From Halorhabdus tiamatea SARL4B (lineage in GTDB: Archaea; Halobacteriota; Halobacteria; Halobacteriales; Haloarculaceae), in NCBI RefSeq assembly GCF_000470655.1, contig NC_021921.1, forward strand, positions 248,001-312,000: a stretch of DNA of 64,000 nt, given 5' to 3'. This document shows, piece by piece, positions 1 to 64,000 of the stretch (positions are counted from its first letter, which is position 1; the number at the start of each line of letters is the position of its first letter). Below the pieces are notes generated by a model. That model was not told the DNA's origin. It saw only the letters and a program-made list of their open reading frames with translations, and searched no databases. A program made the translations under genes and the position numbers.

Positions 1-577
1 GGAGGTCTGCCCGGTTCTCGTAGACGCCCTCGCGCCAGGCGACGAAGACGACGGCTACCAGCGACGCCGAGAGGAAGACGCTCAGGACGTACTCGATCTG
101 TGCCGTCCCGGTGACGTGGACGAGTAGTGCCGTCGAGTACGCTGACGCCTCACGCAGGTTCAGGATCCACGTGACGGTCCCGGTCAGAAAAAGCCCGAGT
201 GCGACGGCACCGCCATGTACCTGGTACTCTCCAGGGGGAACAGCATACCAGTAGCGCGCGGTCACGGCGAGCGCGATCCAGCCACACAACGCGCCGGCGG
301 TCAGGCCGCCCACGAATCGGCGTGGCGAGGACGCTGGACTCTCCGGGTTCGTAAACAGCGAGTACGAGCCGGCGGCCAACGGTGGAAACAGGAGATACGG
401 AAGCACGTCCAGCGCGTTCGACAACCACGTCACCACACCCATCAACACCGGGATGGCAAACAGCACCGAGAGGTGGACGAGATTCCGCGTATGTTCGACC
501 CAGCGACGGAACGCACCGGCGCGATACCGCATGCGCCGTCGCACGCCGCGATAGGCCGACCCCGGACGACCGCTCAT
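1..577 (-). CDS. HPP family integral membrane protein (3' end outside window)
   Basis: The frame opens at an ATG at 577 and stays open to base 1, giving 192 residues with the C-terminus missing. It has hydrophobic segments around residues 33-52, 86-105 and 118-134. The stretch PPLAAGSYSLF (about residues 64-74), followed by SPRRFVGGLTAGALCGW, is the typical HPP-family signature (PF04982), in which Pro-rich motifs sit in the first helices. Cyanobacterial members have been linked to nitrite transport; the archaeal role is not known. The DUF63 gene lies 65 bp upstream on the same strand, so the two may be cotranscribed. The family call rests on motif recognition; substrate is not inferable. Confidence 0.75.
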   Translation of the reverse strand, partial: MSGRPGSAYRGVRRRMRYRAGAFRRWVEHTRNLVHLSVLFAIPVLMGVVTWLSNALDVLPYLLFPPLAAGSYSLFTNPESPASSPRRFVGGLTAGALCGWIALAVTARYWYAVPPGEYQVHGGAVALGLFLTGTVTWILNLREASAYSTALLVHVTGTAQIEYVLSVFLSASLVAVVFVAWREGVYENRADL

Positions 578-642
578 ATACTTCGGCTACCGATCCGTGG
601 CTCAAAACGTTCCCGATTCGACGAGCGTGGCTCGACGGGGGC

Positions 643-1482
643 TCACCCGAGTATATATATGACGACGTTGTTCATGGCCGGTCCTATTCCGACGGCCGTG
701 ATCAGCGCGAGGAAGAGGCTCCCGCGGGCCGGTCGCTCTTCGATGTACTCGGCGAAGGCAACGACGACCGCCGTCGCCAGGAGCAACTTCACGACCAGAA
801 ACAGCCAGCCGGAACCGATATACTCGGCCGTCGGTAGTTGCCCGGCGAAGTCCATGATCGTCGCCGGGATCGGCGTCCGTTCGTGGGCCCCGAGGACGTC
901 TTTCCCGACCGTCGTGATGACGCCATCGAAGGCGTGTGCGAAGACGACGGCCACGCCGGCGACGCCCGTCCGGGCGACTTCGCCCGTCCATTTCAGGCTC
1001 ACGAGGAAATACGTCGTGGCCGTCAGGACGAGCGCGACGAGGAAGGCGACGGTTGGCCACAGCGGCTGAAAGGACAGTTCTGGCCCCATCCCCTGCCAGA
1101 TAATCACGCCGAGAAAGACGAGCAAGACACCGAGGCCAGTCGCCCCGAGATACGTCACGACCCGGTCGAGGCTGTTGGTGGCTGTTCCCAGGACGATCAA
1201 CAGCAGCCAGACGGTCGCGACGAGGACGTACGTGGTCAGATAGACGGCAGGCGCTCCGAACAGGGGGCCGGCCCACTCGGGGTAGAGGCCAGGTGGATTC
1301 GGTATCTGATAGAAGCCATGCGCGATACCGCCGACGGCCATCCACGGGAGCAACGCGAGGACGTGACCTTTGCCCACGGGCGGTTCGAGGCCCAACAGCA
1401 GCAACGTCGTCAACAGGAGTCCGAGCCCGAGGACGACGAGATACGGGAGTGCCGGGACGACGAATCCACTCGGGAGTACCAT
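643..1482 (-). CDS. DUF63 family membrane protein
   Basis: This 279-residue protein is almost entirely hydrophobic, with about seven to eight predicted transmembrane helices and short loops. Recognisable family features are the loop GIAHGFYQIPNPPGLYPEW near residues 53-71, the FAHAFDGVITTVG segment near residue 182, and the closing segment GIGPAMNNVVIYILG. DUF63 proteins are widespread in Halobacteria and methanogens and have no assigned function. The start ATG at 1482 places the first helix immediately after a two-residue leader, and no upstream in-frame start is needed. It precedes the HPP-family gene on the same strand. Confidence 0.85.
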   Translation of the reverse strand: MVLPSGFVVPALPYLVVLGLGLLLTTLLLLGLEPPVGKGHVLALLPWMAVGGIAHGFYQIPNPPGLYPEWAGPLFGAPAVYLTTYVLVATVWLLLIVLGTATNSLDRVVTYLGATGLGVLLVFLGVIIWQGMGPELSFQPLWPTVAFLVALVLTATTYFLVSLKWTGEVARTGVAGVAVVFAHAFDGVITTVGKDVLGAHERTPIPATIMDFAGQLPTAEYIGSGWLFLVVKLLLATAVVVAFAEYIEERPARGSLFLALITAVGIGPAMNNVVIYILG

Positions 1483-1571
1483 ATGTTGATAAACTTAGGC
1501 GTCAATGGAAAACGTTCCGGTCTGCCGGCAATCACGCGGACGAACGCAGGCTAACGAAAACGAGTACGGCG

Positions 1572-3689
1572 TCAGCGACGGCGTGCACCGATCAGCGCCA
1601 CCGCGAGGAGAGCGACCATACTGAGGAGGGCACCGAACCCGGGACCGCTTGCCGTGGTCGTCTCAGCCGATTCGTCGGGACTCTCCCCTGTCTCGTCGCT
1701 TTCGTCGTCAGTCGTCGTCTCGGCATCGTCGCTGCCACTGTCGGTCGTTGTTTCGTCAACGCCCTCATTGTCGGTCGTTGTCTCGTCGCTTTCGTCGTCC
1801 GTTGTCGTCTCGGTGTCATCGTCAGCTGACGACGTTGTCGTCTCGGCATCATCGCCCATCTGCTGGGCGTCGTCGTTCGCCTGGGGCACCATCATGTTCG
1901 TCTCTACCGCCGACTCTTCGACCGTCACAGTCTGTGATTGTTCGTCCCACTCGCCCGGGGGGTAAATGACCGTATCCTCAGTGATCATTTCGTGTTCCCG
2001 GAGGGTCGCCGCATCCGGGTCGTCCGACTCGACCATGTCCTCCATCCGGAGGTACGTCGTCGGCGTCTCTCCACTGGCGTCGACGTACATCCCGTCGATC
2101 GAGCCGACGTCAGTCTCCGTCTCGACCATCTCGGTGATCGCCGAGAGGTTACCGAACTCGGCGTGGCCGTCGACGGTCACGGTCGTCTCGTTGACCGACG
2201 CGTCGAGACGCGAGCCGAGGAACTCGGCCGCGCGCAGTCGCGAGAACGGGTTCGTCTCCGTCGGTGTCGTCGTCATCGACGAGGACTGCTCGAAACTCCG
2301 CTCGAGGCTTTCGAGAGTCTGGTCGAACGTCTCGTCCTGCTGGACGAGTGTGGACCCGTTCATGACGAGTTGATCACCCTCCGTGGCTGCGTCGAAGGCC
2401 AACCGCTGGGTGCCGATCGCTGGGAGGTCGCGAGCGTCGCGTTCCTCGACGTAGGTGGCCCAGTTGTCGGTCCGCTGTTCCATCGAAACGCTCGCCTGGA
2501 CCGATCCGTCTGCCATCGCAACGTCGATGTCCCACGTCGCGGTCTGTGCGTAGTCAGCCGCCCGCATCGCGGCGAACTGCGATTCGAGCTGCTCCGACTG
2601 GTTTGCGATCATGCCTGTTTCGTCGCTGCTCTCGAGGGCCGCCATGTAGGCGGACATTAGCTGGTCGTAGCCGGAGACGCTGACGTTCCAGCTCGCGGTG
2701 CCGGAACCCATCTCTTCGGCAGATCCCTGGTCGACGTCGAGGGCGACCGACACGTGCTCGATCGAGACGTTGTCGAGCGAGACGTCGAGATTCTCGGTCG
2801 TGTCTCCATCAGTCGGCAGCGTCGCCGTGCTCTGAGAGAGCGATTCGACGAGCCCCTGGCGGAGGAACTCGTGGACGCCCCGGAGTTCGACAGTGTACTC
2901 GACCTCGAGGTGGCCACCGTCGTCAGTCGACTCGAAGGCATACGAGTCCATCGTGAAATTGCTGGACCCGTCGAGCATCGTCGCAATCATCGTAAACTGT
3001 CCCGAGAGTGTCTGCGTGGCTTTCTCGCGGGTGTTCCACTGCTCGGCGGCGAAGGAACTGACGTTGTAAGACTGTCGGGCTTCGAGGACGTGGCCTTCGT
3101 CAGTCGCTCGGAGGTCGAAGGCGTACTCCTGGGAGTCCAGGCCGGGTCGGGCCGACCACTCGGCACTACCCTGGGTTTCGAGGGTCGAGGCGGTCGTCGT
3201 AACCGAACCGGTCGTCGTGAACTCGTCGAACATCATCGTGACCTGACTGGCATCCTCGGGGAGGGCAACGGTCGCATCGAGGTCCAGGTCGCTACGGGAA
3301 TTCTCGGCCGTCGTCTCACTGTCGACGGTCAGATCGAGCGATTCGAGCGCCTCGGGCCGGGGCATCGCGAGCGACCCCGAGGCGTTGATACCTGACTGGT
3401 TGGCCGCCATCGAGAACGCGCCCGTGACGTTCGTCTCCACCGGTTGCTGGTAGCTGCCGAACACCAGCCCCTCGGTGACGTTCATGCCGAGTTCGCCCAC
3501 GCCGTCGGCGCTAGTGTCGCCGTGAGACACCATGACGACGCTCCCGTCGTCGCTGAGGTAGGCCTCGTCGGCAGTGCTCGTGTTGTTCGTTGTCGGTACG
3601 TCCGGACCGTTGTCCGCAGCCACGACGGCTGTGCCCGCAAGCACGCACGTCGCGACCACTATCAGGACGGCAAACGTTCGTTTCGACAT
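1572..3689 (-). CDS. Large secreted surface protein with PGF-CTERM anchor
   Basis: The protein has 705 residues from the ATG at 3689, chosen because it begins directly at a Sec signal peptide (MSKRTFAVLIVVATCVLAG...VVAA). An in-frame ATG at 3722 would add 11 unlikely residues. The body is a long Asp/Glu/Thr/Ser-rich extracellular region with no recognised domain. The last 100 residues are a low-complexity Thr/Asp/Glu/Ser spacer, then PGFGALLSMVALLAVALIGARRR minus its tail: a PGF motif, one helix and an Arg cluster. This is the PGF-CTERM signal that archaeosortase A cleaves before lipid anchoring. The Thr-rich spacer is typical for O-glycosylation below the S-layer. Function of the body is unknown. 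Confidence 0.85.
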   Translation of the reverse strand: MSKRTFAVLIVVATCVLAGTAVVAADNGPDVPTTNNTSTADEAYLSDDGSVVMVSHGDTSADGVGELGMNVTEGLVFGSYQQPVETNVTGAFSMAANQSGINASGSLAMPRPEALESLDLTVDSETTAENSRSDLDLDATVALPEDASQVTMMFDEFTTTGSVTTTASTLETQGSAEWSARPGLDSQEYAFDLRATDEGHVLEARQSYNVSSFAAEQWNTREKATQTLSGQFTMIATMLDGSSNFTMDSYAFESTDDGGHLEVEYTVELRGVHEFLRQGLVESLSQSTATLPTDGDTTENLDVSLDNVSIEHVSVALDVDQGSAEEMGSGTASWNVSVSGYDQLMSAYMAALESSDETGMIANQSEQLESQFAAMRAADYAQTATWDIDVAMADGSVQASVSMEQRTDNWATYVEERDARDLPAIGTQRLAFDAATEGDQLVMNGSTLVQQDETFDQTLESLERSFEQSSSMTTTPTETNPFSRLRAAEFLGSRLDASVNETTVTVDGHAEFGNLSAITEMVETETDVGSIDGMYVDASGETPTTYLRMEDMVESDDPDAATLREHEMITEDTVIYPPGEWDEQSQTVTVEESAVETNMMVPQANDDAQQMGDDAETTTSSADDDTETTTDDESDETTTDNEGVDETTTDSGSDDAETTTDDESDETGESPDESAETTTASGPGFGALLSMVALLAVALIGARRR

Positions 3690-3839
3690 CGTTGCAATCC
3701 GAATGTACTGTAAACAGCCCAATAATTGTTACGACACGACCTGTGGGTGACTATCTGAACGTTCACGTACCAACGGAGAATGCTGTCGGTGTCCTGTTTC
3801 GCTGTGCTTTTGCCTCCCGGACCGTAGTGGTAGCTACGG

Positions 3840-5114
3840 ATGGCCCGCTATTACATCGAGACGTACGGGTGTACGTCCAATCGCGGCGAGAGCCAGGCGA
3901 TCGAGCGTCGGCTCCGCCAGGGCGGCCACTACCCCGTCGAGAATCCCTCGCGGGCCGACGTCGCGATCCTCAACACCTGCACCGTCGTCGAGAAGACCGA
4001 ACGCAACATGCTCCGGCGAGCGACCGAACTCGACGAGCAGACGCCCGCGGATCTCGTCGTCACCGGCTGTATGGCGCTCGCTCAGGGCGAGGCGTTCGAG
4101 GACGCCGATGTCGACGCCGAGATCCTCCACTGGGACGACGTCCCCGAGTACGTCCGCAACGGCGAGTGTCCGACGGCGACCCCTGGTACCGAGGTCGTGC
4201 TCGACGACGTGACCGGCATCTTGCCGATCGCTCGGGGTTGTCTCTCGGATTGCTCGTATTGTATCACCAAGCAGGCGACCGGGACGATCGACTCGCCGCC
4301 GGTCGCCGGGAACGTCGAAAAGGCCCGGGAGCTCCTCGACGCTGGCGCACGCGAGATCCGGATCACCGGCCAGGACACCGGCGTCTACGGCCTCGAGAAC
4401 GGCGAGCGAAAGCTGCCGGAACTCCTCACCCGGATCTGTGAACTCGCGGGCGACTTCCGCGTGCGGGTCGGCATGGCGAACCCGAAGGGCGTCTACGGTA
4501 TGCACGAGGAACTCGCCGACGTCTTCGCCGCCCACGACGAACTCTACAACTTCCTGCACGCGCCCGTCCAGTCGGGCAGCGACGACGTCCTCACGGACAT
4601 GCGCCGGCGTCACCGGACGCCGGAGTTCAAAGAGATCGTCGCGGCCTTCGACGACCGCCTTGACTACTGGACGCTCGCGACCGACTTCATCGTCGGGTTC
4701 CCGACCGAGACGGAGGCAGACTTCCAGCAGTCGATGGACCTGCTCCGCGATGTCGAGCCAGAGAAAATCAACGTGACGCGCTTCTCGAAGCGACCGGGGA
4801 CGGACGCGGCCGAGCTGGACGGTCTCGGCGGGACGATCAAGAAGGAGCGGTCCTCGGCGATGACCGACCTGAAGATGGACGTCGTCGGGAGGGCCCACGA
4901 CGCGATGGTCGGCGAGGAGCACACGGTGTTGCTGACCCAGGACGGCACTGAGGACTCGCTGGTTGGCTACGACGAGGCCCACCGCCAGGTCGCCATCCCC
5001 GAGGCAGAATCGATGGGGCTGGAGTTGGGGGACTTCGTCGACGTCGAGATCACCGGCCACAACACCGTCTACGCGCTCGGCGAGCCGATCCGCACCGTCG
5101 CGAAGACGGCCTGA
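3840..5114 (+). CDS. mtaB: tRNA t6A37 methylthiotransferase, archaeal MtaB (CDKAL1-like)
   Basis: This radical SAM enzyme converts N6-threonylcarbamoyladenosine at tRNA position 37 to its 2-methylthio form. The 424-residue protein has the N-terminal UPF0004 domain with the three cluster cysteines (C11 in ETYGCTSN, C47 in NTCTV, C77 in TGCMA). The radical SAM motif CLSDCSYC gives C134, C138 and C141. A C-terminal TRAM-like RNA-binding stretch covers about residues 360-420. Length and motif order match the e-MtaB/CDKAL1 branch rather than MiaB. It is transcribed away from the PGF-CTERM gene across a 150-bp gap, and its stop abuts the stop of the convergent MEMO gene with no bases between them. 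Confidence 0.9.
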   Translation: MARYYIETYGCTSNRGESQAIERRLRQGGHYPVENPSRADVAILNTCTVVEKTERNMLRRATELDEQTPADLVVTGCMALAQGEAFEDADVDAEILHWDDVPEYVRNGECPTATPGTEVVLDDVTGILPIARGCLSDCSYCITKQATGTIDSPPVAGNVEKARELLDAGAREIRITGQDTGVYGLENGERKLPELLTRICELAGDFRVRVGMANPKGVYGMHEELADVFAAHDELYNFLHAPVQSGSDDVLTDMRRRHRTPEFKEIVAAFDDRLDYWTLATDFIVGFPTETEADFQQSMDLLRDVEPEKINVTRFSKRPGTDAAELDGLGGTIKKERSSAMTDLKMDVVGRAHDAMVGEEHTVLLTQDGTEDSLVGYDEAHRQVAIPEAESMGLELGDFVDVEITGHNTVYALGEPIRTVAKTA

Positions 5115-5966
5115 TCAGGCTGCGTCGCTGGCCCCGTCACGGACGGCAACCGAGGCGTACCCGACCACGTCGTCCCGCGAGCCGGCGGTGTCGCCGCTGG
5201 TGGCGTGGGCGAACACGTCGACCTGGCTGTCCTCCCCGTTCGCCCACAGCATCGCGGCGATCGCGCCGTAGCCACACACCGACAGCCCCTCGCGCTCGAC
5301 GGTCTCGATCAGCCCCGCCGGATCGTTCGCTTCGATCCGGTCGAGCGCCAGTTCGTCGCGCTCGATCGCAACGTCGTGTGGTTCGTAGTGAGTGAAGTCG
5401 CTTGAGGCGATCACGACTGTCTCTTCGTCCGTGTGCGCCGCGAGTGCCTCCCCGAGCTGGCGACTCACGTCGGCGTCCTGTCGCCGGAGGGAGATCGGGA
5501 GCACCGCCAGATCGTCGTAGAGATACTGGAGAAAGGGCAACTGGACCTCGGCGGCGTGCTCGCTGGCGTGGGCGCGATCGTCGACGGTCGCGTCGGTCGA
5601 ATCGACGATTTGCTCGCGGAGGTCGGCGTCGATCTGGACTGATCCCAGCGGCGTTCGCCACTCGTCGTCACCGGGGACGGCAACGGCAGCACCGACGCCC
5701 GTGTGGTTCGGCCCGAGGATGACGACCGTCTCGGGCGTCCCAGACTCCGCGAGCGCCGCGTAACTGTGGGCGGCGACGGGGCCGGAGAACGGCAGGCCGG
5801 CGTGTGGCGCGACGAGTCCGGCTATTTCGGGCGATCCAGCGGTTGCTGTCGGCACTGACCCAGGACCGACCGCGTGGGTAAACATCCCTTCGACTTGCTC
5901 GCGAAGGGGCGCTTCGTTGCGGACGTAAAACCGACCGGCGACCGCCGGCTGGCGGGCGCTATCCAT
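5115..5966 (-). CDS. MEMO family protein (AmmeMemoRadiSam system protein B)
   Basis: The 283-residue protein, read from the ATG at 5966, starts MDSARQPAVAGRFY, the usual MEMO N-terminus; an upstream ATG at 5999 is less likely. The residues equivalent to the human MEMO1 metal ligands are visible: His in APHAG, His in LGPNHTG and Cys in SVCGYGAI. Family members fold like class III extradiol dioxygenases, and in prokaryotes they are often neighbours of an AMMECR1 protein and a radical SAM protein. Here the adjacent radical SAM gene is MtaB, not the usual AmmeMemoRadiSam partner. The reaction is unsettled for the whole family. Confidence 0.88.
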   Translation of the reverse strand: MDSARQPAVAGRFYVRNEAPLREQVEGMFTHAVGPGSVPTATAGSPEIAGLVAPHAGLPFSGPVAAHSYAALAESGTPETVVILGPNHTGVGAAVAVPGDDEWRTPLGSVQIDADLREQIVDSTDATVDDRAHASEHAAEVQLPFLQYLYDDLAVLPISLRRQDADVSRQLGEALAAHTDEETVVIASSDFTHYEPHDVAIERDELALDRIEANDPAGLIETVEREGLSVCGYGAIAAMLWANGEDSQVDVFAHATSGDTAGSRDDVVGYASVAVRDGASDAA

Positions 5967-6109
5967 CCCGCTCACCGCCGCTCGGTAGGCCGGAACCATA
6001 CGTCTCCGTGGTTGCAGTGTGGGTCAGTGTCATACGAGACCCCCTACGACCGCCAGTAATTCAACGTTTAGGGAGATGAAAGCGAGTCCGCGAAAGAATA
6101 GGGCTGCGT

Positions 6110-7855
6110 TCAGGGACTGGTCTCGTTCGCGACGCGTTCGTCGTCCGGCGCGACAATCTGGGTGTCCTGGCCGCGTTCGACCGGGATGCGATCGACGACC
6201 TCGCCGTTCTCGTCGGTGATGAGGACGTAATAGAGGATGTTTTCGTTGTCCGGTGCAGGCTCGACGTCGGTGCCGTTCTCGCCGGTGTCGAGTTCGCTTT
6301 CGTCGATATCGCCGCGGATGAACTCCCGGATCGCCGTGTCGTCGCTGAGTTCGATCGCGTTGCCGGTGTCGGCGTTGACGAAGACGTTGCGCGTCACGTC
6401 CGTGAAGTCCGTCGGCACGACCTTGATGTGCCACCAGAGGTCGCCGTCGACGGTCACTGGGACGGGTTCAGTCACCACGAAGTTGTCACCCCACCCGGTC
6501 TGGGAGTCTTTCGATTTGGCGATGCCCATCGCTCGCTCCGGTCCAGTCAGCGTCTCGTCGCCGGTGCCGAAGTAGGTGTACTCGCCGGTGTCGGCGTCGG
6601 CGAACCACACCTCGTCGAGCCCGCGCGTGTCTTCGCCGTAGGGCTCCATCGCCGTGACGTAGGACATCTGCTCACCTTCGAGGTCGATCACGAACGGCTG
6701 TTCGTTGTCCGCGCTTTCGGGCAGGTTCGCGACTTCGACCTCACCCTCGTGCGCCCCGATGACCGGCATCTGGTTGATGATTCCCTCGCGGTACCCCAGC
6801 GAGCGCGTCTCCGCGCGCGTCAACGTCATCGGGTAGAGACGCTGGCCGTCGAGGATCTCGTTTGCCTGTGCTTCCTCTGGGGTGAGATGCTCGATGGTGC
6901 CGTCGGGATGGACCAAAGCTCCGCCGTTCCATTTCGGTGTCGTGTGCGGGAACGGGAGGAGGTGCCACTCGTGGCCCGTCTTCGGGTAGTAGAGATACGG
7001 GTTGCCGTCGTGGCTGAACTCGACGGCGTCGTCGTTGTACTGCGAGAAGAACCCGCCGAGTTTGACGTTCCACCGTGCCGAACGGTGCAGCCACATCCCC
7101 TCGCCGTACGTGAAGTCTTCTTCGTAGACATCGATCTGCTGTTCGTCCATCGACGTCATGTTCGCGACGAGGACGCCGCGTTGATTGTCGAGCAGCATGT
7201 TTCGGGCTCCGTCCGGTTCGATCGGATACGACCACGCGAGCGAGCCGTCCTCCTGTCTGGCGATGTCGCTCGTGCCGAGACGATGCGTTCGGTAGGAAAC
7301 TGACCCGCGGGTCGTCACGTCCGAGACCTCCCGTGGGATGACGCGCGGGTTGTTCGCGTTGGCCTGCGGGAACTCCTCGACTTCGGTCGCATCGGTCATC
7401 GTCTGCTGGGCGAGCGTCCGCTGTTCGAGCGCCGCCGCCGGCACGCTTACGAGAATCGAGAGGACGAACAACACGCCGACGATCGCCCCAAAAATTCGAA
7501 GCTTTCGCATCGCCGTCCCGCCACCCACGACGACCCCGTCGACTGGCGTCTGGTCGTCCTCGAACAGCATCGAGACGAGGTTCGATTCCTGTTCCTCACG
7601 TTCGAGTCGCCACGGCGGGTAAAACCACAGTATCAGGGCCGTGATCGTGCCGCCGCCGATCAGGACCAGTCCGGACGGCGAGAACAGTGCAGCGTAGACC
7701 ACACCGTGGACCAACGGCCGGACCAGGAAGGCGATGCCGACGACGATCGCCAGGATTACGATTCGCTTCCCCAGGAAGTACGGCAACGGGGACCCAGACG
7801 ACGGGACACGCACGTCCGGCCCGTCGTCGTCACCGGAGCTGTCGATCTCTGCCAT
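6110..7855 (-). CDS. Conserved membrane protein with large extracytoplasmic domain, function unknown
   Basis: The protein has 581 residues. A charged cytoplasmic N-terminus is followed by helices at about residues 31-50 and 52-76, then a cytoplasmic loop (about 77-117), then a third helix at about 118-137. Residues 140-581 would lie outside the cell. This part is rich in Trp, Tyr and acidic residues and contains two similar segments ending in a 'DADTG' type turn (WFADADTGEYTYFG and VFVNADTGNAIEL). These resemble the repeats of PepSY-like or beta-propeller-like domains, but I do not recognise the family. The ATG at 7855 is preceded by an AT-rich promoter-like stretch. No neighbour hints at a role. 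Confidence 0.75.
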   Translation of the reverse strand: MAEIDSSGDDDGPDVRVPSSGSPLPYFLGKRIVILAIVVGIAFLVRPLVHGVVYAALFSPSGLVLIGGGTITALILWFYPPWRLEREEQESNLVSMLFEDDQTPVDGVVVGGGTAMRKLRIFGAIVGVLFVLSILVSVPAAALEQRTLAQQTMTDATEVEEFPQANANNPRVIPREVSDVTTRGSVSYRTHRLGTSDIARQEDGSLAWSYPIEPDGARNMLLDNQRGVLVANMTSMDEQQIDVYEEDFTYGEGMWLHRSARWNVKLGGFFSQYNDDAVEFSHDGNPYLYYPKTGHEWHLLPFPHTTPKWNGGALVHPDGTIEHLTPEEAQANEILDGQRLYPMTLTRAETRSLGYREGIINQMPVIGAHEGEVEVANLPESADNEQPFVIDLEGEQMSYVTAMEPYGEDTRGLDEVWFADADTGEYTYFGTGDETLTGPERAMGIAKSKDSQTGWGDNFVVTEPVPVTVDGDLWWHIKVVPTDFTDVTRNVFVNADTGNAIELSDDTAIREFIRGDIDESELDTGENGTDVEPAPDNENILYYVLITDENGEVVDRIPVERGQDTQIVAPDDERVANETSP

Positions 7856-7932
7856 ATGGTAGGGGGTCGGTCGGTTCGAATAAATACTATGGGTTTACCC
7901 CGACCGGCCATTCTTTCGCCCAGCGACCGCGA

Positions 7933-8094
7933 TCACTCCTGGCGAACCCTCGGTGGTTCGGCGTCATCTGAGAGGAAGATGCTGTCCGCGTCGGGATCGA
8001 AGTACACTTCGAGCGCGCGAAGCGCGCCGGCATACGCCGAGACCATGATGAACGTGAAGACGAACACGGCGGGCAGGACGAACTGGAGGACCAT
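7933..8094 (-). CDS. Small single-helix membrane protein
   Basis: This 53-residue protein from the ATG at 8094 consists of one hydrophobic helix (VLQFVLPAVFVFTFIMVSAY) followed by an acidic tail ending SDDAEPPRVRQE. The frame remains open upstream to an ATG at 8163, but the extra 23 residues lack the pattern of a secreted or membrane leader. The hydrophobic helix plus acidic tail is a common layout for haloarchaeal small membrane proteins. It lies between the unknown 581-residue protein and the aldo/keto reductase, all on the same strand. No function can be inferred. Confidence 0.55.
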   Translation of the reverse strand: MVLQFVLPAVFVFTFIMVSAYAGALRALEVYFDPDADSIFLSDDAEPPRVRQE

Positions 8095-8175
8095 AGAACG
8101 GCTGAGAATCGGCGATCGCAAAAACGTTGATATCTCGGCCGCGGTCGTTGGCCATCGGTTCACGTCGGAGTGCGG

Positions 8176-9153
8176 TCACTCGTGGCCGGAGACCAGCACC
8201 GGCTCGTAGGGTTCTTCCAGATATGCCTGATCGGACTCGCTGAGGTCGATCTCGAGGGCTTCGACGGCGTCTTCTAAGTGTTCGACGCTCGTCGTGCCGA
8301 CGATCGGCGCGTCGACGGCATCCTGATGGAGCAGCCACGCCAGCGATATTTGAGCCATTGTCACGCCGTAATCTGCCGCCAGCTCCTCGACGCGCTCGTT
8401 GATCTCGCGCCCGCCGCCCTCGAAGTACGGATGGTTCCGGGCATGCTCGTCAGTTTCTCCGCGTGTCGTGGCATCGAACGCCTCGTGGGGGCGGGTGAGA
8501 TAGCCACGCGCCAGCGGACTCCACGGGATCACGCCGACCCCCTCGCGTTCACACAGCGGCAGCATCTCGCGTTCCTCCTCGCGATACAGCAGGTTGTAGT
8601 GGTTCTGCATCGTCTGGAACCGTTCCAGATTCTCGCGTTCGCTGGTCGCCAGCGCGTCGGCGAACTGGTGGGCCCACATCGAGGAGGTCCCGACGTACCG
8701 GGCCTGTCCCCGACGGACGGCATCGTCGAGTGCCCGCAGCGTCTCCTCGATCGGCGTGTCGTAATCCCAGCGGTGGGTCTGATAGAGATCGACCGTCTCC
8801 ATCCCGAGGCGATCGAGGCTGTTCGCCAGTTCCTGCTCGATGGCCTTCCGGGAGAGCCCACCCGAGTTCGGGTTGTCGTCGTCCATCTGGAAGAACCCCT
8901 TCGTGGCGACGACTTGCTCGTCGCGGTCGTAGTCGGCCAGCACGTTCCCGAGCACGCGCTCGGAGTCGCCCAGGGAGTACATATTGGCCGTATCGAAGAA
9001 GTTGATCCCCAGGTCGATCGCGCGCTCGATGATCTCCCGGCTCTCGTCCTCGTCGAGCACCCACTCGCGCCAGTCGCTCGACCCGAAGCTCATACAGCCG
9101 AGGGCGATCCGGCTGACTTCCATCCCGGTCGAACCGAGGGTCGTGTACTCCAT
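8176..9153 (-). CDS. Aldo/keto reductase
   Basis: The protein is a 325-residue TIM-barrel NADPH-dependent oxidoreductase. The catalytic tetrad can be read: Asp and Tyr in FFDTANMYS (about residues 52-60), Lys in VVATKGF (about 85) and His in YQTHRWD (about 128). The N-terminus MEYTTLGSTGMEVSRIALGC is standard for the AKR superfamily, close to the YajO/YhdN type. The substrate is unknown. It is divergent from the HTH/TumE-like pair, sharing an AT-rich intergenic region of about 100 bp. Confidence 0.92.
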   Translation of the reverse strand: MEYTTLGSTGMEVSRIALGCMSFGSSDWREWVLDEDESREIIERAIDLGINFFDTANMYSLGDSERVLGNVLADYDRDEQVVATKGFFQMDDDNPNSGGLSRKAIEQELANSLDRLGMETVDLYQTHRWDYDTPIEETLRALDDAVRRGQARYVGTSSMWAHQFADALATSERENLERFQTMQNHYNLLYREEEREMLPLCEREGVGVIPWSPLARGYLTRPHEAFDATTRGETDEHARNHPYFEGGGREINERVEELAADYGVTMAQISLAWLLHQDAVDAPIVGTTSVEHLEDAVEALEIDLSESDQAYLEEPYEPVLVSGHE

Positions 9154-9218
9154 AGCTTTCAGCAGGGCCGGCGTGGAGAAAAAGATTCGGCTGTTCGTTC
9201 ATATATTTGATTGAAGCC

Positions 9219-9227
9219 AAATTATTT
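9219..9227 (+). promoter_or_regulatory. Candidate TATA box for the HTH/TumE-like operon
   Basis: The AT-rich run AAATTATTT stands about 30 bp before the ATG at 9256, the spacing expected for an archaeal TATA box feeding a short or absent leader. A second AT-rich stretch (CATATATTTGA) lies at 9200-9210 in the same divergent region. Neither is experimentally supported here. Confidence 0.4.
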
Positions 9228-9255
9228 GAACCAGCGGCGACAAGCACACACCGAG

Positions 9256-9795
9256 ATGACCGAATCGAATCAGCGAACGTGGGCGGACACGCTCAGCGGA
9301 CGGGAACGGATTCGCCGAGTCATCGAGACGCTGGAGGGGCCGACACCGGTGGGCGAAATCGCCGACAGGGCGGACGTCTCCCGGGCGACGGCCGACGACG
9401 AACTCGAACAGCTGGCGGACGACGACTGGGTCAGTGAAACGACTGTCGAGGGAACCAAAGCGTACGATCTGAACCCTGTCCGCCTACTTTTCGACGAGGT
9501 GACGGACCTGATTCAGACGCATTCTCGGGAGGAGCTCGAATCACAGCTCGCCGAACTGACCGAAGACCGAGAACAGCTGGCGGCGGACTACGATGTCGAC
9601 TCGCTTTCTGCATTCCGGAATCAGCTCGCTGGAGAGGACCTGGGTGCGTCGGAGATACGCGAACGTCGCAACGTCATCGAGACCTGGGAAGCGATCGAGA
9701 CGGAGCGTCGGCTCGTCAAGCACGCCCTCCAGCTGTACGATGACGTAGTCGAGCTATCTTCGCCACGGACTGACGTATCCTCCACCTTCGCATAA
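9256..9795 (+). CDS. Winged-helix transcriptional regulator, probable antitoxin of a TumE-like pair
   Basis: The 179-residue protein from the ATG at 9256 has an N-terminal winged helix at about residues 10-75 (RERIRRVIETLEGPTPVGEI then ADRADVSRATADDELEQL). The rest is a helical, charged region likely to form coiled coils. This layout matches the haloarchaeal DUF7342-type HTH proteins. The frame is open upstream to an ATG at 9211, but that start would lie inside the AT-rich promoter region. Its TAA stop overlaps the ATG of the next gene (TAATG), implying coupled translation. By position it is the likely antitoxin and autoregulator of the TumE-like protein; that role is inferred. Confidence 0.75.
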   Translation: MTESNQRTWADTLSGRERIRRVIETLEGPTPVGEIADRADVSRATADDELEQLADDDWVSETTVEGTKAYDLNPVRLLFDEVTDLIQTHSREELESQLAELTEDREQLAADYDVDSLSAFRNQLAGEDLGASEIRERRNVIETWEAIETERRLVKHALQLYDDVVELSSPRTDVSSTFA

Positions 9796-10301
9796 TGGTC
9801 GTCTTTTTCGCCAACCGGGACAATTTGCAGAGCAAGCGCCTCCACGACCGTATTCGGAATCGCCTCGACGGTGGCCTCACGGACGTTCGCCGACGACGGA
9901 CCGAACCGCGAGAGGCGGGCCAGTACCGCGTGGTCGGCGAGGGAAATCCTCGACAGTTCCTCGAGGAACCGGACTACTCCGTGACCGCCGCGCGGATCGA
10001 AGTCGGGTTTCGCCTCCGGACGGGCGACCCGTACGAGCACTACTGGTTCAACTGGATCGAACCGGACCGGGACGTACTGGTCGGGTGGCATCAGGACGAC
10101 ACGCACGACGATCTCGGCCCCGTTCACGTCCAGGTGAACGACGGATCGGCAGTTGTCGAGCACAGACCGGCCCGGTTTCTCGACACGCACCCGCTTGACG
10201 TTCTCGAACGTCGGCTCGACGCGTTGTCCGATCTCGTCACAGCTGTCGAGTGGGACGATGGTCGGCCAGTCGGATTCGACACCTCCGTCGAGTCGCTCTG
10301 A
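9795..10301 (+). CDS. TumE-like putative toxin (DUF6516-type)
   Basis: This 168-residue protein begins on the base where the HTH gene stops. The core at about residues 76-110 reads YEHYWFNWIEPDRDVLVGWH followed by QDDTHDDLGPVHVQVND. This resembles the TumE pattern of a Tyr-x-His-aromatic strand, then a 'RWDNAPHH' strand and a His-rich turn. TumE is the toxin of the TumE/TumA toxin-antitoxin family. Here the partner is a winged-helix protein rather than the better known TumA type. The family call is from pattern memory and needs a profile search; otherwise it is a conserved haloarchaeal hypothetical paired with an HTH protein. Confidence 0.6.
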   Translation: MVVFFANRDNLQSKRLHDRIRNRLDGGLTDVRRRRTEPREAGQYRVVGEGNPRQFLEEPDYSVTAARIEVGFRLRTGDPYEHYWFNWIEPDRDVLVGWHQDDTHDDLGPVHVQVNDGSAVVEHRPARFLDTHPLDVLERRLDALSDLVTAVEWDDGRPVGFDTSVESL

Positions 10302-10357
10302 CTCTTAGAGAAGTGGTAACCGTCCACGGATAGCGCGAAAACAGCCCTGAAACAGCT

Positions 10358-11701
10358 CTATTCGATCTCACCACGCGGGAAGTTCCCGATCGTCGCCTTC
10401 CGGAACCCATCTTCGTCGAAGTCGACGTCGAGCCACTCGGTCAGTTGTTCGGCGTCGCGCATCGCGTTCTTCAGACAGGTCGAAGCCCCGGGTGAGGGCG
10501 TGACGTTGAAGATGACGTCGTTGCCGGTGATCTTGGCCTCGCCCATGTCCAAAGACTTCGTCTCCGTGTTGACGATCTGCGGGCGGACGCCGCCGTAGCC
10601 CTTCGCGCGCTCGATGTCACTCGCTTCGACGGTCGGCACGACCTTCCGGACGTGGGGGAGGAAGGCCCGCTTGCCGACGGCTGGCAGGTCATAGAGCAGG
10701 TTCTCCAGGACGTACGGCAACAGGGTCCGATCGGCGAGGATGTTCGTGTAGCTCAGCACCGAGTCCGGCGAGAGTTCGAACACGTCGAAGAAATCGGCGA
10801 CCGTCGAGAGCCGCCCCCGCTCCAGGGCGGGCACGACCTTCGCCGTCGGGCCGAACCGGGTAAGTCCCTGATCGTGGACCTCGGCGTCGCCGTGGACCGC
10901 CGCGAAGGGGAGTTTCGCCATCTGAAGCGTGTATACTTTGCCGTTGAGCAGGCCCTCCTCGGCGACGAAGAAGCTCCCGGCGACCGGCAGCAGCGACATG
11001 TGCTCACCGTAGCCCATCTCCTTGGCGATCTGGAGGCTGTGAGACCCGGCGGCGACGACCGTCGCGTCGCTCTGGTACCAGCCACGTTCGGTCTCGATCA
11101 GGAACTCGTCGTCGGTCTCGTTGACCGACTCGACTTCCGTGCTCGTGAAGACATCGACGCCCTCGTCACCCTCGACCTCGCGGACGAAATCCGTCGCGAG
11201 TTCGCCGTAATCGACCGTGTAGCCGTCGGGCGTCTGCAGGGCAAGCATGTCGGTATCCGGCTCCCGCCCTTCGACGACCTTCGGTTCGATTGCTTCGATC
11301 TCCTCGCGGTCGATGGCGTCGAGTTTCGGGAAGAGGTCACCGAAGCCCTTCTCGTGATAACGCGAATCGAGTCGGTCGACTTCCTCGTCACCGACTGCGA
11401 GCGCCATCTTGCTTCGCTTTGCGTGCATCTCCTGGTCGGGGTCGTTGTCCTCGAGATACCCGGCGACCATCTCGGCCCCTTCCTTGACCTCCTCGGCCTT
11501 CTCCAGGGAGTAGTTGGTCTCGATGTCCCCGAAGTGCAGGGTCTGGGAGTTGTTCGTGTGATGGGAGTTGATGGCAGCGATCTCGGGCTCTTTCTCGAAG
11601 AGTGCGACCGACTCGACGTCGGTGAACTTCGCGACTGTATACAGCAGTGATGCGCCGCTGATGCCCCCGCCGACGATGATCAGGTCGTATTCGCCTTGCA
11701 T
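10358..11701 (-). CDS. mqo: Malate:quinone oxidoreductase-like FAD enzyme
   Basis: The 447-residue flavoprotein would oxidise malate to oxaloacetate and pass electrons to the quinone pool at the membrane. The FAD-binding Rossmann motif DLIIVGGGISGASLLY is at the N-terminus. The Mqo hallmark SHHTNNSQTLHFGDIETNYS follows near residue 45, and the C-terminal part contains NVTPSPGASTCLKNAMRD, the second FAD contact of this family. I chose the ATG at 11701, two residues before the beta strand; a GTG at 11716 in the same frame is possible. Together with sucCD at 57 kb it would serve the citric acid cycle, though the two loci are far apart. Confidence 0.88.
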   Translation of the reverse strand: MQGEYDLIIVGGGISGASLLYTVAKFTDVESVALFEKEPEIAAINSHHTNNSQTLHFGDIETNYSLEKAEEVKEGAEMVAGYLEDNDPDQEMHAKRSKMALAVGDEEVDRLDSRYHEKGFGDLFPKLDAIDREEIEAIEPKVVEGREPDTDMLALQTPDGYTVDYGELATDFVREVEGDEGVDVFTSTEVESVNETDDEFLIETERGWYQSDATVVAAGSHSLQIAKEMGYGEHMSLLPVAGSFFVAEEGLLNGKVYTLQMAKLPFAAVHGDAEVHDQGLTRFGPTAKVVPALERGRLSTVADFFDVFELSPDSVLSYTNILADRTLLPYVLENLLYDLPAVGKRAFLPHVRKVVPTVEASDIERAKGYGGVRPQIVNTETKSLDMGEAKITGNDVIFNVTPSPGASTCLKNAMRDAEQLTEWLDVDFDEDGFRKATIGNFPRGEIE

Positions 11702-11841
11702 GGTAGAAGTGTCCACACAGAGGGGTGTCGGACACTTATGTCATCTGGCCGGGGAAGGCACTGCCTCGATAGCGCGATCTGCCGACACTCGGCCGCGCCC
11801 GCGACGACAGACACTTCACGGCGATTTCCCTACCACCGGTA

Positions 11842-12054
11842 ATGCCAGAATATCCGATCGTGGTCCGCGAGATCGGCGGCCAGAATCGACTCGGCGTCGA
11901 GGAGGCCGACGACCTCGAGGCGGACGTCCGCGAGATCGTCACCGACGGATACGAGCAGATCGACGTCGAGCGCCGGGACGACGGCGAGGTCGTCGGAACT
12001 GTCGTAGCGAGTGAGGACCGCCAGACCATCGAGGACGTCCGGTGGGACAGTTGA
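11842..12054 (+). CDS. Small acidic hypothetical protein
   Basis: The 70-residue ORF starts at the ATG at 11842, divergent from mqo. Its composition is strongly acidic and Val-rich, and codon use is like that of the neighbours. It has a compact alternating pattern (YPIVVREIGG, then ADVREIVTDGYEQIDVERRDDGEVVGTVVAS) suggesting a small alpha/beta fold. I do not recognise the family. The length and composition favour a real gene over a chance frame, but support is limited to that. Confidence 0.5.
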   Translation: MPEYPIVVREIGGQNRLGVEEADDLEADVREIVTDGYEQIDVERRDDGEVVGTVVASEDRQTIEDVRWDS

Positions 12055-12092
12055 TCGCGACATCGACCGAGGAGTGAGACTCGGCGAAGCCT

Positions 12093-13262
12093 TCACGCGG
12101 TGTCCTCGACGTGCTCGACCCACGGACACAACGGGTCGCTCGCGAGCGGATTTCCAGTGACAGCGTGCGCTCGCGATCGGGAACCGCCACAGATGTCTAA
12201 GTAGTCACACCGCGAACAGGAGCCGACGAACTGGTCAGTATCGCGTAACCGCTCGAAGAGATCGGCGTTACGATAGATATCGACGAGGCTCCGATCGGTA
12301 ACGTTGCCGCCGCTTTCGGGGAGGAATCCCGACGGGTAGACCTCGCCCTCGTAGCTGACGAACACGAAACCGTTGCCCGCCCGCGTCGACCCGACCCGGA
12401 CGCCCTCGCCCGACTCCCGGCGTTCGAACTCGTCGGCGACCCTGCGGTAGTGCGGTGCCTCGACGGTGATTACCCGGTAGGGAGCCTCCTGGCCACGACG
12501 GTAGAGCCACTCCATCACCTCGACGGTTCGCTCGGTCTCAAGCTGGGCGAGTTCCTCGCCCCGGCCGATGGGGACGAGGAAGAACACCTCCCACATCGCC
12601 GCGTCGAATTCTTCGACCATGTCGGCGATCTCGGGGAGGTCCTCGACCGTGTTCGCCGTGACGGTCGTGTTAATCTGGATCTCCATGCCCGCCGCGCGGG
12701 CCTGTCGGGCAGCTTGCTCGACGCGAGCGAACGACCCGTCCTCGCCCCGGAACTCGTCGTGCGCACTCGCGGTCGCGCCGTCCAGCGAGAGCGCGATCCG
12801 CGAGACGCCGGCGTCGGCGAGCCTGCCGATCACGTCTTCGGTGAGGTTCGCCGTCGGCGCGGGCGTGACGGCCGTGGTGACGTTTTCTTCGGCAGCGTGC
12901 TTGAGCAACTCGAAGAGGTCGGGTCGTTCAAGCGGGTCGCCGCCGGTGAACACGAGGATCGGTTGCGGGTGGCCGAAGTCGGCGATCGACTCGACGAAAT
13001 CCTTCCCGTCCGCCGTCGAAAGCTCTGCTGGATCGCGCTCGGGCTGGGCCTCGGCCCGGCAATGATCGCATTCGAGCTCGCAGGCCTGAGTGACTTCCCA
13101 GGTGACGATCAGCGGTGTCTCGGCGTAGTTTCGGGCTCCGGGATGGCCGCCGGGGTGGCTCGAACTCGACGCGTCCGGATTCGAACCCGGATGCTCCGAC
13201 GCGGCGTGGTCTCCTGGGTGTCCGGACGGCGGGGCGTCGCCGTGTGGATGGTCTTCGGACAT
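12093..13262 (-). CDS. Radical SAM/SPASM protein with His-rich leader
   Basis: This is a 389-residue protein from the ATG at 13262. The first 45 residues are a disordered His/Gly/Pro/Ser leader with repeated 'HPG' triplets, possibly binding metal. The radical SAM motif CELECDHC lies near residues 59-66 and is followed by VFTGGDPLERPDL, the usual glycine-rich motif. The C-terminal SPASM-type cluster region has CSRCDYLDICGGSRSRA and a last Cys in DPLCPW. It resembles the TIGR04053/AhbD-related group, whose members act in heme or peptide modification. No precursor peptide or heme gene adjoins it, so the substrate stays open. Confidence 0.85.
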   Translation of the reverse strand: MSEDHPHGDAPPSGHPGDHAASEHPGSNPDASSSSHPGGHPGARNYAETPLIVTWEVTQACELECDHCRAEAQPERDPAELSTADGKDFVESIADFGHPQPILVFTGGDPLERPDLFELLKHAAEENVTTAVTPAPTANLTEDVIGRLADAGVSRIALSLDGATASAHDEFRGEDGSFARVEQAARQARAAGMEIQINTTVTANTVEDLPEIADMVEEFDAAMWEVFFLVPIGRGEELAQLETERTVEVMEWLYRRGQEAPYRVITVEAPHYRRVADEFERRESGEGVRVGSTRAGNGFVFVSYEGEVYPSGFLPESGGNVTDRSLVDIYRNADLFERLRDTDQFVGSCSRCDYLDICGGSRSRAHAVTGNPLASDPLCPWVEHVEDTA

Positions 13263-13322
13263 TCGTCTCGATGGAAACTGGTGCCAGACTGCCAAAAGCC
13301 CACGGGGATTCTCGCGTGCCAG

Positions 13323-14408
13323 TCAGTACCGTTCGGGGTCGATGCGGCCGACGTACCGACGCATGGCGGCGTACCCGACGACGGCACCGACGGCCAGCGC
13401 CGCCACGGTCGCCGTGGTGACTGTCGTCGCGCTACCGACCGCGAGTTTCGCTGCGACAGTGGCCGGATGTTCGGGGAGCAGCGCGAGCGCGCCGAAGGCA
13501 CCCAACACCAGCACCGAGTACAGGAGCTGTGCCTGCTGGCGCTTCCCGGTCAGCAGGCCGAGGACGATTCCGAAGACGACGACCAGCACTGACGTCGCGG
13601 CGACCAGCAGGACCAGCGCCGGGACGTTCCGGATCGCGATGCCGTTGGCCCCGAGCAACACGATCCAGAGGATCGCCTGGAGCGGAGCCAGCACCGCCAT
13701 TCCGAGCGCCTTGCCGTCGACGATGTCGGTCAGCGACAGGGGGGCGACACGCAGGAGTTCGAGTGTCCCGCGTTCGATCTCCTCGGTGATCGCGTCGACA
13801 GCGATCGACCCGCTGATGAAGGGGGGCAAGAACAGCAGGAGGGGAACGAGCACCGTGTAGGTGAACCCGAAGTACGGGCTGGAACTCGCCCCCTCGGGGA
13901 GTGTGACTGGCGGGGCGTCGAGGAACTCACTTCGGTCGATGCGTTCGGTGCGCTCGAGTTCCTCGAGGATCGACCGCAACTGGACGACCACGATCGTCGA
14001 TTCGATGTCTCCCTGTGGGACGGTCGCAGACACCTCTATCACCCCATCGACAGTCTCGGCGTGTAACACCCCCTGGACGGCCCGGTCCTGGAATCCCGCC
14101 ATCGCCTGCGCGCGGTTGGCGTAGGGCGTGAGTTCCACGCCGTCGACGGCTGCTGCGGCCTCCTCGAGTTCGGCGGTCGCGTCGCCGGAGACACCGACGT
14201 CGATCCCGCCCGCCTGGACAGAGCCGGGATCGTACAGCGACGTGAGTCCGACGACCAGAAACGACGAGAACGCGGCGATGAACAGCTGGATGACCAGCGC
14301 GAGCACGATCGTCTTCTCGCGGGAGAGCGAAGCGACGTCTCGCCTGGCGATCGTCAGCCGACTGTCGTCGAGCAGCGAGCCACTCGCTTCGGCGTCGTGC
14401 TCAGGCAA
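13323..14408 (-). CDS. ABC-2 type transporter permease (third gene of exporter operon)
   Basis: The 361-residue membrane protein has one helix near residue 35, a large extracytoplasmic domain (about 60-190), then five to six helices from about residue 195. That topology is the NatB/CcmB-like ABC-2 export permease layout. The amphipathic stretch ITEEIERGTLELLRVAPLSL before helix 3 is the coupling motif typical of these permeases. Its start overlaps the stop of the preceding permease-PrsW gene by 8 bp, so it belongs to the same operon. The cargo is unknown; sodium or drug export is plausible from homologues only. Confidence 0.85.
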   Translation of the reverse strand: MPEHDAEASGSLLDDSRLTIARRDVASLSREKTIVLALVIQLFIAAFSSFLVVGLTSLYDPGSVQAGGIDVGVSGDATAELEEAAAAVDGVELTPYANRAQAMAGFQDRAVQGVLHAETVDGVIEVSATVPQGDIESTIVVVQLRSILEELERTERIDRSEFLDAPPVTLPEGASSSPYFGFTYTVLVPLLLFLPPFISGSIAVDAITEEIERGTLELLRVAPLSLTDIVDGKALGMAVLAPLQAILWIVLLGANGIAIRNVPALVLLVAATSVLVVVFGIVLGLLTGKRQQAQLLYSVLVLGAFGALALLPEHPATVAAKLAVGSATTVTTATVAALAVGAVVGYAAMRRYVGRIDPERY

Positions 14409-16263
14409 GGGTACTCACCACCGTGAGGTTGTACGCGAGGTGAATCACGATCGCCAGGACGAGTCCGACGGCGTAGCCCCGGCGACTCCTGACAGCGCCG
14501 ATCGCCGAGACCGAGGCCGTCACCGCGTGTAGCGCGAGGGGAGCGAGCAACAGGCCGACGGCCAGCAACGGCGAGACGCCGTACTCCGCGCCGCCGGTGA
14601 CGAAAGCGGCCTGCTGGACCTCCGGAATGTCCGTCCCGAGCAACTGCACGATGAGGCCGAGTTTCTCCGCGAGGAAGAACCCGAGTCCCGATAGCGATCC
14701 GACGACGAGTGCGTTCGCGACCGTCCGGGCGTACTTTCGATGGACGAACCCAGCGTAGAGGTGGAGACTCTTGGCCAGTTCCTCGATGACGGCCACGGCC
14801 ACCAGAACGAAGACGACCGCCAGTTCGGGCGCACCGAGGTAGATCGGGTAGGCCATCGCGACCGCGACCAGTTCGGTCACGAGGACGAACGGCAACAGGA
14901 TGATCGAGAGTTTCGTCGCGCTCGTCCGGCGTTTGATCCGACCCGAGAGCGAATCGAGAACCTTCAGCGGGACCGGGCGCTGGGTGAACATGTCCTCCTC
15001 GCGGTAGAGCCCCGCGCCGAGGCCAAAGAGGACAGCCGCCGTGAGCAGCGGCGGCAGCGTCGAGAAGACGAACTCCGCGAGGCCGATCGCCTGGCCCTGG
15101 AGGTCCCGCACGACGAGGGTCAGCGGCGAGATGAGCGCGATCGGCGTCACGTCGGTGAAGATGGCTGGCACGAACGCGTAGCTGGTCAACGAGACGGTGA
15201 TCGTGACCGTCAGGAAGGTGAGTTCCTTGAACGACCGGGCGAACATCCCAGCGAGGAACGTCGCCCCGAGGAACAGGAGGACGAGCGGAATCACCGCCAG
15301 CACGGAGACGACGCCGCTCGCCCCGTCGGTCGCGAAGACGACGAGCCCGGCCGTCAGGAGCACCTCGAAGATCATCGCGCCCAGGAAGTACGGCAGCGTC
15401 TTCCCGGCGATGATGTCGCCGCGAGTCACCGGCGAGACGAGCATGAGTTCCCCCCGGCGCTTGAGTCGCTCGCTGAGGATCGAACTCCCGTAGGCCTGGA
15501 TGATGAAGTTCAATGGCAAGACGAAGACGAACGCTAACACGAGCGAGCTAAAGGGGAACGGCGGCGCGATGTCCGACGGCGATCCGGTCGTGCTTCCGCC
15601 GCCGAGGGCACCCCCTAGCCCGCCGAGGCCACCCGGCAATCCACCGCCACCGCCGCCGCTAGCCGTGTCGTCGTCAGTTCCGCCAGTCCCGGCGTCGCCA
15701 GTACCCGAACCACCTGCGTCGCCAGTGCCACCGCCACCACCGTCGGGACTGTCCCCGTCAGACTGTCCGCTGTCGCCAGTTCCGTCGTCGCTCGCCGCCG
15801 ACCCAACTGGCCGTCGTTCGACTGGTTCGAGCGTCACCGACACGGGATAGGCCGCCGTCTGGTTGTCGTCTTGCTCCATCAACCAGTCGTTGTACGCCTG
15901 CACTGAACTCCGCAGTTCCGTGAGTGCGGCGCTCCCTTTCGGCGAATCGGCGACGGCGACGACCGCCGATCCGTCGATCAACAGCTCGATCTCACCCGAC
16001 CCGACGCCGTCAGCGGTCGGCGGCTTGACCGCGAACGTCGGGTCGCGTTCGACGACGTCGTAGTAGGGGCTCGACTCGTCGACGCCGACCCGATACAGCC
16101 CGGAATCGAGCGCGACGCCCTGACTGGCGATGAGTGGCGCGAGCGCGCCGAGGACGACGACCGCGGCGATCGTGACAGCCGCTGTTCGGCGATCGATCCC
16201 GCCGGCGTTCTTCGTGACTTCCCACCAGCCGATCCGGAGTACCTTTCTGAGGCGCACGTTCAC
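14401..16263 (-). CDS. ABC-2 permease fused to a PrsW-type intramembrane protease domain
   Basis: The 620-residue protein has two parts. Residues 1-400 are an ABC-2 permease with one helix, a long extracytoplasmic loop containing a Gly/Thr/Asp-rich low-complexity stretch (about 165-220), then six helices and the motif KRRGELMLVSPVTRGDIIAG. Residues 430-620 are a PrsW-like (CPBP-related) multi-helix domain carrying EELAK, GLGFFLAEKLG, HAVTASVSAIG and IHLAYNL, which correspond to the four conserved Glu/His/Asn motifs of that family. The start overlaps the ATPase stop by 4 bp and the end overlaps the next permease by 8 bp. Protease activity is inferred from motifs. Confidence 0.8.
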   Translation of the reverse strand: MNVRLRKVLRIGWWEVTKNAGGIDRRTAAVTIAAVVVLGALAPLIASQGVALDSGLYRVGVDESSPYYDVVERDPTFAVKPPTADGVGSGEIELLIDGSAVVAVADSPKGSAALTELRSSVQAYNDWLMEQDDNQTAAYPVSVTLEPVERRPVGSAASDDGTGDSGQSDGDSPDGGGGGTGDAGGSGTGDAGTGGTDDDTASGGGGGGLPGGLGGLGGALGGGSTTGSPSDIAPPFPFSSLVLAFVFVLPLNFIIQAYGSSILSERLKRRGELMLVSPVTRGDIIAGKTLPYFLGAMIFEVLLTAGLVVFATDGASGVVSVLAVIPLVLLFLGATFLAGMFARSFKELTFLTVTITVSLTSYAFVPAIFTDVTPIALISPLTLVVRDLQGQAIGLAEFVFSTLPPLLTAAVLFGLGAGLYREEDMFTQRPVPLKVLDSLSGRIKRRTSATKLSIILLPFVLVTELVAVAMAYPIYLGAPELAVVFVLVAVAVIEELAKSLHLYAGFVHRKYARTVANALVVGSLSGLGFFLAEKLGLIVQLLGTDIPEVQQAAFVTGGAEYGVSPLLAVGLLLAPLALHAVTASVSAIGAVRSRRGYAVGLVLAIVIHLAYNLTVVSTLA

Positions 16264-17180
16264 TCCCCCGGTTCGACCGCACCCGTTCCCGTCGTGCCGG
16301 TCGCGGCCGCCCGGCCGGGTTCGTCGGCGACGTTCAGGAACACCTCTTCGAGGCTCGCCTCTTCCGTCCGGATGTCGACGACCTCGCCGTCGCGCTCGGT
16401 CGCGGCCTCACGCGTGGCGTCGACCTCGTCCATCGTCTCGACGCTCCGGAGGTAGCGGCCGTTCTTCCGGACGCTCCCCGGGACTTCGACGGTCGTGTAG
16501 ACGTGATAGGTCGTCTCGCCGTGTTCCTCTCTGAGGGTGTCGAGCGGCCCGCGAGCCACGATCGACCCCTCGTTCATGATCGCGACGCGGTCACAGATGC
16601 TCTCGACGTGAAAGAGGTTGTGTGCGCTGAAAACGATCGTCTTGCCCGCTTCGGCGAGTTCCGTCGTGAAGTCGATGATGAAGTTCGTCGTGAGCGGATC
16701 GAGGCCGCTCGCCGGTTCGTCGTAGATCAGGACGTCCGGATCGTTGATCAGCGAACGGGCGATCGCGACCTTGCGTTTCATCCCCTTGGACATGTCGCCC
16801 AGCGGCCGGTCACGGTGCTGGAGGTCCAGCCGATCCAGCGTGTCGTGCATCCGCTTTTTCGCCTGGTTTTCGGGGACGTCGTAGAGATCAGCGAAAAAGG
16901 AGAGATACGAGAGTGGTGTCATCTCCTCGTAGAGCGGTGACTCCTCGGGCAGGAACCCGAGTCGCCGTCGCATCGCCGAGTCGTCGGCGTCGAATCCGGC
17001 GATCTGGACGTCGCCGGCGGTCGGCTCGATCAGGCCGGCGAGCATCTTCAGCGTGGTCGTCTTGCCCGCGCCGTTCGGGCCGATGATGCCGAACACCTCG
17101 CCGCGGTCGACCGAAAAGGTACTCCCCTCGACGGCCGCGAAGCCGCCGTACTCCTTGCGGAGGTGGTCTACCTCGATCAT
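16260..17180 (-). CDS. ABC transporter ATP-binding protein of the exporter operon
   Basis: The 306-residue ATPase has Walker A GPNGAGKTTTLKML (about residue 36), the signature DMSKGMKRKVAIARSL (about 131), Walker B VLIYDEPASGLDP and the switch His in FSAHNLFH. The C-terminal 80 residues form the regulatory extension often seen in NatA-like exporters. It is the first gene of a leftward three-gene operon with the two ABC-2 permeases and would energise them from the cytoplasmic face. Confidence 0.92.
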   Translation of the reverse strand: MIEVDHLRKEYGGFAAVEGSTFSVDRGEVFGIIGPNGAGKTTTLKMLAGLIEPTAGDVQIAGFDADDSAMRRRLGFLPEESPLYEEMTPLSYLSFFADLYDVPENQAKKRMHDTLDRLDLQHRDRPLGDMSKGMKRKVAIARSLINDPDVLIYDEPASGLDPLTTNFIIDFTTELAEAGKTIVFSAHNLFHVESICDRVAIMNEGSIVARGPLDTLREEHGETTYHVYTTVEVPGSVRKNGRYLRSVETMDEVDATREAATERDGEVVDIRTEEASLEEVFLNVADEPGRAAATGTTGTGAVEPGE

Positions 17181-17448
17181 TGGGCGTCCTTGCGGTCGGA
17201 CGAACGTATATGTTGGCTCCAGACCTCAAATTCGATACTGGCGTTCGACGACGTGTCAACCATCGACACGTGAGCCGGATCGCCGATTCTGTCATTGCCG
17301 ACGGATACGAACGTTCGATCCCCGCATGAAAGCCGTCGTCTGGCGAAGACGGTCGCCGAAAACGGCGAATACGTATGTCATCGGATTTTCCCAGATTGTG
17401 GGATTGGGCTCAAGCCGGATATATGGCCGATGCGTACACTGAAACGTC
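17181..17448. other. Divergent promoter region between ABC operon and SDR genes
   Basis: This 268-bp gap contains no gene that I can support. It is less GC-rich than its flanks and holds the start-proximal promoters for both directions, including the TATA-like element near 17420. Confidence 0.55.
17419..17427 (+). promoter_or_regulatory. Candidate TATA box for the first SDR gene
   Basis: GATATATGG lies about 26 bp before the ATG at 17449. With the usual archaeal spacing the transcript would start at or next to the ATG, giving a leaderless mRNA. Confidence 0.55.
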
Positions 17449-18219
17449 ATGGCACAGTATGACTTCGACGGCCGCGTCGCGGCTGTCACCGGTGCTGCAT
17501 CGGGTATTGGACGCGAGACAGCCGTACAGTTCGCTGAGAGTGGCGCTGCAGTCGTCGTTGCGGACGTCGACGACGAGAAAGGCGAATCGGTCGTCGCCGA
17601 CATCGAAGCCGATGGCGGCGAAGCCGTCTACGTCCACACAGACGTCACGAGCATGGACGACGTCGAGGCGATGGTCGAGACAGCCGTCGAGGAGTTCGGC
17701 CGGCTCGATTATGCGGTCAACAACGCGGGTATCGGTGGCCAGCAGGCCCCGGCCGGCGGCTTGAGCGAGGACGACTGGATGGCCGTCATCGACGTCAACC
17801 TCAACGGCGTCTGGCGGTCGCAAAAGGCCGAACTCGACGTGATGACCGACCAAGACGACGGCGGCGTCGTCATCAATATGGCGTCGGTCCTCGGGAAGGT
17901 CGCCTTCGAGAACTCCTCGGGGTACGTCTCGGCCAAACACGGCGTCATCGGGCTCACCAAGACCGCGGCCTGGGAGTACGCCCAGGAGGGCGTCCGCGTC
18001 AACGCCATCGGCCCGGGCTTCATCGCGACCCAGATGCTCGACGAGAATGGTATCACGAGCAACGAAGAGGTCCGCGCCCAGATCGAGGCCATGCACTCCG
18101 AGGATCGCCTCGGGGAGCCCGAGGAGATCGCCGACGCCGTCCTGTGGCTGTGTTCGGACGGTGCCTCCTTCACCAACGGCGAGACCCTGATGGTCGACAG
18201 CGGCTTCACGGCGCGGTAA
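17449..18219 (+). CDS. Short-chain dehydrogenase/reductase
   Basis: The 256-residue classical SDR has the cofactor motif TGAASGIGRETA (about residues 13-24), an NNAG motif, catalytic Tyr and Lys in YVSAKHG, and the C-terminal GETLMVDSGFTAR segment. Asp in VVVADVDD after beta strand 2 suggests preference for NAD over NADP. The family resembles glucose 1-dehydrogenase and ketoacyl reductase types, but the substrate cannot be told. A second SDR follows 50 bp downstream on the same strand. Confidence 0.92.
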   Translation: MAQYDFDGRVAAVTGAASGIGRETAVQFAESGAAVVVADVDDEKGESVVADIEADGGEAVYVHTDVTSMDDVEAMVETAVEEFGRLDYAVNNAGIGGQQAPAGGLSEDDWMAVIDVNLNGVWRSQKAELDVMTDQDDGGVVINMASVLGKVAFENSSGYVSAKHGVIGLTKTAAWEYAQEGVRVNAIGPGFIATQMLDENGITSNEEVRAQIEAMHSEDRLGEPEEIADAVLWLCSDGASFTNGETLMVDSGFTAR

Positions 18220-18269
18220 CGACGACGATCTGCCGGACAATTTTCATCGGCAAGAAGCGCTAATCTGAC

Positions 18270-18986
18270 ATGATGTCAGTTGGTTTTGATTTCGGAGACC
18301 ACGTGGTGCTAATAACTGGTTCCGGCGGCGCACTCGGGAGTGCGACTGTCGAGGCGTTTCTCGACGCAGACGCGACGGTGTGTGCCGCCGACGTGATCGG
18401 GCCGGACGACGACAGCTATCTCCTCGACCCTGATCGAGAGTCGCTGTCAACCTATCGAGCCGATTTTACCGACGAACCAGCCGTCGAGGCGACCATCGAG
18501 GAGATCATCGCCGATCACGGCCGCCTCGACGCCCTGGTCAGCGTGGCAGGCACCTGGCAGGGCGGCCCTCCCGTGGCGGAGACGAGTGACGAGACGTTCG
18601 ATCTTCTCGCCGACGTGAACGTCCGGACGGCGTTTCTCGCTGCCAAGCACGCCCTCCCCCACCTGCAGGGGACCGGCGGCTCGATCGTGACCGTCTCCTC
18701 GAAGTCGTCACTGGAAGGCGGTGAAGGCGACGGCCTCTACCGCGCCTCGAAGGCCGCTGTTCGATTGCTCACCGAGTCAATCGCTGCCGAGAACGACGGG
18801 GTCGTCAGGGCGAATACGGTCATGCCGGGGGTGATCGACACGCCGGCCAACCGCGAGATGATGCCCGACGCCGATCACGGCGCGTGGGTCGATCCTGCCG
18901 ATATCGCGGACGTGATTCGGTTCCTCTGTAGCGAGGCGGCGTCGCCGGTCACCGGCGGCGCGATTCCGGTCGATAACGCCGGGTGA
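18270..18986 (+). CDS. Short-chain dehydrogenase/reductase
   Basis: The 238-residue SDR has the glycine motif ITGSGGALGSATVEAF and the active-site Tyr/Lys in GLYRASKAAVRLL. The first gene's NNAG is replaced by SVAG here. Two adjacent ATG codons (18270, 18273) make the exact start ambiguous by one residue. It is clearly diverged from the preceding SDR, so the pair is not a recent duplication. It may be cotranscribed with that gene. Substrate unknown. Confidence 0.88.
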   Translation: MMSVGFDFGDHVVLITGSGGALGSATVEAFLDADATVCAADVIGPDDDSYLLDPDRESLSTYRADFTDEPAVEATIEEIIADHGRLDALVSVAGTWQGGPPVAETSDETFDLLADVNVRTAFLAAKHALPHLQGTGGSIVTVSSKSSLEGGEGDGLYRASKAAVRLLTESIAAENDGVVRANTVMPGVIDTPANREMMPDADHGAWVDPADIADVIRFLCSEAASPVTGGAIPVDNAG

Positions 18987-19142
18987 TCGCGGCCACCGCC
19001 TGCTCGACTGTCGAGAGTACGCCCAGTTTCGGACGGTTGTACATTCTCTCCGCGATGGCTGTCCCGAAAGTAGACAGCTGTCCGAACAGCCCCGGCAAAT
19101 ATCGACGACTTAATTTGGAGGGGTATGGAAGGAACATGCCGT

Positions 19143-20387
19143 ATGAGCGCTGAAGGCGTCCGAGAAACGTGGTCGACTCGTATCGGGTTCATCCTGGCGG
19201 CGGTCGGCAGCGCCGTCGGGTTGGGTAACATCTGGCGGTTCCCCTTCCAGGTCGGACAGGAAGGCGGGGCCGCGTTCATGATCATGTACCTGGCGTTCGT
19301 CGTCCTGATCGGGTTCCCGGCGATGCTCGTCGAGTTCGTCGTCGGGCGGAAGACGGGATTGAACACGGTCGGGGCCATCCGGGAGTTCGCCGGGGGTGCC
19401 TGGAAGTACCTCGGGGGCCTGTTCGTGTTCATCGGCTTCGTCATCCTGTCGTACTACAGCGTCGTCGGCGGGTGGGTGATGCGGTACATCGTCGGGAGCG
19501 CCACCGGCGGATACGTCGGTCCCCCCGCAGCAGACGGAACGCCCCAGGCCGCCCAGTACTTCGGACAGATCGCGGTGGGCTGGGACGCCCTGTTCTTCCA
19601 CGCGCTGTTCATGCTCGTCGTCATCGCCATCGTGGCGCTGGGCGTCCAGCGCGGGATCGAACTGGGCGTGAAGATCATGGTCCCGGCGATCATCGCCATC
19701 TTCGCCGTGCTGGCCGTCTACGCCTTCACGCTCTCCGGGGCCGCCGAGGCCTACAGTTACTACCTCTCGCCCGACCTCGGATACCTCCTCGAGAACTGGC
19801 AGAGCATCGTCCCCGCCGCCGCGGGGCAGGGCTTCTTTACGCTCTCGCTCGGGATGGGCGTGATGATAACCTACGCGTCGTACCTCTCCGAGGACGAGAA
19901 CCTGGCGATCGACGGGGGGAGCATCGTCGTGTTCAACACCGGCATCTCGATCCTGACCGGACTGATCGTGTTCCCGATCCTGTTCTCGGCCGACGTCGAT
20001 CCGGGAGATCCCGGAGCGGGCGCGATCTTCGTCAGCGTCGCCGAGGCACTCGGCGGCATCCCGTTCGGTGAACTGGTCGGTGTCCTGTTCTTCGGGACCG
20101 TCGCGATCGCGGCGCTTTCCTCGGCGATCAGCCTGATCGAGGTCGTGGTGTCCTACGCTATCGACGAATTCGGCGTCGATCGTCTGACGGCGACGGCGAT
20201 CGTCGGCGCCGCGATCTTCGTGCTCGGTGCACCCGTCACGTACGACACCGTCATGGTCGACCTCTATGACATCCTCGCGGCGAAGATTCTGCTACTCTCC
20301 GGGGGGATCCTGCTGATCGTTCTCGTCGCCTGGCTGCACGCGGGCGAAGCCCTCGAGGAACTTGAGAAGGCATGCGTCTTTAGCTAA
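19143..20387 (+). pseudogene. Sodium-dependent (NSS/SNF) transporter, 3' end cut off by IS insertion
   Basis: The N-terminus has the NSS signature TWSTRIGFILAAVGSAVGLGN then IWRFPF (helix 1, the sodium and substrate site), followed by about ten more helices. The native gene reads to the Lys codon before 20370; the IS then adds ALA-CYS-VAL-PHE-SER and a TAA at 20385. The missing tail continues after the IS at 21774. About 50 residues including the final helix are lost. An ATG at 19125 in the same frame sits very close to a GGAGGGG run, so that start is an alternative. Natural 11-helix NSS transporters exist, so residual function cannot be excluded. Confidence 0.88.
20361..20370 (+). repeat. 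10-bp target duplication, left copy
   Basis: CTTGAGAAGG directly precedes the IS and is repeated exactly at 21774-21783 after it, which proves transposition into this site. Removing the IS and one copy restores the transporter frame. Confidence 0.93.
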
Positions 20388-21773
20388 GCGAAGAACCGCC
20401 TGACAGCAGCGGCTTATCGAGGTACCTTTGCAGGAGGATTGAGGAGGTTGCGAGTGTGCACAACGCTCCCTCCTCAGATCAGATTGAACGTCGGCTCACT
20501 ACCCTCTTTCCCTCTGCTGCGCTGGAAGATCACGCCGAGGCTGTCGGCGTGATCGAACGAGACGGAAAGCTCCAGATCCCGCCGCTCGTGTGGTCGTTTG
20601 CGTTCGGCTTCGCCACTGGCGAGAGCCGAACGCTCGCAGCCTTCCGTCGGAGCTACAACTCCACAGCTGACAAACCGCTGTCTCCCGGTGGGTACTACCA
20701 GCGATTGACGCCGACGTTGGCAGAGTATCTCCACGACCTCGTCGAGTACGGCCTCGACGAGGTCGCTGTCCCCCACACTGTGACCGACCAGTTCGACCGA
20801 TTCAGAGACGTGATGATTGCTGATGGGACGGTGTTGCGCCTGCACCAGTTCCTCTCCGATGAGTTCGAAGGACGCAACGAGGAGCAGGCTGGAGCACGGC
20901 TCCACCTGCTCCACAACCCGAGCGATCAGATGCTGGAACGATTCAGCATCACCGACGAGAAAGCCCACGACAGCACGGAGTTCAACACCGGCTCGTGGCT
21001 CGAACAGCGGCTGGTACTGTTCGATCAGGCGTATTTCAAATACCGGCGGTTCGCGTTGATCGACGAGAACGATGGCTACTTTGTGAGTCGGCTGAAACCC
21101 GACGCAAATCCGGTTGTAACGGACGAGTTACGGGAATGGCGTGGCGACGCCATTCCCTTGGAAGGAGAGAAGATCCACGATGTCGTTGAGGATCTCTACC
21201 GGAAATACATCGATGTGGAAGTCGAGGCTGAGTTCAAGCGCGGGCCGTACAACGGAACACGGTCGCTGGACTCCAAGCGGTTCCGCGTCGTCGGCGTCCG
21301 CGACGAGGACGCCGACGACTACCATCTGTACATCACGAATCTGCCGCGTGAGGAGTTTCTCCCGGAAGATTTAGCGACGATCTATCGGTGTCGGTGGGCT
21401 GTCGAGCGGTTGTTTCGGGAGCTCAAGACGCAATACGGACTGGATGAGTTCGACACAACGAAAGAGCACGTTGTGGAGATTCTGGTGTATGCGGCGTTGT
21501 TGTCGCTGTTAGTGAGTCGTGAGTTGCTGTCGCTGGTGACAGAGTGCGCCGATGATGAAGCTGTCTTCCCTCCAGGGCGTTGGGCGGCGACCTTCCGGTC
21601 GCACGCCCAACTCATTCTCAACGATTTGGGTGAATTCCTCGGCTACTCGCCACCTCCGCTGTTGGAACGGCTGATCGAAGATGCACAGAAAATCCATAGC
21701 CAACGACCGATACTACAGGAGACGCTCGCTACCGCTACACAACCGAGGACTGAGGCTTAGCTAAAGACGCATG
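20371..21773 (+). mobile_element. Complete IS4-family element, ISH8-like
   Basis: The element is 1403 bp, bounded by perfect 19-bp inverted repeats CATGCGTCTTTAGCTAAGC (20371-20389 and, inverted, 21755-21773). It is flanked by 10-bp direct repeats and contains one intact transposase. Length, the 10-bp target duplication and the ends fit the ISH8 subgroup of IS4, which is common in haloarchaea; naming is from memory. Identical repeats and intact coding suggest recent insertion. Confidence 0.93.
20456..21760 (+). CDS. IS4-family transposase (ISH8-like)
   Basis: The 434-residue DDE transposase starts at a GTG (MHNAPSSDQIERRL). Catalytic Asp residues lie in MIADGTVLRL and FALIDENDGYFVSRLK. The IS4 'Y-x2-R-x3-E-x6-K' motif is complete in YRCRWAVERLFRELK. 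The stop codon lies inside the right inverted repeat. The protein is full length with no frameshift, so the element is probably active. Confidence 0.93.
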   Translation: MHNAPSSDQIERRLTTLFPSAALEDHAEAVGVIERDGKLQIPPLVWSFAFGFATGESRTLAAFRRSYNSTADKPLSPGGYYQRLTPTLAEYLHDLVEYGLDEVAVPHTVTDQFDRFRDVMIADGTVLRLHQFLSDEFEGRNEEQAGARLHLLHNPSDQMLERFSITDEKAHDSTEFNTGSWLEQRLVLFDQAYFKYRRFALIDENDGYFVSRLKPDANPVVTDELREWRGDAIPLEGEKIHDVVEDLYRKYIDVEVEAEFKRGPYNGTRSLDSKRFRVVGVRDEDADDYHLYITNLPREEFLPEDLATIYRCRWAVERLFRELKTQYGLDEFDTTKEHVVEILVYAALLSLLVSRELLSLVTECADDEAVFPPGRWAATFRSHAQLILNDLGEFLGYSPPPLLERLIEDAQKIHSQRPILQETLATATQPRTEA

Positions 21774-21935
21774 CTTGAGAAGGGTGTGAGCAGACTGGGA
21801 TCGAACGGGACCGTCTGGCTCTGGGTCGTCCGTGTGCCAGTGTTGATCGTCCTGGTCGTCTCACTCGCCCTCGGTGTCATAGAGTACGCGGACTTCCTCA
21901 CGGGGGACTTCGCGGAGTTCCTGGGGAATCTATAA
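21774..21935 (+). pseudogene. Severed C-terminus of the NSS transporter
   Basis: In the frame of the upstream transporter, 53 codons run from the right target duplication to a TAA at 21933. They encode LEKGVSRLG, then the final hydrophobic helix (VWLWVVRVPVLIVLVVSLAL) and a tail ending TGDFAEFLGNL. It has no start codon of its own in a good context, so it is an orphan piece of the gene beginning at 19143. Confidence 0.88.
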
Positions 21936-21977
21936 ACTCGCTAGCATGCCTCTCTGAAGGAAATACGGCTGATCGGG

Positions 21978-22631
21978 TTATCGGACGTAGTACGGCCCGC
22001 CACCACCGGCGAGACGACCGAGATCCGCCTCGCGCCGGTAATCCTGTTCCTGGAGTTCGATGAGTGCGTCAGAAAGTTCCCTTCTGTCGTCTTCGCCCCA
22101 CGTCTCCGGATCGGCAATCGGCATCACGAGCCACCCGCTGCCGACGATCTCCGTGGCGTGGAGTGCCGCCATGTCGATGTCGTCGGTCGGTTCCGTCGTC
22201 ATGTTTTCGAGAACCCATCGCGTCGCGCGTTCGCCGACTGGTAACAGGACGTGAGCGGCGATTGCCCGGACCTCGGCCTCGATGAACGTCCCCTGACGGC
22301 GATAGTCGTCGTCCCCTGGACTCGACTCGGGCACACAGGGATGGAGATACGAGAGATACGTCGAATCGACCGTCGGTGGCGCGCCGGTCTTCCGGAGCAG
22401 TCCACCTCGAAGCAGCGCATCCTGCAGGCGATTTGCGCCGTCTGTTTCTGTGAACGGGACGCTGGTGGTGACGCCACCGTGGATCCCCGGGTGGTCGCCG
22501 ATCACCTGGAAGTCCGCTTCGACGTCACCGAACCCGGGAACGAATCGCTCACCGTCTGGATCGAAGCCGAACGGATTGAACTCGGCGTCCGAAACGTAGG
22601 TCACACCGCCTTCTCGGTACTTCGGTCGCAT
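21978..22631 (-). CDS. Uracil-DNA glycosylase superfamily protein
   Basis: The 217-residue protein has the N-terminal motif VIGDHPGIHGGVTTSVPFTE, the haloarchaeal version of the UDG active-site loop (GxxPG-x-G type). It also has a middle strand VLLPVGERATRWVLENM and the closing segment GSGWLVMPIADPETWG, where UDGs carry a His/Ser product-binding loop. It would remove uracil or related bases from DNA in base excision repair. The catalytic residue set differs from family 1 UDGs, so activity is inferred from family resemblance. DUF5784 lies 43 bp upstream. Confidence 0.7.
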   Translation of the reverse strand: MRPKYREGGVTYVSDAEFNPFGFDPDGERFVPGFGDVEADFQVIGDHPGIHGGVTTSVPFTETDGANRLQDALLRGGLLRKTGAPPTVDSTYLSYLHPCVPESSPGDDDYRRQGTFIEAEVRAIAAHVLLPVGERATRWVLENMTTEPTDDIDMAALHATEIVGSGWLVMPIADPETWGEDDRRELSDALIELQEQDYRREADLGRLAGGGGPYYVR

Positions 22632-22674
22632 GAACCTCCCGATTGCGGCCGGTAACGAACTGATCGAAAGCGAC

Positions 22675-23679
22675 TCAGACCACGTCGACGTACGCCGGCA
22701 GATCGACAGGCACAGACCCGAGCGTGTACGCCTCCGTGCTGTCCCCCGGTCGGACGCGAAACACGACAGCCGGCCGATGGCCGATCTCCGGGCGTTGTTC
22801 GCGGAGTCGCGACCACTCGCCGTCGTCGAACGACGAGCAGTCGACGAACAGTGTCACCCCACCGCCGTGATCGGCGAGTTGTCCACTCGTCTTGGTCGCG
22901 ACGGTCTCCTTGATCGCCGTGACGGCCGAGCCAGCCGAGCGCTCGGAGGGGGGCAGCGGCCGGGTCACTTCCACGAGTCGGCCCGTCTGGTCGTCGCCGT
23001 CGACGCGGAAGTCGATAGAGTGACCTGAGGAGACTTCGTTCTCGGGAGCGAGATCGTACCCGGCGTCGTCTAAGAGTTTGGCGACGGTGAACTCGCTCAT
23101 CGTCGCGCTCATCCGCGTGAGGTTAAGCGTCTCTGCGGTCCCGAGTTTCGCCGCCATCTCGTATCGGTCCGGAAAGACGCCACCCTCGAGCAACTCCTCG
23201 TAGTAGGAGAGGGCAGTGTCCCGATCGCAGTCCGGGAATCCGGCGGCGTGGTCCCTGAAGAACTCCCGGGAGGTGTGTCGGCCGTCCTTCGAGAGCAATA
23301 CGGGCAGGAAAAACCACGAGATGGTGGGGTACTCGGCGAGCCAGGGGGCCTCCTCGTGGAGTTGCGCCAGGAGTTCCCGCTCGGCCCACTCGGCCACGGC
23401 GTCGGGCACCTCCTCGAACGTGTACTTCTCGGTCTGCCAGAGCGCCCGCGGCGTCTCGGTGTTGCCCATCCAGTAGGCGACGTCGTCGGTCCAGGTGAAC
23501 AGCGCCACGTCGCCGTTGTCCATGTCGAAGCGACGGGCCTCGTACCCATCGGGCTGGCGAAACCAGGGGCGACCCATCGTCGCACCGATGGCCTGGTTCA
23601 GCGACTGATAGAGGGCGGATCGAACGCGGTCGGCGGTCCAGCGCTCGTTCGAACGCCGGAATCGAAGCGGCTTCGCCAC
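22675..23679 (-). CDS. DUF5784 family protein with nuclease-like C-terminal region
   Basis: This 334-residue soluble protein matches the haloarchaeal DUF5784 family (N-terminus MAKPLRFRRSNERW). The N-terminal two-thirds is Trp-rich and unassigned. Around residues 215-240 the pattern SGHSIDFRV...RLVEVTRP resembles the core of the restriction-endonuclease fold (Asp on one strand, Glu-x-Thr on the next), except that the usual Glu-x-Lys has Thr. A following helix and the strand VTLFVDCSSFDD fit that fold. Nuclease activity is a guess. It lies next to the UDG-like gene, so a DNA-repair role is conceivable. Confidence 0.75.
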   Translation of the reverse strand: MAKPLRFRRSNERWTADRVRSALYQSLNQAIGATMGRPWFRQPDGYEARRFDMDNGDVALFTWTDDVAYWMGNTETPRALWQTEKYTFEEVPDAVAEWAERELLAQLHEEAPWLAEYPTISWFFLPVLLSKDGRHTSREFFRDHAAGFPDCDRDTALSYYEELLEGGVFPDRYEMAAKLGTAETLNLTRMSATMSEFTVAKLLDDAGYDLAPENEVSSGHSIDFRVDGDDQTGRLVEVTRPLPPSERSAGSAVTAIKETVATKTSGQLADHGGGVTLFVDCSSFDDGEWSRLREQRPEIGHRPAVVFRVRPGDSTEAYTLGSVPVDLPAYVDVV

Positions 23680-23718
23680 GTAATTCGATACGTGAGTGAC
23701 TGGTTTACACCTTTGGTG

Positions 23719-24546
23719 TCAGTCGTGACGCTCGCCCACGACGGTGTCGACCAGCTCTTCGAGGTCTTTCTGGATCGACCCGTTCGAGGCGATGACCTCG
23801 CGGCTGCCGTCGCCCGCGAGCTGGTCCCGGAACGCGCCGCCAGCTTCCCGGAGGATGACTTCGCCGGCCGCGACGTCCCAGTCGTTGATCGAGAGCACGA
23901 CGTACCCGTCAGCGCTGCCGTCGGCGATCTGGCACATGTTCAAGGCGGAGCTTCCGGGCCGTCGAACCATACTCTCGCGTTCGAGGAGCGTCGTCGCGAC
24001 GGCGAGGTCCGACGCGAGCCAGGCGCGACTCCGCTCGCTGAGCCGGGCGAACACCATGCTGCCGGCCAGCGTGTCGTGTTCGGACACCGATATCGGCTCG
24101 CCCTCGAGCGTGTGATCGTCGCTCCGGTAGGCCCCTTCGCCTGCGGCAGCGTACCACGTCCGCCCGAGCGCGGTGTCGGGCGAGTGGACGACGCCGACGA
24201 CGCCTTCGCCGTCGATTCGAAGCCCGATCGAGATGCAGTAGTATGGGTACCCAGTCGCGAAGTTCGACGTGCCGTCGATCGGGTCGACGATCCACTCCCG
24301 GCCTTCGCCGGTGACACCCGTTTCGTTCTCCTCGCCGACGACGCGGTCGTCTGGGAAAGACTCGGCGATTACGTCGGTAATTCGCTGTTCGCACTCGCGA
24401 TCGACTGCGGTGACGAGATCGTTGGCGCTGCTTTTCGAATCAGTCTCCGCGTCGTTGCGGAAATCAGTTCCGGCGTGTTCGGCGGCGATCGATCCGGCCT
24501 CGCGGGCCGCCCGGAGGGCGACCTGCAGTTCCTCGGAGGCGTCCAT
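23719..24546 (-). CDS. Inositol monophosphatase family phosphatase
   Basis: The 275-residue metal-dependent phosphatase has all family motifs: EEN near residue 70, WIVDPIDGTSNF (about 88) and WDVAAGEVILREAGG (about 220), which together bind the Mg ions. Archaeal members act on inositol phosphates and often on fructose 1,6-bisphosphate, so a gluconeogenic role is possible. It stands alone, between DUF5784 and the flippase, all leftward. Confidence 0.92.
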   Translation of the reverse strand: MDASEELQVALRAAREAGSIAAEHAGTDFRNDAETDSKSSANDLVTAVDRECEQRITDVIAESFPDDRVVGEENETGVTGEGREWIVDPIDGTSNFATGYPYYCISIGLRIDGEGVVGVVHSPDTALGRTWYAAAGEGAYRSDDHTLEGEPISVSEHDTLAGSMVFARLSERSRAWLASDLAVATTLLERESMVRRPGSSALNMCQIADGSADGYVVLSINDWDVAAGEVILREAGGAFRDQLAGDGSREVIASNGSIQKDLEELVDTVVGERHD

Positions 24547-24643
24547 GGCCGGTGTTACTTCGGCGTGGGGTTAGCCTTGACGCTCTGTGTGTGAAAGCGG
24601 TCTGGAAGGGAACCGTCGTAACTCCTGGTCGTACTACCGTGTG

Positions 24644-26071
24644 TTACTCGGCGACGCCACGGGCGAGTGACTGCATCTCGGCGACGAATTTCCGGCGCAT
24701 CGAGGAATTCGCCAGCGTGAGCAGCGCGTAGACCACGACGCCAACGACGATGATGCCCAGCAACCGCGGGAGGGTGTCGATCGGGACAACCACTCCGATG
24801 GCGTGTACGACACCCGCCATCACAGCGGCCGCGGCAGTCAACCACCCGATCTCGAGCCACGGGAACTCGATCGTCACGAACTGCGAGAGGAAGTAGGCGT
24901 GCAGGACCGTGTTGAGCACGAACGACGAGGCCGTCGCGAGTGCTGCGCCGACGATACCGAACTCCAGGATGAGCACGACGTTCAACACGAGGTTGACGGT
25001 GATAGAGGCGACCGTCGCGTAGGCCGCCAGGTCCGGGCGATCGACTGCCTGTAGCGACCGGCCAAGGATCGTATGTACCGACTGGAGGAGTTTCTCGCCC
25101 ATCAGGACGATCAACACGAGCCACGCGACGGTGTACTCCGGCCCGAAGACGAGCCCCAGGATCTCCCGGGCGTAGACGAGCGTCAGGAAGAACGACGGAA
25201 TCACCAGCGCCATCGAGGGCGTGATCGTCTTCCGGATCATGTCCTCGATGCGCTCGTAGGCCTCTTCGGCGTCCCACCGGCTGGCCTGGGGAAACAGCGT
25301 CGTCGCGATCGAGCGACTTAACAGCATCACGACGAGTGTCACCCGCCAGGCGATCTCGTAGGCCCCGACGTCGGCCTGGGTCATGAGCAAGCCGATGATC
25401 GCGACGTCCATCCAGGAGTAGAAGTACCACCCGACCCGCGAGATCACACCCCACCGACCGTACTCGAACAGCGACTTGGCGTGCTCGAGTGAGACGCGCC
25501 CGAGTGGAATCGACACCCGGTACCAGCCCCAGACTAGCATCACACTCAGCCCGGCGAGCAAGCCGTAGATCAGCGCCTCGACGCCCATGCCCTGGCTGAC
25601 GAGCAGTCCGCTGACGCCGAACCAGACGACCCACCGGGTCACCCGGAGGATCGCCGTCTCGCCGACCCGGAGTTCGCCCCGGAGAACGATAGTCGACAGC
25701 CGCGAAACGTCCTGGATCACGATCGCGACGGCGAGAAAGACCGCGAACTCCGCGCCGATGTAGCCGTTGATGGCGTCCTGAAACAGGAGAATCAACCCGA
25801 CGACCAGCGCCATCGGCACGAGTTTGACGGCCAGGGCGCTCGTGAGGTACGTACTCTGGTCGCGCCCCTCGCTGATCCGCTTCTCGATGGCTCCCCGGAA
25901 GCCGAAGTCCGCGGGGATAGCGATCATCCCCAGGAGTGCCTGAAACAGGAAGAACATCCCCATCTCCGAGGCCCCCAGCGCCCGGGCGAACACCGCGATC
26001 CCGAGAAACCGGATCGTGGTCCGGCCGACGTTGCTCGCGAACAGTTTGAGACTCGAACGCGTAAAGTCCAT
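24644..26071 (-). CDS. Oligosaccharide/polysaccharide flippase (MOP superfamily)
   Basis: The 475-residue protein from the ATG at 26071 (MDFTRSSLKLFASNVGRT) has about fourteen transmembrane helices in two halves, the Wzx/MATE layout. The charged loop KRISEGRDQSTYLTSALAVK between helices 2 and 3 is typical of the group. An upstream start at 26167 would add a 32-residue Arg-rich leader and is rejected. It may flip lipid-linked glycans for N-glycosylation of surface proteins. No glycosyltransferase gene is adjacent, so the exact glycan is unknown. Confidence 0.88.
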   Translation of the reverse strand: MDFTRSSLKLFASNVGRTTIRFLGIAVFARALGASEMGMFFLFQALLGMIAIPADFGFRGAIEKRISEGRDQSTYLTSALAVKLVPMALVVGLILLFQDAINGYIGAEFAVFLAVAIVIQDVSRLSTIVLRGELRVGETAILRVTRWVVWFGVSGLLVSQGMGVEALIYGLLAGLSVMLVWGWYRVSIPLGRVSLEHAKSLFEYGRWGVISRVGWYFYSWMDVAIIGLLMTQADVGAYEIAWRVTLVVMLLSRSIATTLFPQASRWDAEEAYERIEDMIRKTITPSMALVIPSFFLTLVYAREILGLVFGPEYTVAWLVLIVLMGEKLLQSVHTILGRSLQAVDRPDLAAYATVASITVNLVLNVVLILEFGIVGAALATASSFVLNTVLHAYFLSQFVTIEFPWLEIGWLTAAAAVMAGVVHAIGVVVPIDTLPRLLGIIVVGVVVYALLTLANSSMRRKFVAEMQSLARGVAE

Positions 26072-26351
26072 CCTTACGCCCCCCGTGGGTCTTGCGGGCC
26101 GGTTGCCGGCCGCGATCGTGACGTCACGGAGCCATCGCGACGCCGGCCGCCGATTCGTTGCCCCCACGCAACGTTCCCCTGCGTCACGTGCGATTCCTCC
26201 GTGCAGATCCCCGACGCGTAAACAATATCACGAAAAGTCGTCGCCGTCTCGCCTTTCTATATCTTTCGAGACGCGACGGCGACTCCCGCCCGGACCGACT
26301 CAGTAGCGCTCGGACCGACACCTTCGACAAGCTGGCGTCCAAACAGCGGGT
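26072..26351. other. Divergent intergenic region
   Basis: The 280-bp gap between the flippase and the small DUF7111-like gene carries no supportable gene. An AT-rich CTTTCTATATCTTTC near 26252-26266 and AACAATATCACG near 26221 could be promoter elements. Confidence 0.5.
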
Positions 26352-26627
26352 ATGACCGCGAGCGAGCGCACCGAGGCGGGTATCGAGGCCACCTACGAGG
26401 AGACCGACGCCGAGCGGTTGCTGGTGTTCGACCGCGATGGACGGACGGCAGCCATCGCGCAGAACCGGGAGGGCTACGCCATGTTGAAGGTTCGACCGAC
26501 GCCCGACGGCGACGAACTCGAACGCTACTACGGGTTCGACATGGCACTCGATCACGCCGCGGAACTGCTCGGCGTCACTCCAGATCAGTTACCGATCCCT
26601 GCTTCAGCCGAGGATATGGGGATGTGA
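26352..26627 (+). CDS. Small DUF7111-like protein
   Basis: The 91-residue acidic protein reads MTASERTEAGIEATYEETDA, then a strand-rich part (LLVFDRDGRTAAIAQNREG, YAMLKVRPTP) and a helical C-terminus ending PASAEDMGM. This matches my memory of the haloarchaeal DUF7111 family, which has no known function. It is convergent with the alpha/beta hydrolase, with 28 bp between the stops. Confidence 0.65.
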   Translation: MTASERTEAGIEATYEETDAERLLVFDRDGRTAAIAQNREGYAMLKVRPTPDGDELERYYGFDMALDHAAELLGVTPDQLPIPASAEDMGM

Positions 26628-26655
26628 CCGCGAGAGAAGCACGCACCGAAACCAC

Positions 26656-27612
26656 TCAGGAAGTCGAGACGGGCGTCGAAGGGGCCTCGTCGAAGTCATC
26701 AGTGACTACGCCGACGAACGCCGCCGGATGTTCGACGTGTGGAAGGAGTTTCGCATCGTCGAAGACGATCAGGCGGGAGTCGGTCTTCTTCGCCAGCGCC
26801 CGACCGCCGGAAACCGGCGTGATGTCGGCGTCACGTCCCCAGACGAGCGTCACCGGGGCGTCGACGTCCGCGAGCGTCTCAGTCAGCTCGCTCGCAGGGT
26901 CGAGATAGCCGCTGACGAACGACGCCGGTGCGTAGCGTGCGCCGGGCTGATGGGCCGTCTTCCACTGATAGGAAAGCGTCTCGGCCGTCAGGTTGTCCAT
27001 GTCGGCGTAGCCGTGATCGCGGTGGAAGTACTTGATCCCGGACTTGCTGACCAGCAGGTTGAACAGTCCCGTCCCGAGAAGTGGCGTGCGAAACAGGCTC
27101 CGCAGCCACGACCGGGGGGAGTCGCTCATCGTCGAGTCCGTCGGCGCGATCAACACGAGCGAGTCGACGTCCGCCTCGGCCGCGGCGCTGGCCGCGTACG
27201 CACCTGACAGCGACGACGCGACGACCCGCGGTTCATCGACGAGGCCTCGAATCGCGTCCCGGAGGAACGTCTCGTACAGCGACGCCGAGTAAAGCAGCGG
27301 CGGGCGGTCGGACCGACCGAACCCGGGGAGGTCCGGGGCGATCACGTGGTACTCCCGAGAGAGGTCTTCGAACACTTCGGCGAACTCCCGGCTCGATGAC
27401 GCCGCCGAGAGGCCGTGGATCAGGAGGAGATCGGGGTCGTCAGGGTCGCCAGCTTCGGTGTAGGCGACGTCGAAGCCGCGCCACCGGTAGGTTCCGCTCG
27501 CGCCGACGAGTGGCGGTTCGAGGTCGCCAGCACGGGCCGTGAGAAGACGGTTGACGCCAGCAGTCACGCCGGCCGCACCCACAGCCGCCGTGAGGAGGTT
27601 CCGGAGCTTCAT
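26656..27612 (-). CDS. Alpha/beta hydrolase
   Basis: The 318-residue protein from the ATG at 27612 begins with a hydrophobic leader (MKLRNLLTAAVGAAGVTAGV) that may be a membrane anchor. The hydrolase fold follows with oxyanion motif LLIHGLSAASSS, nucleophile elbow VASSLSGAYAAS (the first Gly of GxSxG is replaced by Ser), an acidic residue in VWGRDADITP and the catalytic His in LLPHVEHPAAF. The substrate is unknown. An ATG at 27639 is a possible alternative start. Confidence 0.85.
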   Translation of the reverse strand: MKLRNLLTAAVGAAGVTAGVNRLLTARAGDLEPPLVGASGTYRWRGFDVAYTEAGDPDDPDLLLIHGLSAASSSREFAEVFEDLSREYHVIAPDLPGFGRSDRPPLLYSASLYETFLRDAIRGLVDEPRVVASSLSGAYAASAAAEADVDSLVLIAPTDSTMSDSPRSWLRSLFRTPLLGTGLFNLLVSKSGIKYFHRDHGYADMDNLTAETLSYQWKTAHQPGARYAPASFVSGYLDPASELTETLADVDAPVTLVWGRDADITPVSGGRALAKKTDSRLIVFDDAKLLPHVEHPAAFVGVVTDDFDEAPSTPVSTS

Positions 27613-27674
27613 ACCGCGTTCTACGGGCGTGGCCGGCATATAGGTGATGGACGGCGGCCCGAATCGCCAGCTCG

Positions 27675-28499
27675 TCAGGTCGACGCTGACCGGTAGGCCG
27701 ACCGGATCGCGACCGCGAGCCCGCCAGCCGTCCAGCCCGCCAGCCCGACGAATGCAACCAGCGGATTCACGCCACCCGATATCGCGTCGCCAGCCACCGG
27801 TCCAATAGCCATCTCGAGGACGAGTCCGCGGTAGGCCGAGAGGGGACTCAGGGCGGACAGTGTCGAGAGGTCCTCCGGAGAGACGATCCCGCCGGCGAGG
27901 CCGGCCACGAAGCCGAGATCCAGGCCGACGACCAGCACCACGACGCCACCGACAGCCAGCGCGATCGCGTTCCGGGTCGTCCGGGCGATCGACGAGACAG
28001 CGATAGCGACCCCGAGTGCCACCGGCGCGAACGCCGCCGTCAGCGCGACGGTCCGCAGGTAGACCAGCGGCGAATCGGCCGTCGCGTGGGTCGCCAGGAC
28101 GGAGATCGATTCCTCGCGGAACGCGACGACGGAACCACCGGCGAGCAACAGCGGGACGAGCACGATCAGGAGCAGCGTCGCCAGCCGACCCAGGAACACG
28201 CCGACGACGTACGATCTGGCGGACAGCGGATACGTCCGGAAGACGGCGAGTTCGCCCCGGACGCGATCGTCGAGGATCGACCGGTAGCCGATCGCGAACG
28301 CCACCACCGGCACCAGCACTTCAAGCGGCGTGAGCACCGAGAGTGTCAGCGAGAGGTAGCCACTGCCCCGTGTCGTCCAGGCGATAGCGAGGACGACGAA
28401 CGCGTAGCCCGCGGCGACGGCGAACAGCGCCCGGCTCCGCACAGTCGCGTCGAAGGCGCGCTGGGCCACCGCAATCGTGCGCTCCCAGGCGTCGTTCAT
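27675..28499 (-). CDS. nosY: NosY-like ABC-2 permease of the nos cluster
   Basis: The 274-residue protein has six predicted transmembrane helices and the ABC-2 coupling segment RVRGELAVFRTYPLSARSYV after helix 2. It is the third member of the NosD-NosF-NosY unit that in denitrifiers exports a sulfur-containing species for copper-cluster assembly in nitrous oxide reductase. The start is the second of two duplicated ATG contexts: an 8-codon mini-ORF ends on this ATG. Separation from nosF is 19 bp. Confidence 0.85.
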   Translation of the reverse strand: MNDAWERTIAVAQRAFDATVRSRALFAVAAGYAFVVLAIAWTTRGSGYLSLTLSVLTPLEVLVPVVAFAIGYRSILDDRVRGELAVFRTYPLSARSYVVGVFLGRLATLLLIVLVPLLLAGGSVVAFREESISVLATHATADSPLVYLRTVALTAAFAPVALGVAIAVSSIARTTRNAIALAVGGVVVLVVGLDLGFVAGLAGGIVSPEDLSTLSALSPLSAYRGLVLEMAIGPVAGDAISGGVNPLVAFVGLAGWTAGGLAVAIRSAYRSAST

Positions 28500-28534
28500 C
28501 TGTGATCACCCGCGTCGTTCATCCGCGATCACCC
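28489..28534 (-). repeat. 23-bp tandem duplication at the nosF/nosY junction
   Basis: Two adjacent 23-bp units (28512-28534 and 28489-28511) differ at two positions. Each contains the context ATGAACGACGC. The first ATG overlaps the nosF stop (ATGA); the second is the nosY start. The unit is not a multiple of three, so the first ATG is out of frame with nosY and opens a short reading frame instead. Confidence 0.85.
28496..28522 (-). CDS. Eight-codon mini-ORF bridging nosF and nosY
   Basis: From the duplicated ATG at 28522 the frame reads MNDAGDHR and stops at a TGA that overlaps the nosY ATG. Its own ATG overlaps the nosF TGA. It therefore forms a double stop-start relay between the two genes. 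It is unlikely to make a functional peptide; any role would be in translational coupling. Confidence 0.35.
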   Translation of the reverse strand: MNDAGDHR

Positions 28535-29259
28535 GCCGTCCCGGATCGGACGCCGATAGCGTCCTCGCGGTCGATCAGGGCGTCGATGGCCCCCTCCAGC
28601 AAGTCAGTGCCCGTTTCCGCTTCGATCGCGGCGGGCGACCCACCGGCGACGAACGCGCCGTCGTCGAGGACGCGGACCTCGTCGGCGATGCGCTCGGCCG
28701 CGCCGAGATCGTGGGTCGCCATGAGCACCGCCGCGCCGTTGGCTGCGAGATCCGCGATGACGTCCGCAATATGGTGACGGAGCTGCGGATCGAGGCCACT
28801 GGCCGGTTCGTCGAGCACCACGATCGGCGGCGAGCCGACAGTCGCCTGGGCAAGTCCGAGGAGCCTGACCATGCCACCGGAGAGGTTCTCGACCTGGCGG
28901 TCGGCGACGCCGTCGAGACCTACTTGCCCGAGTGTCGCGGTCTCGTCGATCTCCATTGGCACGAGCGATCCGTAGAACGCGATCGTCTCGGCGACGGTGA
29001 ACTGCGGGCGAAACGCCGGCCGCTGGGGGAGGTACCCGACCGATCGGGCAGCCCCGGCGGTTCGTCTGGTGACAGCTCCGTCGTCCGGCGTGCGAAGGCC
29101 AGCCGCGATCGAGAGCAACGTCGACTTCCCGGAACCGTTGGGTCCGAGCAGACACGTCACCGACCCAGCCTTGACGTCGAGAGAGACGCCGTCGAGGACA
29201 GCGACGTCCCCGAACGCGTGCCGGACGTCTTCGAGCGCCAGGACGACTTCTCCACTCAT
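28519..29259 (-). CDS. nosF: NosF-like ABC ATPase
   Basis: The 246-residue ATPase has Walker A GPNGSGKSTLLSIA, the signature NLSGGMVRLLGLAQA, Walker B IVVLDEPASGLDP and the switch His in MATHDLGAAE. Its start overlaps the nosD stop by 4 bp. In the Nos system NosF powers NosY transport in support of NosD. The position between nosD and nosY makes the assignment firm at the operon level. Confidence 0.9.
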   Translation of the reverse strand: MSGEVVLALEDVRHAFGDVAVLDGVSLDVKAGSVTCLLGPNGSGKSTLLSIAAGLRTPDDGAVTRRTAGAARSVGYLPQRPAFRPQFTVAETIAFYGSLVPMEIDETATLGQVGLDGVADRQVENLSGGMVRLLGLAQATVGSPPIVVLDEPASGLDPQLRHHIADVIADLAANGAAVLMATHDLGAAERIADEVRVLDDGAFVAGGSPAAIEAETGTDLLEGAIDALIDREDAIGVRSGTAGDRG

Positions 29260-31154
29260 GGCGACACCGCCTCACCAGTCGATATATTCCGTGCCATTGC
29301 GATCTTCTCGGATTGGACCGGTACGAGCCGTGGCTCGTCGTCGATCACGTTCGCGGATCGAAGGCCGGGTACCGCCGCCTCGAACCGACGCAGGATCGTG
29401 ACGGCGGGCGAGGTCGAAAGCGTCGCCGCTCCCGTGGACCTGTCCACAGCGCTGTCGACGGGCCCCGTCGGTCGAAACGCGCGGTCGATCCGGCCGTCGG
29501 CGTCGGCGTCGCGGCCCGGAATGGTGCCCCAGTAGTTGGCCGTCCAGACGCGGACCGGGCCGCGTCCGGTGGAGACGTAGCGATCGTTGTCGATCACGTC
29601 GTTGCCCGTCACGCGGTTCGTCGGGACGATGGTTCCGGTTCGCAGTCCGACGTCGTTGCCGGCCAGGACGTTGTACGCGAACGTCGACCGCTGGGCACCG
29701 AGGTCCATCCCGTAGCGATTTGCCACGAGCGTGTTGTTCGCCACGAGTGATGTACTCCCCCCGACCGAAATCCCGACGTCGCTCGCCGAGACGCGGTTGT
29801 CGAGAAGCACGTTCGACCGCGGGCGCGTCATGACGACGACGCCGATGTCGGTATCTCTGGCGGTGTTGTTCCTCACAAGCGTTCCGGACGTGTACATCTC
29901 GTGGACGCCGAACCGCATCCCCGTCATTCGGTTGTCCCGGACGACGAGCCCGTCGGCGTGGTGGGTGTAGACGGCGTCTCGGCCGCCGGTGAACGTGCTG
30001 TCCTGGACGACGATCCGGGCGTCCATCGCCAGCACGCCCATGAACCCGTCCTGCCAGTCGGCCGTCCCGTTGATCGAGACGTTTTCGACCACGACGCCGT
30101 CGCTGTCTCGAACGATCGCACCGCTTGCCGGCGTCTCGACGTGGACGCGAGCGAGTAGTGAGCGGTTCGCGCCGTCGAAGACGACTGCAGCGTCGCCGTA
30201 GCCGTAGGTCGTCCGGACGCTTTCGTCCCACTCGCCGGCAGTCTCGGCGGCGTCGACCGGGTCTCCCGTGTTCGACTCGCCGACGTCAGTGATCGACAGG
30301 TTCGCGAGGCCGACCTCCGGAGCGGACACCCGAATCGCCGTGCCGTTGTCGCCGACGATTCGCGTCCGCTCACCTGCACCACGGATCGTGACGGACGTCT
30401 CGACGGTGACGTTGCCGTCGTAGGTTCCGGGTGGCAGTCGGACGGTCGTGTTCGGCGGTGCGGCGTCGACCGCCCCAGCGAGTGTCGGGACGTCTTCGCC
30501 GACCGTGATCGAGACCGGCCGATCCAGGAGTGGCCGTCGTTGCCGGACGGTGCGATCGGCCCAGGCCGTCCGATCATTCGCCGCCTCACGCAGCCACGAC
30601 GCCCGCGGTTCGTCTTCACGGGGTTCGAGTTCCGTCCAGTCGCGAACCGTCCCTCCGTATCGTTTGGCGAAGTCCCTGGCGTCGGCGGCGTCGCTGAAGG
30701 GGACGATCGCCGGCCCGCCGGGAGTCCGCGCCTCGCTGTCGACGACGAAGGCGGCCTCACTCGCTCGTACCCACCCGACCGCCGGATCGGACGCGACAGT
30801 GAGGGACTTGTCGTCGGTGAGCCGGGGGCCGGCACCCGAATAATCGCTCACGTAGATCGCGAGGGGGCGGCCGAACTGGCGGGTCGTGGTCTCGCGATCC
30901 GTCGCATCGACCGCCGACGCCACGCCGTAGTAGCCCACGACGTACTCGTACTGCGAGTAGAACACTTCGACGCGAGGGATCTCGGCTCCCCCGGCGCGGG
31001 CCTGCTGGACGTCGACGCCAGTCATCCCCGTCGCGAGCGTGTCCGAGAAGGGGACTGGCCGGGCGCTCGCACTCGCGCCGGGATCGATGGCGAACGCGAG
31101 GCTCGCCCCGCTGAGCACGACCGCCAGCGCCGCGAGCACGAGCGTGACGCGCAT
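29256..31154 (-). CDS. nosD: NosD-like beta-helix protein with fused N-terminal NosL-like domain
   Basis: The 632-residue exported protein has a signal peptide (MRVTLVLAALAVVLSGASLAFA). Residues about 40-190 resemble NosL: VEVFYSQYEYVV, LAIYVSDYSG, EAAFVVDSEA and FAKRYGGTVRDW each match a segment of the neighbouring NosL, although the NosL Cys-rich metal motif is absent. Residues about 210-560 are a right-handed beta-helix with repeated 'N-x-V-x2-N' rungs typical of NosD/CASH proteins. NosD works outside the membrane in copper-site maturation. It is followed by nosF with an ATGA overlap and preceded by nosL 2 bp away. Confidence 0.88.
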   Translation of the reverse strand: MRVTLVLAALAVVLSGASLAFAIDPGASASARPVPFSDTLATGMTGVDVQQARAGGAEIPRVEVFYSQYEYVVGYYGVASAVDATDRETTTRQFGRPLAIYVSDYSGAGPRLTDDKSLTVASDPAVGWVRASEAAFVVDSEARTPGGPAIVPFSDAADARDFAKRYGGTVRDWTELEPREDEPRASWLREAANDRTAWADRTVRQRRPLLDRPVSITVGEDVPTLAGAVDAAPPNTTVRLPPGTYDGNVTVETSVTIRGAGERTRIVGDNGTAIRVSAPEVGLANLSITDVGESNTGDPVDAAETAGEWDESVRTTYGYGDAAVVFDGANRSLLARVHVETPASGAIVRDSDGVVVENVSINGTADWQDGFMGVLAMDARIVVQDSTFTGGRDAVYTHHADGLVVRDNRMTGMRFGVHEMYTSGTLVRNNTARDTDIGVVVMTRPRSNVLLDNRVSASDVGISVGGSTSLVANNTLVANRYGMDLGAQRSTFAYNVLAGNDVGLRTGTIVPTNRVTGNDVIDNDRYVSTGRGPVRVWTANYWGTIPGRDADADGRIDRAFRPTGPVDSAVDRSTGAATLSTSPAVTILRRFEAAVPGLRSANVIDDEPRLVPVQSEKIAMARNISTGEAVSP

Positions 31155-31156
31155 CG

Positions 31157-31750
31157 CTACGACTGGGCCAGTTCGGCGATCGTCGAGCGGCTCACGTCGT
31201 CGAACTGTGCCGTCGAGCCGCCGTATTCGTCGGCGAGGGCCGTCGCGTCTTCGTTCTCGGAGAACGCGATGAGGTCTCGTCCCATCGCCCCTTCGACGGC
31301 GGAGCCGACGACGAAGGTGACCTCACTTGCCGGCGTGAACGCCTCGGCGGCGGGGTGCGTCGAGATGAACGTCGTGCCGGCGTCGGTGAAGATGTCGTAG
31401 TCGACGCTCGAATAGTCGGTCACGTAAAACGCGGTCCGGGTCCAGCCCCGATCGCGGCGCTCGAAGTCGTACTGGAAGGCCTCCCAGGTGCTGTCGAAGC
31501 GGGCCGGGTTGTCGTGGTTCGACGGCTTCTCGTCCTGGTAGAACACCTCGGCGCTCGGGCCAGGATGCTGTGGAATCACCATGCCACAGACGTCACAGGC
31601 GTCGTCGGTCCCCAGGGTGACGGGATCGGGGGCCTCCGACGAGAGACACCCGGCCACGCTCGTGAGCGCGCCGATCCCTATCGCTGCGAGCAGTCGCCGA
31701 CGCGTGAGACGCCCCGTCTCGCTACCGGAATGAGGGCCACTGGCAGTCAT
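31157..31750 (-). CDS. nosL: NosL copper-binding lipoprotein
   Basis: The 197-residue protein from the ATG at 31750 has a twin-arginine start (RRRLLAAIGIGALTSVAGC), in which the Cys is a lipobox residue, so it is probably Tat-exported and lipid-anchored. The NosL copper motif is DACDVCGMVIP, with two Cys and a Met. NosL delivers Cu(I) to apo-nitrous oxide reductase in denitrifiers. Upstream in-frame starts up to 31879 overlap the divergent SCO gene and would bury the signal peptide, so they are rejected. First gene of the leftward nosLDFY operon. Confidence 0.9.
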   Translation of the reverse strand: MTASGPHSGSETGRLTRRRLLAAIGIGALTSVAGCLSSEAPDPVTLGTDDACDVCGMVIPQHPGPSAEVFYQDEKPSNHDNPARFDSTWEAFQYDFERRDRGWTRTAFYVTDYSSVDYDIFTDAGTTFISTHPAAEAFTPASEVTFVVGSAVEGAMGRDLIAFSENEDATALADEYGGSTAQFDDVSRSTIAELAQS

Positions 31751-31851
31751 TATCCAATCTTGGTAGTCTGCCACAATGAATCCGCTGGTCCGTTCCCGCA
31801 ATCCTTTCTCGTTCGGGAACGGTTTAGTGCACTGGGTACAAGAACGCAGTC
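31751..31851. promoter_or_regulatory. Divergent promoter region of the copper-maturation island
   Basis: About 100 bp separate nosL (leftward) from the SCO1-like gene (rightward). The region is AT-richer than the flanking genes and contains TATTATCC-like and TTTCTCG stretches. Shared control of both arms is plausible; no specific operator is evident. Confidence 0.4.
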
Positions 31852-32511
31852 GTGAACAGACGCGAGTATCTCGGGGCACTCGGTGGCGGTGTCGCCGCGC
31901 TGACGGCCGGGTGTTCGGCCGACGAGTCCGACACGTATCTCGACGAACCGGATCTGCGTGCCGAACCGTCCCAACTCCCGTATCCGGTCTACGGGCAGTC
32001 GCTACCGGACGTCACGCTGTCGGACCCGATCGCCGACGAGGAAATCACGGTCGGTAACGACGATCGCGACACGCTGCTGACGTTCTTCTACAGTCACTGT
32101 CAGTCAGTCTGTCCGCGGTTGGTCTCCGCGTTGCGCAACGTCCAGGCGAACGCCATCGAGGATGGCTTGATCGACACGACGGCGTTCCAGGCCGTGACGT
32201 TCGATCCGGAACGCGACGACGGTGACAGACTCCGGGGCTACGCCGACCGGATGAACGTCTCACTGTCCGATAACTGGCGATTCCTGCGGCCGGAATCGCC
32301 CGAACACGCACAGGAGGTCGTCACGGACGAGTTCGGCGTCCGCTTCGAGCGAACCCACCCGGAAGAGATGGACATGTACATGTTCTCCCATCGCGCGCTC
32401 ATCTTGCTGGTCAACGCCGACGGGTACGTCGAGCGCTCGTATCCGAACTCGACGCCGTCCTGGCAGACGATCGACGACGACCTCCGGACATTAAACGACC
32501 GGGAGCACTAA
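31852..32511 (+). CDS. SCO1/SenC family copper chaperone lipoprotein
   Basis: The 219-residue protein starts at a GTG and has a twin-arginine lipoprotein leader (MNRREYLGALGGGVAALTAGC). The copper motif CQSVC follows FFYSH near residue 80, and the distal His lies in MFSHRALILLV. SCO proteins insert copper into, or reduce, the CuA site of cytochrome oxidase and of related enzymes. It is divergent from nosL and starts a rightward run with TlpA-like, CcdA-like and DUF420 genes, 1 bp from the next gene. Confidence 0.88.
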   Translation: MNRREYLGALGGGVAALTAGCSADESDTYLDEPDLRAEPSQLPYPVYGQSLPDVTLSDPIADEEITVGNDDRDTLLTFFYSHCQSVCPRLVSALRNVQANAIEDGLIDTTAFQAVTFDPERDDGDRLRGYADRMNVSLSDNWRFLRPESPEHAQEVVTDEFGVRFERTHPEEMDMYMFSHRALILLVNADGYVERSYPNSTPSWQTIDDDLRTLNDREH

Positions 32512-32512
32512 C

Positions 32513-33049
32513 ATGCGACGGCGTGAACTCCTCGCCGGAATTGGCGGCGCGGCGGTCGTCGGCGGCAGTGCCTACCTCGCGTTCTCCCCGAGCAACAGCG
32601 GCGCGATCGAGAGCGACGGCCGACAGATCGACCCGGTCGACGTCGAGACGTTCGAGACGGCCAACAGTCCAGACGGGGAACTGACGGTACCTGTCGAGGG
32701 CTCCGTTACCGTGATCGATCTCTTCGCGACCTGGTGTCAGCCGTGTAAACCCGCACTCGAGGCGCTCCGGACGGTCCACCGGGACAACACTGACGTCCAG
32801 TTCGTCTCGGTCACCAACGAGGCCCTGGGCGGCGATCTCTCCCGGGCGGACGTCCTCGCGTGGTGGGACGAGTTCGGCGGGCCCTGGGCCGTCGGTCACG
32901 ACCCCGAGGGCACGCTGCTCGCCCGGCTGGGGACGTCGGCACTTCCCTTCAGTGCCGTCGCCAATCCCGACGGCCGGATCGTCTGGGCGGAGAAGGGCGT
33001 CCCTGAGCCGGAGCGAGTCGACGAGGCGATCTCCGCCGCGCGATCATGA
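32513..33049 (+). CDS. TlpA/ResA-like extracytoplasmic thioredoxin
   Basis: The 178-residue protein has a Tat-type start (MRRRELLAGIGGAAVVGG) with one helix, then a thioredoxin fold with the redox motif CQPC in LFATWCQPCKPALEAL near residue 78. The cis-Pro is in SALPFSAVANPDG. It would reduce cysteines of copper-site proteins outside the membrane, drawing electrons through the CcdA protein encoded next (4-bp ATGA overlap). Confidence 0.88.
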   Translation: MRRRELLAGIGGAAVVGGSAYLAFSPSNSGAIESDGRQIDPVDVETFETANSPDGELTVPVEGSVTVIDLFATWCQPCKPALEALRTVHRDNTDVQFVSVTNEALGGDLSRADVLAWWDEFGGPWAVGHDPEGTLLARLGTSALPFSAVANPDGRIVWAEKGVPEPERVDEAISAARS

Positions 33050-33720
33050 GCGGGCTCGCCCTGGACGCGACCGTCGTCTTCGCGGTCACGACCGGCGCGA
33101 CGACGTTTTTCGCCCCCTGTGCCTACCCGCTGCTTCCGGGCTACGTCGGCTATTATCTCCAGGACGAACCAGAGGTGGGGACGTCCGTGCTCGCAGGGGC
33201 GCTCGCGCGAGGGCTGGCAGCGAGTCTCGGCGTGCTGAGTACCTTCGGCGCGCTCGCTGTCGCGGCCGTGATGGTCGGCCAGCCGATCCAGGCCCACCTC
33301 TCGCAACTGGAACTCCTCGTCGGCGTCCTGTTAGTTGTCCTCGGCCTGGCGACGCTGTCCGGCCGGACGACCGGCTGGCACGCGCGTCTGCCCGAGCGCC
33401 GCACGTCGATCGCCGGGTTCGTCGGGTTCGGGGGACTCTACGCCGTCGCGGCGACCGGGTGTGTCGCGCCCGTCTTCCTCGCCGTGGTCTCCCAGGCGCT
33501 GACGTTCGGACCGATGGGGACGGCCGCCGTGTTGGGCGGGTACGCCGCCGGGATGGCCGTGTTGATGATCGCCGCCACCGTCGCGGTCGCGGTCGGCGTC
33601 GAGATTACGACGGACCGCTTCGCCGGACTCACCGACCGACTCACACCGATCGCCGGCGGTATCCTCGTCGTCGCTGGCCTCGTCCAAATTTGGCTCGCCC
33701 TGTTCGTCTACAGCGTCTGA
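33046..33720 (+). CDS. CcdA-like thiol transporter
   Basis: The 224-residue membrane protein has six helices and the family's paired Cys: one in FFAPCAYPLLPGY of helix 1 and one in AATGCVAPVFLAVV of helix 4. CcdA shuttles reducing equivalents from cytoplasmic thioredoxin to outer-face proteins such as the adjacent TlpA-like protein. Its start overlaps the TlpA gene's stop. Confidence 0.92.
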   Translation: MSGLALDATVVFAVTTGATTFFAPCAYPLLPGYVGYYLQDEPEVGTSVLAGALARGLAASLGVLSTFGALAVAAVMVGQPIQAHLSQLELLVGVLLVVLGLATLSGRTTGWHARLPERRTSIAGFVGFGGLYAVAATGCVAPVFLAVVSQALTFGPMGTAAVLGGYAAGMAVLMIAATVAVAVGVEITTDRFAGLTDRLTPIAGGILVVAGLVQIWLALFVYSV

Positions 33721-33792
33721 GATCGCCGCGAGAACCACCGGGCGGCGTGCCGGAAGCCGAACACAAAAGCCGCCGCCGACCAATGTCGGGGT

Positions 33793-34446
33793 ATGCAGAC
33801 AGACCCAGGCTCTCGACTCCGGCGCGTCGCTCGCGAGCATACGCTCGGCGTGACGGCCGTCGTCTCCGCGGTCGGGTACGCGCTCGTCGCCGGCGCGTTC
33901 GCGGGCGCAATCCCGCTGTTTCCGTCGCTTTCACGCTCGACGGTCAACCTCTTTGGCCATCTCATCGCGATCGTCAACGCGAGCGCGCTGACGGCGATCC
34001 TCGTCGGGATCTACTTCATCAAGCGCGACGAGGTCGAAAAGCATCGCGCGGCCATGTTGACCGCGTTCGCACTCATCGCCGTCTTTCTCGTCCTCTACCT
34101 CTGGAAAGTCGGCGGCGGCTTCGAGAAGTCGATCACCGCCACCGGTCTCCCGGAGATCGCGTATCTCCTGATGCTCGCCGTTCACATCGTCCTCTCCGTG
34201 GTCGCCGTCCCGGTCGTCCTCTATGCGGTGATCCTCGGATTCACCCACTCCCCGGCAGAATTACGATCGACGGCTCACGCCCGCGTCGGCCGGATCGCCG
34301 TCGCCGCCTGGTCGATCAGTCTCTTCCTTGGGATCGTGACGTACGTCATGCTGAACCACGTCTATGGGTGGGTGCCCCGGGAGTCTGCGCTCCTGCTGAT
34401 CGCCGTTCCGCGATCGGCGTGGTCGCTGGGCTGGCGATCTGACTGA
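33793..34446 (+). CDS. DUF420 family membrane protein
   Basis: The 217-residue protein has five to six helices with the DUF420 pattern: GHLIAIVNASALTAILVGIY, then KRDEVEKHRAAMLTAF and YLLMLAVHIVLSVVAVP with conserved His residues. DUF420 (COG2322) proteins are usually encoded beside heme-copper oxidase genes and are implicated in oxidase assembly. It follows ccdA by 72 bp and closes the rightward arm. Confidence 0.85.
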   Translation: MQTDPGSRLRRVAREHTLGVTAVVSAVGYALVAGAFAGAIPLFPSLSRSTVNLFGHLIAIVNASALTAILVGIYFIKRDEVEKHRAAMLTAFALIAVFLVLYLWKVGGGFEKSITATGLPEIAYLLMLAVHIVLSVVAVPVVLYAVILGFTHSPAELRSTAHARVGRIAVAAWSISLFLGIVTYVMLNHVYGWVPRESALLLIAVPRSAWSLGWRSD

Positions 34447-34480
34447 TGGGCTCCGCTGAGAGGATTTTCCGCCGTCGGCC

Positions 34481-34837
34481 TCACTGGTTTCGCTCGATCA
34501 GGTCGATGACGTCTTCGACCGGCTGGAAGCCGTCGGCGACGCGTTCGACTGCTTCGCCCTCACGGAAGACGACGAGCAGTGGGACGCTGCGTACGTCGAA
34601 GCGGTCGACCAGCGGCGGGTCGTCGCGCGGGTTGACCGTCGCGACGACGGCGTCACTCTCCTGGGCGGCGATCCCCAGGATCGGCTCCATCGATGCACAC
34701 ACGCTACAGCCCTCGGTGTAGAATTCCACGAGAACCGTGTCGTACGTCTCGACGAGCGCGTCGAGGTCTGCCTCGTCCGCGAGAGCGACCGGTCGTTCGG
34801 GTGGGTCAGCGGCGTCGTACTGCGTGGCTGCTGTCAT
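34481..34837 (-). CDS. Cytoplasmic thioredoxin family protein
   Basis: The 118-residue protein from the ATG at 34837 has the redox motif CSVC in [15 protein letters not shown] and the cis-Pro in RSVPLLVVF. It lacks a signal peptide, so it is probably the cytoplasmic reductant; its place next to ccdA and the TlpA-like gene fits an electron donor to CcdA. An upstream ATG at 34885 would add 16 residues without sense. It converges on DUF420. Confidence 0.88.
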
Positions 34838-34968
34838 TGCCCGTACTCCGCGCCGGAGGTTCAAAGACCACTCGGTATTGTCCAATCATCACAATCTCCC
34901 TGGAGTCGTTTGCCGGCGCGCGCCGGCGACCAACGGGTATTTGTCTCCCGACCGGCACCCACACAGGC

Positions 34969-37566
34969 ATGGACGCGGCCCTGGGACCGCCGGCAAAGAT
35001 GGTCGACCGGCGCGAGGAACTCACGCCGATGTTGTGCCAGTACGTCGAGCTGACCGAACGCTACGACGACGCGCTCGTGCTCTTTCAGTCCGGTGATTTC
35101 TACAAGGCATTCTGTGAGGGTGCCGAGGTACTCGCCCGGATCTGTGAGGTGACGCTGACCGAACGCGAGGACTCCACTGGCACCTACGCGATGACTGGTG
35201 TACCGGTCGCCAACGCCGAATCTTACGTCGAGAAGCTGCTGGACGCGGGCTATCGCGTCGCGATCGCCGATCAGGTCGAAGACCCCGACGAGGTCAGCGG
35301 CGTCGTCGAGCGTGCGGTCACCCGGATCATCACGCCCGGCACACTCACCGAGGACGAACTGCTCGGCGGGGCCGAGAACAACTACGTCGCCGCGATTGCC
35401 GCCGAAGACAGTCGCTTCGGCCTCGCCGTCCTCGACGTCTCGACGGGCGACTTCTACGCGACCAGCACCGACGATCGAGACACTGTTCGGGACGAACTCG
35501 GCCGCTTCGCCCCCGCAGAGGGGATCGTCGGGCCAGACGCCCCGGACCTCTTCGATGGCAATTCGACCGTCAGCCCCGTCGAAGCAGGGTATTTCGAGCA
35601 CGAGGCAGCAAGCCAGCGGGTCCGCGAGTACTTCGGTGCCCCCGATCGACTGCTCGCGAGCGACGCCGAGGTCAGGGCCTGCGGCGCGTTGCTATCGTAT
35701 GCCGAATACGCCCGCGGTGGTCAGGACGGCCGCCTCGACTATCTCAATTACCTCTCTCGTTACGATCCGCGGGCGTACATGGTACTCGACGCGGTCGCCC
35801 TCGAGAGTCTAGAAATCTTCGAGCGCCGAAGCGTGACGGGCGGTGCGGACCTGACGCTCGTCGACATCGTCGACGAGACGGCGTCCGCGCTCGGTCGTCG
35901 TCGACTGACCGACTGGCTCCGTCGCCCGTTGATCGACCGTGATCGGATCGAAGCCCGCCACGGAGCCGTCGAGGAACTCGTTTCGGACGTCCGGACGCGT
36001 GAACGCCTTCAAGAGCTGCTTGCGGCCGTCTACGACCTCGAGCGACTCATCTCCCGGGTCTCCCGATCACGTGCCGACGCCCGCGATCTGCGCTCGCTGA
36101 AAGACACACTCGACGTACTCCCGGAGATCAGGTCGAAACTGGCGGAGGCGGACGCCCCCCTGCTCGCCGACCTGCATGAACAGCTCGACGAGATGGCCGA
36201 CGTCCGTGACCTGATCGAGGACGCCATCGCGGCCGATCCGCCCACCGAAATCACCGAGGGCGGGATCATCAGCGAGGGATACCACGACCGCCTCGACGAG
36301 TTGCGCGCGACCGAACGTGAGGGCAAAGCCTGGATCGCTGACCTCGAGGAAAGCGAACGCGAACGCACTGGGATCGACTCCCTGAAGGTCGGTCACAACG
36401 CCGTCCACGGCTACTACATCGAGGTGACTGACGCGAACCTCGATCGCGTACCCGAGGACTACCAGCGCAGACAGACGCTGAAGAACGCCGAGCGCTACTA
36501 CACGCCCGAACTCAAGGAGCGCGAAGACGAGATCTTCCGCGCGGCGGGACGAGCCGACGACCTGGAGTACGAGTTGTTCGCCGACGTTCGCGATCAGGTC
36601 GCTGCCGAGTCCGAGCGCGTCCAGGCCGTCGCCGACGCCGTGGCGACCCTGGACGTCCTGGTCGGATTTGCCACCGTCGCGGCCGAGTATGACTACTGTC
36701 GTCCGTCCGTCGACGGCGACGGCATCCACATCGAGGGCGGTCGCCATCCGGTCGTCGAGCGCACTGAGGACCGGTTCGTCCCGAACGACACCCGTCTCGA
36801 CGATGACGCCTTCCTCGCGGTGATCACGGGGCCGAACATGAGTGGCAAGTCGACCCACATGCGCCAGGTCGCCCTGATCGCGATCCTCGCCCAGGCCGGG
36901 AGCTTCGTGCCCGCCGAATCGGCGGTCCTGCGGATCGTCGACCGCGTGTTCACCCGCGTCGGGGCGAGCGACGACATCGCGGGCGGGCGCTCGACGTTCA
37001 TGGTCGAGATGAGCGAACTCGCGACGATCCTGGACCAGGCGACCGCGGACTCGCTCGTCCTGCTCGACGAGGTCGGCCGCGGAACGAGTACGACCGACGG
37101 GCTCGCAATCGCCCAGGCAGTCACGGAGTTCGTCCACGACGAGGTCGGTGCGACGACGTTGTTTGCCACCCATCACCACGAACTGACCGAGGTGGTAGCC
37201 GATCTCGACGGCGCGCTGAACCTGCACTTCCGGACGGAACGAGAGGACGGAGACGTCTCCTTCCCCTACGATATCGCACCTGGTGCGGCCGCAGCCTCCT
37301 ACGGCGTCGAGGTGGCCGGCGTGGCTGGCGTGCCGGATCCGGTCGTCGACCGTTCGCGGGAACTGCTTGCCGACAGTGACCACGACGATGAGCTAGGACA
37401 GCTGGGAGATGAGCGTCATCGAGCTGTCGACGACCATCCGGACGAATCAGGGCACGACGAACCGGACGCCGACGTCCTCACTGAATTACGGTCGCTTTCA
37501 GTCGCCGAGATGACGCCCATCGAGGCGCTAAACGCCCTGGCAGACCTCAAACAACGGGCCGAATGA
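34969..37566 (+). CDS. mutS: DNA mismatch repair protein MutS (MutS1 type) with altered Phe-x-Glu motif
   Basis: The 865-residue protein from the ATG at 34969 has the full MutS1 layout: N-terminal mismatch domain, connector, core/clamp and ATPase. Walker A is [17 protein letters not shown], Walker [14 protein letters not shown] and the switch His [13 protein letters not shown]. The mismatch-reading motif, Phe-Tyr-Glu in bacterial MutS, is F44-Y45-K46 here, so the glutamate is replaced by Lys. Upstream in-frame codons are rejected because they run through the divergent thioredoxin gene. No mutL lies in the window. Confidence 0.93.
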
Positions 37567-37582
37567 GGCGATTTCGTCAGAC

Positions 37583-37855
37583 TCAGTCGTCGCCGAGTTC
37601 GGCGGCGATGGTTTCGAGTTCCGTTTTCCGGAACGGTCGTTCGTGGTCGCGGTCGTCGTCGAGACCGTCGATCCGGCGGGCGATCTCTTCTCGCATGTCG
37701 GCTTTGGCGGGGAGCTGTCCCGGGCCGATGTCCGCACCGACGCCCTCGCTGATCGCGGCGAGACTCTCCTTGGTGAATCCGGTGGATCCTCGGCGTTCGA
37801 ACCGATCGACCGCCAGCCTGATCTCGTTGCGGAGTTCGTCGACAGTTTTGGCCAT
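37583..37855 (-). CDS. Small helical hypothetical protein
   Basis: The 90-residue protein, MAKTVDELRNEIRLAVDRFE onwards, is charged and mostly helical. Two similar patterns occur, FTKESLAAISEGVG near residue 27 and FRKTELETIAAELG near the C-terminus, which suggests an internal repeat of a small helix-turn unit. The family is not recognised. It is convergent with mutS (16-bp gap) and divergent from the Dna2-like gene. Confidence 0.65.
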   Translation of the reverse strand: MAKTVDELRNEIRLAVDRFERRGSTGFTKESLAAISEGVGADIGPGQLPAKADMREEIARRIDGLDDDRDHERPFRKTELETIAAELGDD

Positions 37856-37905
37856 GCTGTGGGAGATGTCCGGCCCTGTCCTGTAGATTGCGGTCGTGGA
37901 GCCCG

Positions 37906-40665
37906 ATGATTCGCGTTTACCGACAGCGTTTTTCCCACCCCAGCCCAGTCACCGGTGTGCATCTCCGTGGGCCAGTCCTCGACGTGAGCGAGACGAAAAC
38001 CGTCAGCACGCAGTACGGCGAACGCGACCTCTCGGAGGTCACGATCCGCCCCGAGGACGGCCGCGCGGACCCAGTCACGGTCACGCTGTGGGGCAAGTGG
38101 ACCGAGACGGCCGACATCCTCGAAGCCGGGATGGACGTCGCCGTCTACGACGCCGAAGAGCGCGAGTATCGCGGCGAAACACAGTACACGACCGGCGAGG
38201 ACGCGATGGTCGTCGTCGAACCCGACTTCATCGTCGACGTGACGGACGTCCGGTCGTGGGTGCAGTGCCCCCGGATGTACTACCTGAACAAACTCTCGGG
38301 GACGCCGCTCGCGTACCCGGTGGTCAAAGGGACGATCGTCCACGAGGTCTTCGGCGACCTTCTGCGCGGTCGTGACGTCGAGGATGCCGTCGCCGAACGC
38401 GTCGCGGAGGTCGGCCTCGAACTCGGCCTGCTGGGACGGGACGCCGAAACGGTTCGCGAGGACGCGCTCGACCACGCGAGCGCGATCGAGGGGTGGCTCC
38501 AGCAGGGACATCTGACCGATGGCGGCCAGACCACGTTCGGCCCGACAGACGGCGAGTGGCGCTCCGAACAGACGCTCATCAGCCAGCGTTACGGCCTGAA
38601 GGGGCGAGCCGACGCCGTTCGGCGGGGGATGCCCGTCGAACTCAAGACGGGCAAGAACACGAACCGCGAGCCCCGCTTTCAGGACAAGATCCAGGCTGCC
38701 GCCTACGCGCTCGTCCTCGGCGAACACGGCGAAGAACCGCCGAATACTGGCACACTCCTCTATACCAAGAACGCGGCCGTCGAGCGCACCGAGGCGGGCG
38801 GCGATCTCTCGCCGGCCAAGGAGTTCTCGATCGGGTCGGGCTTGCTGGAGTTCGTCCTCCGGACGAGAAACGAGATCGCCGCGATGGAGCACGGGATGGA
38901 CGTCCCGACGGGCTACGAAGCCGACGCCAAATGCGAGTACTGCTTCGAGCAGGACACCTGCATGGCTGTTTCCGGCCGGCTCGATCAGGAGTCGAAGGCC
39001 GGCCAGATCGGGACCCCGATCCCCGACGAGGAACGCGAGTACTTCGAGCGGAACTATCGTGCGATCGAGGCCGAACGCCGGGCCGCCCACCGGGAGTACG
39101 CCAAACTCTGGCGGCAGGACAAAGCGGAGCGGGCCGACGACGATCGGGCGCTGATCGGTCTCGAACCGGTCGGGCAGCGGGAACTGGATGACGGCAGCTG
39201 GGAGTTGCGAGCCACAGCCACGGGCGCGACCTCGAAGATCCGGGAGGGCGACGTCGTGCTGGCGAGCGACGGCGATCCGATCGAAGGTGAGGCGGAGTTG
39301 GCCCGCGTCCAACGGCTGACAGATGAAATCGTCGTCACCGCCGACGAACCGGTCGAACTCCGCCGGCTAGACGTCTATCCCTCTGAACTCTCGACTGACC
39401 GGATGCTGACGGCGATTCACGACGCGCTCCTCTGGCAATCGAGCGACGAAAAGGCCGTCCTCTTCGGCCGCCGCGAGCCCGAATTCCGCGAGATCGAGGA
39501 GACATTCGTCGAGAACAATCCCGCCCAGGACCGGGCTGTCAGGCGTGCCGTCGGGGCCGAGGACTTCGCGCTGATTCACGGGCCGCCCGGGACGGGCAAG
39601 ACCTACACGCTCGCGACGCTGGTCGACGCGCTGGTCGAACGCGGCGAGCGCGTCCTCCTTTCGGCGTTCACGAACCGCGCGGTCGACAACGCTGTCGAGG
39701 CGCTGCTGGAGCAGGGCGTCGAGGGCGTGGTTCGCATGGGGACCGAGACCGGCGTCCGCGAGGACCTCCAGCACGTCCGACTCGATCCGGCGGGCGATCC
39801 CGACGAGCGAGCGGCCGAGCTGACGGACGCGCCCGTCGTCGCGGCGACGACCGCGACCTGCGGCTCGCGGATCATGCGCGAGCAGGACTTCGACGTGGCG
39901 GTCATCGACGAGGCGGGACAGTTGACCGAACCCGGCGCGCTCGCGGCGGTCGCCCGCGCCGAGCGGTTCGTGCTCGTCGGCGACCACCGGCAACTCCCGC
40001 CGGTCGTCCGTGCGGCGGACGAGGTCCGTGATCGGGAGGGGGCTGCTGATCTCTCCCAATCGCTGTTCGAGCGGCTGATCGACGCCCATCCCGACGCCGG
40101 TGTGTTGCTCGACCGCCAGTACCGGATGGCCCAGCGGATTCAGGCGTACTCTTCGACGGAGTTCTACGACGGGCAACTCCGGCCCGCGACTGGCGAAATC
40201 GCCGGGCAGACGCTTGCCGATCTCGACGGCGTCGATCCGGCCGCACTGCCCACCCATCTCCAGGGTCGGGTGACGTTCCTCGATCCCGACGGGCAGGCGG
40301 TGGGAAACACCAATCCCGACGAAGCCGCGGCCGTGGCGGAGACGGTCGAATCGTACCTGACGGCGGGCGTCGATCCGGGAGACGTGGGCGTGATTGCGCC
40401 GTATCGCGCCCAGGTCGCCGAGATCGGCCAGCGCGTGCCCGACGGCGTGACCGTCGACACCGTCGATCGCTTCCAGGGGTCGAGCAAGGAGGTCGTCCTC
40501 GTCTCATTCGTCGCCACGGGAAGCCTCGACGGGCCGATCTTCGAGGACTATCGGCGGATCAACGTCGCGCTGACGCGAGCGAAGCGCGCGCTCGTGCTGA
40601 TCGGGGACGCCGAGGCGCTCTCGACGGACGAGCGGTACCGCCGAATGGTCGAGTGGGCGCGGTGA
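37906..40665 (+). CDS. Dna2-like Cas4-type nuclease fused to SF1B helicase
   Basis: The 919-residue protein from the ATG at 37906 has three parts. Residues 1-110 form a beta-rich OB-like region. Residues 115-380 are a Cas4/RecB-type nuclease: an iron-sulfur Cys in WVQCPRMYY, Asp in GLKGRADAV, the catalytic pair in PVELKTGKN and three more cluster Cys in CEYCFEQDTC. Residues 530-919 are a superfamily 1 helicase with Walker A HGPPGTGKTYTLATL and Walker B VIDEAGQLTEPGAL. This is the Dna2 plan, suited to flap processing or end resection. Its stop overlaps the next gene's GTG. Confidence 0.88.
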   Translation: MIRVYRQRFSHPSPVTGVHLRGPVLDVSETKTVSTQYGERDLSEVTIRPEDGRADPVTVTLWGKWTETADILEAGMDVAVYDAEEREYRGETQYTTGEDAMVVVEPDFIVDVTDVRSWVQCPRMYYLNKLSGTPLAYPVVKGTIVHEVFGDLLRGRDVEDAVAERVAEVGLELGLLGRDAETVREDALDHASAIEGWLQQGHLTDGGQTTFGPTDGEWRSEQTLISQRYGLKGRADAVRRGMPVELKTGKNTNREPRFQDKIQAAAYALVLGEHGEEPPNTGTLLYTKNAAVERTEAGGDLSPAKEFSIGSGLLEFVLRTRNEIAAMEHGMDVPTGYEADAKCEYCFEQDTCMAVSGRLDQESKAGQIGTPIPDEEREYFERNYRAIEAERRAAHREYAKLWRQDKAERADDDRALIGLEPVGQRELDDGSWELRATATGATSKIREGDVVLASDGDPIEGEAELARVQRLTDEIVVTADEPVELRRLDVYPSELSTDRMLTAIHDALLWQSSDEKAVLFGRREPEFREIEETFVENNPAQDRAVRRAVGAEDFALIHGPPGTGKTYTLATLVDALVERGERVLLSAFTNRAVDNAVEALLEQGVEGVVRMGTETGVREDLQHVRLDPAGDPDERAAELTDAPVVAATTATCGSRIMREQDFDVAVIDEAGQLTEPGALAAVARAERFVLVGDHRQLPPVVRAADEVRDREGAADLSQSLFERLIDAHPDAGVLLDRQYRMAQRIQAYSSTEFYDGQLRPATGEIAGQTLADLDGVDPAALPTHLQGRVTFLDPDGQAVGNTNPDEAAAVAETVESYLTAGVDPGDVGVIAPYRAQVAEIGQRVPDGVTVDTVDRFQGSSKEVVLVSFVATGSLDGPIFEDYRRINVALTRAKRALVLIGDAEALSTDERYRRMVEWAR

Positions 40666-41393
40666 GCAGGATCGACAGTCCGAAGGTCCACCCGACGCAA
40701 TCGCTCGGCGTGTCACCTGCCACGGACGGGCCGACGGTCGCCGGGAAGTGCGAACCCGAACCAGCGGCGCTCGCGGCCGCCGCCGATCGGGGATTCGACG
40801 CCGTCGAACTCTACCTCGAACGCGACCATCTCGACGCGCTCGAGGAGACGGTCCGAACTGTCGAGGACGCGGCCGTCTCGGCCGTCTCGGTCCACACGCC
40901 ACACGTCACACCCGAGGAGCGCGAGTACTACGAACTGACCGATCGCCTCGCGGTCGAACTCGACGCCTACCTGGTGCTCCATTCGAAGTACGTCATGCAC
41001 GTCTTCGCCCCCGACGTGGCGGCGATCGGCTTTTCGGCCCCCAACGGCCACGAGAACAACACCGGCGCGAGCGTCATGCACCTCGAAGAGATGATTCTCG
41101 CCCGCGACAACGATCTGGTGCTCGATACGGCCCACCTCTATACGGCCGAACGCGAGTATCTGGACGCGCTGGAGTACCTGCTCTCGACGTATCCCGACCA
41201 GATCGGGCTGATCCATCTCACCGACAGCACGCGCCGCAACGACGGGTTGGCCTTCGGCGACGGCGAGATCGACCTGGCGGCGACAGTCGAGACGATCCGT
41301 GACTCGGCGTTCGATGGCCCGATCGTGCTGGAGGTCATGCCTGAGTCCCAGGCAGCGGCCCGAGACGCGTTCGAGCGGTACTGGACGGAATGA
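40662..41393 (+). CDS. Sugar phosphate isomerase/epimerase-like TIM-barrel protein
   Basis: The 243-residue protein starts at a GTG overlapping the helicase stop (GTGA); a GTG at 40653 is an alternative. The AP endonuclease 2/xylose isomerase-like barrel is recognisable from FDAVELYLERDHLDAL, SVHTPHVTPEE, LVLDTAHLYTAE, LIHLTDS and the terminal Glu strand IVLEVMPESQ, which supply the His/Asp/Glu metal ligands. Substrate unknown: it could be a sugar isomerase or, given coupling to the Dna2-like gene, an endonuclease IV relative. Confidence 0.8.
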   Translation: MSRIDSPKVHPTQSLGVSPATDGPTVAGKCEPEPAALAAAADRGFDAVELYLERDHLDALEETVRTVEDAAVSAVSVHTPHVTPEEREYYELTDRLAVELDAYLVLHSKYVMHVFAPDVAAIGFSAPNGHENNTGASVMHLEEMILARDNDLVLDTAHLYTAEREYLDALEYLLSTYPDQIGLIHLTDSTRRNDGLAFGDGEIDLAATVETIRDSAFDGPIVLEVMPESQAAARDAFERYWTE

Positions 41394-41456
41394 GTCGTAA
41401 TCGATCCGCCGTGGGCAATCCATTTGTGGCCCGCGTCCGTCTCGACACCCGAACAG

Positions 41457-42680
41457 ATGACATTCGAAGTCCCACGCGGAGACGGCTACGTCGAGGTCGA
41501 TCTCCCCGACTGCGACGTGACGATCGCGGAACTCCCCGGCGGCGAACCAGTCGACGTCCGCGAAGCGGCCGAGGCGGCGGTGGCCGATCCTCACGGCCCA
41601 CCACTCGTCGAACGCGCGAACGCCGACGACGAGGTCGCCATCGTCGTCACGGACGTGACGCGGGACGCACCCGACGGGATTCTGGTCGATGTCCTCTTCG
41701 AGGAACTCGAGGCCGCGGGCGTCGACCGCGAGCAGGTCACCATCGTCCTCGGCCTCGGCCTCCACCGGCCGATGGACGAGGCGGAGATCGAGGCCGAACT
41801 CGACGAGTACGCCGACCTCGCGGAGAACCACGACCCCGACGACACCGTCACGCTCGGCGAGGTCGACGACGTCCCGATCGAGATCTATCGCCCCGTCGCC
41901 GAGGCCGATCTCGTACTCACCACGGGCCAGAGCGAACCCCACCAGTACGCGGGCTTCTCCGGCGGCGCGAAGACGGTCATCATCGGCGCGGGCGGCGAGT
42001 CCTTCATCAAGTACACCCACGGCCCGGACATGCTGGGCCAGGAGTCGGTCAAGCTGGGCAAGATCGACGGCAACCCCTTCCGGGAGGCCGTCGAGGAAGC
42101 CGGCGAACTCGTCGGGCTTGACTTCTGTCTGAACGTCACGCCCGGCCCCGACGGCTTTCTGGACGCCGCCGCGGGCGATTCGGGTGCCGTCGTCCGCGAT
42201 CTGGCCGAGACCGCCCGCGAGGCGCTGGCCTTCGAGGTCGACGGCGAGTACGACGCTGTCGTCTCGGGCGTCGGCGCGCCCAAGGATGCCCAGCTCTACC
42301 AGACCACGCGCGGAATAACCTACGTCGTGCTCTCCGATGGCGCGCCGGTCAAGGAAGGTGGACGCGTGGTCGTCCCCGCCGTGCTCGACGAGGGCTACGG
42401 CGCGGGGCGTGGCGAAGAGCGCTTCTACGAGTGGCTTTCTGGAGCGGAGGACGCCGAATCCTGCTATCAGGCGATGCTCGAGGGCTACGAGCCGGGTGCC
42501 CAGCGCGGCTTTGTCACGGTGCGGTCGCTACGCCATGCCGACGCCTACGTTACGAACAGCGAAGACCCCGACCTCGTCGAGGAGTGTCTCATGCACGCCG
42601 AGGAAACTGTCGAGGACGCGATCGAACCCGGCAGTGACGTGCTCGTGGTGCCGAAAGCGCCGAAGACGCTTCTGGTCTGA
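41457..42680 (+). CDS. larA: LarA-like nickel-dependent lactate racemase family protein
   Basis: The 407-residue protein from the ATG at 41457 has the LarA (DUF2088) active-site motifs: His in LGLHRPM, His in SEPHQYAGFSGG, and the Lys that carries the nickel-pincer cofactor in GGAKTVIIGAGG. LarA enzymes interconvert D- and L-lactate, while many homologues racemise or epimerise other 2-hydroxy acids. No larB, larC or larE cofactor genes are adjacent, so substrate and cofactor source are inferred from family only. Confidence 0.8.
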   Translation: MTFEVPRGDGYVEVDLPDCDVTIAELPGGEPVDVREAAEAAVADPHGPPLVERANADDEVAIVVTDVTRDAPDGILVDVLFEELEAAGVDREQVTIVLGLGLHRPMDEAEIEAELDEYADLAENHDPDDTVTLGEVDDVPIEIYRPVAEADLVLTTGQSEPHQYAGFSGGAKTVIIGAGGESFIKYTHGPDMLGQESVKLGKIDGNPFREAVEEAGELVGLDFCLNVTPGPDGFLDAAAGDSGAVVRDLAETAREALAFEVDGEYDAVVSGVGAPKDAQLYQTTRGITYVVLSDGAPVKEGGRVVVPAVLDEGYGAGRGEERFYEWLSGAEDAESCYQAMLEGYEPGAQRGFVTVRSLRHADAYVTNSEDPDLVEECLMHAEETVEDAIEPGSDVLVVPKAPKTLLV

Positions 42681-42743
42681 CGGGCCGGGGTTGACGTTAC
42701 CGCCACGCGAAGGTTTAACCGCGAAATTTGGCTAGCTGGAGGC

Positions 42744-43373
42744 GTGCCCTCCCCGTCTGACGTCCTCGGGATCGACCGGACTGCGAGCGAAGACGCGATC
42801 CACCGCGCCTATCGACGGCGAGTCAAGACTGCCCACCCAGATCAGGGTGGCTCGGCAGCCGAGTTTCAAGCCGTCCAGTCCGCCTACGAGGAACTCCTCG
42901 AACGACGACGCGAAGGCACGGAGTCGGGTGCGGGCTCGGAACCGACGATCCGACAGGTCGACGTCACGTATCTCGATTACGCCGTCTTAGAGGACCGTGG
43001 GTGGTGCCTCGAGGACGCTGCTCTCTTTGAGAAGGCCGCCGCGGCGGATCTCGACGCTGGGGCGTACGGAACCCTCTCTGTACGACCCGATCGAACGCTC
43101 CTCGAATCCGCCGAGCAGGCGGGCCAGGCGTGGCCCTACTCCTGTCGCGGCGGGGCGTGTGCCAACTGTGCGGTCGCCGTCCTCGAGGGTGAACTCTCCC
43201 AGCCGGTCAATCACGTCCTTCCAGCCGAAGCGATCGACCGTGGCATCCGTCTGTCCTGCGTCGGGTACCCGATCACCGACGAACTCAGGGTCGTCTACTA
43301 CGTCAAGCACCTGCCGTCGATCGCCGATCTCCGACTCCCGCCGCGTCCGGCCGACAGTCGCGGAATCGACTGA
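42744..43373 (+). CDS. J-domain/[2Fe-2S] ferredoxin fusion
   Basis: The 209-residue protein starts at a GTG. Residues 1-55 are a J domain with the HPD motif in VKTAHPDQGGSAAEF. Residues 70-209 are a plant-type [2Fe-2S] ferredoxin with the haloarchaeal acidic insertion; cluster Cys are in SCRGGACANCAV and the last in LSCVGYP. The ferredoxin part is the size of the ordinary haloarchaeal electron carrier. The J domain could recruit DnaK or serve as a folding aid; this fusion is, as far as I recall, found in several haloarchaea. Confidence 0.88.
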   Translation: MPSPSDVLGIDRTASEDAIHRAYRRRVKTAHPDQGGSAAEFQAVQSAYEELLERRREGTESGAGSEPTIRQVDVTYLDYAVLEDRGWCLEDAALFEKAAAADLDAGAYGTLSVRPDRTLLESAEQAGQAWPYSCRGGACANCAVAVLEGELSQPVNHVLPAEAIDRGIRLSCVGYPITDELRVVYYVKHLPSIADLRLPPRPADSRGID

Positions 43374-43453
43374 CGGAAGCGGGGATTTGACCAATAAAAT
43401 CCCCGTTTGACCCATCGGCACACCCTTTACAGTGGCTGTTTTACCGGGCTTAC

Positions 43454-44086
43454 ATGGGGAAGTTACTGCCACGCCGCGGTGAGCGCGGAGAGACCGCCGA
43501 GGAACCACGGGTGCTCGGGCTCACCGAGGGGGCCGCAGACGAAGCCTTCGCCGCCCTCTCCTCGGAGACGGCCCGGCGAGTGCTGGCACTCGTCTACGAC
43601 GACCCCCGGACGCCCGTCGAGATCCGCGAGGAGATCGGAACCTCCCTCCAGAACGTCCACTATCACGTCGAGAAACTCGAATCGGCGGATTTGATCGAGT
43701 CGGTCGGCACGGACTACTCGGCGAAGGGCAACGAGATGAACGTCTACGCGCCGACCAGCGAGGCGCTGGTGCTCGTCGCGGGCGAAGAAGAGCACGAATC
43801 GCTGTTGAAGCGAGCAGTCGGTCGATTGCTGGCCGGCGTCGGCGTGCTCGCTGCCGGTGCACTGACGTTCGGGTTCGCCATCCAGCAGTTCCTCGCGGAC
43901 TCGACGCCGGACGGGACGAGCGGCGATAGCGGTGGCGTGGGCGCGATGGATCTCGAATCGACAGAAACAGCCGCGGAAGCGACCGATCCGCTTTCGTTTC
44001 TCGGCGAGCCCGCGGTCGCCTTCTTCGTCGGCGGCGCGTTCGTTCTGGCCGTCGTCGGCGTCTGGTGGTACGCACGTCGTCGGTGA
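43454..44086 (+). CDS. Membrane-anchored ArsR-like HTH regulator
   Basis: The 210-residue protein has an N-terminal winged helix at about residues 25-105 (AFAALSSETARRVLALVYDD, then the recognition region SLQNVHYHVEKLESADLIE). Two transmembrane helices lie near residues 122-145 and 185-205, separated by a Ser/Gly/Glu/Thr extracellular loop. The DNA-binding domain would face the cytoplasm while the loop senses outside conditions. This one-component layout is common in haloarchaea. Target genes are unknown. Confidence 0.85.
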   Translation: MGKLLPRRGERGETAEEPRVLGLTEGAADEAFAALSSETARRVLALVYDDPRTPVEIREEIGTSLQNVHYHVEKLESADLIESVGTDYSAKGNEMNVYAPTSEALVLVAGEEEHESLLKRAVGRLLAGVGVLAAGALTFGFAIQQFLADSTPDGTSGDSGGVGAMDLESTETAAEATDPLSFLGEPAVAFFVGGAFVLAVVGVWWYARRR

Positions 44087-44171
44087 TCGTTGCTGGAATC
44101 CGTCACTGTCGATGATCGTATTTTCGACGGATAGCAAGTAGTTAGTAACTTCGCTGGCAAGCCCGACGCGT

Positions 44172-45446
44172 ATGGACGTACAGTCCATTTCCGACCTTTC
44201 GGACCGACGGCGACGAGCGCTTTTCGAGCGAGACTCCGGGATCGGCGAGATCCGCGAGGACGTCGCCGAGATCGTCGAGACGGTCCATCACGACGGCGAC
44301 GACGCCCTTCGGGAGTTCAGTCGCCGCTTCGACGACGTCGAGATCGAGGACTTCGACGTCACCGAACAGGCTGTCGCGGCCTACGAGTCGATCGACGACG
44401 AGGTTCGCGAGGCCATCGAGACGGCCGCCGCAAACATCCGCGCGTTCCACGAACGCCAGGTGCCCGAGGACTGGTCGGTCGAACCGAGCGAGGGCCGCGA
44501 ACTCGGCCGGAAGTACTACCCACTCGATTCAGCAGGGGTCTACGCACCCGGCGGCACGGCAGCCTATCCCTCCAGCGTGTTGATGGGCGTCGTGCCCGCG
44601 AAGGTCGCCGGCGTCGAGCACGTCGCGGTGGCGACGCCGCCGGCCGAGGAGATCAACCCGGTCACGATGGCGGCGATGCACGCGGCTGGCGCGGACGCCG
44701 TCTACCAGATCGGCGGCGCACAGGCCATCGCCGCGCTCGCCTACGGCACCGAGTCGGTCGACCCCGTCGACGTGATCGTCGGCCCCGGCAACCGGTGGGT
44801 CACGGCCGCGAAGGCCGAAGTGCGGGGCGACGTCCGCATCGACATGCTCGCCGGCCCCAGCGAGGTCCTGACGCTGACTGACGCGAGCGCCGACCCCGAG
44901 ATCGTCGCCGCCGAGGTCATCGCCCAGGCCGAACACGACCCGAACGCCGGCGTCGTCGCGGTGACGCCCGACGCCGACCACGCCCAAGCGGTCGCCGACG
45001 AGATCGACCGCCAGACCCCCGCGCGCGAGCGGGAAGACATCGTCCGCGAGGCACTCGACAACGACGCCAGCGGCGTCTTCCTCGCGGATTCGATGGACGA
45101 GGCTGTCGCCTTCAGCGAGGACTACGCGCCCGAGCACATCTTCGTCCACGCCGAGAGCGAGCGCGACTTGCTCGATCGGATCACGAACTACGGGAGTGCG
45201 TTCGTCGGCGAGTTCACGCCGGTTGCAGCGGGCGATTACGCCAGCGGCACGAACCACGTGCTCCCGACCGGCGGTTCGGCGAAGATCGCAAGCGGACTCT
45301 CGGTGGACGACTTTATCCGTCCCGCGACGTATCAACAACTCTCCGAGGAAGGGCTTGGGACGCTTCGGGAGACGATCACCACGCTCGCGAACGCAGAAGG
45401 ACTCGAAGCACACGCCCAGAGCGTCGAAACGCGATTCGACGATTGA
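44172..45446 (+). CDS. hisD: Histidinol dehydrogenase
   Basis: The 424-residue enzyme catalyses the last two steps of histidine synthesis, oxidising histidinol to histidine with NAD. Family landmarks are YYPLDSAGVYAPGGTAAYPS, VDVIVGPGNRWV, the zinc and catalytic residues in IAQAEHDPNA, EHIFVHAE, and YASGTNHVLPTGG. Length is normal. No other his gene is adjacent, which is usual in haloarchaea where his genes are scattered. Confidence 0.95.
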   Translation: MDVQSISDLSDRRRRALFERDSGIGEIREDVAEIVETVHHDGDDALREFSRRFDDVEIEDFDVTEQAVAAYESIDDEVREAIETAAANIRAFHERQVPEDWSVEPSEGRELGRKYYPLDSAGVYAPGGTAAYPSSVLMGVVPAKVAGVEHVAVATPPAEEINPVTMAAMHAAGADAVYQIGGAQAIAALAYGTESVDPVDVIVGPGNRWVTAAKAEVRGDVRIDMLAGPSEVLTLTDASADPEIVAAEVIAQAEHDPNAGVVAVTPDADHAQAVADEIDRQTPAREREDIVREALDNDASGVFLADSMDEAVAFSEDYAPEHIFVHAESERDLLDRITNYGSAFVGEFTPVAAGDYASGTNHVLPTGGSAKIASGLSVDDFIRPATYQQLSEEGLGTLRETITTLANAEGLEAHAQSVETRFDD

Positions 45447-45458
45447 GGATCACGTCTC

Positions 45459-45568
45459 ATACGGACAGTTGTAATTCGTTACCGCCCTGGGGATACCAGA
45501 TGACGGGGTTCGAGGGGCGATCGGACGAGTATTCCATACATGCCGAAAATAGTTACAACTGTCCGTAT
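45459..45568. repeat. 110-bp inverted-repeat element, MITE-like candidate
   Basis: ATACGGACAGTTGTAA (45459-45474) is repeated as a perfect 16-bp inverted copy at 45553-45568, with 78 bp between. It fills the gap between convergent hisD and the rhodopsin gene, and its last base is part of the rhodopsin stop codon. No coding capacity and no clear target duplication are visible. It could be a non-autonomous element, or a bidirectional terminator or mRNA-protecting stem. Confidence 0.6.
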
Positions 45569-46284
45569 CAGTCTTCGACGGCGTCGTAACCGGTCGCGTC
45601 GGTGACGTCGAACGTCTCGAGGGTCTGCAGGCCGTTGAGTGCGATCAGGCCGAAGCCGACCTTGGCGACGACGTCGATGTACGTAATGACCAGCGACGCG
45701 GTCTCGTTGTCCATGAATCCGTAGCCAGTCGGGGCGAGCAGCCAGATCACCGGGTAGACGAGCCAGAGGACGATCACGAAGTTCCGGAGTTTCCGGTAGA
45801 GCCCCGCAGTCACGTCGTCGCGCGCCCGGGCGCTCTCGTTGGCCTCGATCACGAGCAGATAGACGACGCCGGCAAACGCCAGGCTCCCCGCGAGGAAGAA
45901 CAGTTCTTTCAGCGGGGTCGCCAGCAGGGCACCGACGAATCCCAGAACGATCGTCGCCGCCTGGAGGCCGGCGGCCTTCGCGATGAGGCGTCGCCCGGCA
46001 CCGGCGATCAGAGCGATGAAGACGACGTGCAGGGGCGTCGTCAACAGCCAGTCGACGTATCGCGGGACGAAGATGGCTGCGCCGGTCGCGGTCGTGATCT
46101 CGCCGATCCCCAGCGCCATGAGTCCGTACGCGACCGTCGCGATCAGCGTCACCACGACGACGTCGGCGTACTCGCGGTGTCGATCACTCGACAGCGTGAG
46201 GAACCCGTAGGACAGGCCGACGCTGCCGAGCGCCATGCCGATCGTCCCGAGCGTGAACCACAACGTGATGTCGATCGCGATCAT
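45568..46284 (-). CDS. sop2: Sensory rhodopsin II-like retinal protein
   Basis: The 238-residue seven-helix protein has helix [16 protein letters not shown] with the counterion Asp78 and Phe89 at the proton-donor position, which marks a sensory type rather than a proton pump. Retinal binds Lys208 in [11 protein letters not shown]. Numbering runs three above Natronomonas SRII throughout: Tyr177 and Tyr202 match its Tyr174 and Tyr199. Two departures stand out: Ala207 where SRII has the signalling Thr204, and His86 at the bacteriorhodopsin Leu93 (proteorhodopsin 105) tuning site. It overlaps the htrII stop by 4 bp, so the two are cotranscribed. Confidence 0.88.
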
Positions 46285-48560
46285 CCGGAATCACCCCGTG
46301 AAACCGCGCCAGTGGCCCCGTCCGTCGTCGATCGGCCGACCTCGAAACGGTCGAGCAGCGCCTGGAGCTCTTCGGCCCGATCGAGGAGGTCCCCGGCCGA
46401 AGTCGTCACTTCAGTGATCGAGTCGGTCTGTTCGTCGGCCGCGGTGGCGACCGTATCAGCCTCGGTGACGGTCTGCTGGCTGATCGCCGTCAAGTCGTCG
46501 ACCATCGCCATGACTTGCTGGGCTGTCTCGGCTTGATCGCCCGTCGCGGCGTCGATCTCCTGGATCCCCCGGTCGGCCGCTTCGGCGCGCTCGACGATCG
46601 TCTCGAGGGAGTCGACTGCCTCGGTCACCGTCTCGACGCCCTCGTCCATCCGCTCGCTCGTGGTCTCCATGGTTTCGACGGTCTCGCCGGCCTGCTCCTG
46701 GACGCGTTCGATCCGGGCCTCGATGTCGCCCGCGGCCTCCTTGGTCTCCTCGGCGAGGTTCTTGACCTCGTCGGCGACCACGGCAAAGCCCTCCCCGCCG
46801 TCGGAGTGGGCGGCCTCGATCGAGGCGTTGATCGCGAGCATGTTGGTCTGTTCGACGATCTCGGTGATGACGTCGACGATCTCGCCGATCTCGTCTAAGT
46901 CCGAATCGAGTTCGTTGATCGCCTGCCGGGTTCGTTCGGTCTCTGCTTCGATTTCGTGCATCTCTTCGATGGCGTCCTCGGCGGCTCGACGGCCGGTCTC
47001 GCCGACTTCGGCGGCCTGCTGGGAGGTCTCGGCGACCTCCTGGGCCGAACTGGCGACCTCCTCGGCAGAGGCCGACAGCGTCTCCATCTCGGCGGCGATG
47101 TCCTGGAGCCGTTCGCTCTGCTCGCTCGCGCCGTCGAAGATCTCGTCGATGGACTGACTGACTTGCCGGCTGGCCTCACCGACGCGGTCGGCGTTCCGTC
47201 GGACAGTGTCGCTCGACTCTGAGACCGCCGTGGCGAAGGCCTCGACGTCGGCGACAGTCGCCTCCAGGGCCTCGAGGGCGGCGTTGAGTTCCTCGCCGAC
47301 GGTCCGCATCGCGTCGTTGTCGCTCTCGGGATCGACCCGCTGGGTCAGGTCGCCGTCGGCGACTCGGTCGAGAACCTCGCCGTAGGCCGTCGCTTTCGCT
47401 TCTAGGTCGGCGGAGAGTGCTTCCATCTCGGCGCGTTCCCGCTCGGCTTCCTCACGGGCCGCCTCTGCTTCTTCCTGGGCCGTTTCGGCCTCGTCGATCG
47501 ACTCTCGCAGTGAGTCGCGCATCTCCGCGAAGGAGCGATACAGCGTCCCGATCTCGTCGTCACGCTGGGTCGTGAGGTCGACCTCGAGGTCGCCCGCGCC
47601 CATCTCACTCGCTCGGTTCGTGAGCCGACGCAGCGAGAGTGCAGTGTTCGACCCGATGGTGACGCCGATCAACCCGAGGTTGATGATCGCCAGCAACACC
47701 AGTCCGAGGAGGTCGGAGTTGATCTGGGCCGAGAAGCCGTAGGCCGACGCGGCCGACTGCTGGGTCAACACCGTCCAGTCGTGAGAATCCATCCCCGAGA
47801 CGCCCATGACGGTGTCTCCCTGCCGGAGGAACGTTCCGTTCGCGACGGTCGAATTGATTACATTCCCCTCGTAAGACTCGAGGATCTTGCTCGCGTTCGG
47901 GTGGGCGACGTACTGCCCGTTACCGTCGACGACCACGGTCGACATCTCCCCGCTCGTCGAGAGTGTTGCTGCCCGGGACTCCAGATCGACCATGTAGACC
48001 AGCGCCCGGTCCTCGGCCCCCTCGACCGGCGACAGCACAGCCACGATCGGATGCTCGACGATCGGCACCGAGAACGGTTGGGAGATGTAGACGTCGTCCG
48101 GGCCGTCGAAGGCGGGTGGATCAGTCGCAAACGCTGCGCCCTGTTCGGCCGGGTTGACCCCGACCATGGCGTCGTTCGAACTGCGCAGAAACTGCATGTC
48201 GGCCGTGTCGAGGTAGTGGACGGCAACGACTGCCTCGGGTACCTCGTCGTCCGTGACCATCGCGGTGAGCTGTCGATCTATCTGATCGACGTCACCCGAC
48301 GCGAACACCGAGAGCTTCGAGGTCGTTCGGACGTCACCCTCGACTGCTGAGAGCCACGTTTCCAAGTGATCGGCTTGGGCGTTCGCCTGCCCGGTCAGGT
48401 CGTCCGCGACGTCAGCTCTGAGTTCACTAGTCGTTTGCGCGCTGATGACGCCGCCGAAGACCAACATCACTACCACCGCGAACGCAAGGGCGATCCCGAG
48501 CCGTGCAGTGTAGCGCTCGCGCACGAACGACGGGACGATTGCGCTACGTCTCTCTGACAT
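46281..48560 (-). CDS. htr2: HtrII-like phototaxis transducer
   Basis: The 759-residue protein from the ATG at 48560 ([12 protein letters not shown]) has TM1 near residues 20-45 and an extracellular Cache-like domain to about residue 275. TM2 contains [13 protein letters not shown], whose Asn matches the rhodopsin-contacting Asn74 of Natronomonas HtrII. Two HAMP domains follow, then the methyl-accepting coiled coil with the tip sequence [22 protein letters not shown], which relays to CheA/CheW. The large extracellular domain, as in Halobacterium HtrII, suggests added chemosensing. An IS lies 54 bp upstream of the start. Confidence 0.9.
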
Positions 48561-48603
48561 TGTGTAACGCGACGGATCGGATCGCCGTAAATGGTCACTC
48601 CCC

Positions 48604-48613
48604 ATTTTCAACC
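48604..48613 (+). repeat. 10-bp target duplication of the IS50-like element, left copy
   Basis: ATTTTCAACC precedes the element and recurs at 50276-50285 immediately after it. Confidence 0.9.
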
Positions 48614-50275
48614 CTGTCTCTTACCCACAAGTCCTAATCGAGGAGCTGACGAACCAAGACTGGTAGATGGGACGCCGCTCACGGAGTTGGAAGCCAGAAC
48701 TCGATGAGGATGGACAGCTGTGTGACATGGATGTTTCCGGGTGGATTCGAGCGGAGTTTCGGTCAGCTGAGTTTGGAGACAAGCGCCTGACTGACCGATT
48801 GGTTCAACTTGGGGATGAACTCGGCAGCTCACCTGCCGAGTCCATCCCCGCTGCCTGCGGAGACTGGGCCTCCACAAAAGCTACATACCGATTTTGCGAT
48901 AATGACAGTGTGGACCCCAACGAGGTTCTCTCTGCTCACAAGCAGCAACAGCAATCAAGAGTGAGTCGGTCAGACGAACTCTTGATTGTCTCCGATACCA
49001 CCGAACTCGTGTTTCCGAGACATCCCTCCAAAGAGGGCCTCGGCGACATTGGCAATTCTGAAATGGATCTCGAAGGCGTCAAGCTACACTCCACGATCGG
49101 AATCAATCCACGCACCCATCGGATGACTGGAGTCATCGATCAGCAGGCGCTGATCGAGGACCAGCAGGCTGGTGAGAAGTACGATGCCAACGGCAAAGCA
49201 GAGCCGATTCAACTTGACAATGAGCATGAGAAGTGGAGCCGTGGCGACAGGCAAGCCAGAGACTGGCTTGCCGACGATATCCGCCCGCTGTTCATTCATG
49301 ACCGAGGCGCAGATTCATTCGCGTTCTACGAAGAAGTCACCGGAGAGATGGAAAGTGCTGGCTTTATCGTCCGAGCGAATCAAAACCGGCGGATTTGGAC
49401 TGATGATGGTGAACCTGAAAAACTCTTTGACTGGAGCAGCGACCTTGCCGAGCAAGGTCGCAAAACAATCGAGATTCAACAGGGAGGTGGGCGCGAAGCG
49501 AGAACGGTGGAGTTGTCGATAGCCACTGGAACGTGTGAGTTGCGCGCACCAAGGAATAATCCTGAGCAAGAGGGTTCAATCGAGGCGAATGTCGTGAGAG
49601 TCGACGAGGTCGGTGAAAATGACGACCCGATTCAGTGGGTGTTGCTCACCACTGAATCGGTCGAAGAGTTTGAAGAGACACTGACACTCATCGACTATTA
49701 CGGCCTCCGCTGGCGAATTGAAGACTGGCATAAAGTGCTCAAGAGTGGCTGTAACATCGAAGAACGGCAACTGCAGACTTGGGAGCGGATGGAAGTTCTG
49801 TTGAGCATGTATTCAGTAATCGCGTGGAAAGTTCTGGAGTTACGAGAACTTGCCCGTGGTGATAGTTCAGTATCTCCGGCGGTCCTGCTGAGTGAGGCAG
49901 AGTGCACAATTCTGGAAACGAAATTTCCAGAATTGAGCGACCAAGATGGAAAATCATACGCAGTGAGCGTCGCTAAACTCGGCGGTTATCTTGATCGTGG
50001 TTCAGATCCGCCACCAGGGTGGGAGACGATGTGGAAAGGACTCCAGAAGCTACGCATGTGGGCTGAAGGATACGAACTCGGTGCTGAATGAGCGCGCTTC
50101 GCGGCTCATTCAGCGGAACCCGTCGAAATAACGAGTTCAACTGAGCTTTTCACGCGGCTTCATCGAGACCTCTCTAATCTTGGGCAGATACTGATAGAGA
50201 TTTGATTGATTTCTTCTTCTCATGCCTGATCTGGTTGAACTTACGCTATAGTATCGAGTTATGGGTAAGAGACAG
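48614..50275 (+). mobile_element. Complete IS4-family element, IS50-like subgroup
   Basis: The 1662-bp element ends in 14-bp inverted repeats CTGTCTCTTACCCA, strongly recalling the IS50/Tn5 end (CTGTCTCTTATAC). It is flanked by 10-bp direct repeats and carries one intact transposase. Its GC content is visibly lower than that of the surrounding genes. It sits in the intergenic region between the htrII-rhodopsin operon and the divergent pseudokinase gene. Confidence 0.93.
48667..50091 (+). CDS. IS4-family transposase (IS50/Tn5-like)
   Basis: The 474-residue transposase has the IS50-type N-terminus (WIRAEFRSAEFGDKRLTDRL, then ACGDWASTKATYRF). Catalytic Asp residues are in LLIVSDTTELVF and LFIHDRGADSFAFYE, and the 'Y-x2-R-x3-E-x6-K' motif is complete in YGLRWRIEDWHKVLK. 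It is full length and probably functional. Amino acid and codon use are less acidic and less GC-rich than the host genes. Confidence 0.93.
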   Translation: MGRRSRSWKPELDEDGQLCDMDVSGWIRAEFRSAEFGDKRLTDRLVQLGDELGSSPAESIPAACGDWASTKATYRFCDNDSVDPNEVLSAHKQQQQSRVSRSDELLIVSDTTELVFPRHPSKEGLGDIGNSEMDLEGVKLHSTIGINPRTHRMTGVIDQQALIEDQQAGEKYDANGKAEPIQLDNEHEKWSRGDRQARDWLADDIRPLFIHDRGADSFAFYEEVTGEMESAGFIVRANQNRRIWTDDGEPEKLFDWSSDLAEQGRKTIEIQQGGGREARTVELSIATGTCELRAPRNNPEQEGSIEANVVRVDEVGENDDPIQWVLLTTESVEEFEETLTLIDYYGLRWRIEDWHKVLKSGCNIEERQLQTWERMEVLLSMYSVIAWKVLELRELARGDSSVSPAVLLSEAECTILETKFPELSDQDGKSYAVSVAKLGGYLDRGSDPPPGWETMWKGLQKLRMWAEGYELGAE

Positions 50276-50379
50276 ATTTTCAACCCTGATAACCCGACGG
50301 GAAGGGATCGGCCGAACGTGTGATTGAAGCAACCGTTATCCTGTGCTTTGACGTGTCAGTGACGCGTAGTCGTCCAACA

Positions 50380-51840
50380 ATGGCAGACGTCGACGACGGG
50401 CGGGACCCGTTTGAGACGGTCCAGGCAGTGATGGCCGATCCGGCAGCCAGCACTGACCGTCTCCCGTCCTTGCTCGGACTGCTGGACGACGACGATCCGA
50501 CCGTCCGACTCGCTGGCGCGTTCGCCCTCTGTCTGGTCGCAGTGGCCGACCCCGGGTCGATCACCTACGTCCGCGACCGGCTCTCGGACCGTCTCGAAAC
50601 GGGCAATGCGGAGGCACGGCTGACCCTCGAGTATATCGCGAGACGGTTTCCCGATCGTGTCGAGGCCGAATTTGCCTCCGACAGCAAGGTATCACGGGAA
50701 GGGACAGGGGCCCCAGGGGGAGAGCGGGGGCGGGACTCGCGAGTGGAAGACGTCGGTCGTGTTCGGCCCCCGCGAGCCGGTTTCGACCCGCGGAGCGTCG
50801 ATCCCAACCGGAGTGTGATCGACCCGGCCGATCCACAGCGCCACGACGATCCGGCCCAGGGCCCGTCTGGCGGGTCCAGTCCGCCAGAGGGAACCGTTCC
50901 GGAAGAGTTGAAGCGATCCGAGACGAACATCGCCGAGCGCCGCCAGTGGAACCGCTTGTTCGAACGGCTGTCCGAGATCGTCGCCTACAGTCGCTTCGAG
51001 GAACTCAGGATGCTCTCGGGGCAGCAACGCGGTCGGTACGCCGACGTGGCCCGCGTTCTGACCGTCGACGAGGGCGTCGAGCGGGCGCTCGCGATGCGAC
51101 TCTTCTATCGGCCGTCGGCGGCTGATTCTGACTCACTTCTGGAGAGTCTGGCGACGGCCCTCGATCGGTGGCAGGGGATCAGCGATCACCCAGGTATCGC
51201 GACGGTCTACGACTGGAATCAGGCTCCACAGCCATGGGCGGCGACCGATCTGCTCGAGACGACAGTCGCCGATCGGGTCGAGGCGCTCGCCCCCTCACGC
51301 GCGGTTTCGATCGCGATCGACGTCGCCGACGCGCTGGCGTACGCCCACACCCACGGTGTCGTTCACGGCGGTCTCGACCCGCGAAACGTCGGATTGCCGG
51401 CTCTCGGAGAGCGTGGGGACGCCGACACGGCGACGCTTGTCAACGTCGGCCTCCTCGAGGTGTACCGGTATCACGTCTCGCCCGCGTCGTGTCTCGACCC
51501 GCGCTACGCCGCTCCGGAGTACTACGATCGCCAGTTCGGGAAAATCGATCACGCGACCGACATCTATCACCTCGGGGCCGTCCTCTATCGGCTGCTCACC
51601 GGCCGACCACCGTTTCTCGGCGAGTTCGAGGCCGTCCGGGAAGACGTCCTCAACGCGGCCCCGCCCCAGCCCTCGCTGCAGGTCGACGTGCCGGACGCAC
51701 TCGACAACGTCGTCTCGAAGGCGCTGGCCAAACGCTCGCTGGGGAGATACGAAACGATAAATGATCTCCGCCAGGATCTGACGCGTGTGCACGCCGAACT
51801 GACCGACCACAACGAGTCCCGCGGGAGTGACCGGCCGTGA
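50380..51840 (+). CDS. HEAT-repeat/pseudokinase protein
   Basis: The 486-residue protein from the ATG at 50380 has an N-terminal HEAT-like region (about 1-105), a Gly/Pro/Asp-rich linker (about 110-180) and a C-terminal protein kinase fold (about 200-480). Kinase landmarks are altered: the ATP Lys position reads ALAMRLF (Arg), the catalytic loop reads HGGLDPRN instead of HRDLKPEN, and DFG reads NVG. The AAPEYYD and DIYHLGAVLYRLLTGRPPF segments are well kept. It is therefore a pseudokinase, likely a scaffold or nucleotide sensor. The next membrane protein overlaps it by 4 bp. Confidence 0.85.
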   Translation: MADVDDGRDPFETVQAVMADPAASTDRLPSLLGLLDDDDPTVRLAGAFALCLVAVADPGSITYVRDRLSDRLETGNAEARLTLEYIARRFPDRVEAEFASDSKVSREGTGAPGGERGRDSRVEDVGRVRPPRAGFDPRSVDPNRSVIDPADPQRHDDPAQGPSGGSSPPEGTVPEELKRSETNIAERRQWNRLFERLSEIVAYSRFEELRMLSGQQRGRYADVARVLTVDEGVERALAMRLFYRPSAADSDSLLESLATALDRWQGISDHPGIATVYDWNQAPQPWAATDLLETTVADRVEALAPSRAVSIAIDVADALAYAHTHGVVHGGLDPRNVGLPALGERGDADTATLVNVGLLEVYRYHVSPASCLDPRYAAPEYYDRQFGKIDHATDIYHLGAVLYRLLTGRPPFLGEFEAVREDVLNAAPPQPSLQVDVPDALDNVVSKALAKRSLGRYETINDLRQDLTRVHAELTDHNESRGSDRP

Positions 51841-52568
51841 TCCCCGGCTGGGAGATTCGCTTACAGGAAATCGCCGGCAACCCGAACCTGACGTTCATCT
51901 ACTTCATCGGATTCGTCCTCATCGGTGCGCTCGGTGTCCGGTTTGGCGTCTATGCCCTCTGGAACCGCCGTGCGAGCCAGTTGCCCGCCCAGACGTCGAT
52001 CTGGACGTACCTCACAGGCGTCGGCGTCGCCGCCGCCCTCTACGGGCTGGTCGGCGTCCTCGAAATCGTCACCCCCGGAGTGCCCGCCGTCCGCCGAAGC
52101 GTGTTGCTCGCGTTCGTCCTCCTGCTCGCGTTGACGATGCGACTCATCGCACGCCAGGGCATGCCGACCGACGACGAGAGTTCGGACCGGACACCATCCA
52201 GGCTGACCGCCCTCGCACTCGCGCTCGTCGTCGGCAGTATCGCCCTCGCGGAACTCCTCAGCGTCGACGACGGACTGCTCGTCGGCGTGACTGGGGTCGC
52301 TGCGGTCGCCTTCGCTGTGTACGGCTATTGGTACGGCCGTACGCAACTCTCGCGGTCGATGGTACAGGGCACGATGCTCGACACCCTGTTGCGCCACTTG
52401 CTCCCGGTCCTGACGTTCGGTGCGTTCGTCCCGGCCATCGAACTGGTCGTGCTCGCGGGAATCGACCGTGCGATCGTCCTGCACGTCCAGATCGTCTTCG
52501 TGATCATGACGGCAACGGCGTTGATGACCGCGAACATCAAGCTCCGGCAAAACCTCGCGCGGCTCTAG
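51837..52568 (+). CDS. Multi-helix membrane protein coupled to the pseudokinase
   Basis: The 243-residue protein starts at a GTG overlapping the pseudokinase stop (GTGA). It has about seven hydrophobic helices, with a charged loop (ARQGMPTDDESSDRTPSRL) in the middle, and ends NIKLRQNLARL. The family is not recognised. The gene overlap suggests that it works with the pseudokinase, perhaps as its membrane partner. Its TAG stop shares CTAG with the convergent phosphodiesterase stop. Confidence 0.75.
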   Translation: MIPGWEIRLQEIAGNPNLTFIYFIGFVLIGALGVRFGVYALWNRRASQLPAQTSIWTYLTGVGVAAALYGLVGVLEIVTPGVPAVRRSVLLAFVLLLALTMRLIARQGMPTDDESSDRTPSRLTALALALVVGSIALAELLSVDDGLLVGVTGVAAVAFAVYGYWYGRTQLSRSMVQGTMLDTLLRHLLPVLTFGAFVPAIELVVLAGIDRAIVLHVQIVFVIMTATALMTANIKLRQNLARL

Positions 52569-53227
52569 TCACCGGGACAGGCGGTCGGTTCCTCGGCGAC
52601 GATCCCGTCGACCTCCATCTTCCGCAGCGACTGTGCGCGTTCGATGTCGTTGATCGGCCAGGCGTAGACGGAGAGATTCGAGCGATGGGCACGCTCTATC
52701 AACGCGAAGTCGATGAGTCGCCAGTGGGGGGCGATTCCGGCACACCCGATCCCGGCCGCGCGCTCGATAGCGGCTTCCGAAGCGTCGTCGACGATCAACA
52801 CGACTGGCCAGTCGGTCGTCTCCGCGGCGGTCGCGACGACATCCGTGTCGAACGACGAGAGCCACACGTCGATATCGGTCCCCTCGACGGCTGTCTGGAC
52901 GTCTTCGATCAGCCCTGATTCCTTGAGTTCGAGATCCAATCCGACGTCCGACGGGACGACATCGAGTACGTCAGCCAGTGTCGGAATCCCCTCTCCGGAC
53001 CCGTCGACGTCCATCGCCGCGAGTTCGTCGGCCGAATGGTCCGCGACTGCGCCCGTCTCGTCGGTGAGCCGATCGACCGTCTCGTCGTGAAAGACGACCA
53101 GTTCGCCAGAGCCACACCGCCGGATGTCGACCTCGATCATGTCCGCCTGCGCGGCCGCCTGTCGCACGGCTGTCAGGGTGTTTTCGGGATACAGCCCGGC
53201 GAAGCCGCGGTGTGCGATACAGCGCAT
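52565..53227 (-). CDS. Glycerophosphodiester phosphodiesterase
   Basis: The 220-residue enzyme from the ATG at 53227 starts MRCIAHRGFAGLYPENTLTA, which includes the catalytic His and the metal-binding Glu-Asn. It continues with IEVDIRRCGSGELVVFHDE, which holds the remaining catalytic His and acidic ligands. It hydrolyses glycerophosphodiesters to glycerol 3-phosphate and an alcohol. The longer frame up to 53446 is rejected because the family N-terminus begins exactly at this ATG. Soluble, no signal peptide. Confidence 0.93.
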   Translation of the reverse strand: MRCIAHRGFAGLYPENTLTAVRQAAAQADMIEVDIRRCGSGELVVFHDETVDRLTDETGAVADHSADELAAMDVDGSGEGIPTLADVLDVVPSDVGLDLELKESGLIEDVQTAVEGTDIDVWLSSFDTDVVATAAETTDWPVVLIVDDASEAAIERAAGIGCAGIAPHWRLIDFALIERAHRSNLSVYAWPINDIERAQSLRKMEVDGIVAEEPTACPGD

Positions 53228-53312
53228 ACCGTCCGTTCCGCGCCCGCCCTCAAAGGCCTTTTCGAGGAGAGGATCCACGAGTGCGCTCGGCCGGATCGGC
53301 CAAGTGGGCCAC

Positions 53313-53328
53313 GATAAATACCTATAAT
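53313..53328 (+). promoter_or_regulatory. Candidate TATA region for the DUF7139-like gene
   Basis: GATAAATACCTATAAT lies 29-44 bp before the ATG at 53357. The TATAAT half has the right spacing for a short leader. Confidence 0.45.
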
Positions 53329-53356
53329 CCTGGCGCTTGAACCATCGCACGAACAC

Positions 53357-54286
53357 ATGAGTGGGGACGGGCCATCGACGAGCACTGAGGAACCAGAACC
53401 CGGCGACGAGAACGGGTTGGTCGCAACGTACCGGCGATACGTCCAATCCGACGTGAGTCGCAGGGAGATCTACAGCGGCTTCGGGCTGTTCTTTGCCGGC
53501 GTGACCTTCGGCATTGTCGCGTTCGTCGTGTTTCTGTACAGTGGGACGTACCCCACCGGATCCGAGCCCTACTGGTACATTCGCGAGGTCGCGATCGTCG
53601 CCGGGTCGCTGATGGTTCCCGCCGTCACCGTGAGTGTCGTGATCCTGCTTCCGGTCGGTCGTCGCACGCGCGCAGTCAGCGCGGTCGGGACACTTATCAG
53701 CCTGGTTTCGATCGTGTGGTTCACGCAGGTCTATCCCTGGCAGTGGAGTTCGGCCAACGACATGAGCGTGATCAGCCTCTATGCCGTGGGCGTCGCGTTG
53801 CTCGTCGGGGCGACCGGCGCTGCGCTGGTCGCACAGTACGTCGATCGGGTCACCGAACGGCCAGGCGAAGGGGCCGAAGCCGACGCAGACGTGTCCTCTG
53901 AAGATGACGTCACCGACGAAGACGTCCGTGCGGACATCGACGACGCGATGGCCGATTCCTCGTTAACGTGGGGCGGCGTCGAGGCCGAACCGACCACGAA
54001 ACGGCTCAAGTTCGACATGCCGGACGCCGCGGAGGTGGGCAACGTCGACGAAACTGTCGATGCTGCCACGGAGACCAGATCCGCCAGTGGATCCGTCGAC
54101 GACGCGGTCGACGGGTTGCGGAAATTCCAGGGTGGAGAGGACGCGACGGCACGCACAGAAAGTCCGGACGAGCAGGTCTCCGCACTCGCGGCGATGCGCG
54201 AGCGACAGCAGGCTGACGACGACGTCGAGACCGGGGTCGAGCGTCCGGGTCTGATCGCACGCCTGCGACGACGATTGTTCCACTGA
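53357..54286 (+). CDS. Four-helix membrane protein with acidic cytoplasmic tail (DUF7139-like)
   Basis: The 309-residue protein has a hydrophilic N-terminus, helices at about residues 42-65, 75-100, 105-128 and 135-158, then a 150-residue acidic tail. The tail holds the short conserved-looking stretches SLTWGGVEAEPTTKRLKFDMPD and DGLRKFQGGED. The layout matches what I recall as DUF7139. It is followed by the salactin-like gene 166 bp away on the same strand, so the tail could tether or regulate filaments. That link is a hypothesis based on neighbourhood. Confidence 0.75.
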   Translation: MSGDGPSTSTEEPEPGDENGLVATYRRYVQSDVSRREIYSGFGLFFAGVTFGIVAFVVFLYSGTYPTGSEPYWYIREVAIVAGSLMVPAVTVSVVILLPVGRRTRAVSAVGTLISLVSIVWFTQVYPWQWSSANDMSVISLYAVGVALLVGATGAALVAQYVDRVTERPGEGAEADADVSSEDDVTDEDVRADIDDAMADSSLTWGGVEAEPTTKRLKFDMPDAAEVGNVDETVDAATETRSASGSVDDAVDGLRKFQGGEDATARTESPDEQVSALAAMRERQQADDDVETGVERPGLIARLRRRLFH

Positions 54287-54420
54287 TACGCTGGTTCTTC
54301 GTAGTAATTCCGGTCGAACCCGGTGCAATCCGACGGTTCGTCGCCGGCGAGGCTCCAGGACGGTCCACTCCGGGAGGGGATCGAGTGACTGTCGTGCCGC
54401 GCGCGACAAAAAGACAACAA

Positions 54421-54430
54421 ATTATATCTA
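54421..54430 (+). promoter_or_regulatory. Candidate TATA box for the salactin-like gene
   Basis: ATTATATCTA is centred about 27 bp before the ATG at 54453, implying a leaderless transcript separate from the upstream gene. Confidence 0.55.
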
Positions 54431-54452
54431 ACCCCTGGTGCTATGTCCCCTC

Positions 54453-55505
54453 ATGGCAAAGGGACTTGACGTGGGGACGATGAATCTCCTGTCTGCCAGA
54501 CAGGAAGGGAACGAAACCGTCTTCGTGCAACAGCGCAACTCGTTCGTCGAGATCGACTACAGCGACATGGCCGATCAGATGCTGTCACGCAGCGACGTGT
54601 TGCACATCCGCAAGGACGATCAGGTGTACATCGTCGGCGACGACGCGCTCAACTTCGCGAACATCTTCAACGAGGAGACGCGCCGGCCGATGCAGGCGGG
54701 AATTCTCTCGAGTGACGAGAAGTCGGCGATTCCGATGATCAAGCTCATCACCGAACAGGTAGTCGGCGACCCCCAGCATTCGAGCGAGCGACTGTTCTTC
54801 TCGGTCCCGGCGGATCCGATCGACGACGACACGTCGACGCTGTACCACCAGAAGACCATCGAGTCGCTGCTCAGCGACATGGGCTACGATCCCGAACCGA
54901 TCAACGAAGGGATGGCAGTCATCTACTCGGAACTGGCCGACAAGGAGTTCACGGGGCTGGGCATCAGCTTCGGGGCCGGCATGACCAACGTCTGTCTGTC
55001 GTACTACGCGGTGCCAGTCATGAAGTTCTCGATCGCTCGAGGTGGCGACTGGATCGACGAGAAGGCGGCCCAGGCCACCGGGACGCCCGTCGACAAGGTC
55101 ACGTCCGTCAAGGAAGAGGACTTCTCGCTCGACTTCGAGACCGACGTGGGCGGGGTCGAGGGTGCGCTGAGCATCTACTACGACAACTTACTCGATTACG
55201 TCATCGAGAACATCATCAGCGAGGTCGACGAGGAGGACATCGAAGAGGGCTTGGATGTCCCGGTCGTCGTGACCGGCGGGACCGCGACGCCGGACGGCTT
55301 CGAGGAGCTGTTCGCCGAACGGCTCTCGGAAGCAGACCTCCCGTTCTCGATCCAGGGCGTCGAACGGGCCGATAACCCGCTGTACAGCGTCGCCCAGGGC
55401 GCGCTGGTGGCTGCCCGATCGGAAGAAGAACGCGACGGCACGGCGGCTGCAGTCGAGTCTGCGGACGACCAAGACGAGACTGAAGAGGCGGAAACCGACG
55501 ACTGA
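54453..55505 (+). CDS. Salactin-like actin/MreB-family filament protein
   Basis: The 350-residue protein from the ATG at 54453 starts [17 protein letters not shown], the actin-fold phosphate-1 loop. Phosphate-2 is in [20 protein letters not shown] and the adenosine motif in [18 protein letters not shown]. The acidic tail (about 325-350) is typical of halophiles. It closely resembles salactin, the dynamically unstable actin homologue described in Halobacterium salinarum. It would polymerise on ATP binding and may act in cell shape or DNA partitioning. A five-codon upstream extension is rejected. Confidence 0.85.
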
Positions 55506-55512
55506 AGTCTCC

Positions 55513-55848
55513 TTACGGCTCGTCTTCTGGCCGCGCTTCGAGCGACGCGGCCACGCTCACCGTCTCTTCGAAGTCGTCGATGTCGACTCGGGACTCGGTC
55601 TCGGGGTCCGGCTCGACGACTGGGACACGAATTCCCTCTTGGCGGCCGATCCGGCAAGTGCGCTCGGCCGACGGACGGTCGCTGTCGAAGCGTTCTATCG
55701 CCCGGTCCCAGCTCTCGGGCTCGCCACCCTCGTAACGGTGTGACGCCGGAACCCCACTGAACCCACAGGACTCACACACCACCGCCGTGGTTTTGGCACC
55801 CCCGAGCGCGAAGGTCGTCAGGCTACCCCCACAACGCGGACACTCCAT
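55513..55848 (-). CDS. Small zinc-ribbon protein
   Basis: The 111-residue protein begins MECPRCGGSLTTFALGG and continues VVCESCGFSGVP, giving two CxxC knuckles of a zinc ribbon. The rest is acidic and unassigned. Such proteins bind nucleic acid or partner proteins. It converges on the salactin-like gene with 7 bp between the stops. Confidence 0.8.
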   Translation of the reverse strand: MECPRCGGSLTTFALGGAKTTAVVCESCGFSGVPASHRYEGGEPESWDRAIERFDSDRPSAERTCRIGRQEGIRVPVVEPDPETESRVDIDDFEETVSVAASLEARPEDEP

Positions 55849-55932
55849 AGTGACTATTGAAACTGTATGCTAATGAATGTGATGCGGTCGACAGGGACGG
55901 TATTATGCACCAGGGCGTCGTGAGCCCCGACA

Positions 55933-56673
55933 ATGCCCGAGATATCCATTACCGACCGTCAGGAGGACCGACTCGACGACGTGCGTCGGGAGGTCGAAGC
56001 CGCGTACGTCGAGACGTACGGTGAGACCCGACCGCAGGACGCCATCGAGTATCTGCTCGATACCTACACGCCACCCGAGCAACGGGCTGTCGTCGCCGCC
56101 TACGAGGAAGTCGCCACCGCGACGTACCCGACACTCCAGCAGATTGCGAGCGATGTCGATGAGGTTCCAGGTAGTGGCATCGAGGCCGCGGAAATGCGCG
56201 GGCGCTTGCTGGCGGCGCTTGGTCCGGAGACGCTTGCCGAACGACTTCGGGCGGTGGGAACAGAGACCGACGACGACGTGTCGACGGCCGACGACGCAAC
56301 GTCGGATCTGGAGTTCGATTCCGACAGTCCTCCCGAGGCCCCCGCAGGATCGCCAGCAGACGAGGACTCGCCAACCACGACCGGAGAGTCCTCGCAGGGG
56401 GAGTCCGAGACAGACACGGACGGGGCCGACGAGTCGTCCGTCGACGGGGGCGAATCGCCATCGGGGAGCCAAACTGAATCGACGTCGGACGGCCAGGCCG
56501 AGTCGGCCCCGGCGTCACCACTCGCGTCGGCCAACAAACTTCTAGACGACCACAGCGAGAAGTGGCGGCAGGGAGACGGTGACGCTCCATACGAGGTCGA
56601 TCTGCCCGACGGGACGACGAAAGCTGCCCGGACGAAGGACGACGTACGCCAGTTACTGTTTCGGCACTACTGA
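55933..56673 (+). CDS. Acidic hypothetical protein with disordered middle
   Basis: The 246-residue protein has a helical N-terminal domain ([20 protein letters not shown] then [20 protein letters not shown]) of about 100 residues. A long Ser/Asp/Glu/Thr-rich disordered stretch covers about 110-195. A small C-terminal domain contains [21 protein letters not shown] do not recognise a family. Its 3' end overlaps the convergent sucD by 7 bp. Confidence 0.7.
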
Positions 56674-57539
56674 TCGAGGCCCTCGACCAGATCGGCGACG
56701 TCGCTCGGCGTCTCGCCGACCGCGACGCCCGCAGCCTCCAGTGCGTCGATCTTGCTTTGTGCCGTCCCGGTGCCGCCACCGGAGACGATCGCGCCGGCGT
56801 GGCCCATTCGCTTGCCCGGCGGGGCGGTCCGGCCCGCGATGAATCCCACGACGGGGGTTTCCATCTCCTCGGCGATGTATTCGGCGGCCTCCTCCTCGTC
56901 CTCGCCACCGATCTCGCCACACATCACAACGGCCTCAGTCTCCGGATCGGCTTCGAACAGTTCCAGTGCGTCGATGAAGTCCGTGCCGACGATCGGGTCG
57001 CCGCCGATGCCGACGGCGGTCGTCTGGCCGATCCCGCGCTCGGTCAGGCTATCGACGATCTGGTAGGTCAGCGTTCCGGATCGCGAGACGAGTCCGACCG
57101 ACCCTTCGCTGAAGATGTTGCCCGGCAGGATGCCGAGTTTGGTCTCGCCCGGGGTGATCACGCCGGGGCAGTTGGGCCCGATCAGGTGCGTGTCGGTTTC
57201 TTGCATCTCGGCGTAGACCTCGCTGACGTCCTGGGTCGGGATCCCCTCGGTGATCGCGACCACGACGTCGAGTGGCGCATCGAGCGCCTCGAAGAGTGCG
57301 TCCGCAGCGAACGCGGGCGGCACGAACACGACGGATGCGTCGGCGTCTTCCTCGCGGGCCGCGCGCTCGACCGTGTCGTAGACGGGGACGCCGTGGACTT
57401 CCTGGCCGCCCTTGCCCGGGACCGCGCCGGCGACGACGTTCGTGCCGTATTCGATCATCTGCTCGGCGTGGAACTCGCCCTCGCCGCCGGTGATTCCCTG
57501 AACGATGACGCGCGTGTCTTCGTCGACCAATACACTCAT
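56667..57539 (-). CDS. sucD: Succinyl-CoA synthetase alpha subunit
   Basis: The 290-residue subunit has the CoA-binding N-terminal domain ([21 protein letters not shown] in part) and the phosphorylated His in [10 protein letters not shown] near residue 245. It forms succinyl-CoA synthetase with SucC, interconverting succinyl-CoA and succinate with ATP or GTP formation in the citric acid cycle. Its ATG overlaps the sucC stop by 4 bp (order sucC-sucD). Confidence 0.95.
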
Positions 57540-58681
57540 TGTGCCACCTCCTCGGCGTCGGCGACAGCACGCTGGACGGCTGCTTCGAGCGTTTCCTCGA
57601 CGGTCACGAGATCGGTGTTGAGTATCTCCATGCCTTGCACGCTGTTGGTGCCTGCCAGTCGAACGGTGACTGGGTTGGGAATCGTCTCGAACTCTTCGAG
57701 GGCCTCGTTGATGCCGCGAGCGACCTCGTCGCCGCGGGTGATCCCGCCGAAAATGTTGAACACGACGCTGTCGACGTTGTCGTCGGCGAAGACGACTTCG
57801 AGGGCGTTGCGGACGCGACCGGCTTTCGCCCCGCCGCCGATGTCGAGGAAGTTCGCCGGCGATCCGCCGTAGTGATCGACGAGGTCGAGCGTCGTCATCA
57901 CCAGGCCCGCGCCGTTGCCGATGATGCCGACGTTGCCATCGAGGCGGACGTAATCGAAGCCGTACTCGCCCGCCATCGCTTCGAGGTCGTCGTCGGTCGT
58001 CTCACCCTCGAGTTGGGCGATCTCGGACTGTCGGAAGAGGGCGTCGTCGTCGACGTTGAAGACGGCGTCGGCCGCGATCACCTCGTCGTCGTCGGTGATC
58101 ATCACGGGATTGATCTCGGCGTCGCTGCCGTCCTTCTCGTCCCAGAGATCGTACAGCGTCGCGAGGATCGAGGCGACATCGCCGGCCACCTCGCGGTCGA
58201 CGCCCGCGTCGTAGACGGCTTTCCGGGCCTGATAGGGGTGCAGTCCGTAGGCCGGATCGACGTGTTCGCGCGCGATGGCGTCGGGGTCCTCGGCGGCGAC
58301 CTCCTCGATGTTGACGCCGCCCTTCGTCGAGACCATCGCGACCGGCTGGCCCGCCCCGCGGTCCATCGTCACGCCGACGTAGAGTTCGTTCACGAAGTCG
58401 ACGGCCGCCTCGACGAGCACCCGGTCGACGGTGTAGCCTTTCAGGTCCATCCCGAGGATGTCCCCGGCGGCCGCGCGGGCCTCCTCGGCGTCGTCGGCGA
58501 GTTTGATCCCGCCGGCCTTGCCCCGCCCGCCGACGTGTACCTGTGCTTTGATCGCGACCGGATAGCCGATCGACTCGGCCGCCTCGACCGCGTCCTCGAC
58601 GGTCGTCGCGAGCGTCGAATCGGGAACCGGGATCCCGGCGTCGGCGAAGACGCGCTTGGCCTGATATTCGTGGAGTCGCAT
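57536..58681 (-). CDS. sucC: Succinyl-CoA synthetase beta subunit
   Basis: The 381-residue subunit starts [20 protein letters not shown], the ATP-grasp N-terminus, contains [18 protein letters not shown], and ends with the CoA-ligase domain ([46 protein letters not shown]). It is first in the sucCD operon. Length is normal. Confidence 0.96.
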
Positions 58682-58832
58682 GTACCTACCGGGGAGCGGC
58701 GGACGCTTAAATCCCGCTTTTTGCTACCGTTTCACACAGTACCGGTGGCATTTGCCGGGACAGCCGATACTCGATGGGGACGGTAGCTACCGGGAGCCGG
58801 CAGCTTTTGAGTCGGAGGGTCCAATCCGCAGT

Positions 58833-59402
58833 ATGGGCCATCACACGTTCGACGCCGGGCGGGCGGACGCCCTGGAAGACGACTCACGGTACGCCTACCT
58901 CTCGGTCGACGAGTTGCTGGGGCTGTTCGACTTCGAGGCGACGGACTGCGTCGCCGATCTCGGGAGCGGAACCGGATTTTATACGCGCTCGGTCGCCGAG
59001 TACGTCGAGGAGGTACTCGCGATCGACGTCCAGCCGGCGATGCACGCCGCCTTCGAGGAGTTCGGTCAGCCCGACAACGTCTTTCCGGTCACTGCGAGCG
59101 TCGACTGGCTGCCGGTCTGTGCCGACGCCTTCGCCGCCGCGTACTCGACGATGACCTACCACGAGTTCGTGAGCGAACAGGCTCTCGAGGAACTCGCCCG
59201 CGCGATCGAACCGGGCGGGCGGGTCGCGATCGCCGACTGGTCGGCCGAGGGCGTCGACGAGCGCGGCCCGCCGCTCGCAGAGCGCTACGACGCGGCGACC
59301 GTCGCCGAGCATCTCGAAGACCACGGCTTCGTCGTCGACACCGCGGAGGAACGCCGCGAGACGTTCGTCGTCTCGGCGCGCTACGAACCGACCTCGGCCT
59401 GA
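58833..59402 (+). CDS. Class I SAM-dependent methyltransferase
   Basis: The 189-residue protein from the ATG at 58833 has the SAM motif VADLGSGTGFYTRSVAE (about residues 38-54), an acidic strand end in VLAIDVQPAM, and the motif IV region FAAAYSTMTYHEF followed by PGGRVAIADWS. The family resembles UbiE/Methyltransf_11. The substrate is unknown. The promoter region (58682-58832) is shared divergently with sucC. Confidence 0.9.
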   Translation: MGHHTFDAGRADALEDDSRYAYLSVDELLGLFDFEATDCVADLGSGTGFYTRSVAEYVEEVLAIDVQPAMHAAFEEFGQPDNVFPVTASVDWLPVCADAFAAAYSTMTYHEFVSEQALEELARAIEPGGRVAIADWSAEGVDERGPPLAERYDAATVAEHLEDHGFVVDTAEERRETFVVSARYEPTSA

Positions 59403-59478
59403 CGGGCCCAAGGCGACGCGCGACCTCGGGAGTCGCGTCCCGACAGTCGTAAGGATGCCGGGGGTAGTATGCCTGACA

Positions 59479-60978
59479 ATGAGTGATACGGTCGACCCAC
59501 CGGACCCGTCTGCGCCCGGTGGCGAGGGGTCGATACAACTCGTCGGGACGGCGCACGTCTCGGCGGAGAGTGCCGACCGCGTCGAGCGGACCATCGAAGA
59601 CGAACAACCCGACGTCGTCGCCGTCGAACTCGACGAGGGACGCTTTCGCCAGTTCAAGGGCGAGTCGCCCGACGACATCGAGGCGAGCGACCTCCTGCAG
59701 GGCAACACAGTCTTTCAGTTTCTGGCCTACTGGATGCTCTCGTACGTCCAGGCGCGACTCGGCGATCGCTTCGACGTCACGCCCGGCGCGGACATGATGG
59801 CCGGCGTCGAGACCGCCGAGGCCGAGGGAATCGACGTCGCGCTGGTCGATCGGGACATCCAGACGACGATCCAGCGCTTCTGGAAGCGCCTGACTGGCCT
59901 CGAGAAGCTCAAGCTCTTCGGCGGGATGCTCGTCGGCGTCGGCGGCCCGTGGATGGCGGCCTGGACGGTCGGGTTGACGATCGGGCTGTTCGTCGGCGTC
60001 CTCGGGACGGCCTTCGGGCTCTCGCTTACGAGCATCCTCGGACTCGGCTTGCCGTCCGCGGCCGTGCTCGACGTCGTCCTGCTTGCTGGTGTCGTGGGGA
60101 CGGCTATCGCACTCCTCCTTCTGGCTGCGTTCTCGGGCTCCGAAGACGAAGACGCCGAGGAGTTCGACATCGAACAACTCACCGATACAGACGTCGTCTC
60201 GGCGATGATGGAAGAGTTCCGGCGGTTCTCGCCGGGCGGAGCCGAGGCCCTGATCGACGAACGCGACGCCTTCATCGCCCATCAGCTCGTTGGCCTGCGC
60301 GAGGAGGGCTATCACGTCGTCGCCGTGGTTGGGGCCGGCCACCGCGCGGGAATCCAGCGGTATCTCGACGATCCCTCGACCCTCCCGCCGATGGACTCTC
60401 TCACCGGAACGATCTCCGGGCGACGATTTTCGCCCTACAAACTCTTTGGGTACCTCTTTACGCTCGGGTTCGGCGCGTTCTTCGTCCTGCTGTTGCTCGG
60501 CGGGGCCGAACAGGGCTGGTTGCTCAGACTCTTCGGGGCGTGGTTCCTGGTCAACGGTATCATCGCCGCTGGCCTGGCAAAGCTGGCGGGCGCTCACTGG
60601 TCGTCCGCCGGCGTCGGCGGGGCGGTCGCCTGGCTGACGAGCGTCAACCCGCTGCTCGCGCCCGGGTGGTTCGCCGGCTACGTCGAGTTGCGCTACCTCG
60701 AGGTCAACGTCTCCGACATCAACCACCTCAACGAACTGCTCGACGACGAGGAGCTACCGATCCCCGAACTCCTCGCCCGGATGCGGGAGGTTCCGCTGTT
60801 CCGACTCATTCTGATCGTCGCACTCACGAACATCGGCAGCATGGTCGCCAGCGCCCTCTTTGCGAGCGCGGTCTTGCCGTACATGTCCGCAGAGATCGGC
60901 GGCGTCGGTGAGGTCGCTGATCTCCTGATCATGGGCGCGCGTAACGGGGCGGAACTGCTCTGGAGTTTCCTCCCGTGA
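59479..60978 (+). CDS. TraB/PrgY family membrane protein
   Basis: The 499-residue protein from the ATG at 59479 has an N-terminal TraB domain with the GTAHVS motif (near residue 22) and DVVAVELDEGRFRQF (near 45), and a second conserved block HVVAVVGAGHRAGI near 290. Transmembrane helices follow in two sets (about 155-225 and 325-490). TraB-family members inactivate peptide pheromones in enterococci and are thought to be metal-dependent. The M50 protease gene overlaps its stop by 4 bp, so the two probably work together. Confidence 0.85.
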   Translation: MSDTVDPPDPSAPGGEGSIQLVGTAHVSAESADRVERTIEDEQPDVVAVELDEGRFRQFKGESPDDIEASDLLQGNTVFQFLAYWMLSYVQARLGDRFDVTPGADMMAGVETAEAEGIDVALVDRDIQTTIQRFWKRLTGLEKLKLFGGMLVGVGGPWMAAWTVGLTIGLFVGVLGTAFGLSLTSILGLGLPSAAVLDVVLLAGVVGTAIALLLLAAFSGSEDEDAEEFDIEQLTDTDVVSAMMEEFRRFSPGGAEALIDERDAFIAHQLVGLREEGYHVVAVVGAGHRAGIQRYLDDPSTLPPMDSLTGTISGRRFSPYKLFGYLFTLGFGAFFVLLLLGGAEQGWLLRLFGAWFLVNGIIAAGLAKLAGAHWSSAGVGGAVAWLTSVNPLLAPGWFAGYVELRYLEVNVSDINHLNELLDDEELPIPELLARMREVPLFRLILIVALTNIGSMVASALFASAVLPYMSAEIGGVGEVADLLIMGARNGAELLWSFLP

Positions 60979-61613
60979 GCGCGATCGGCTCGATCCGGTT
61001 TTCCCGGCGTGAACTGTTCGATCTCGTCGCCGCCTGGCTCATCCTGAGCGTTGCTTTCACCCTGTTCTTGAACCCCGGAGTGCTCTCGCGGTGGTCCTAC
61101 GCCCCCGACCCGGCGGCCGTGATCGCGGCGTTCGGTGAGTCCCTCGTGACCAGCCTCCTCACCGTCGGTGTCGGGTTCATGCTTCACGAACTCGCCCACA
61201 AGGTGGTCGCGATCCGGTTCGGCCAGGTCGCCGCGTTCCAGGCCGATTACGGGATGTTGTTTCTCGCGCTCGTCTCGGCGATGGCGGGCTTTCTCTTCGC
61301 CGCGCCGGGCGCGGTCGTGCATCGCGGCCGACTCACGCCCAAGGAGTCCGGCCTCATCGCGCTGGCCGGCCCGATGACGAACCTCGCACTCGTGCTCGTC
61401 TTCGCGCCGGTCGCGCTCCTGGCCGGTCCGGACATAGCGTCGATCGCGTCCTTTGGCGTCACGATCAACCTCCTGCTGGCGGGGTTCAACATGATCCCGT
61501 ACGGCCCCCTTGACGGTCGCACTGTGCTGCGGTGGAGCCGTGGCGTGTATCTCGCGGTTGCCGTCCCCTCTATCGTCCTCGCAATCGCCGGACTGTTCGG
61601 GCCTGGTCTCTGA
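60975..61613 (+). CDS. Site-2-protease-like M50 metalloprotease
   Basis: The 212-residue membrane protein starts at a GTG overlapping the TraB-family stop (GTGA). The zinc motif HELAHK lies in GVGFMLHELAHKVVAIRFGQ near residue 73, and the third ligand region is NMIPYGPLDGRTVL near residue 175. About six helices surround them. Members cleave transmembrane substrates. The coupling with a TraB protein suggests a peptide or signal-processing unit; the substrate is unknown. Confidence 0.9.
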   Translation: MSAIGSIRFSRRELFDLVAAWLILSVAFTLFLNPGVLSRWSYAPDPAAVIAAFGESLVTSLLTVGVGFMLHELAHKVVAIRFGQVAAFQADYGMLFLALVSAMAGFLFAAPGAVVHRGRLTPKESGLIALAGPMTNLALVLVFAPVALLAGPDIASIASFGVTINLLLAGFNMIPYGPLDGRTVLRWSRGVYLAVAVPSIVLAIAGLFGPGL

Positions 61614-61650
61614 ACGATACGCTCTTTTTCCCCCGGCGAGAGCCTCGATC

Positions 61651-62838
61651 ATGCACGAGTTTCGGCCGGTCACTGCGGTCGAGCGCGAGGAATTCGACCG
61701 CATCCGGCGGTACGCGTTCCACCTGGAAGACGGACCGCTCGCCCATGAGAACGGCGCGGACAGCGACGGCGAGTCACCCCTCGGAACCCGATATGGGTAT
61801 CTCGACGACGGAGACCTGGCGAGCATCTGCATCCACTACACCTTCGAGACACGGTTGCGGGGCGAGTGGATCGAGATGGGGGGACTCGGTGCCGTGGCGA
61901 CGCCGCCGGAGCGTCGCCGCGAGGGCAACGTCCGGGGGATGCTCAAGGAATCCATCCGGACCTTCGGAGACGTTCCGCTCGTCGCACTGTGGCCGTTCTC
62001 GACCGCGTTCTACCGGCAGTTCGGCTGGGCGAGCACGAACGAGATCACCCGGTATACCGTCCCACCGGAAGAGCTCCCGACAGGCTCGGAGCCCACTGGC
62101 GAATTCCGCCCCGTGGATCCCGACGAGTGGCGAAGGCTCAGGAAGGTCCATCTGGCCGCAGGCCGTGCCGAGACACTCTCTGTGCGCCGTAGCGAGCAGT
62201 GGTGGCGACGCCGGATCTTCCACGCCTGGGGCGACGACCGTCGCCACGTCTACGCCTACGTCCGGGAGGGGACGAAAGCGGGCTACGTCGTCTACGACGT
62301 CGAGCAGGACGACGAGCGCGAACTCACCGTCGAATATCTCGGCGCGCGAGATCACGCGGCCTTCCGTGTGCTGCTCGGATTTCTCGGTGATCACGACTCC
62401 CAGGTCGACCGGATCATCCTCGACCGACCCGGCGATGCAAGGCTGTTCGACGTTCTCGAAGCCCCCCAGGAGGCAGACGCCGAACTCCGGCCGGGTCCGA
62501 TGGTTCGGCTCACCGACGTCACGCGGGCGCTCGAAGCCGTCCCGTATCCCGATGACGTCGACGAGCAGGTAACGGTCGAAGTGGTCGATCCGCTGATCGA
62601 GGAGAACAGCGACACCTACCGGCTCCTCGTCGAGGACGGCGAGGGAATCTGCCGGTCGAAACCCGAGGCTTCGGCCGACGTCACTCTCGACGTCGGAGCG
62701 CTGTCGCGGCTGCTGATCGGCGCGCGGTCGGCCGACGCTCTCGCGACGGTGGGCGATCTCTCGGCCAGTGCGGACGCGCGTGAGAGGCTCGCTCGACTGT
62801 TCCCGCCGGAGCGGGTGTTTCTTCGGGAGTTCTTCTAG
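61651..62838 (+). CDS. Eis-like GNAT N-acetyltransferase
   Basis: The 395-residue protein from the ATG at 61651 has the first GNAT domain with the acetyl-CoA loop VATPPERRREGNVRGML (about residue 85) and the strand FYRQFGWAS. A second degenerate GNAT domain covers about 150-280, and an SCP2-like C-terminal domain (LDVGALSRLLIGARSADAL) ends LPERVFLREFF-like. That three-part plan is the Eis family, whose bacterial members acetylate aminoglycosides and other amines. The natural substrate here is unknown. The frame upstream to 61510 is rejected. Confidence 0.88.
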   Translation: MHEFRPVTAVEREEFDRIRRYAFHLEDGPLAHENGADSDGESPLGTRYGYLDDGDLASICIHYTFETRLRGEWIEMGGLGAVATPPERRREGNVRGMLKESIRTFGDVPLVALWPFSTAFYRQFGWASTNEITRYTVPPEELPTGSEPTGEFRPVDPDEWRRLRKVHLAAGRAETLSVRRSEQWWRRRIFHAWGDDRRHVYAYVREGTKAGYVVYDVEQDDERELTVEYLGARDHAAFRVLLGFLGDHDSQVDRIILDRPGDARLFDVLEAPQEADAELRPGPMVRLTDVTRALEAVPYPDDVDEQVTVEVVDPLIEENSDTYRLLVEDGEGICRSKPEASADVTLDVGALSRLLIGARSADALATVGDLSASADARERLARLFPPERVFLREFF

Positions 62839-63232
62839 TAGCGAGACCCGACCGAAGGGAGGGTCTCGAAGAACGCGAACGGTGAGCAGAGCGAACCGTG
62901 AGCAGCGAGGTCGACCGAAGGGAGGGTCTCGAAGAACGCGAACGGTGAGCAGAGCGAACCGTGAGCAGCGAGGTCGACCGAAGGGAGGGTCTCGAAGAAC
63001 GCGAACGGTGAGCAGAGCGAACCGTGAGCAGCGAGACCCGACCGAAGAGAGACCTCGGAACGACCGAAGAGAGACCTCGGAACGACCAATGGGAGGCCTC
63101 GAAAGGGCGAGCGGGGAACAGGAGTGACCCGCGAGAAGCGAGATCGACCGAAGGGAGACCTCGGAACGAGCGAAGGGAGGCCTCGACGCGCGGAGCGGTG
63201 GGCTTTTGCCCTCACCGGTCGGCGACACGCGT
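62839..63232. repeat. Repeat-filled intergenic region with 63-bp tandem units
   Basis: These 394 bp hold no gene I can support. Three units of 64, 63 and 63 bp occupy 62841-62904, 62905-62967 and 62968-63030, nearly identical after the first few bases. A truncated fourth begins at 63031 and runs into two 22-bp units (63039-63060, 63061-63082). Further degenerate copies of 'CGACCGAAGGGAG' continue to about 63190. Each long unit contains two inverted-repeat pairs (ACGGT/ACCGT, and GAGACCC/GGGTCTC in the first). Confidence 0.85.
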
Positions 63233-64000
63233 ATGACAGAACACGACGCGGACGACGATACCCAGTCCTCGGACACGGCAGCGGAATCCGAGGAGGGACT
63301 AACCTACGCAGCGGCGGGCGTCGACATCGCGGACAGCGAGGCGGCGACCGAGTCACTGCTCGACGCGGCGGGGGAGTTCGCGGGTGACTTCGCCGGGCTG
63401 GTCGACATCGGCGACCGATACCTCGCGCTGGCGACCGACGGCGTCGGGACCAAACTCCTCGTCGCGGAGGCGCTCGAGGATTACTCGACGGTCGGCATCG
63501 ACTGCATCGCGATGAACGTCAACGACCTGATCGCGGCGGGGATCGAACCCGTGGCCTTCGTCGACTATCTCGCCATCGAAGCACCTGACAGCGAGACGAC
63601 CGGCCAGATCGGGGAGGGCTTGCAAGTCGGTGCGGAACTCGCAGATATCGCCCTCATCGGCGGCGAAACGGCGGTCATGCCCGACGTCATCGACGGCCTC
63701 GACATCGCGGGGACGGCGGCCGGGCTCGCGCCGAAAGACGCGCTCTTCGCGGGCGAAGCCGAAGTCGGCGACGCCATCGTCGGCTGGCCCTCCAGCGGCA
63801 TCCACTCGAACGGGTTGACTCTCGCTCGGGAGGCGGTCACGCGCGAGCACGCCTACGACGACCCGTTCCCGCCGGACCCCGGACGGACGATCGGTGAGGA
63901 ACTCCTCACACCGACGCGGATCTACGCGGAGGTGCTCGCCCCGCTTCGCGAACATGGCGCACACGCGGCAGCCCACATCACGGGTGGTGGCTGGAATAAC
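63233..64000 (+). CDS. purM: Phosphoribosylformylglycinamidine cyclo-ligase (3' end outside window)
   Basis: The frame opens at an ATG at 63233 and runs 256 codons to the window edge. After an acidic halophilic leader it shows the PurM features: GLTYAAAGVDI, ALATDGVGTKLLVA, GIDCIAMNVNDLIAAG, LIGGETAVMPD, GWPSSGIHSNGLTLAR and the final HITGGGWNN. It makes aminoimidazole ribotide in purine synthesis. About the last 70-80 residues lie outside. Confidence 0.93.
   Translation, partial: MTEHDADDDTQSSDTAAESEEGLTYAAAGVDIADSEAATESLLDAAGEFAGDFAGLVDIGDRYLALATDGVGTKLLVAEALEDYSTVGIDCIAMNVNDLIAAGIEPVAFVDYLAIEAPDSETTGQIGEGLQVGAELADIALIGGETAVMPDVIDGLDIAGTAAGLAPKDALFAGEAEVGDAIVGWPSSGIHSNGLTLAREAVTREHAYDDPFPPDPGRTIGEELLTPTRIYAEVLAPLREHGAHAAAHITGGGWNN

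Follow-up and report, generated by a model that had tools for sequence, protein, structure and literature searches.

Introduction

NosD, NosF, NosY and NosL are known as a set of proteins dedicated to maturing nitrous oxide reductase (NosZ), and the presence of these accessory genes may be taken as a sign of N2O reduction. The set described from P. stutzeri (PDB 7o0y, 7osf) comprises a NosD beta-helix protein, a NosF ATPase, a NosY permease and a NosL lipoprotein. According to published work, NosL binds Cu(I) with its CxM motif (PMC6530538) and acts at CuZ (PMC6530538, PMC7558416). A CuA or blue-copper client would therefore be a new use of such proteins. The assembly of CuA sites was described for Bacillus and Bradyrhizobium and involves SCO, TlpA, CcdA and CtaM, with TlpA acting before Sco1 (PMC7558416). 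CtaM is reported to be required for QoxABCD (PMC4958251) and was proposed as a copper exporter for Sco (PMC13344008).

That NosDFYL may act independently of NosZ has already been put forward in print. There are reports of a nosDFYL locus without NosZ in Parageobacillus thermoglucosidasius, for which copper nitrite reductase was suggested as an alternative copper recipient (PMC13068155), and of Haloferax volcanii, which has nosFY and lacks nosZ (PMC9240420, citing Zumft and Kroneck 2006).

Here we analysed a stretch of 64,000 nucleotides from Halorhabdus tiamatea SARL4B, hereafter called the window (positions 248001-312000 of the larger contig, NC_021921.1). It contains an island in which the four types of Nos accessory proteins known from P. 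stutzeri are encoded next to SCO, TlpA-like, CcdA-like and DUF420 proteins. In contrast to P. stutzeri the genome is devoid of nosZ, and the NosD protein bears an additional cysteine-less NosL domain. Compared with nosZ-linked NosDFYL sets, the NosD and NosF proteins of the island belong to a separate clade. The resemblance to the CuA assembly modules of Bacillus and Bradyrhizobium lies in the SCO, TlpA-like, CcdA-like and DUF420 genes forming one operon, in the thiol residues (CxxxC in SCO, CxxC in the TlpA-like protein, two cysteines in the CcdA-like protein) and in a COX2 gene with a CuA motif in the same genome; the coupling to a NosDFYL-type ABC machine sets the island apart from them. 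With the loci from Parageobacillus and H. volcanii it shares the Nos accessory genes without nosZ, whereas neither a clade of NosL-NosD fusions nor an SCO-TlpA-CcdA-DUF420 island is described in the accessible parts of those two papers. In the open-licence literature we found no paper on this clade, named NosLD in the following, or on its link to SCO.

Gene content of the island

Two operons diverge from an intergenic region of 101 bp (31751..31851). The one on the minus strand is tightly packed and starts with the gene for the lipoprotein NosL (31157..31750), which carries the motif CDVCGM (PF05573, E 1.8e-39). The corresponding open reading frame extends to 31879, and the start in agreement with the Tat/lipobox is the ATG at 31750, giving a protein of 197 aa. 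The adjoining gene encodes NosLD (29256..31154, 632 aa), in which a cysteine-less NosL-like N-terminal domain (PF05573, aa 89-178) is fused to a NosD beta-helix (PF05048, aa 382-542). It is followed by a NosF-like ABC ATPase (28519..29259, 246 aa, PF00005), which groups in the NosF tree with the NosLD-type and not with the nosZ-linked proteins, and by a NosY-like ABC permease (27675..28499, 274 aa, PF12679), whose sole PDB match is NosY of P. stutzeri (7o0y_D, E 1.3e-4).

The operon on the plus strand encodes an SCO copper/thiol chaperone with a CxxxC motif (31852..32511, 219 aa, PF02630), which has Sco1 of B. subtilis and Blr1131 among its PDB matches, and a TlpA/ResA-like thiol oxidoreductase with a CxxC motif (32513..33049, 178 aa, PF08534), which also matches DsbE/TlpA models as well as ResA and DsbE chains. 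These are followed by a CcdA-like membrane thiol transporter (33046..33720, 224 aa) and a membrane protein of the DUF420/CtaM family (33793..34446, 217 aa, PF04238, E 3.8e-32). The CcdA-like protein of the window has no direct Pfam match and was assigned by its family alignment and profile. Four of seven family members match DsbD_TM, two cysteines are invariant throughout the alignment, and the profile matches the solved CcdA structure 5vkv with E 7e-7.

All eight genes are kept together in each of the six congeners that were read. The initial annotation had placed the same genes, together with a cytoplasmic thioredoxin, around one divergent promoter. The genes are indeed all present where they had been located and the two operons do diverge from a single gap, but the thioredoxin gene (34481..34885, minus strand, PF00085) is convergent to the DUF420 gene, does not belong to that promoter, and in none of the six congeners was it found at the island loci. 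We therefore place it outside the island. The reading as nosLDFY was likewise right about the genes, but overlooked that nosD encodes a NosL-NosD fusion.

Directly downstream of NosY lies a gene for an alpha/beta hydrolase (26656..27639, minus strand), which is often conserved at that position. It adjoins NosY in four of the six congeners, is also found near NosY in the loci L074 and L108, and appears conserved in Halorhabdus and some Haloarculaceae. Scans of the window for tRNAs and Rfam families gave no hits (0 and 0).

The genome lacks nosZ and encodes a single COX2 with a CuA motif

The genome consists of two contigs of together 3.15 Mb and is 99.99% complete. No nosZ gene is found in it: the TIGR04246 model matches only with its profile positions 519-577, and does so at the COX2 gene, which corresponds to the CuA part. 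This model was used instead of PF18793 (nos_propeller_2), since the control for the latter in the genome search was without any match. In a class-wide search with TIGR04246, NosZ was found in 113 of 391 genomes, as called by E-value and length, because no haloarchaeal NosZ reaches the curated cut-off of the model; none of the seven Halorhabdus genomes is among them. In one genome NosZ appears as two overlapping matches (G279:C37:31850-33546), which possibly reflects a frameshift in the gene or an error of the assembly.

There is one COX2 match with a complete CuA motif, and this is the sole place in the genome where that motif was found. One full-length COX1 gene is present as well. Both lie outside the window, far from the island and unlinked to it. 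The initial annotation had noted the lack of nosZ and of oxidase subunits around the island and had suggested a check of the whole genome; the census bears out the observation and extends the lack of nosZ to the entire genome. The SCO and DUF420 genes of the island are the only ones in the genome, which furthermore encodes five PF00127 blue-copper matches. A link of the island to B-type (ba3) oxidases alone was considered and dropped: the single full-length COX1 scores 505 bits against PF00115, well above the 301 bits of the oxidase located beside NosLD in locus L096. Oxidase types were judged by eye.

NosLD proteins form a separate clade

The NosLD protein scores 194 bits against TIGR04247, which is below the curated cut-off of 300; its NosD beta-helix is recognised by PF05048 above the cut-off. 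A profile built from 16 NosLD proteins matches both NosD (7o0y, E 1e-39) and NosL (2hpu, E 2e-8). The best match of an AlphaFold2 model of NosLD (mean pLDDT 80) is NosD of NosDFY, with Z 39.1 over 342 residues at an rmsd of 3.3, whereby residues 212-620 are the well tested part of the fold search and the NosL-like domain rests on the Pfam and profile matches. This predicted similarity speaks for a common fold, not for a common substrate.

The fused NosL domain differs from the separate NosL of the window in lacking the CDVCGM motif. Within the first 200 aligned residues 22 of the 25 NosLD proteins listed contain no cysteine, and the CxM motif is found in none of the 25. In the 12 nosZ-linked NosD proteins examined, the alignment to NosLD starts only around residue 210 or later. 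In the trees of NosF and of NosD, the 57 NosLD-type rows are split from the 12 nosZ-linked rows by one branch (SH-aLRT 100), and the proteins of the island do not group with the nosZ-linked copies.

Occurrence of NosLD in haloarchaea

At E <= 1e-25 NosLD was identified in 250 of 391 haloarchaeal genomes. The number is 240 after removal of ten weak NosD matches with E-values from 1e-25 to 1e-34 (G003, G004, G012, G018, G074, G080, G141, G150, G298 and G328), and as three candidates per genome were scored, some of the absences may be false. Nine of these ten genomes contain nosZ, the exception being G018. With the number of 240, both NosLD and nosZ occur in 88 genomes, NosLD alone in 152, nosZ alone in 25 and neither of them in 126. 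Hence, the occurrence of NosLD is not bound to nosZ. An odds ratio of 2.9 (p 2e-5) nevertheless shows a positive association of the two. It speaks against full independence and may be due to shared lineage or to copper-rich lifestyles. If the 152 genomes indeed carry the NosLD branch without nosZ, concluding from nos accessory genes on N2O reduction is unsafe in haloarchaea.

COX2 is encoded by 387 of the 391 genomes and is too common a trait for a correlation. About 147 of these 387 genomes are without a strong NosLD match, and CuA can therefore apparently be made without NosLD.

Co-occurrence with SCO, DUF420 and oxidase genes

SCO and DUF420 were counted in a hand-picked sample of 41 genomes, which were chosen as lacking nosZ and mostly from the low handle numbers, with the four COX2-less genomes added. 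Most of them had been chosen before anything was known about their SCO and DUF420 genes, but the choice was not fully blind, as the NosLD neighbourhood had already been seen for a few (the region loci of G000, G013, G020 and G021 aside). In this sample SCO is present in 16 of 17 COX2 genomes with NosLD, compared to four of 20 COX2 genomes without it (Fisher test, 7e-6). Counted per genus, the numbers are 12 of 13 and three of 13, respectively (p 0.001). None of the four genomes without COX1 and COX2 contains SCO. In several sampled genomes, for example G135 and G138, SCO is located far from NosLD, so that linkage alone does not explain the co-occurrence. DUF420 is found in all 37 sampled COX2 genomes and in none of the four without COX1 and COX2, and thus tracks the oxidase and not NosLD.

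For the gene neighbourhoods, we combined the 78 loci obtained in a single scan with 27 hand-picked regions and the window, which gave 101 non-redundant NosLD loci after merging of duplicates. Near NosLD we find SCO in 24 of them, DsbD_2 in 19, a COX subunit in ten, DUF420 and a P-type ATPase in nine each, a fused CtaA-CtaB in four and nosZ in one. The ten loci with a COX subunit compare to about 1.4 expected, a rough figure that assumes about 2.6 COX2 genes per 3.7 Mb.

A NosLD set without oxidase

Among the 391 genomes searched for COX2, four are without COX2 and also without COX1. One of them, G128, lacks COX1 (searched up to E 10) as well as COX2, SCO and DUF420 but retains NosLD, NosF, NosY and NosL (L089 7859-13238, corresponding to G128:C1:1893358-1898737). 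It encodes two PF00127 blue-copper proteins, and one of the genes, halocyanin-like, adjoins NosLD in divergent orientation. Neither NosLD nor PF00127 proteins were found in the other three genomes. The NosLD half of the island can thus apparently work without any oxidase, and cupredoxin sites in general may be its clients. Halocyanin genes also follow NosY in the loci L108 and L166. In the halocyanin-like protein of G128 the axial Met may be replaced by Gln, as judged by eye.

Function of the island and its possible clients

The use of a NosDFYL-type set independently of NosZ is well supported by the lack of nosZ in the genome, by the clade apart from nosZ-linked NosD and NosF and by the many haloarchaeal genomes with NosLD and without nosZ. 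That the island is the remnant of a lost nosZ operon is very improbable. It does contain gene types of a nos operon in a genome without nosZ, but its NosF and NosD fall in a separate clade in two trees, its genes are conserved and remain together in all six congeners, and nosZ is absent from all seven genomes of the genus. We therefore rejected that explanation.

In our preferred reading, to which we give an even chance, the genes of the island form a copper-insertion module based on an ABC machine of the NosDFYL type that has become distinct from the machinery for nitrous oxide reductase, and its main client here is most likely the CuA site of COX2. The two halves of the island differ in this respect. 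That the SCO-TlpA-CcdA-DUF420 half serves the oxidase is very likely. For the genome itself an oxidase link is supported by gene content: the sole SCO and the sole DUF420 lie in the island, and the sole CuA motif found is that of COX2. For NosL, NosLD, NosF and NosY, loading of CuA is our best guess in this genome, with halocyanins as the main rival client. The initial annotation had proposed a NosZ-independent use for the CuA site of an oxidase; independence from NosZ and the oxidase link in this genome are supported, while an exclusive link does not agree with G128 and with the COX2 genomes devoid of a strong NosLD match. Further points against CuA as client are that the COX genes are unlinked to the island and that loss of NosL spares the CuA site of NosZ except under copper shortage, as stated in PMC6530538.

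NosLD, NosF, NosY and NosL might instead be a general loader of extracytoplasmic cupredoxin sites, chiefly halocyanins, with CuA of COX2 as one client among others and only the SCO-TlpA-CcdA-DUF420 half being specific for the oxidase. This fits with the blue-copper proteins in the NosLD-bearing genome G128 and their absence from the three NosLD-less ones, with the divergent halocyanin-like gene there and with the halocyanin genes behind NosY in two loci, although four genomes are few, the three negatives represent two genera of one family, and a halocyanin-like ORF lies near only six of the 101 loci, a lower bound obtained with one motif and one query. We consider it a serious but rather doubtful alternative. 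Another copper enzyme, such as a copper nitrite reductase or a multicopper oxidase, is an unlikely client. It was proposed for the Parageobacillus locus in PMC13068155, and denitrifiers could account for the positive association between NosLD and nosZ; by eye, however, no copper nitrite reductase was recognised among the recurring NosLD neighbours listed. It seems improbable too that the island exports copper, confers copper tolerance or transports a different substrate, for example sulfur, in place of metallating a client. A P-type ATPase near nine of the 101 loci and the copper sensitivity of B. subtilis upon loss of DUF420/CtaM (PMC13344008) are in line with such a role, but the association of NosLD with SCO and with genes of a thiol relay points to assembly, and NosLD folds like NosD of NosDFY, which tells about the fold and not the substrate.

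Returning to the copper-insertion module, the data show its gene content, the lack of nosZ, the separate clade and the co-occurrence with SCO, while we infer its client and all of its steps. CcdA would transfer electrons through the membrane to TlpA, and TlpA would keep the cysteines of SCO and COX2 reduced; DUF420 (CtaM) would provide copper on the outer side. NosL as Cu(I) lipoprotein would dock onto NosLD, for which the fused cysteine-less NosL domain may be a built-in dock, and NosFY would power the hand-over of copper with ATP. A more general version can be put forward only tentatively. In it NosLD, NosF, NosY and NosL would be a second branch of NosDFYL, directed to oxidases and cupredoxins, common in haloarchaea and independent of N2O respiration; it would act as an ATP-driven inserter in place of a PCuAC-type donor, deliver Cu(I) to SCO/COX2 and to halocyanins, and use the metal-free fused NosL domain as a permanent dock. 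If the NosLD branch indeed occurs without nosZ in the 152 genomes, a genetically tractable archaeon could be used to test which client an ABC-driven inserter loads with copper, and the branch would be a candidate donor of copper to CuA sites in archaea.

Further observations on NosLD loci

Two NosLD copies lie close together in L085, L092, L116, L120, L139, L167 and G161:C4, and in some genomes SCO and DsbD_2 are found beside one of the two copies. This suggests duplication and specialisation. At L123 4684-5847 and in 11 other loci, NosL itself is accompanied by a longer NosL-domain protein (387 aa, CAVCGM), which is encoded near NosLD and SCO. NosLD, NosF and NosY are also present on a contig of 3.7 kb (L187) from a soda-lake metagenome-assembled genome, which is labelled as the bacterium Nitriliruptoraceae and is probably a mis-binned haloarchaeal contig.

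Beside COX2, L067 5332-10065 (G000:C2 2277331-2282064) contains a fused CtaA-CtaB, a protein that, as judged by eye, resembles DUF7546, and a second ABC transporter. The ATPase of this transporter shares 38% identity with NosF. Comparable gene sets recur near NosLD in L074, L117, L120, L121 and L166. The commonest extra neighbour of NosLD is the small membrane protein DUF7471 with a weak match to MerC, which occurs in 32 of 106 loci (L151 14638-14958 and 31 others), in a neighbour cluster that also includes overlapping ORFs.

Follow-up and report, generated by a model that had tools for sequence, protein, structure and literature searches.

A sensory rhodopsin II of Halorhabdus tiamatea with histidine and alanine at two colour-switch positions of the retinal pocket

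Three hydrogen-bonding residues, foremost among them Thr204, underpin the model that explains how a pump fold was converted to a sensor. In the sensory rhodopsin II of Natronomonas pharaonis (NpSRII) the side chain of Thr204 makes bonds to Tyr174 and to two carbonyls of helix G, and it is credited with making this helix stiffer and the signalling state longer-lived (PMC11992208); mutation of either Thr204 or Tyr174 disrupts phototaxis (PMC3274258). A sequence-only reading of an opsin gene from Halorhabdus tiamatea SARL4B placed alanine at this site and histidine in the retinal pocket, which raises the question of whether the protein is a sensory rhodopsin II (SRII) that signals by another route or belongs to a distinct sensory class. 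The gene lies in a stretch of 64,000 nucleotides (the window; positions 248,001 to 312,000 of contig NC_021921.1), together with a likely partner:

45568..46284, minus strand: sopII-like gene, sensory rhodopsin II, 238 aa (Bac_rhodopsin Pfam match; best PDB match NpSRII; AlphaFold2 fold)
46281..48611, minus strand: htrII-like transducer gene, longest ORF 776 aa (HAMP and MCPsignal domains; NpHtrII match)

In the list of open reading frames of the window the opsin frame has an ATG start and reads from 46284 to 45568. Its product matches Pfam Bac_rhodopsin (7.7e-49), has NpSRII as its top PDB match (1e-42) and gives an AlphaFold2 model of mean pLDDT 92 that superposes on SRII/HtrII crystal structures with an rmsd of 1.1 Å; no NCBIfam model names it. 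Pfam match and fold, with K208 as the retinal lysine and D78 as the Asp counterion, define a seven-helix type 1 rhodopsin. In trees the opsin falls among the SRII lineages, together with the SRII of Haloarcula marismortui (HmSRII), and away from bacteriorhodopsin (BR) and SRM.

The adjacent transducer gene lies upstream, its end overlapping the opsin start by 4 bp. In its product Pfam identifies a HAMP domain as well as a complete signalling domain of the methyl-accepting type, and the transmembrane part matches the NpHtrII fragment of known structure (7e-24). Homologs begin near residue 18 of the longest frame, so the true start is likely the ATG at 48560. The contact pair Tyr199–Asn74 is present, as Y202 in the opsin and N311 in the transducer; Ser62 of NpHtrII corresponds to Ser299, and Glu43 is replaced by Gln59. 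At a further contact the receptor has Asp at 189 and the transducer Gln at 43; the corresponding residues of N. pharaonis are Thr and Glu, so that here the carboxylate is supplied by the receptor rather than by the transducer.

Three other identities were considered and rejected. The opsin is separate from the SRI group (L248, L244 and L246), and its transducer is long and of HtrII type. Published primers (PMC6145879) identify the relevant H. marismortui genes: two HmSRII primers match L068 with zero mismatches, and the SRM (SRIII) primers match L245, which is distant in trees; the window transducer, moreover, is full length. BR is excluded by Phe89 at the proton-donor site (BR Asp96), by the transducer gene and by the presence of the host's BR as a separate gene (L131).

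Placement, an HtrII-type partner and the contact residues all argue that the opsin, as judged from sequence and predicted fold, is a sensory rhodopsin II – the ortholog for its family, with a transducer of HtrII type as its partner – and not an SRI, an SRM or a new sensory class. The suggestion of a distinct class is therefore abandoned in favour of an SRII ortholog that sits beside HmSRII, while the description as an SRII-like protein is borne out by the PDB match, the trees and the partner. A hydroxyl at 204 bonded to Tyr174 is absent from the opsin (Ala207); this bond is a mechanism of NpSRII and no defining trait of the SRII class.

Alignment with NpSRII gives the residue pairs (query/NpSRII) R75/R72, D78/D75, T82/T79, H86/I83, F89/F86, Y177/Y174, D192/T189, Y202/Y199, D204/D201, A207/T204 and K208/K205. 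It reproduces the proposed matches at the counterion Asp78, Phe89, Tyr177, Tyr202 and Lys208, as well as Ala207 in place of Thr204 and His86 at the position of BR Leu93, a known colour switch (PMC8514524). The constant offset of three on which these had been based is correct after the B–C loop, but before the loop the offset is two. No gap falls near the 83 or 204 site and, given the close superposition of the model, the shifted alignment that had been considered as a possible refutation is very unlikely. Four codons are referred to below, where NpSRII numbering is used; the colour switches are those named 'L/Q' (helix C) and 'A/TS' (helix G) (PMC8514524).

46150..46152, minus strand: Val45 codon (NpSRII Ile43), third pocket position, Val in the His/Ala group and Ile in the Asn/Thr group
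46027..46029, minus strand: His86 codon (NpSRII Ile83, BR Leu93, proteorhodopsin 105), L/Q colour switch (alignment; PMC8514524)
45679..45681, minus strand: Tyr202 codon (NpSRII Tyr199, transducer contact), invariant in 66/66 of the clade
45664..45666, minus strand: Ala207 codon (NpSRII Thr204, BR Ala215), A/TS colour switch and signalling Thr (alignment; PMC8514524, PMC3274258, PMC11992208)

When 392 genomes of the order were searched, the closest orthologs turned up solely in the window's own family, and 66 non-identical members of this clade were tabulated. The clade is monophyletic (FastTree support 1.0; 92/88 in a careful tree, in which support at some deep nodes is moderate and the long SRI branch adjoins the clade). 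Position 83 is always polar (His in 38 members, Asn in 28); in other SRIIs the residue is Leu, Ile or Met. The combinations at 83/204 are His/Ala (32), His/Ser (6), Asn/Thr (27) and Asn/Ala (1): Thr204 accompanies His83 in 0/38 and Asn83 in 27/28 members, and Ala204 is found in 33 of the 66. His/Ala occurs in all seven Halorhabdus genomes, in Halapricum, in most Halosimplex and Halorientalis and in some Halovenus members; Asn/Thr is the state of Haloarcula, Halomicroarcula and Halomicrobium, the branch in which HmSRII sits, given its primer match to L068. Asp75, Tyr174, Tyr199, Asp201 and Lys205 are kept in all 66 receptors, and Asn74 in all clade transducers save one with Thr. Within Halorhabdus the opsin dN/dS is ∼0.05–0.20, indicative of purifying selection. 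With His in 38 and Ala in 33 members, and with the combination fixed in 7/7 Halorhabdus genomes at low dN/dS, neither chance nor sequencing error accounts for it. The His/Ala receptor is a variant within the known SRII class; a search of the open-access literature found no published measurement of one. Plasmid records that were searched held only distant rhodopsins.

Only four columns distinguish the His group from the Asn group without exception, and three of these (43, 83 and 204) line the retinal pocket, a post hoc enrichment (hypergeometric 0.002) that uses a pocket list drawn from BR. That the three differ together suggests a joint remodelling of the pocket, read post hoc from what is effectively one evolutionary event; the AU test of monophyly of the His group gave p 0.34. 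One receptor, L147 from Halorientalis marina, is the sole Asn83/Ala204 case seen, a natural intermediate between both pocket types. Receptor 189 and transducer 43 also vary across loci: the N. pharaonis group is mostly Thr–Glu, the clade has Asp (or Asn/Gln) with Gln, and L149, from a MAG, has Asn at receptor 189 with Glu at transducer 43.

Comparison with characterized systems places the query closest to HmSRII, which shares the clade, the polar 83, Thr108, Asp189 and Tyr199, and likewise has its HtrII (774 aa) encoded upstream; the two differ in the pocket (Asn83/Thr204/Ile43 in HmSRII, His83/Ala204/Val43 in the query) and are ∼52% identical. NpSRII/HtrII, at ∼40% identity, shares the fold, Asp75, Tyr174, Tyr199, Phe86 and transducer Asn74, but has Ile83, Thr204 and Thr189, and its transducer, of 534 aa as against 776 aa in the query, carries Glu43 and lacks a long extracellular domain. 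The Halobacterium salinarum pair (L118) has a long transducer homologous to the query's over nearly its full length, and its receptor, like the query, has no Thr at 204 (Ser is found there); unlike the query it has Ile83 and Gln189, and Ser at the transducer Asn74 site. SRI and H. marismortui SRM share Ala at 204 with the query, but are other lineages, with Phe or Tyr (SRI) or Val (SRM) at position 199; SRI transducers have no aligned extracellular part, and HtrM has no signalling domain (PMC6450946).

How general, then, is a hydroxyl at 204? Among 130 Htr-linked SRII-like receptors (transducer ORF adjacent upstream) the residue is Thr in 56, Ser in 34 – as in H. salinarum SRII – and Ala in 40. 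State changes were counted on a tree from which columns 83 and 204 had been left out: a single change accounts for the polar residue at 83, while the alternation of hydroxyl and Ala at 204 takes no fewer than nine among 84 SRII rows, and no fewer than five inside the clade. Halobaculum SRIIs combine Ala204 with Leu83, and the sampled SRIs all have Ala, in keeping with a review that already describes Thr204 as not conserved in SRIs (PMC3274258). An alignment and tree with SRI, SRII and Htr partners uphold Ala and His as real and show that Thr204 is not fixed among SRIIs. Interchange on this scale argues against the Thr204–Tyr174 bond as a general SRII feature; on the residue counts it is a trait of some SRIIs and not of the class, and the textbook Thr204 signalling step is probably not universal. 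No Ala-bearing SRII with a published phototaxis measurement was found in the open-access literature.

The host genome (3.15 Mb, two contigs) contains one other matching opsin, the bacteriorhodopsin L131, and encodes two retinal-forming enzymes of the Brp/Blh family, archaellins and CheA; the parts needed for phototaxis are therefore present. The explanation we favour, and consider fairly probable, is that SRII and HtrII form a functional pair for blue-light phototaxis in which the pocket exchange retunes absorption and photocycle, signalling persisting without the Thr204–Tyr174 bond. The receptor would act with the upstream-encoded transducer, its gene presumably co-transcribed with htrII, on the CheA/archaellum system. 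Both colour-switch positions (83 in helix C, 204 in helix G) would be reset – His83/Ala204 here as against Asn83/Thr204 in the Haloarcula branch, whose HmSRII absorbs at ∼486 nm with a photocycle of ∼2 s (PMC6145879) – so as to alter colour and photocycle speed and not to abolish signalling. The retinal 13-methyl would push Trp171 and helix F, and the conserved Tyr199–Asn74 contact would pass the signal to transducer helix TM2, with the hydrogen bond dispensed with. In its favour are the 4-bp gene overlap, the complete HAMP and signalling domains, purifying selection and clade-wide conservation; the query keeps Trp171, Tyr174 and Tyr199, and its transducer Asn74 and Ser62. With Ala at 204 the side-chain bond to Tyr174 cannot form. 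Against the proposal, loss of phototaxis in NpSRII Thr204 and Tyr174 mutants means that an Ala receptor might not signal, and the more than 100-fold faster photocycle of NpSRII bearing Thr204Ala combined with other mutations (PMC11992208) would imply a shorter signalling state.

A different possibility, doubtful though less so than the others we weighed, is that htrII-sopII is poorly expressed or silent in this strain, the pocket residues then being of consequence only in its relatives. It arises from an insertion in the upstream region:

48604..50285: insertion sequence (48614-50275) with inverted repeats and 10-bp target duplications ATTTTCAACC (48604-48613, 50276-50285)
48667-50091: transposase of the insertion sequence
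50276..50293, minus strand: displaced upstream motif GTTATCAGGGTTGAAAAT, once per Halorhabdus genome

The element, present in five identical copies in the genome and flanked by a perfect duplication, is a recent arrival. It lies ∼50 bp before the likely htrII start, between htrII and a conserved motif, GTTATCAN4TGARAAT, that has exactly one match in each of the seven Halorhabdus genomes, upstream of the htrII-sopII operon. In relatives the motif is directly upstream of htrII; in the window strain the intact copy is now separated from htrII by the insertion, at a distance of 1.7 kb. An N5-spaced version of the motif gave scattered matches, as against one per genome with N4; a sigma-70 promoter scan found none, but the sigma-70 model does not apply to archaea. 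By its position the insertion may alter htrII-sopII expression. Silencing is nonetheless opposed by the intactness of both frames, by retention of the sequence nearest the start and by conservation of His/Ala in relatives with an uninterrupted upstream region, and it can hold alongside the functional pair that we favour.

It is also conceivable, but unlikely, that His83 replaces the lost hydroxyl: it would join water, Trp171 and the helix G carbonyl in their network and so link the movement of the retinal to helices F and G, as a new form of the signalling relay. Position 83 flanks the C13 region of the retinal, and the exclusion of Thr204 from His83 receptors (0/38, as against 27/28 with Asn83), with 43 differing alongside, would fit such a relay. 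A water linking Trp171 to the residue-204 carbonyl is known from NpSRII (PMC11992208). The joint 83–204 change is, however, essentially one event on the tree, too few independent changes for an independent-pairs test, and the existence of Ala204 with Leu83 in Halobaculum and with Asn83 in Halorientalis marina means that Ala does not need His. We give only a slim chance to the fuller claim of a natural SRII lineage that signals without the Thr204–Tyr174 bond and in which His83, with the pocket water at Trp171, serves as a new coupling element; if true, this would be a second solution for converting a pump fold into a sensor. Least likely of all is a fast, pump-like photocycle in a receptor that signals weakly or attenuates other responses, like SRM in Haloarcula: Ala204 is the BR, SRI and SRM state and Thr204Ala plus other mutations accelerates NpSRII (PMC11992208), but HtrM is without a signalling domain (PMC6450946) where the window transducer is full length, and HmSRM is a distant lineage with Val199.

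Whichever account holds, there is a large natural set of receptor–transducer pairs with and without a 204 hydroxyl, from closely related genera and with few pocket differences, which makes the pump-to-sensor model directly testable with natural proteins; the clade also combines the two best-known colour switches in new ways.

Two further observations concern other opsin genes. The bacteriorhodopsin gene L131 lies ∼5 kb from a Brp/Blh-family gene (G000:C2:481445-487772), and the second Brp/Blh-family copy is at C2:1601099. Three SRII-like receptors with a transducer ORF upstream (L093, L102 and L117) have the counterion Asp75 replaced by Gln and Thr79 by Ala, and also carry Ala204; in H. salinarum SRII, mutants with a neutral counterion are constitutively active.
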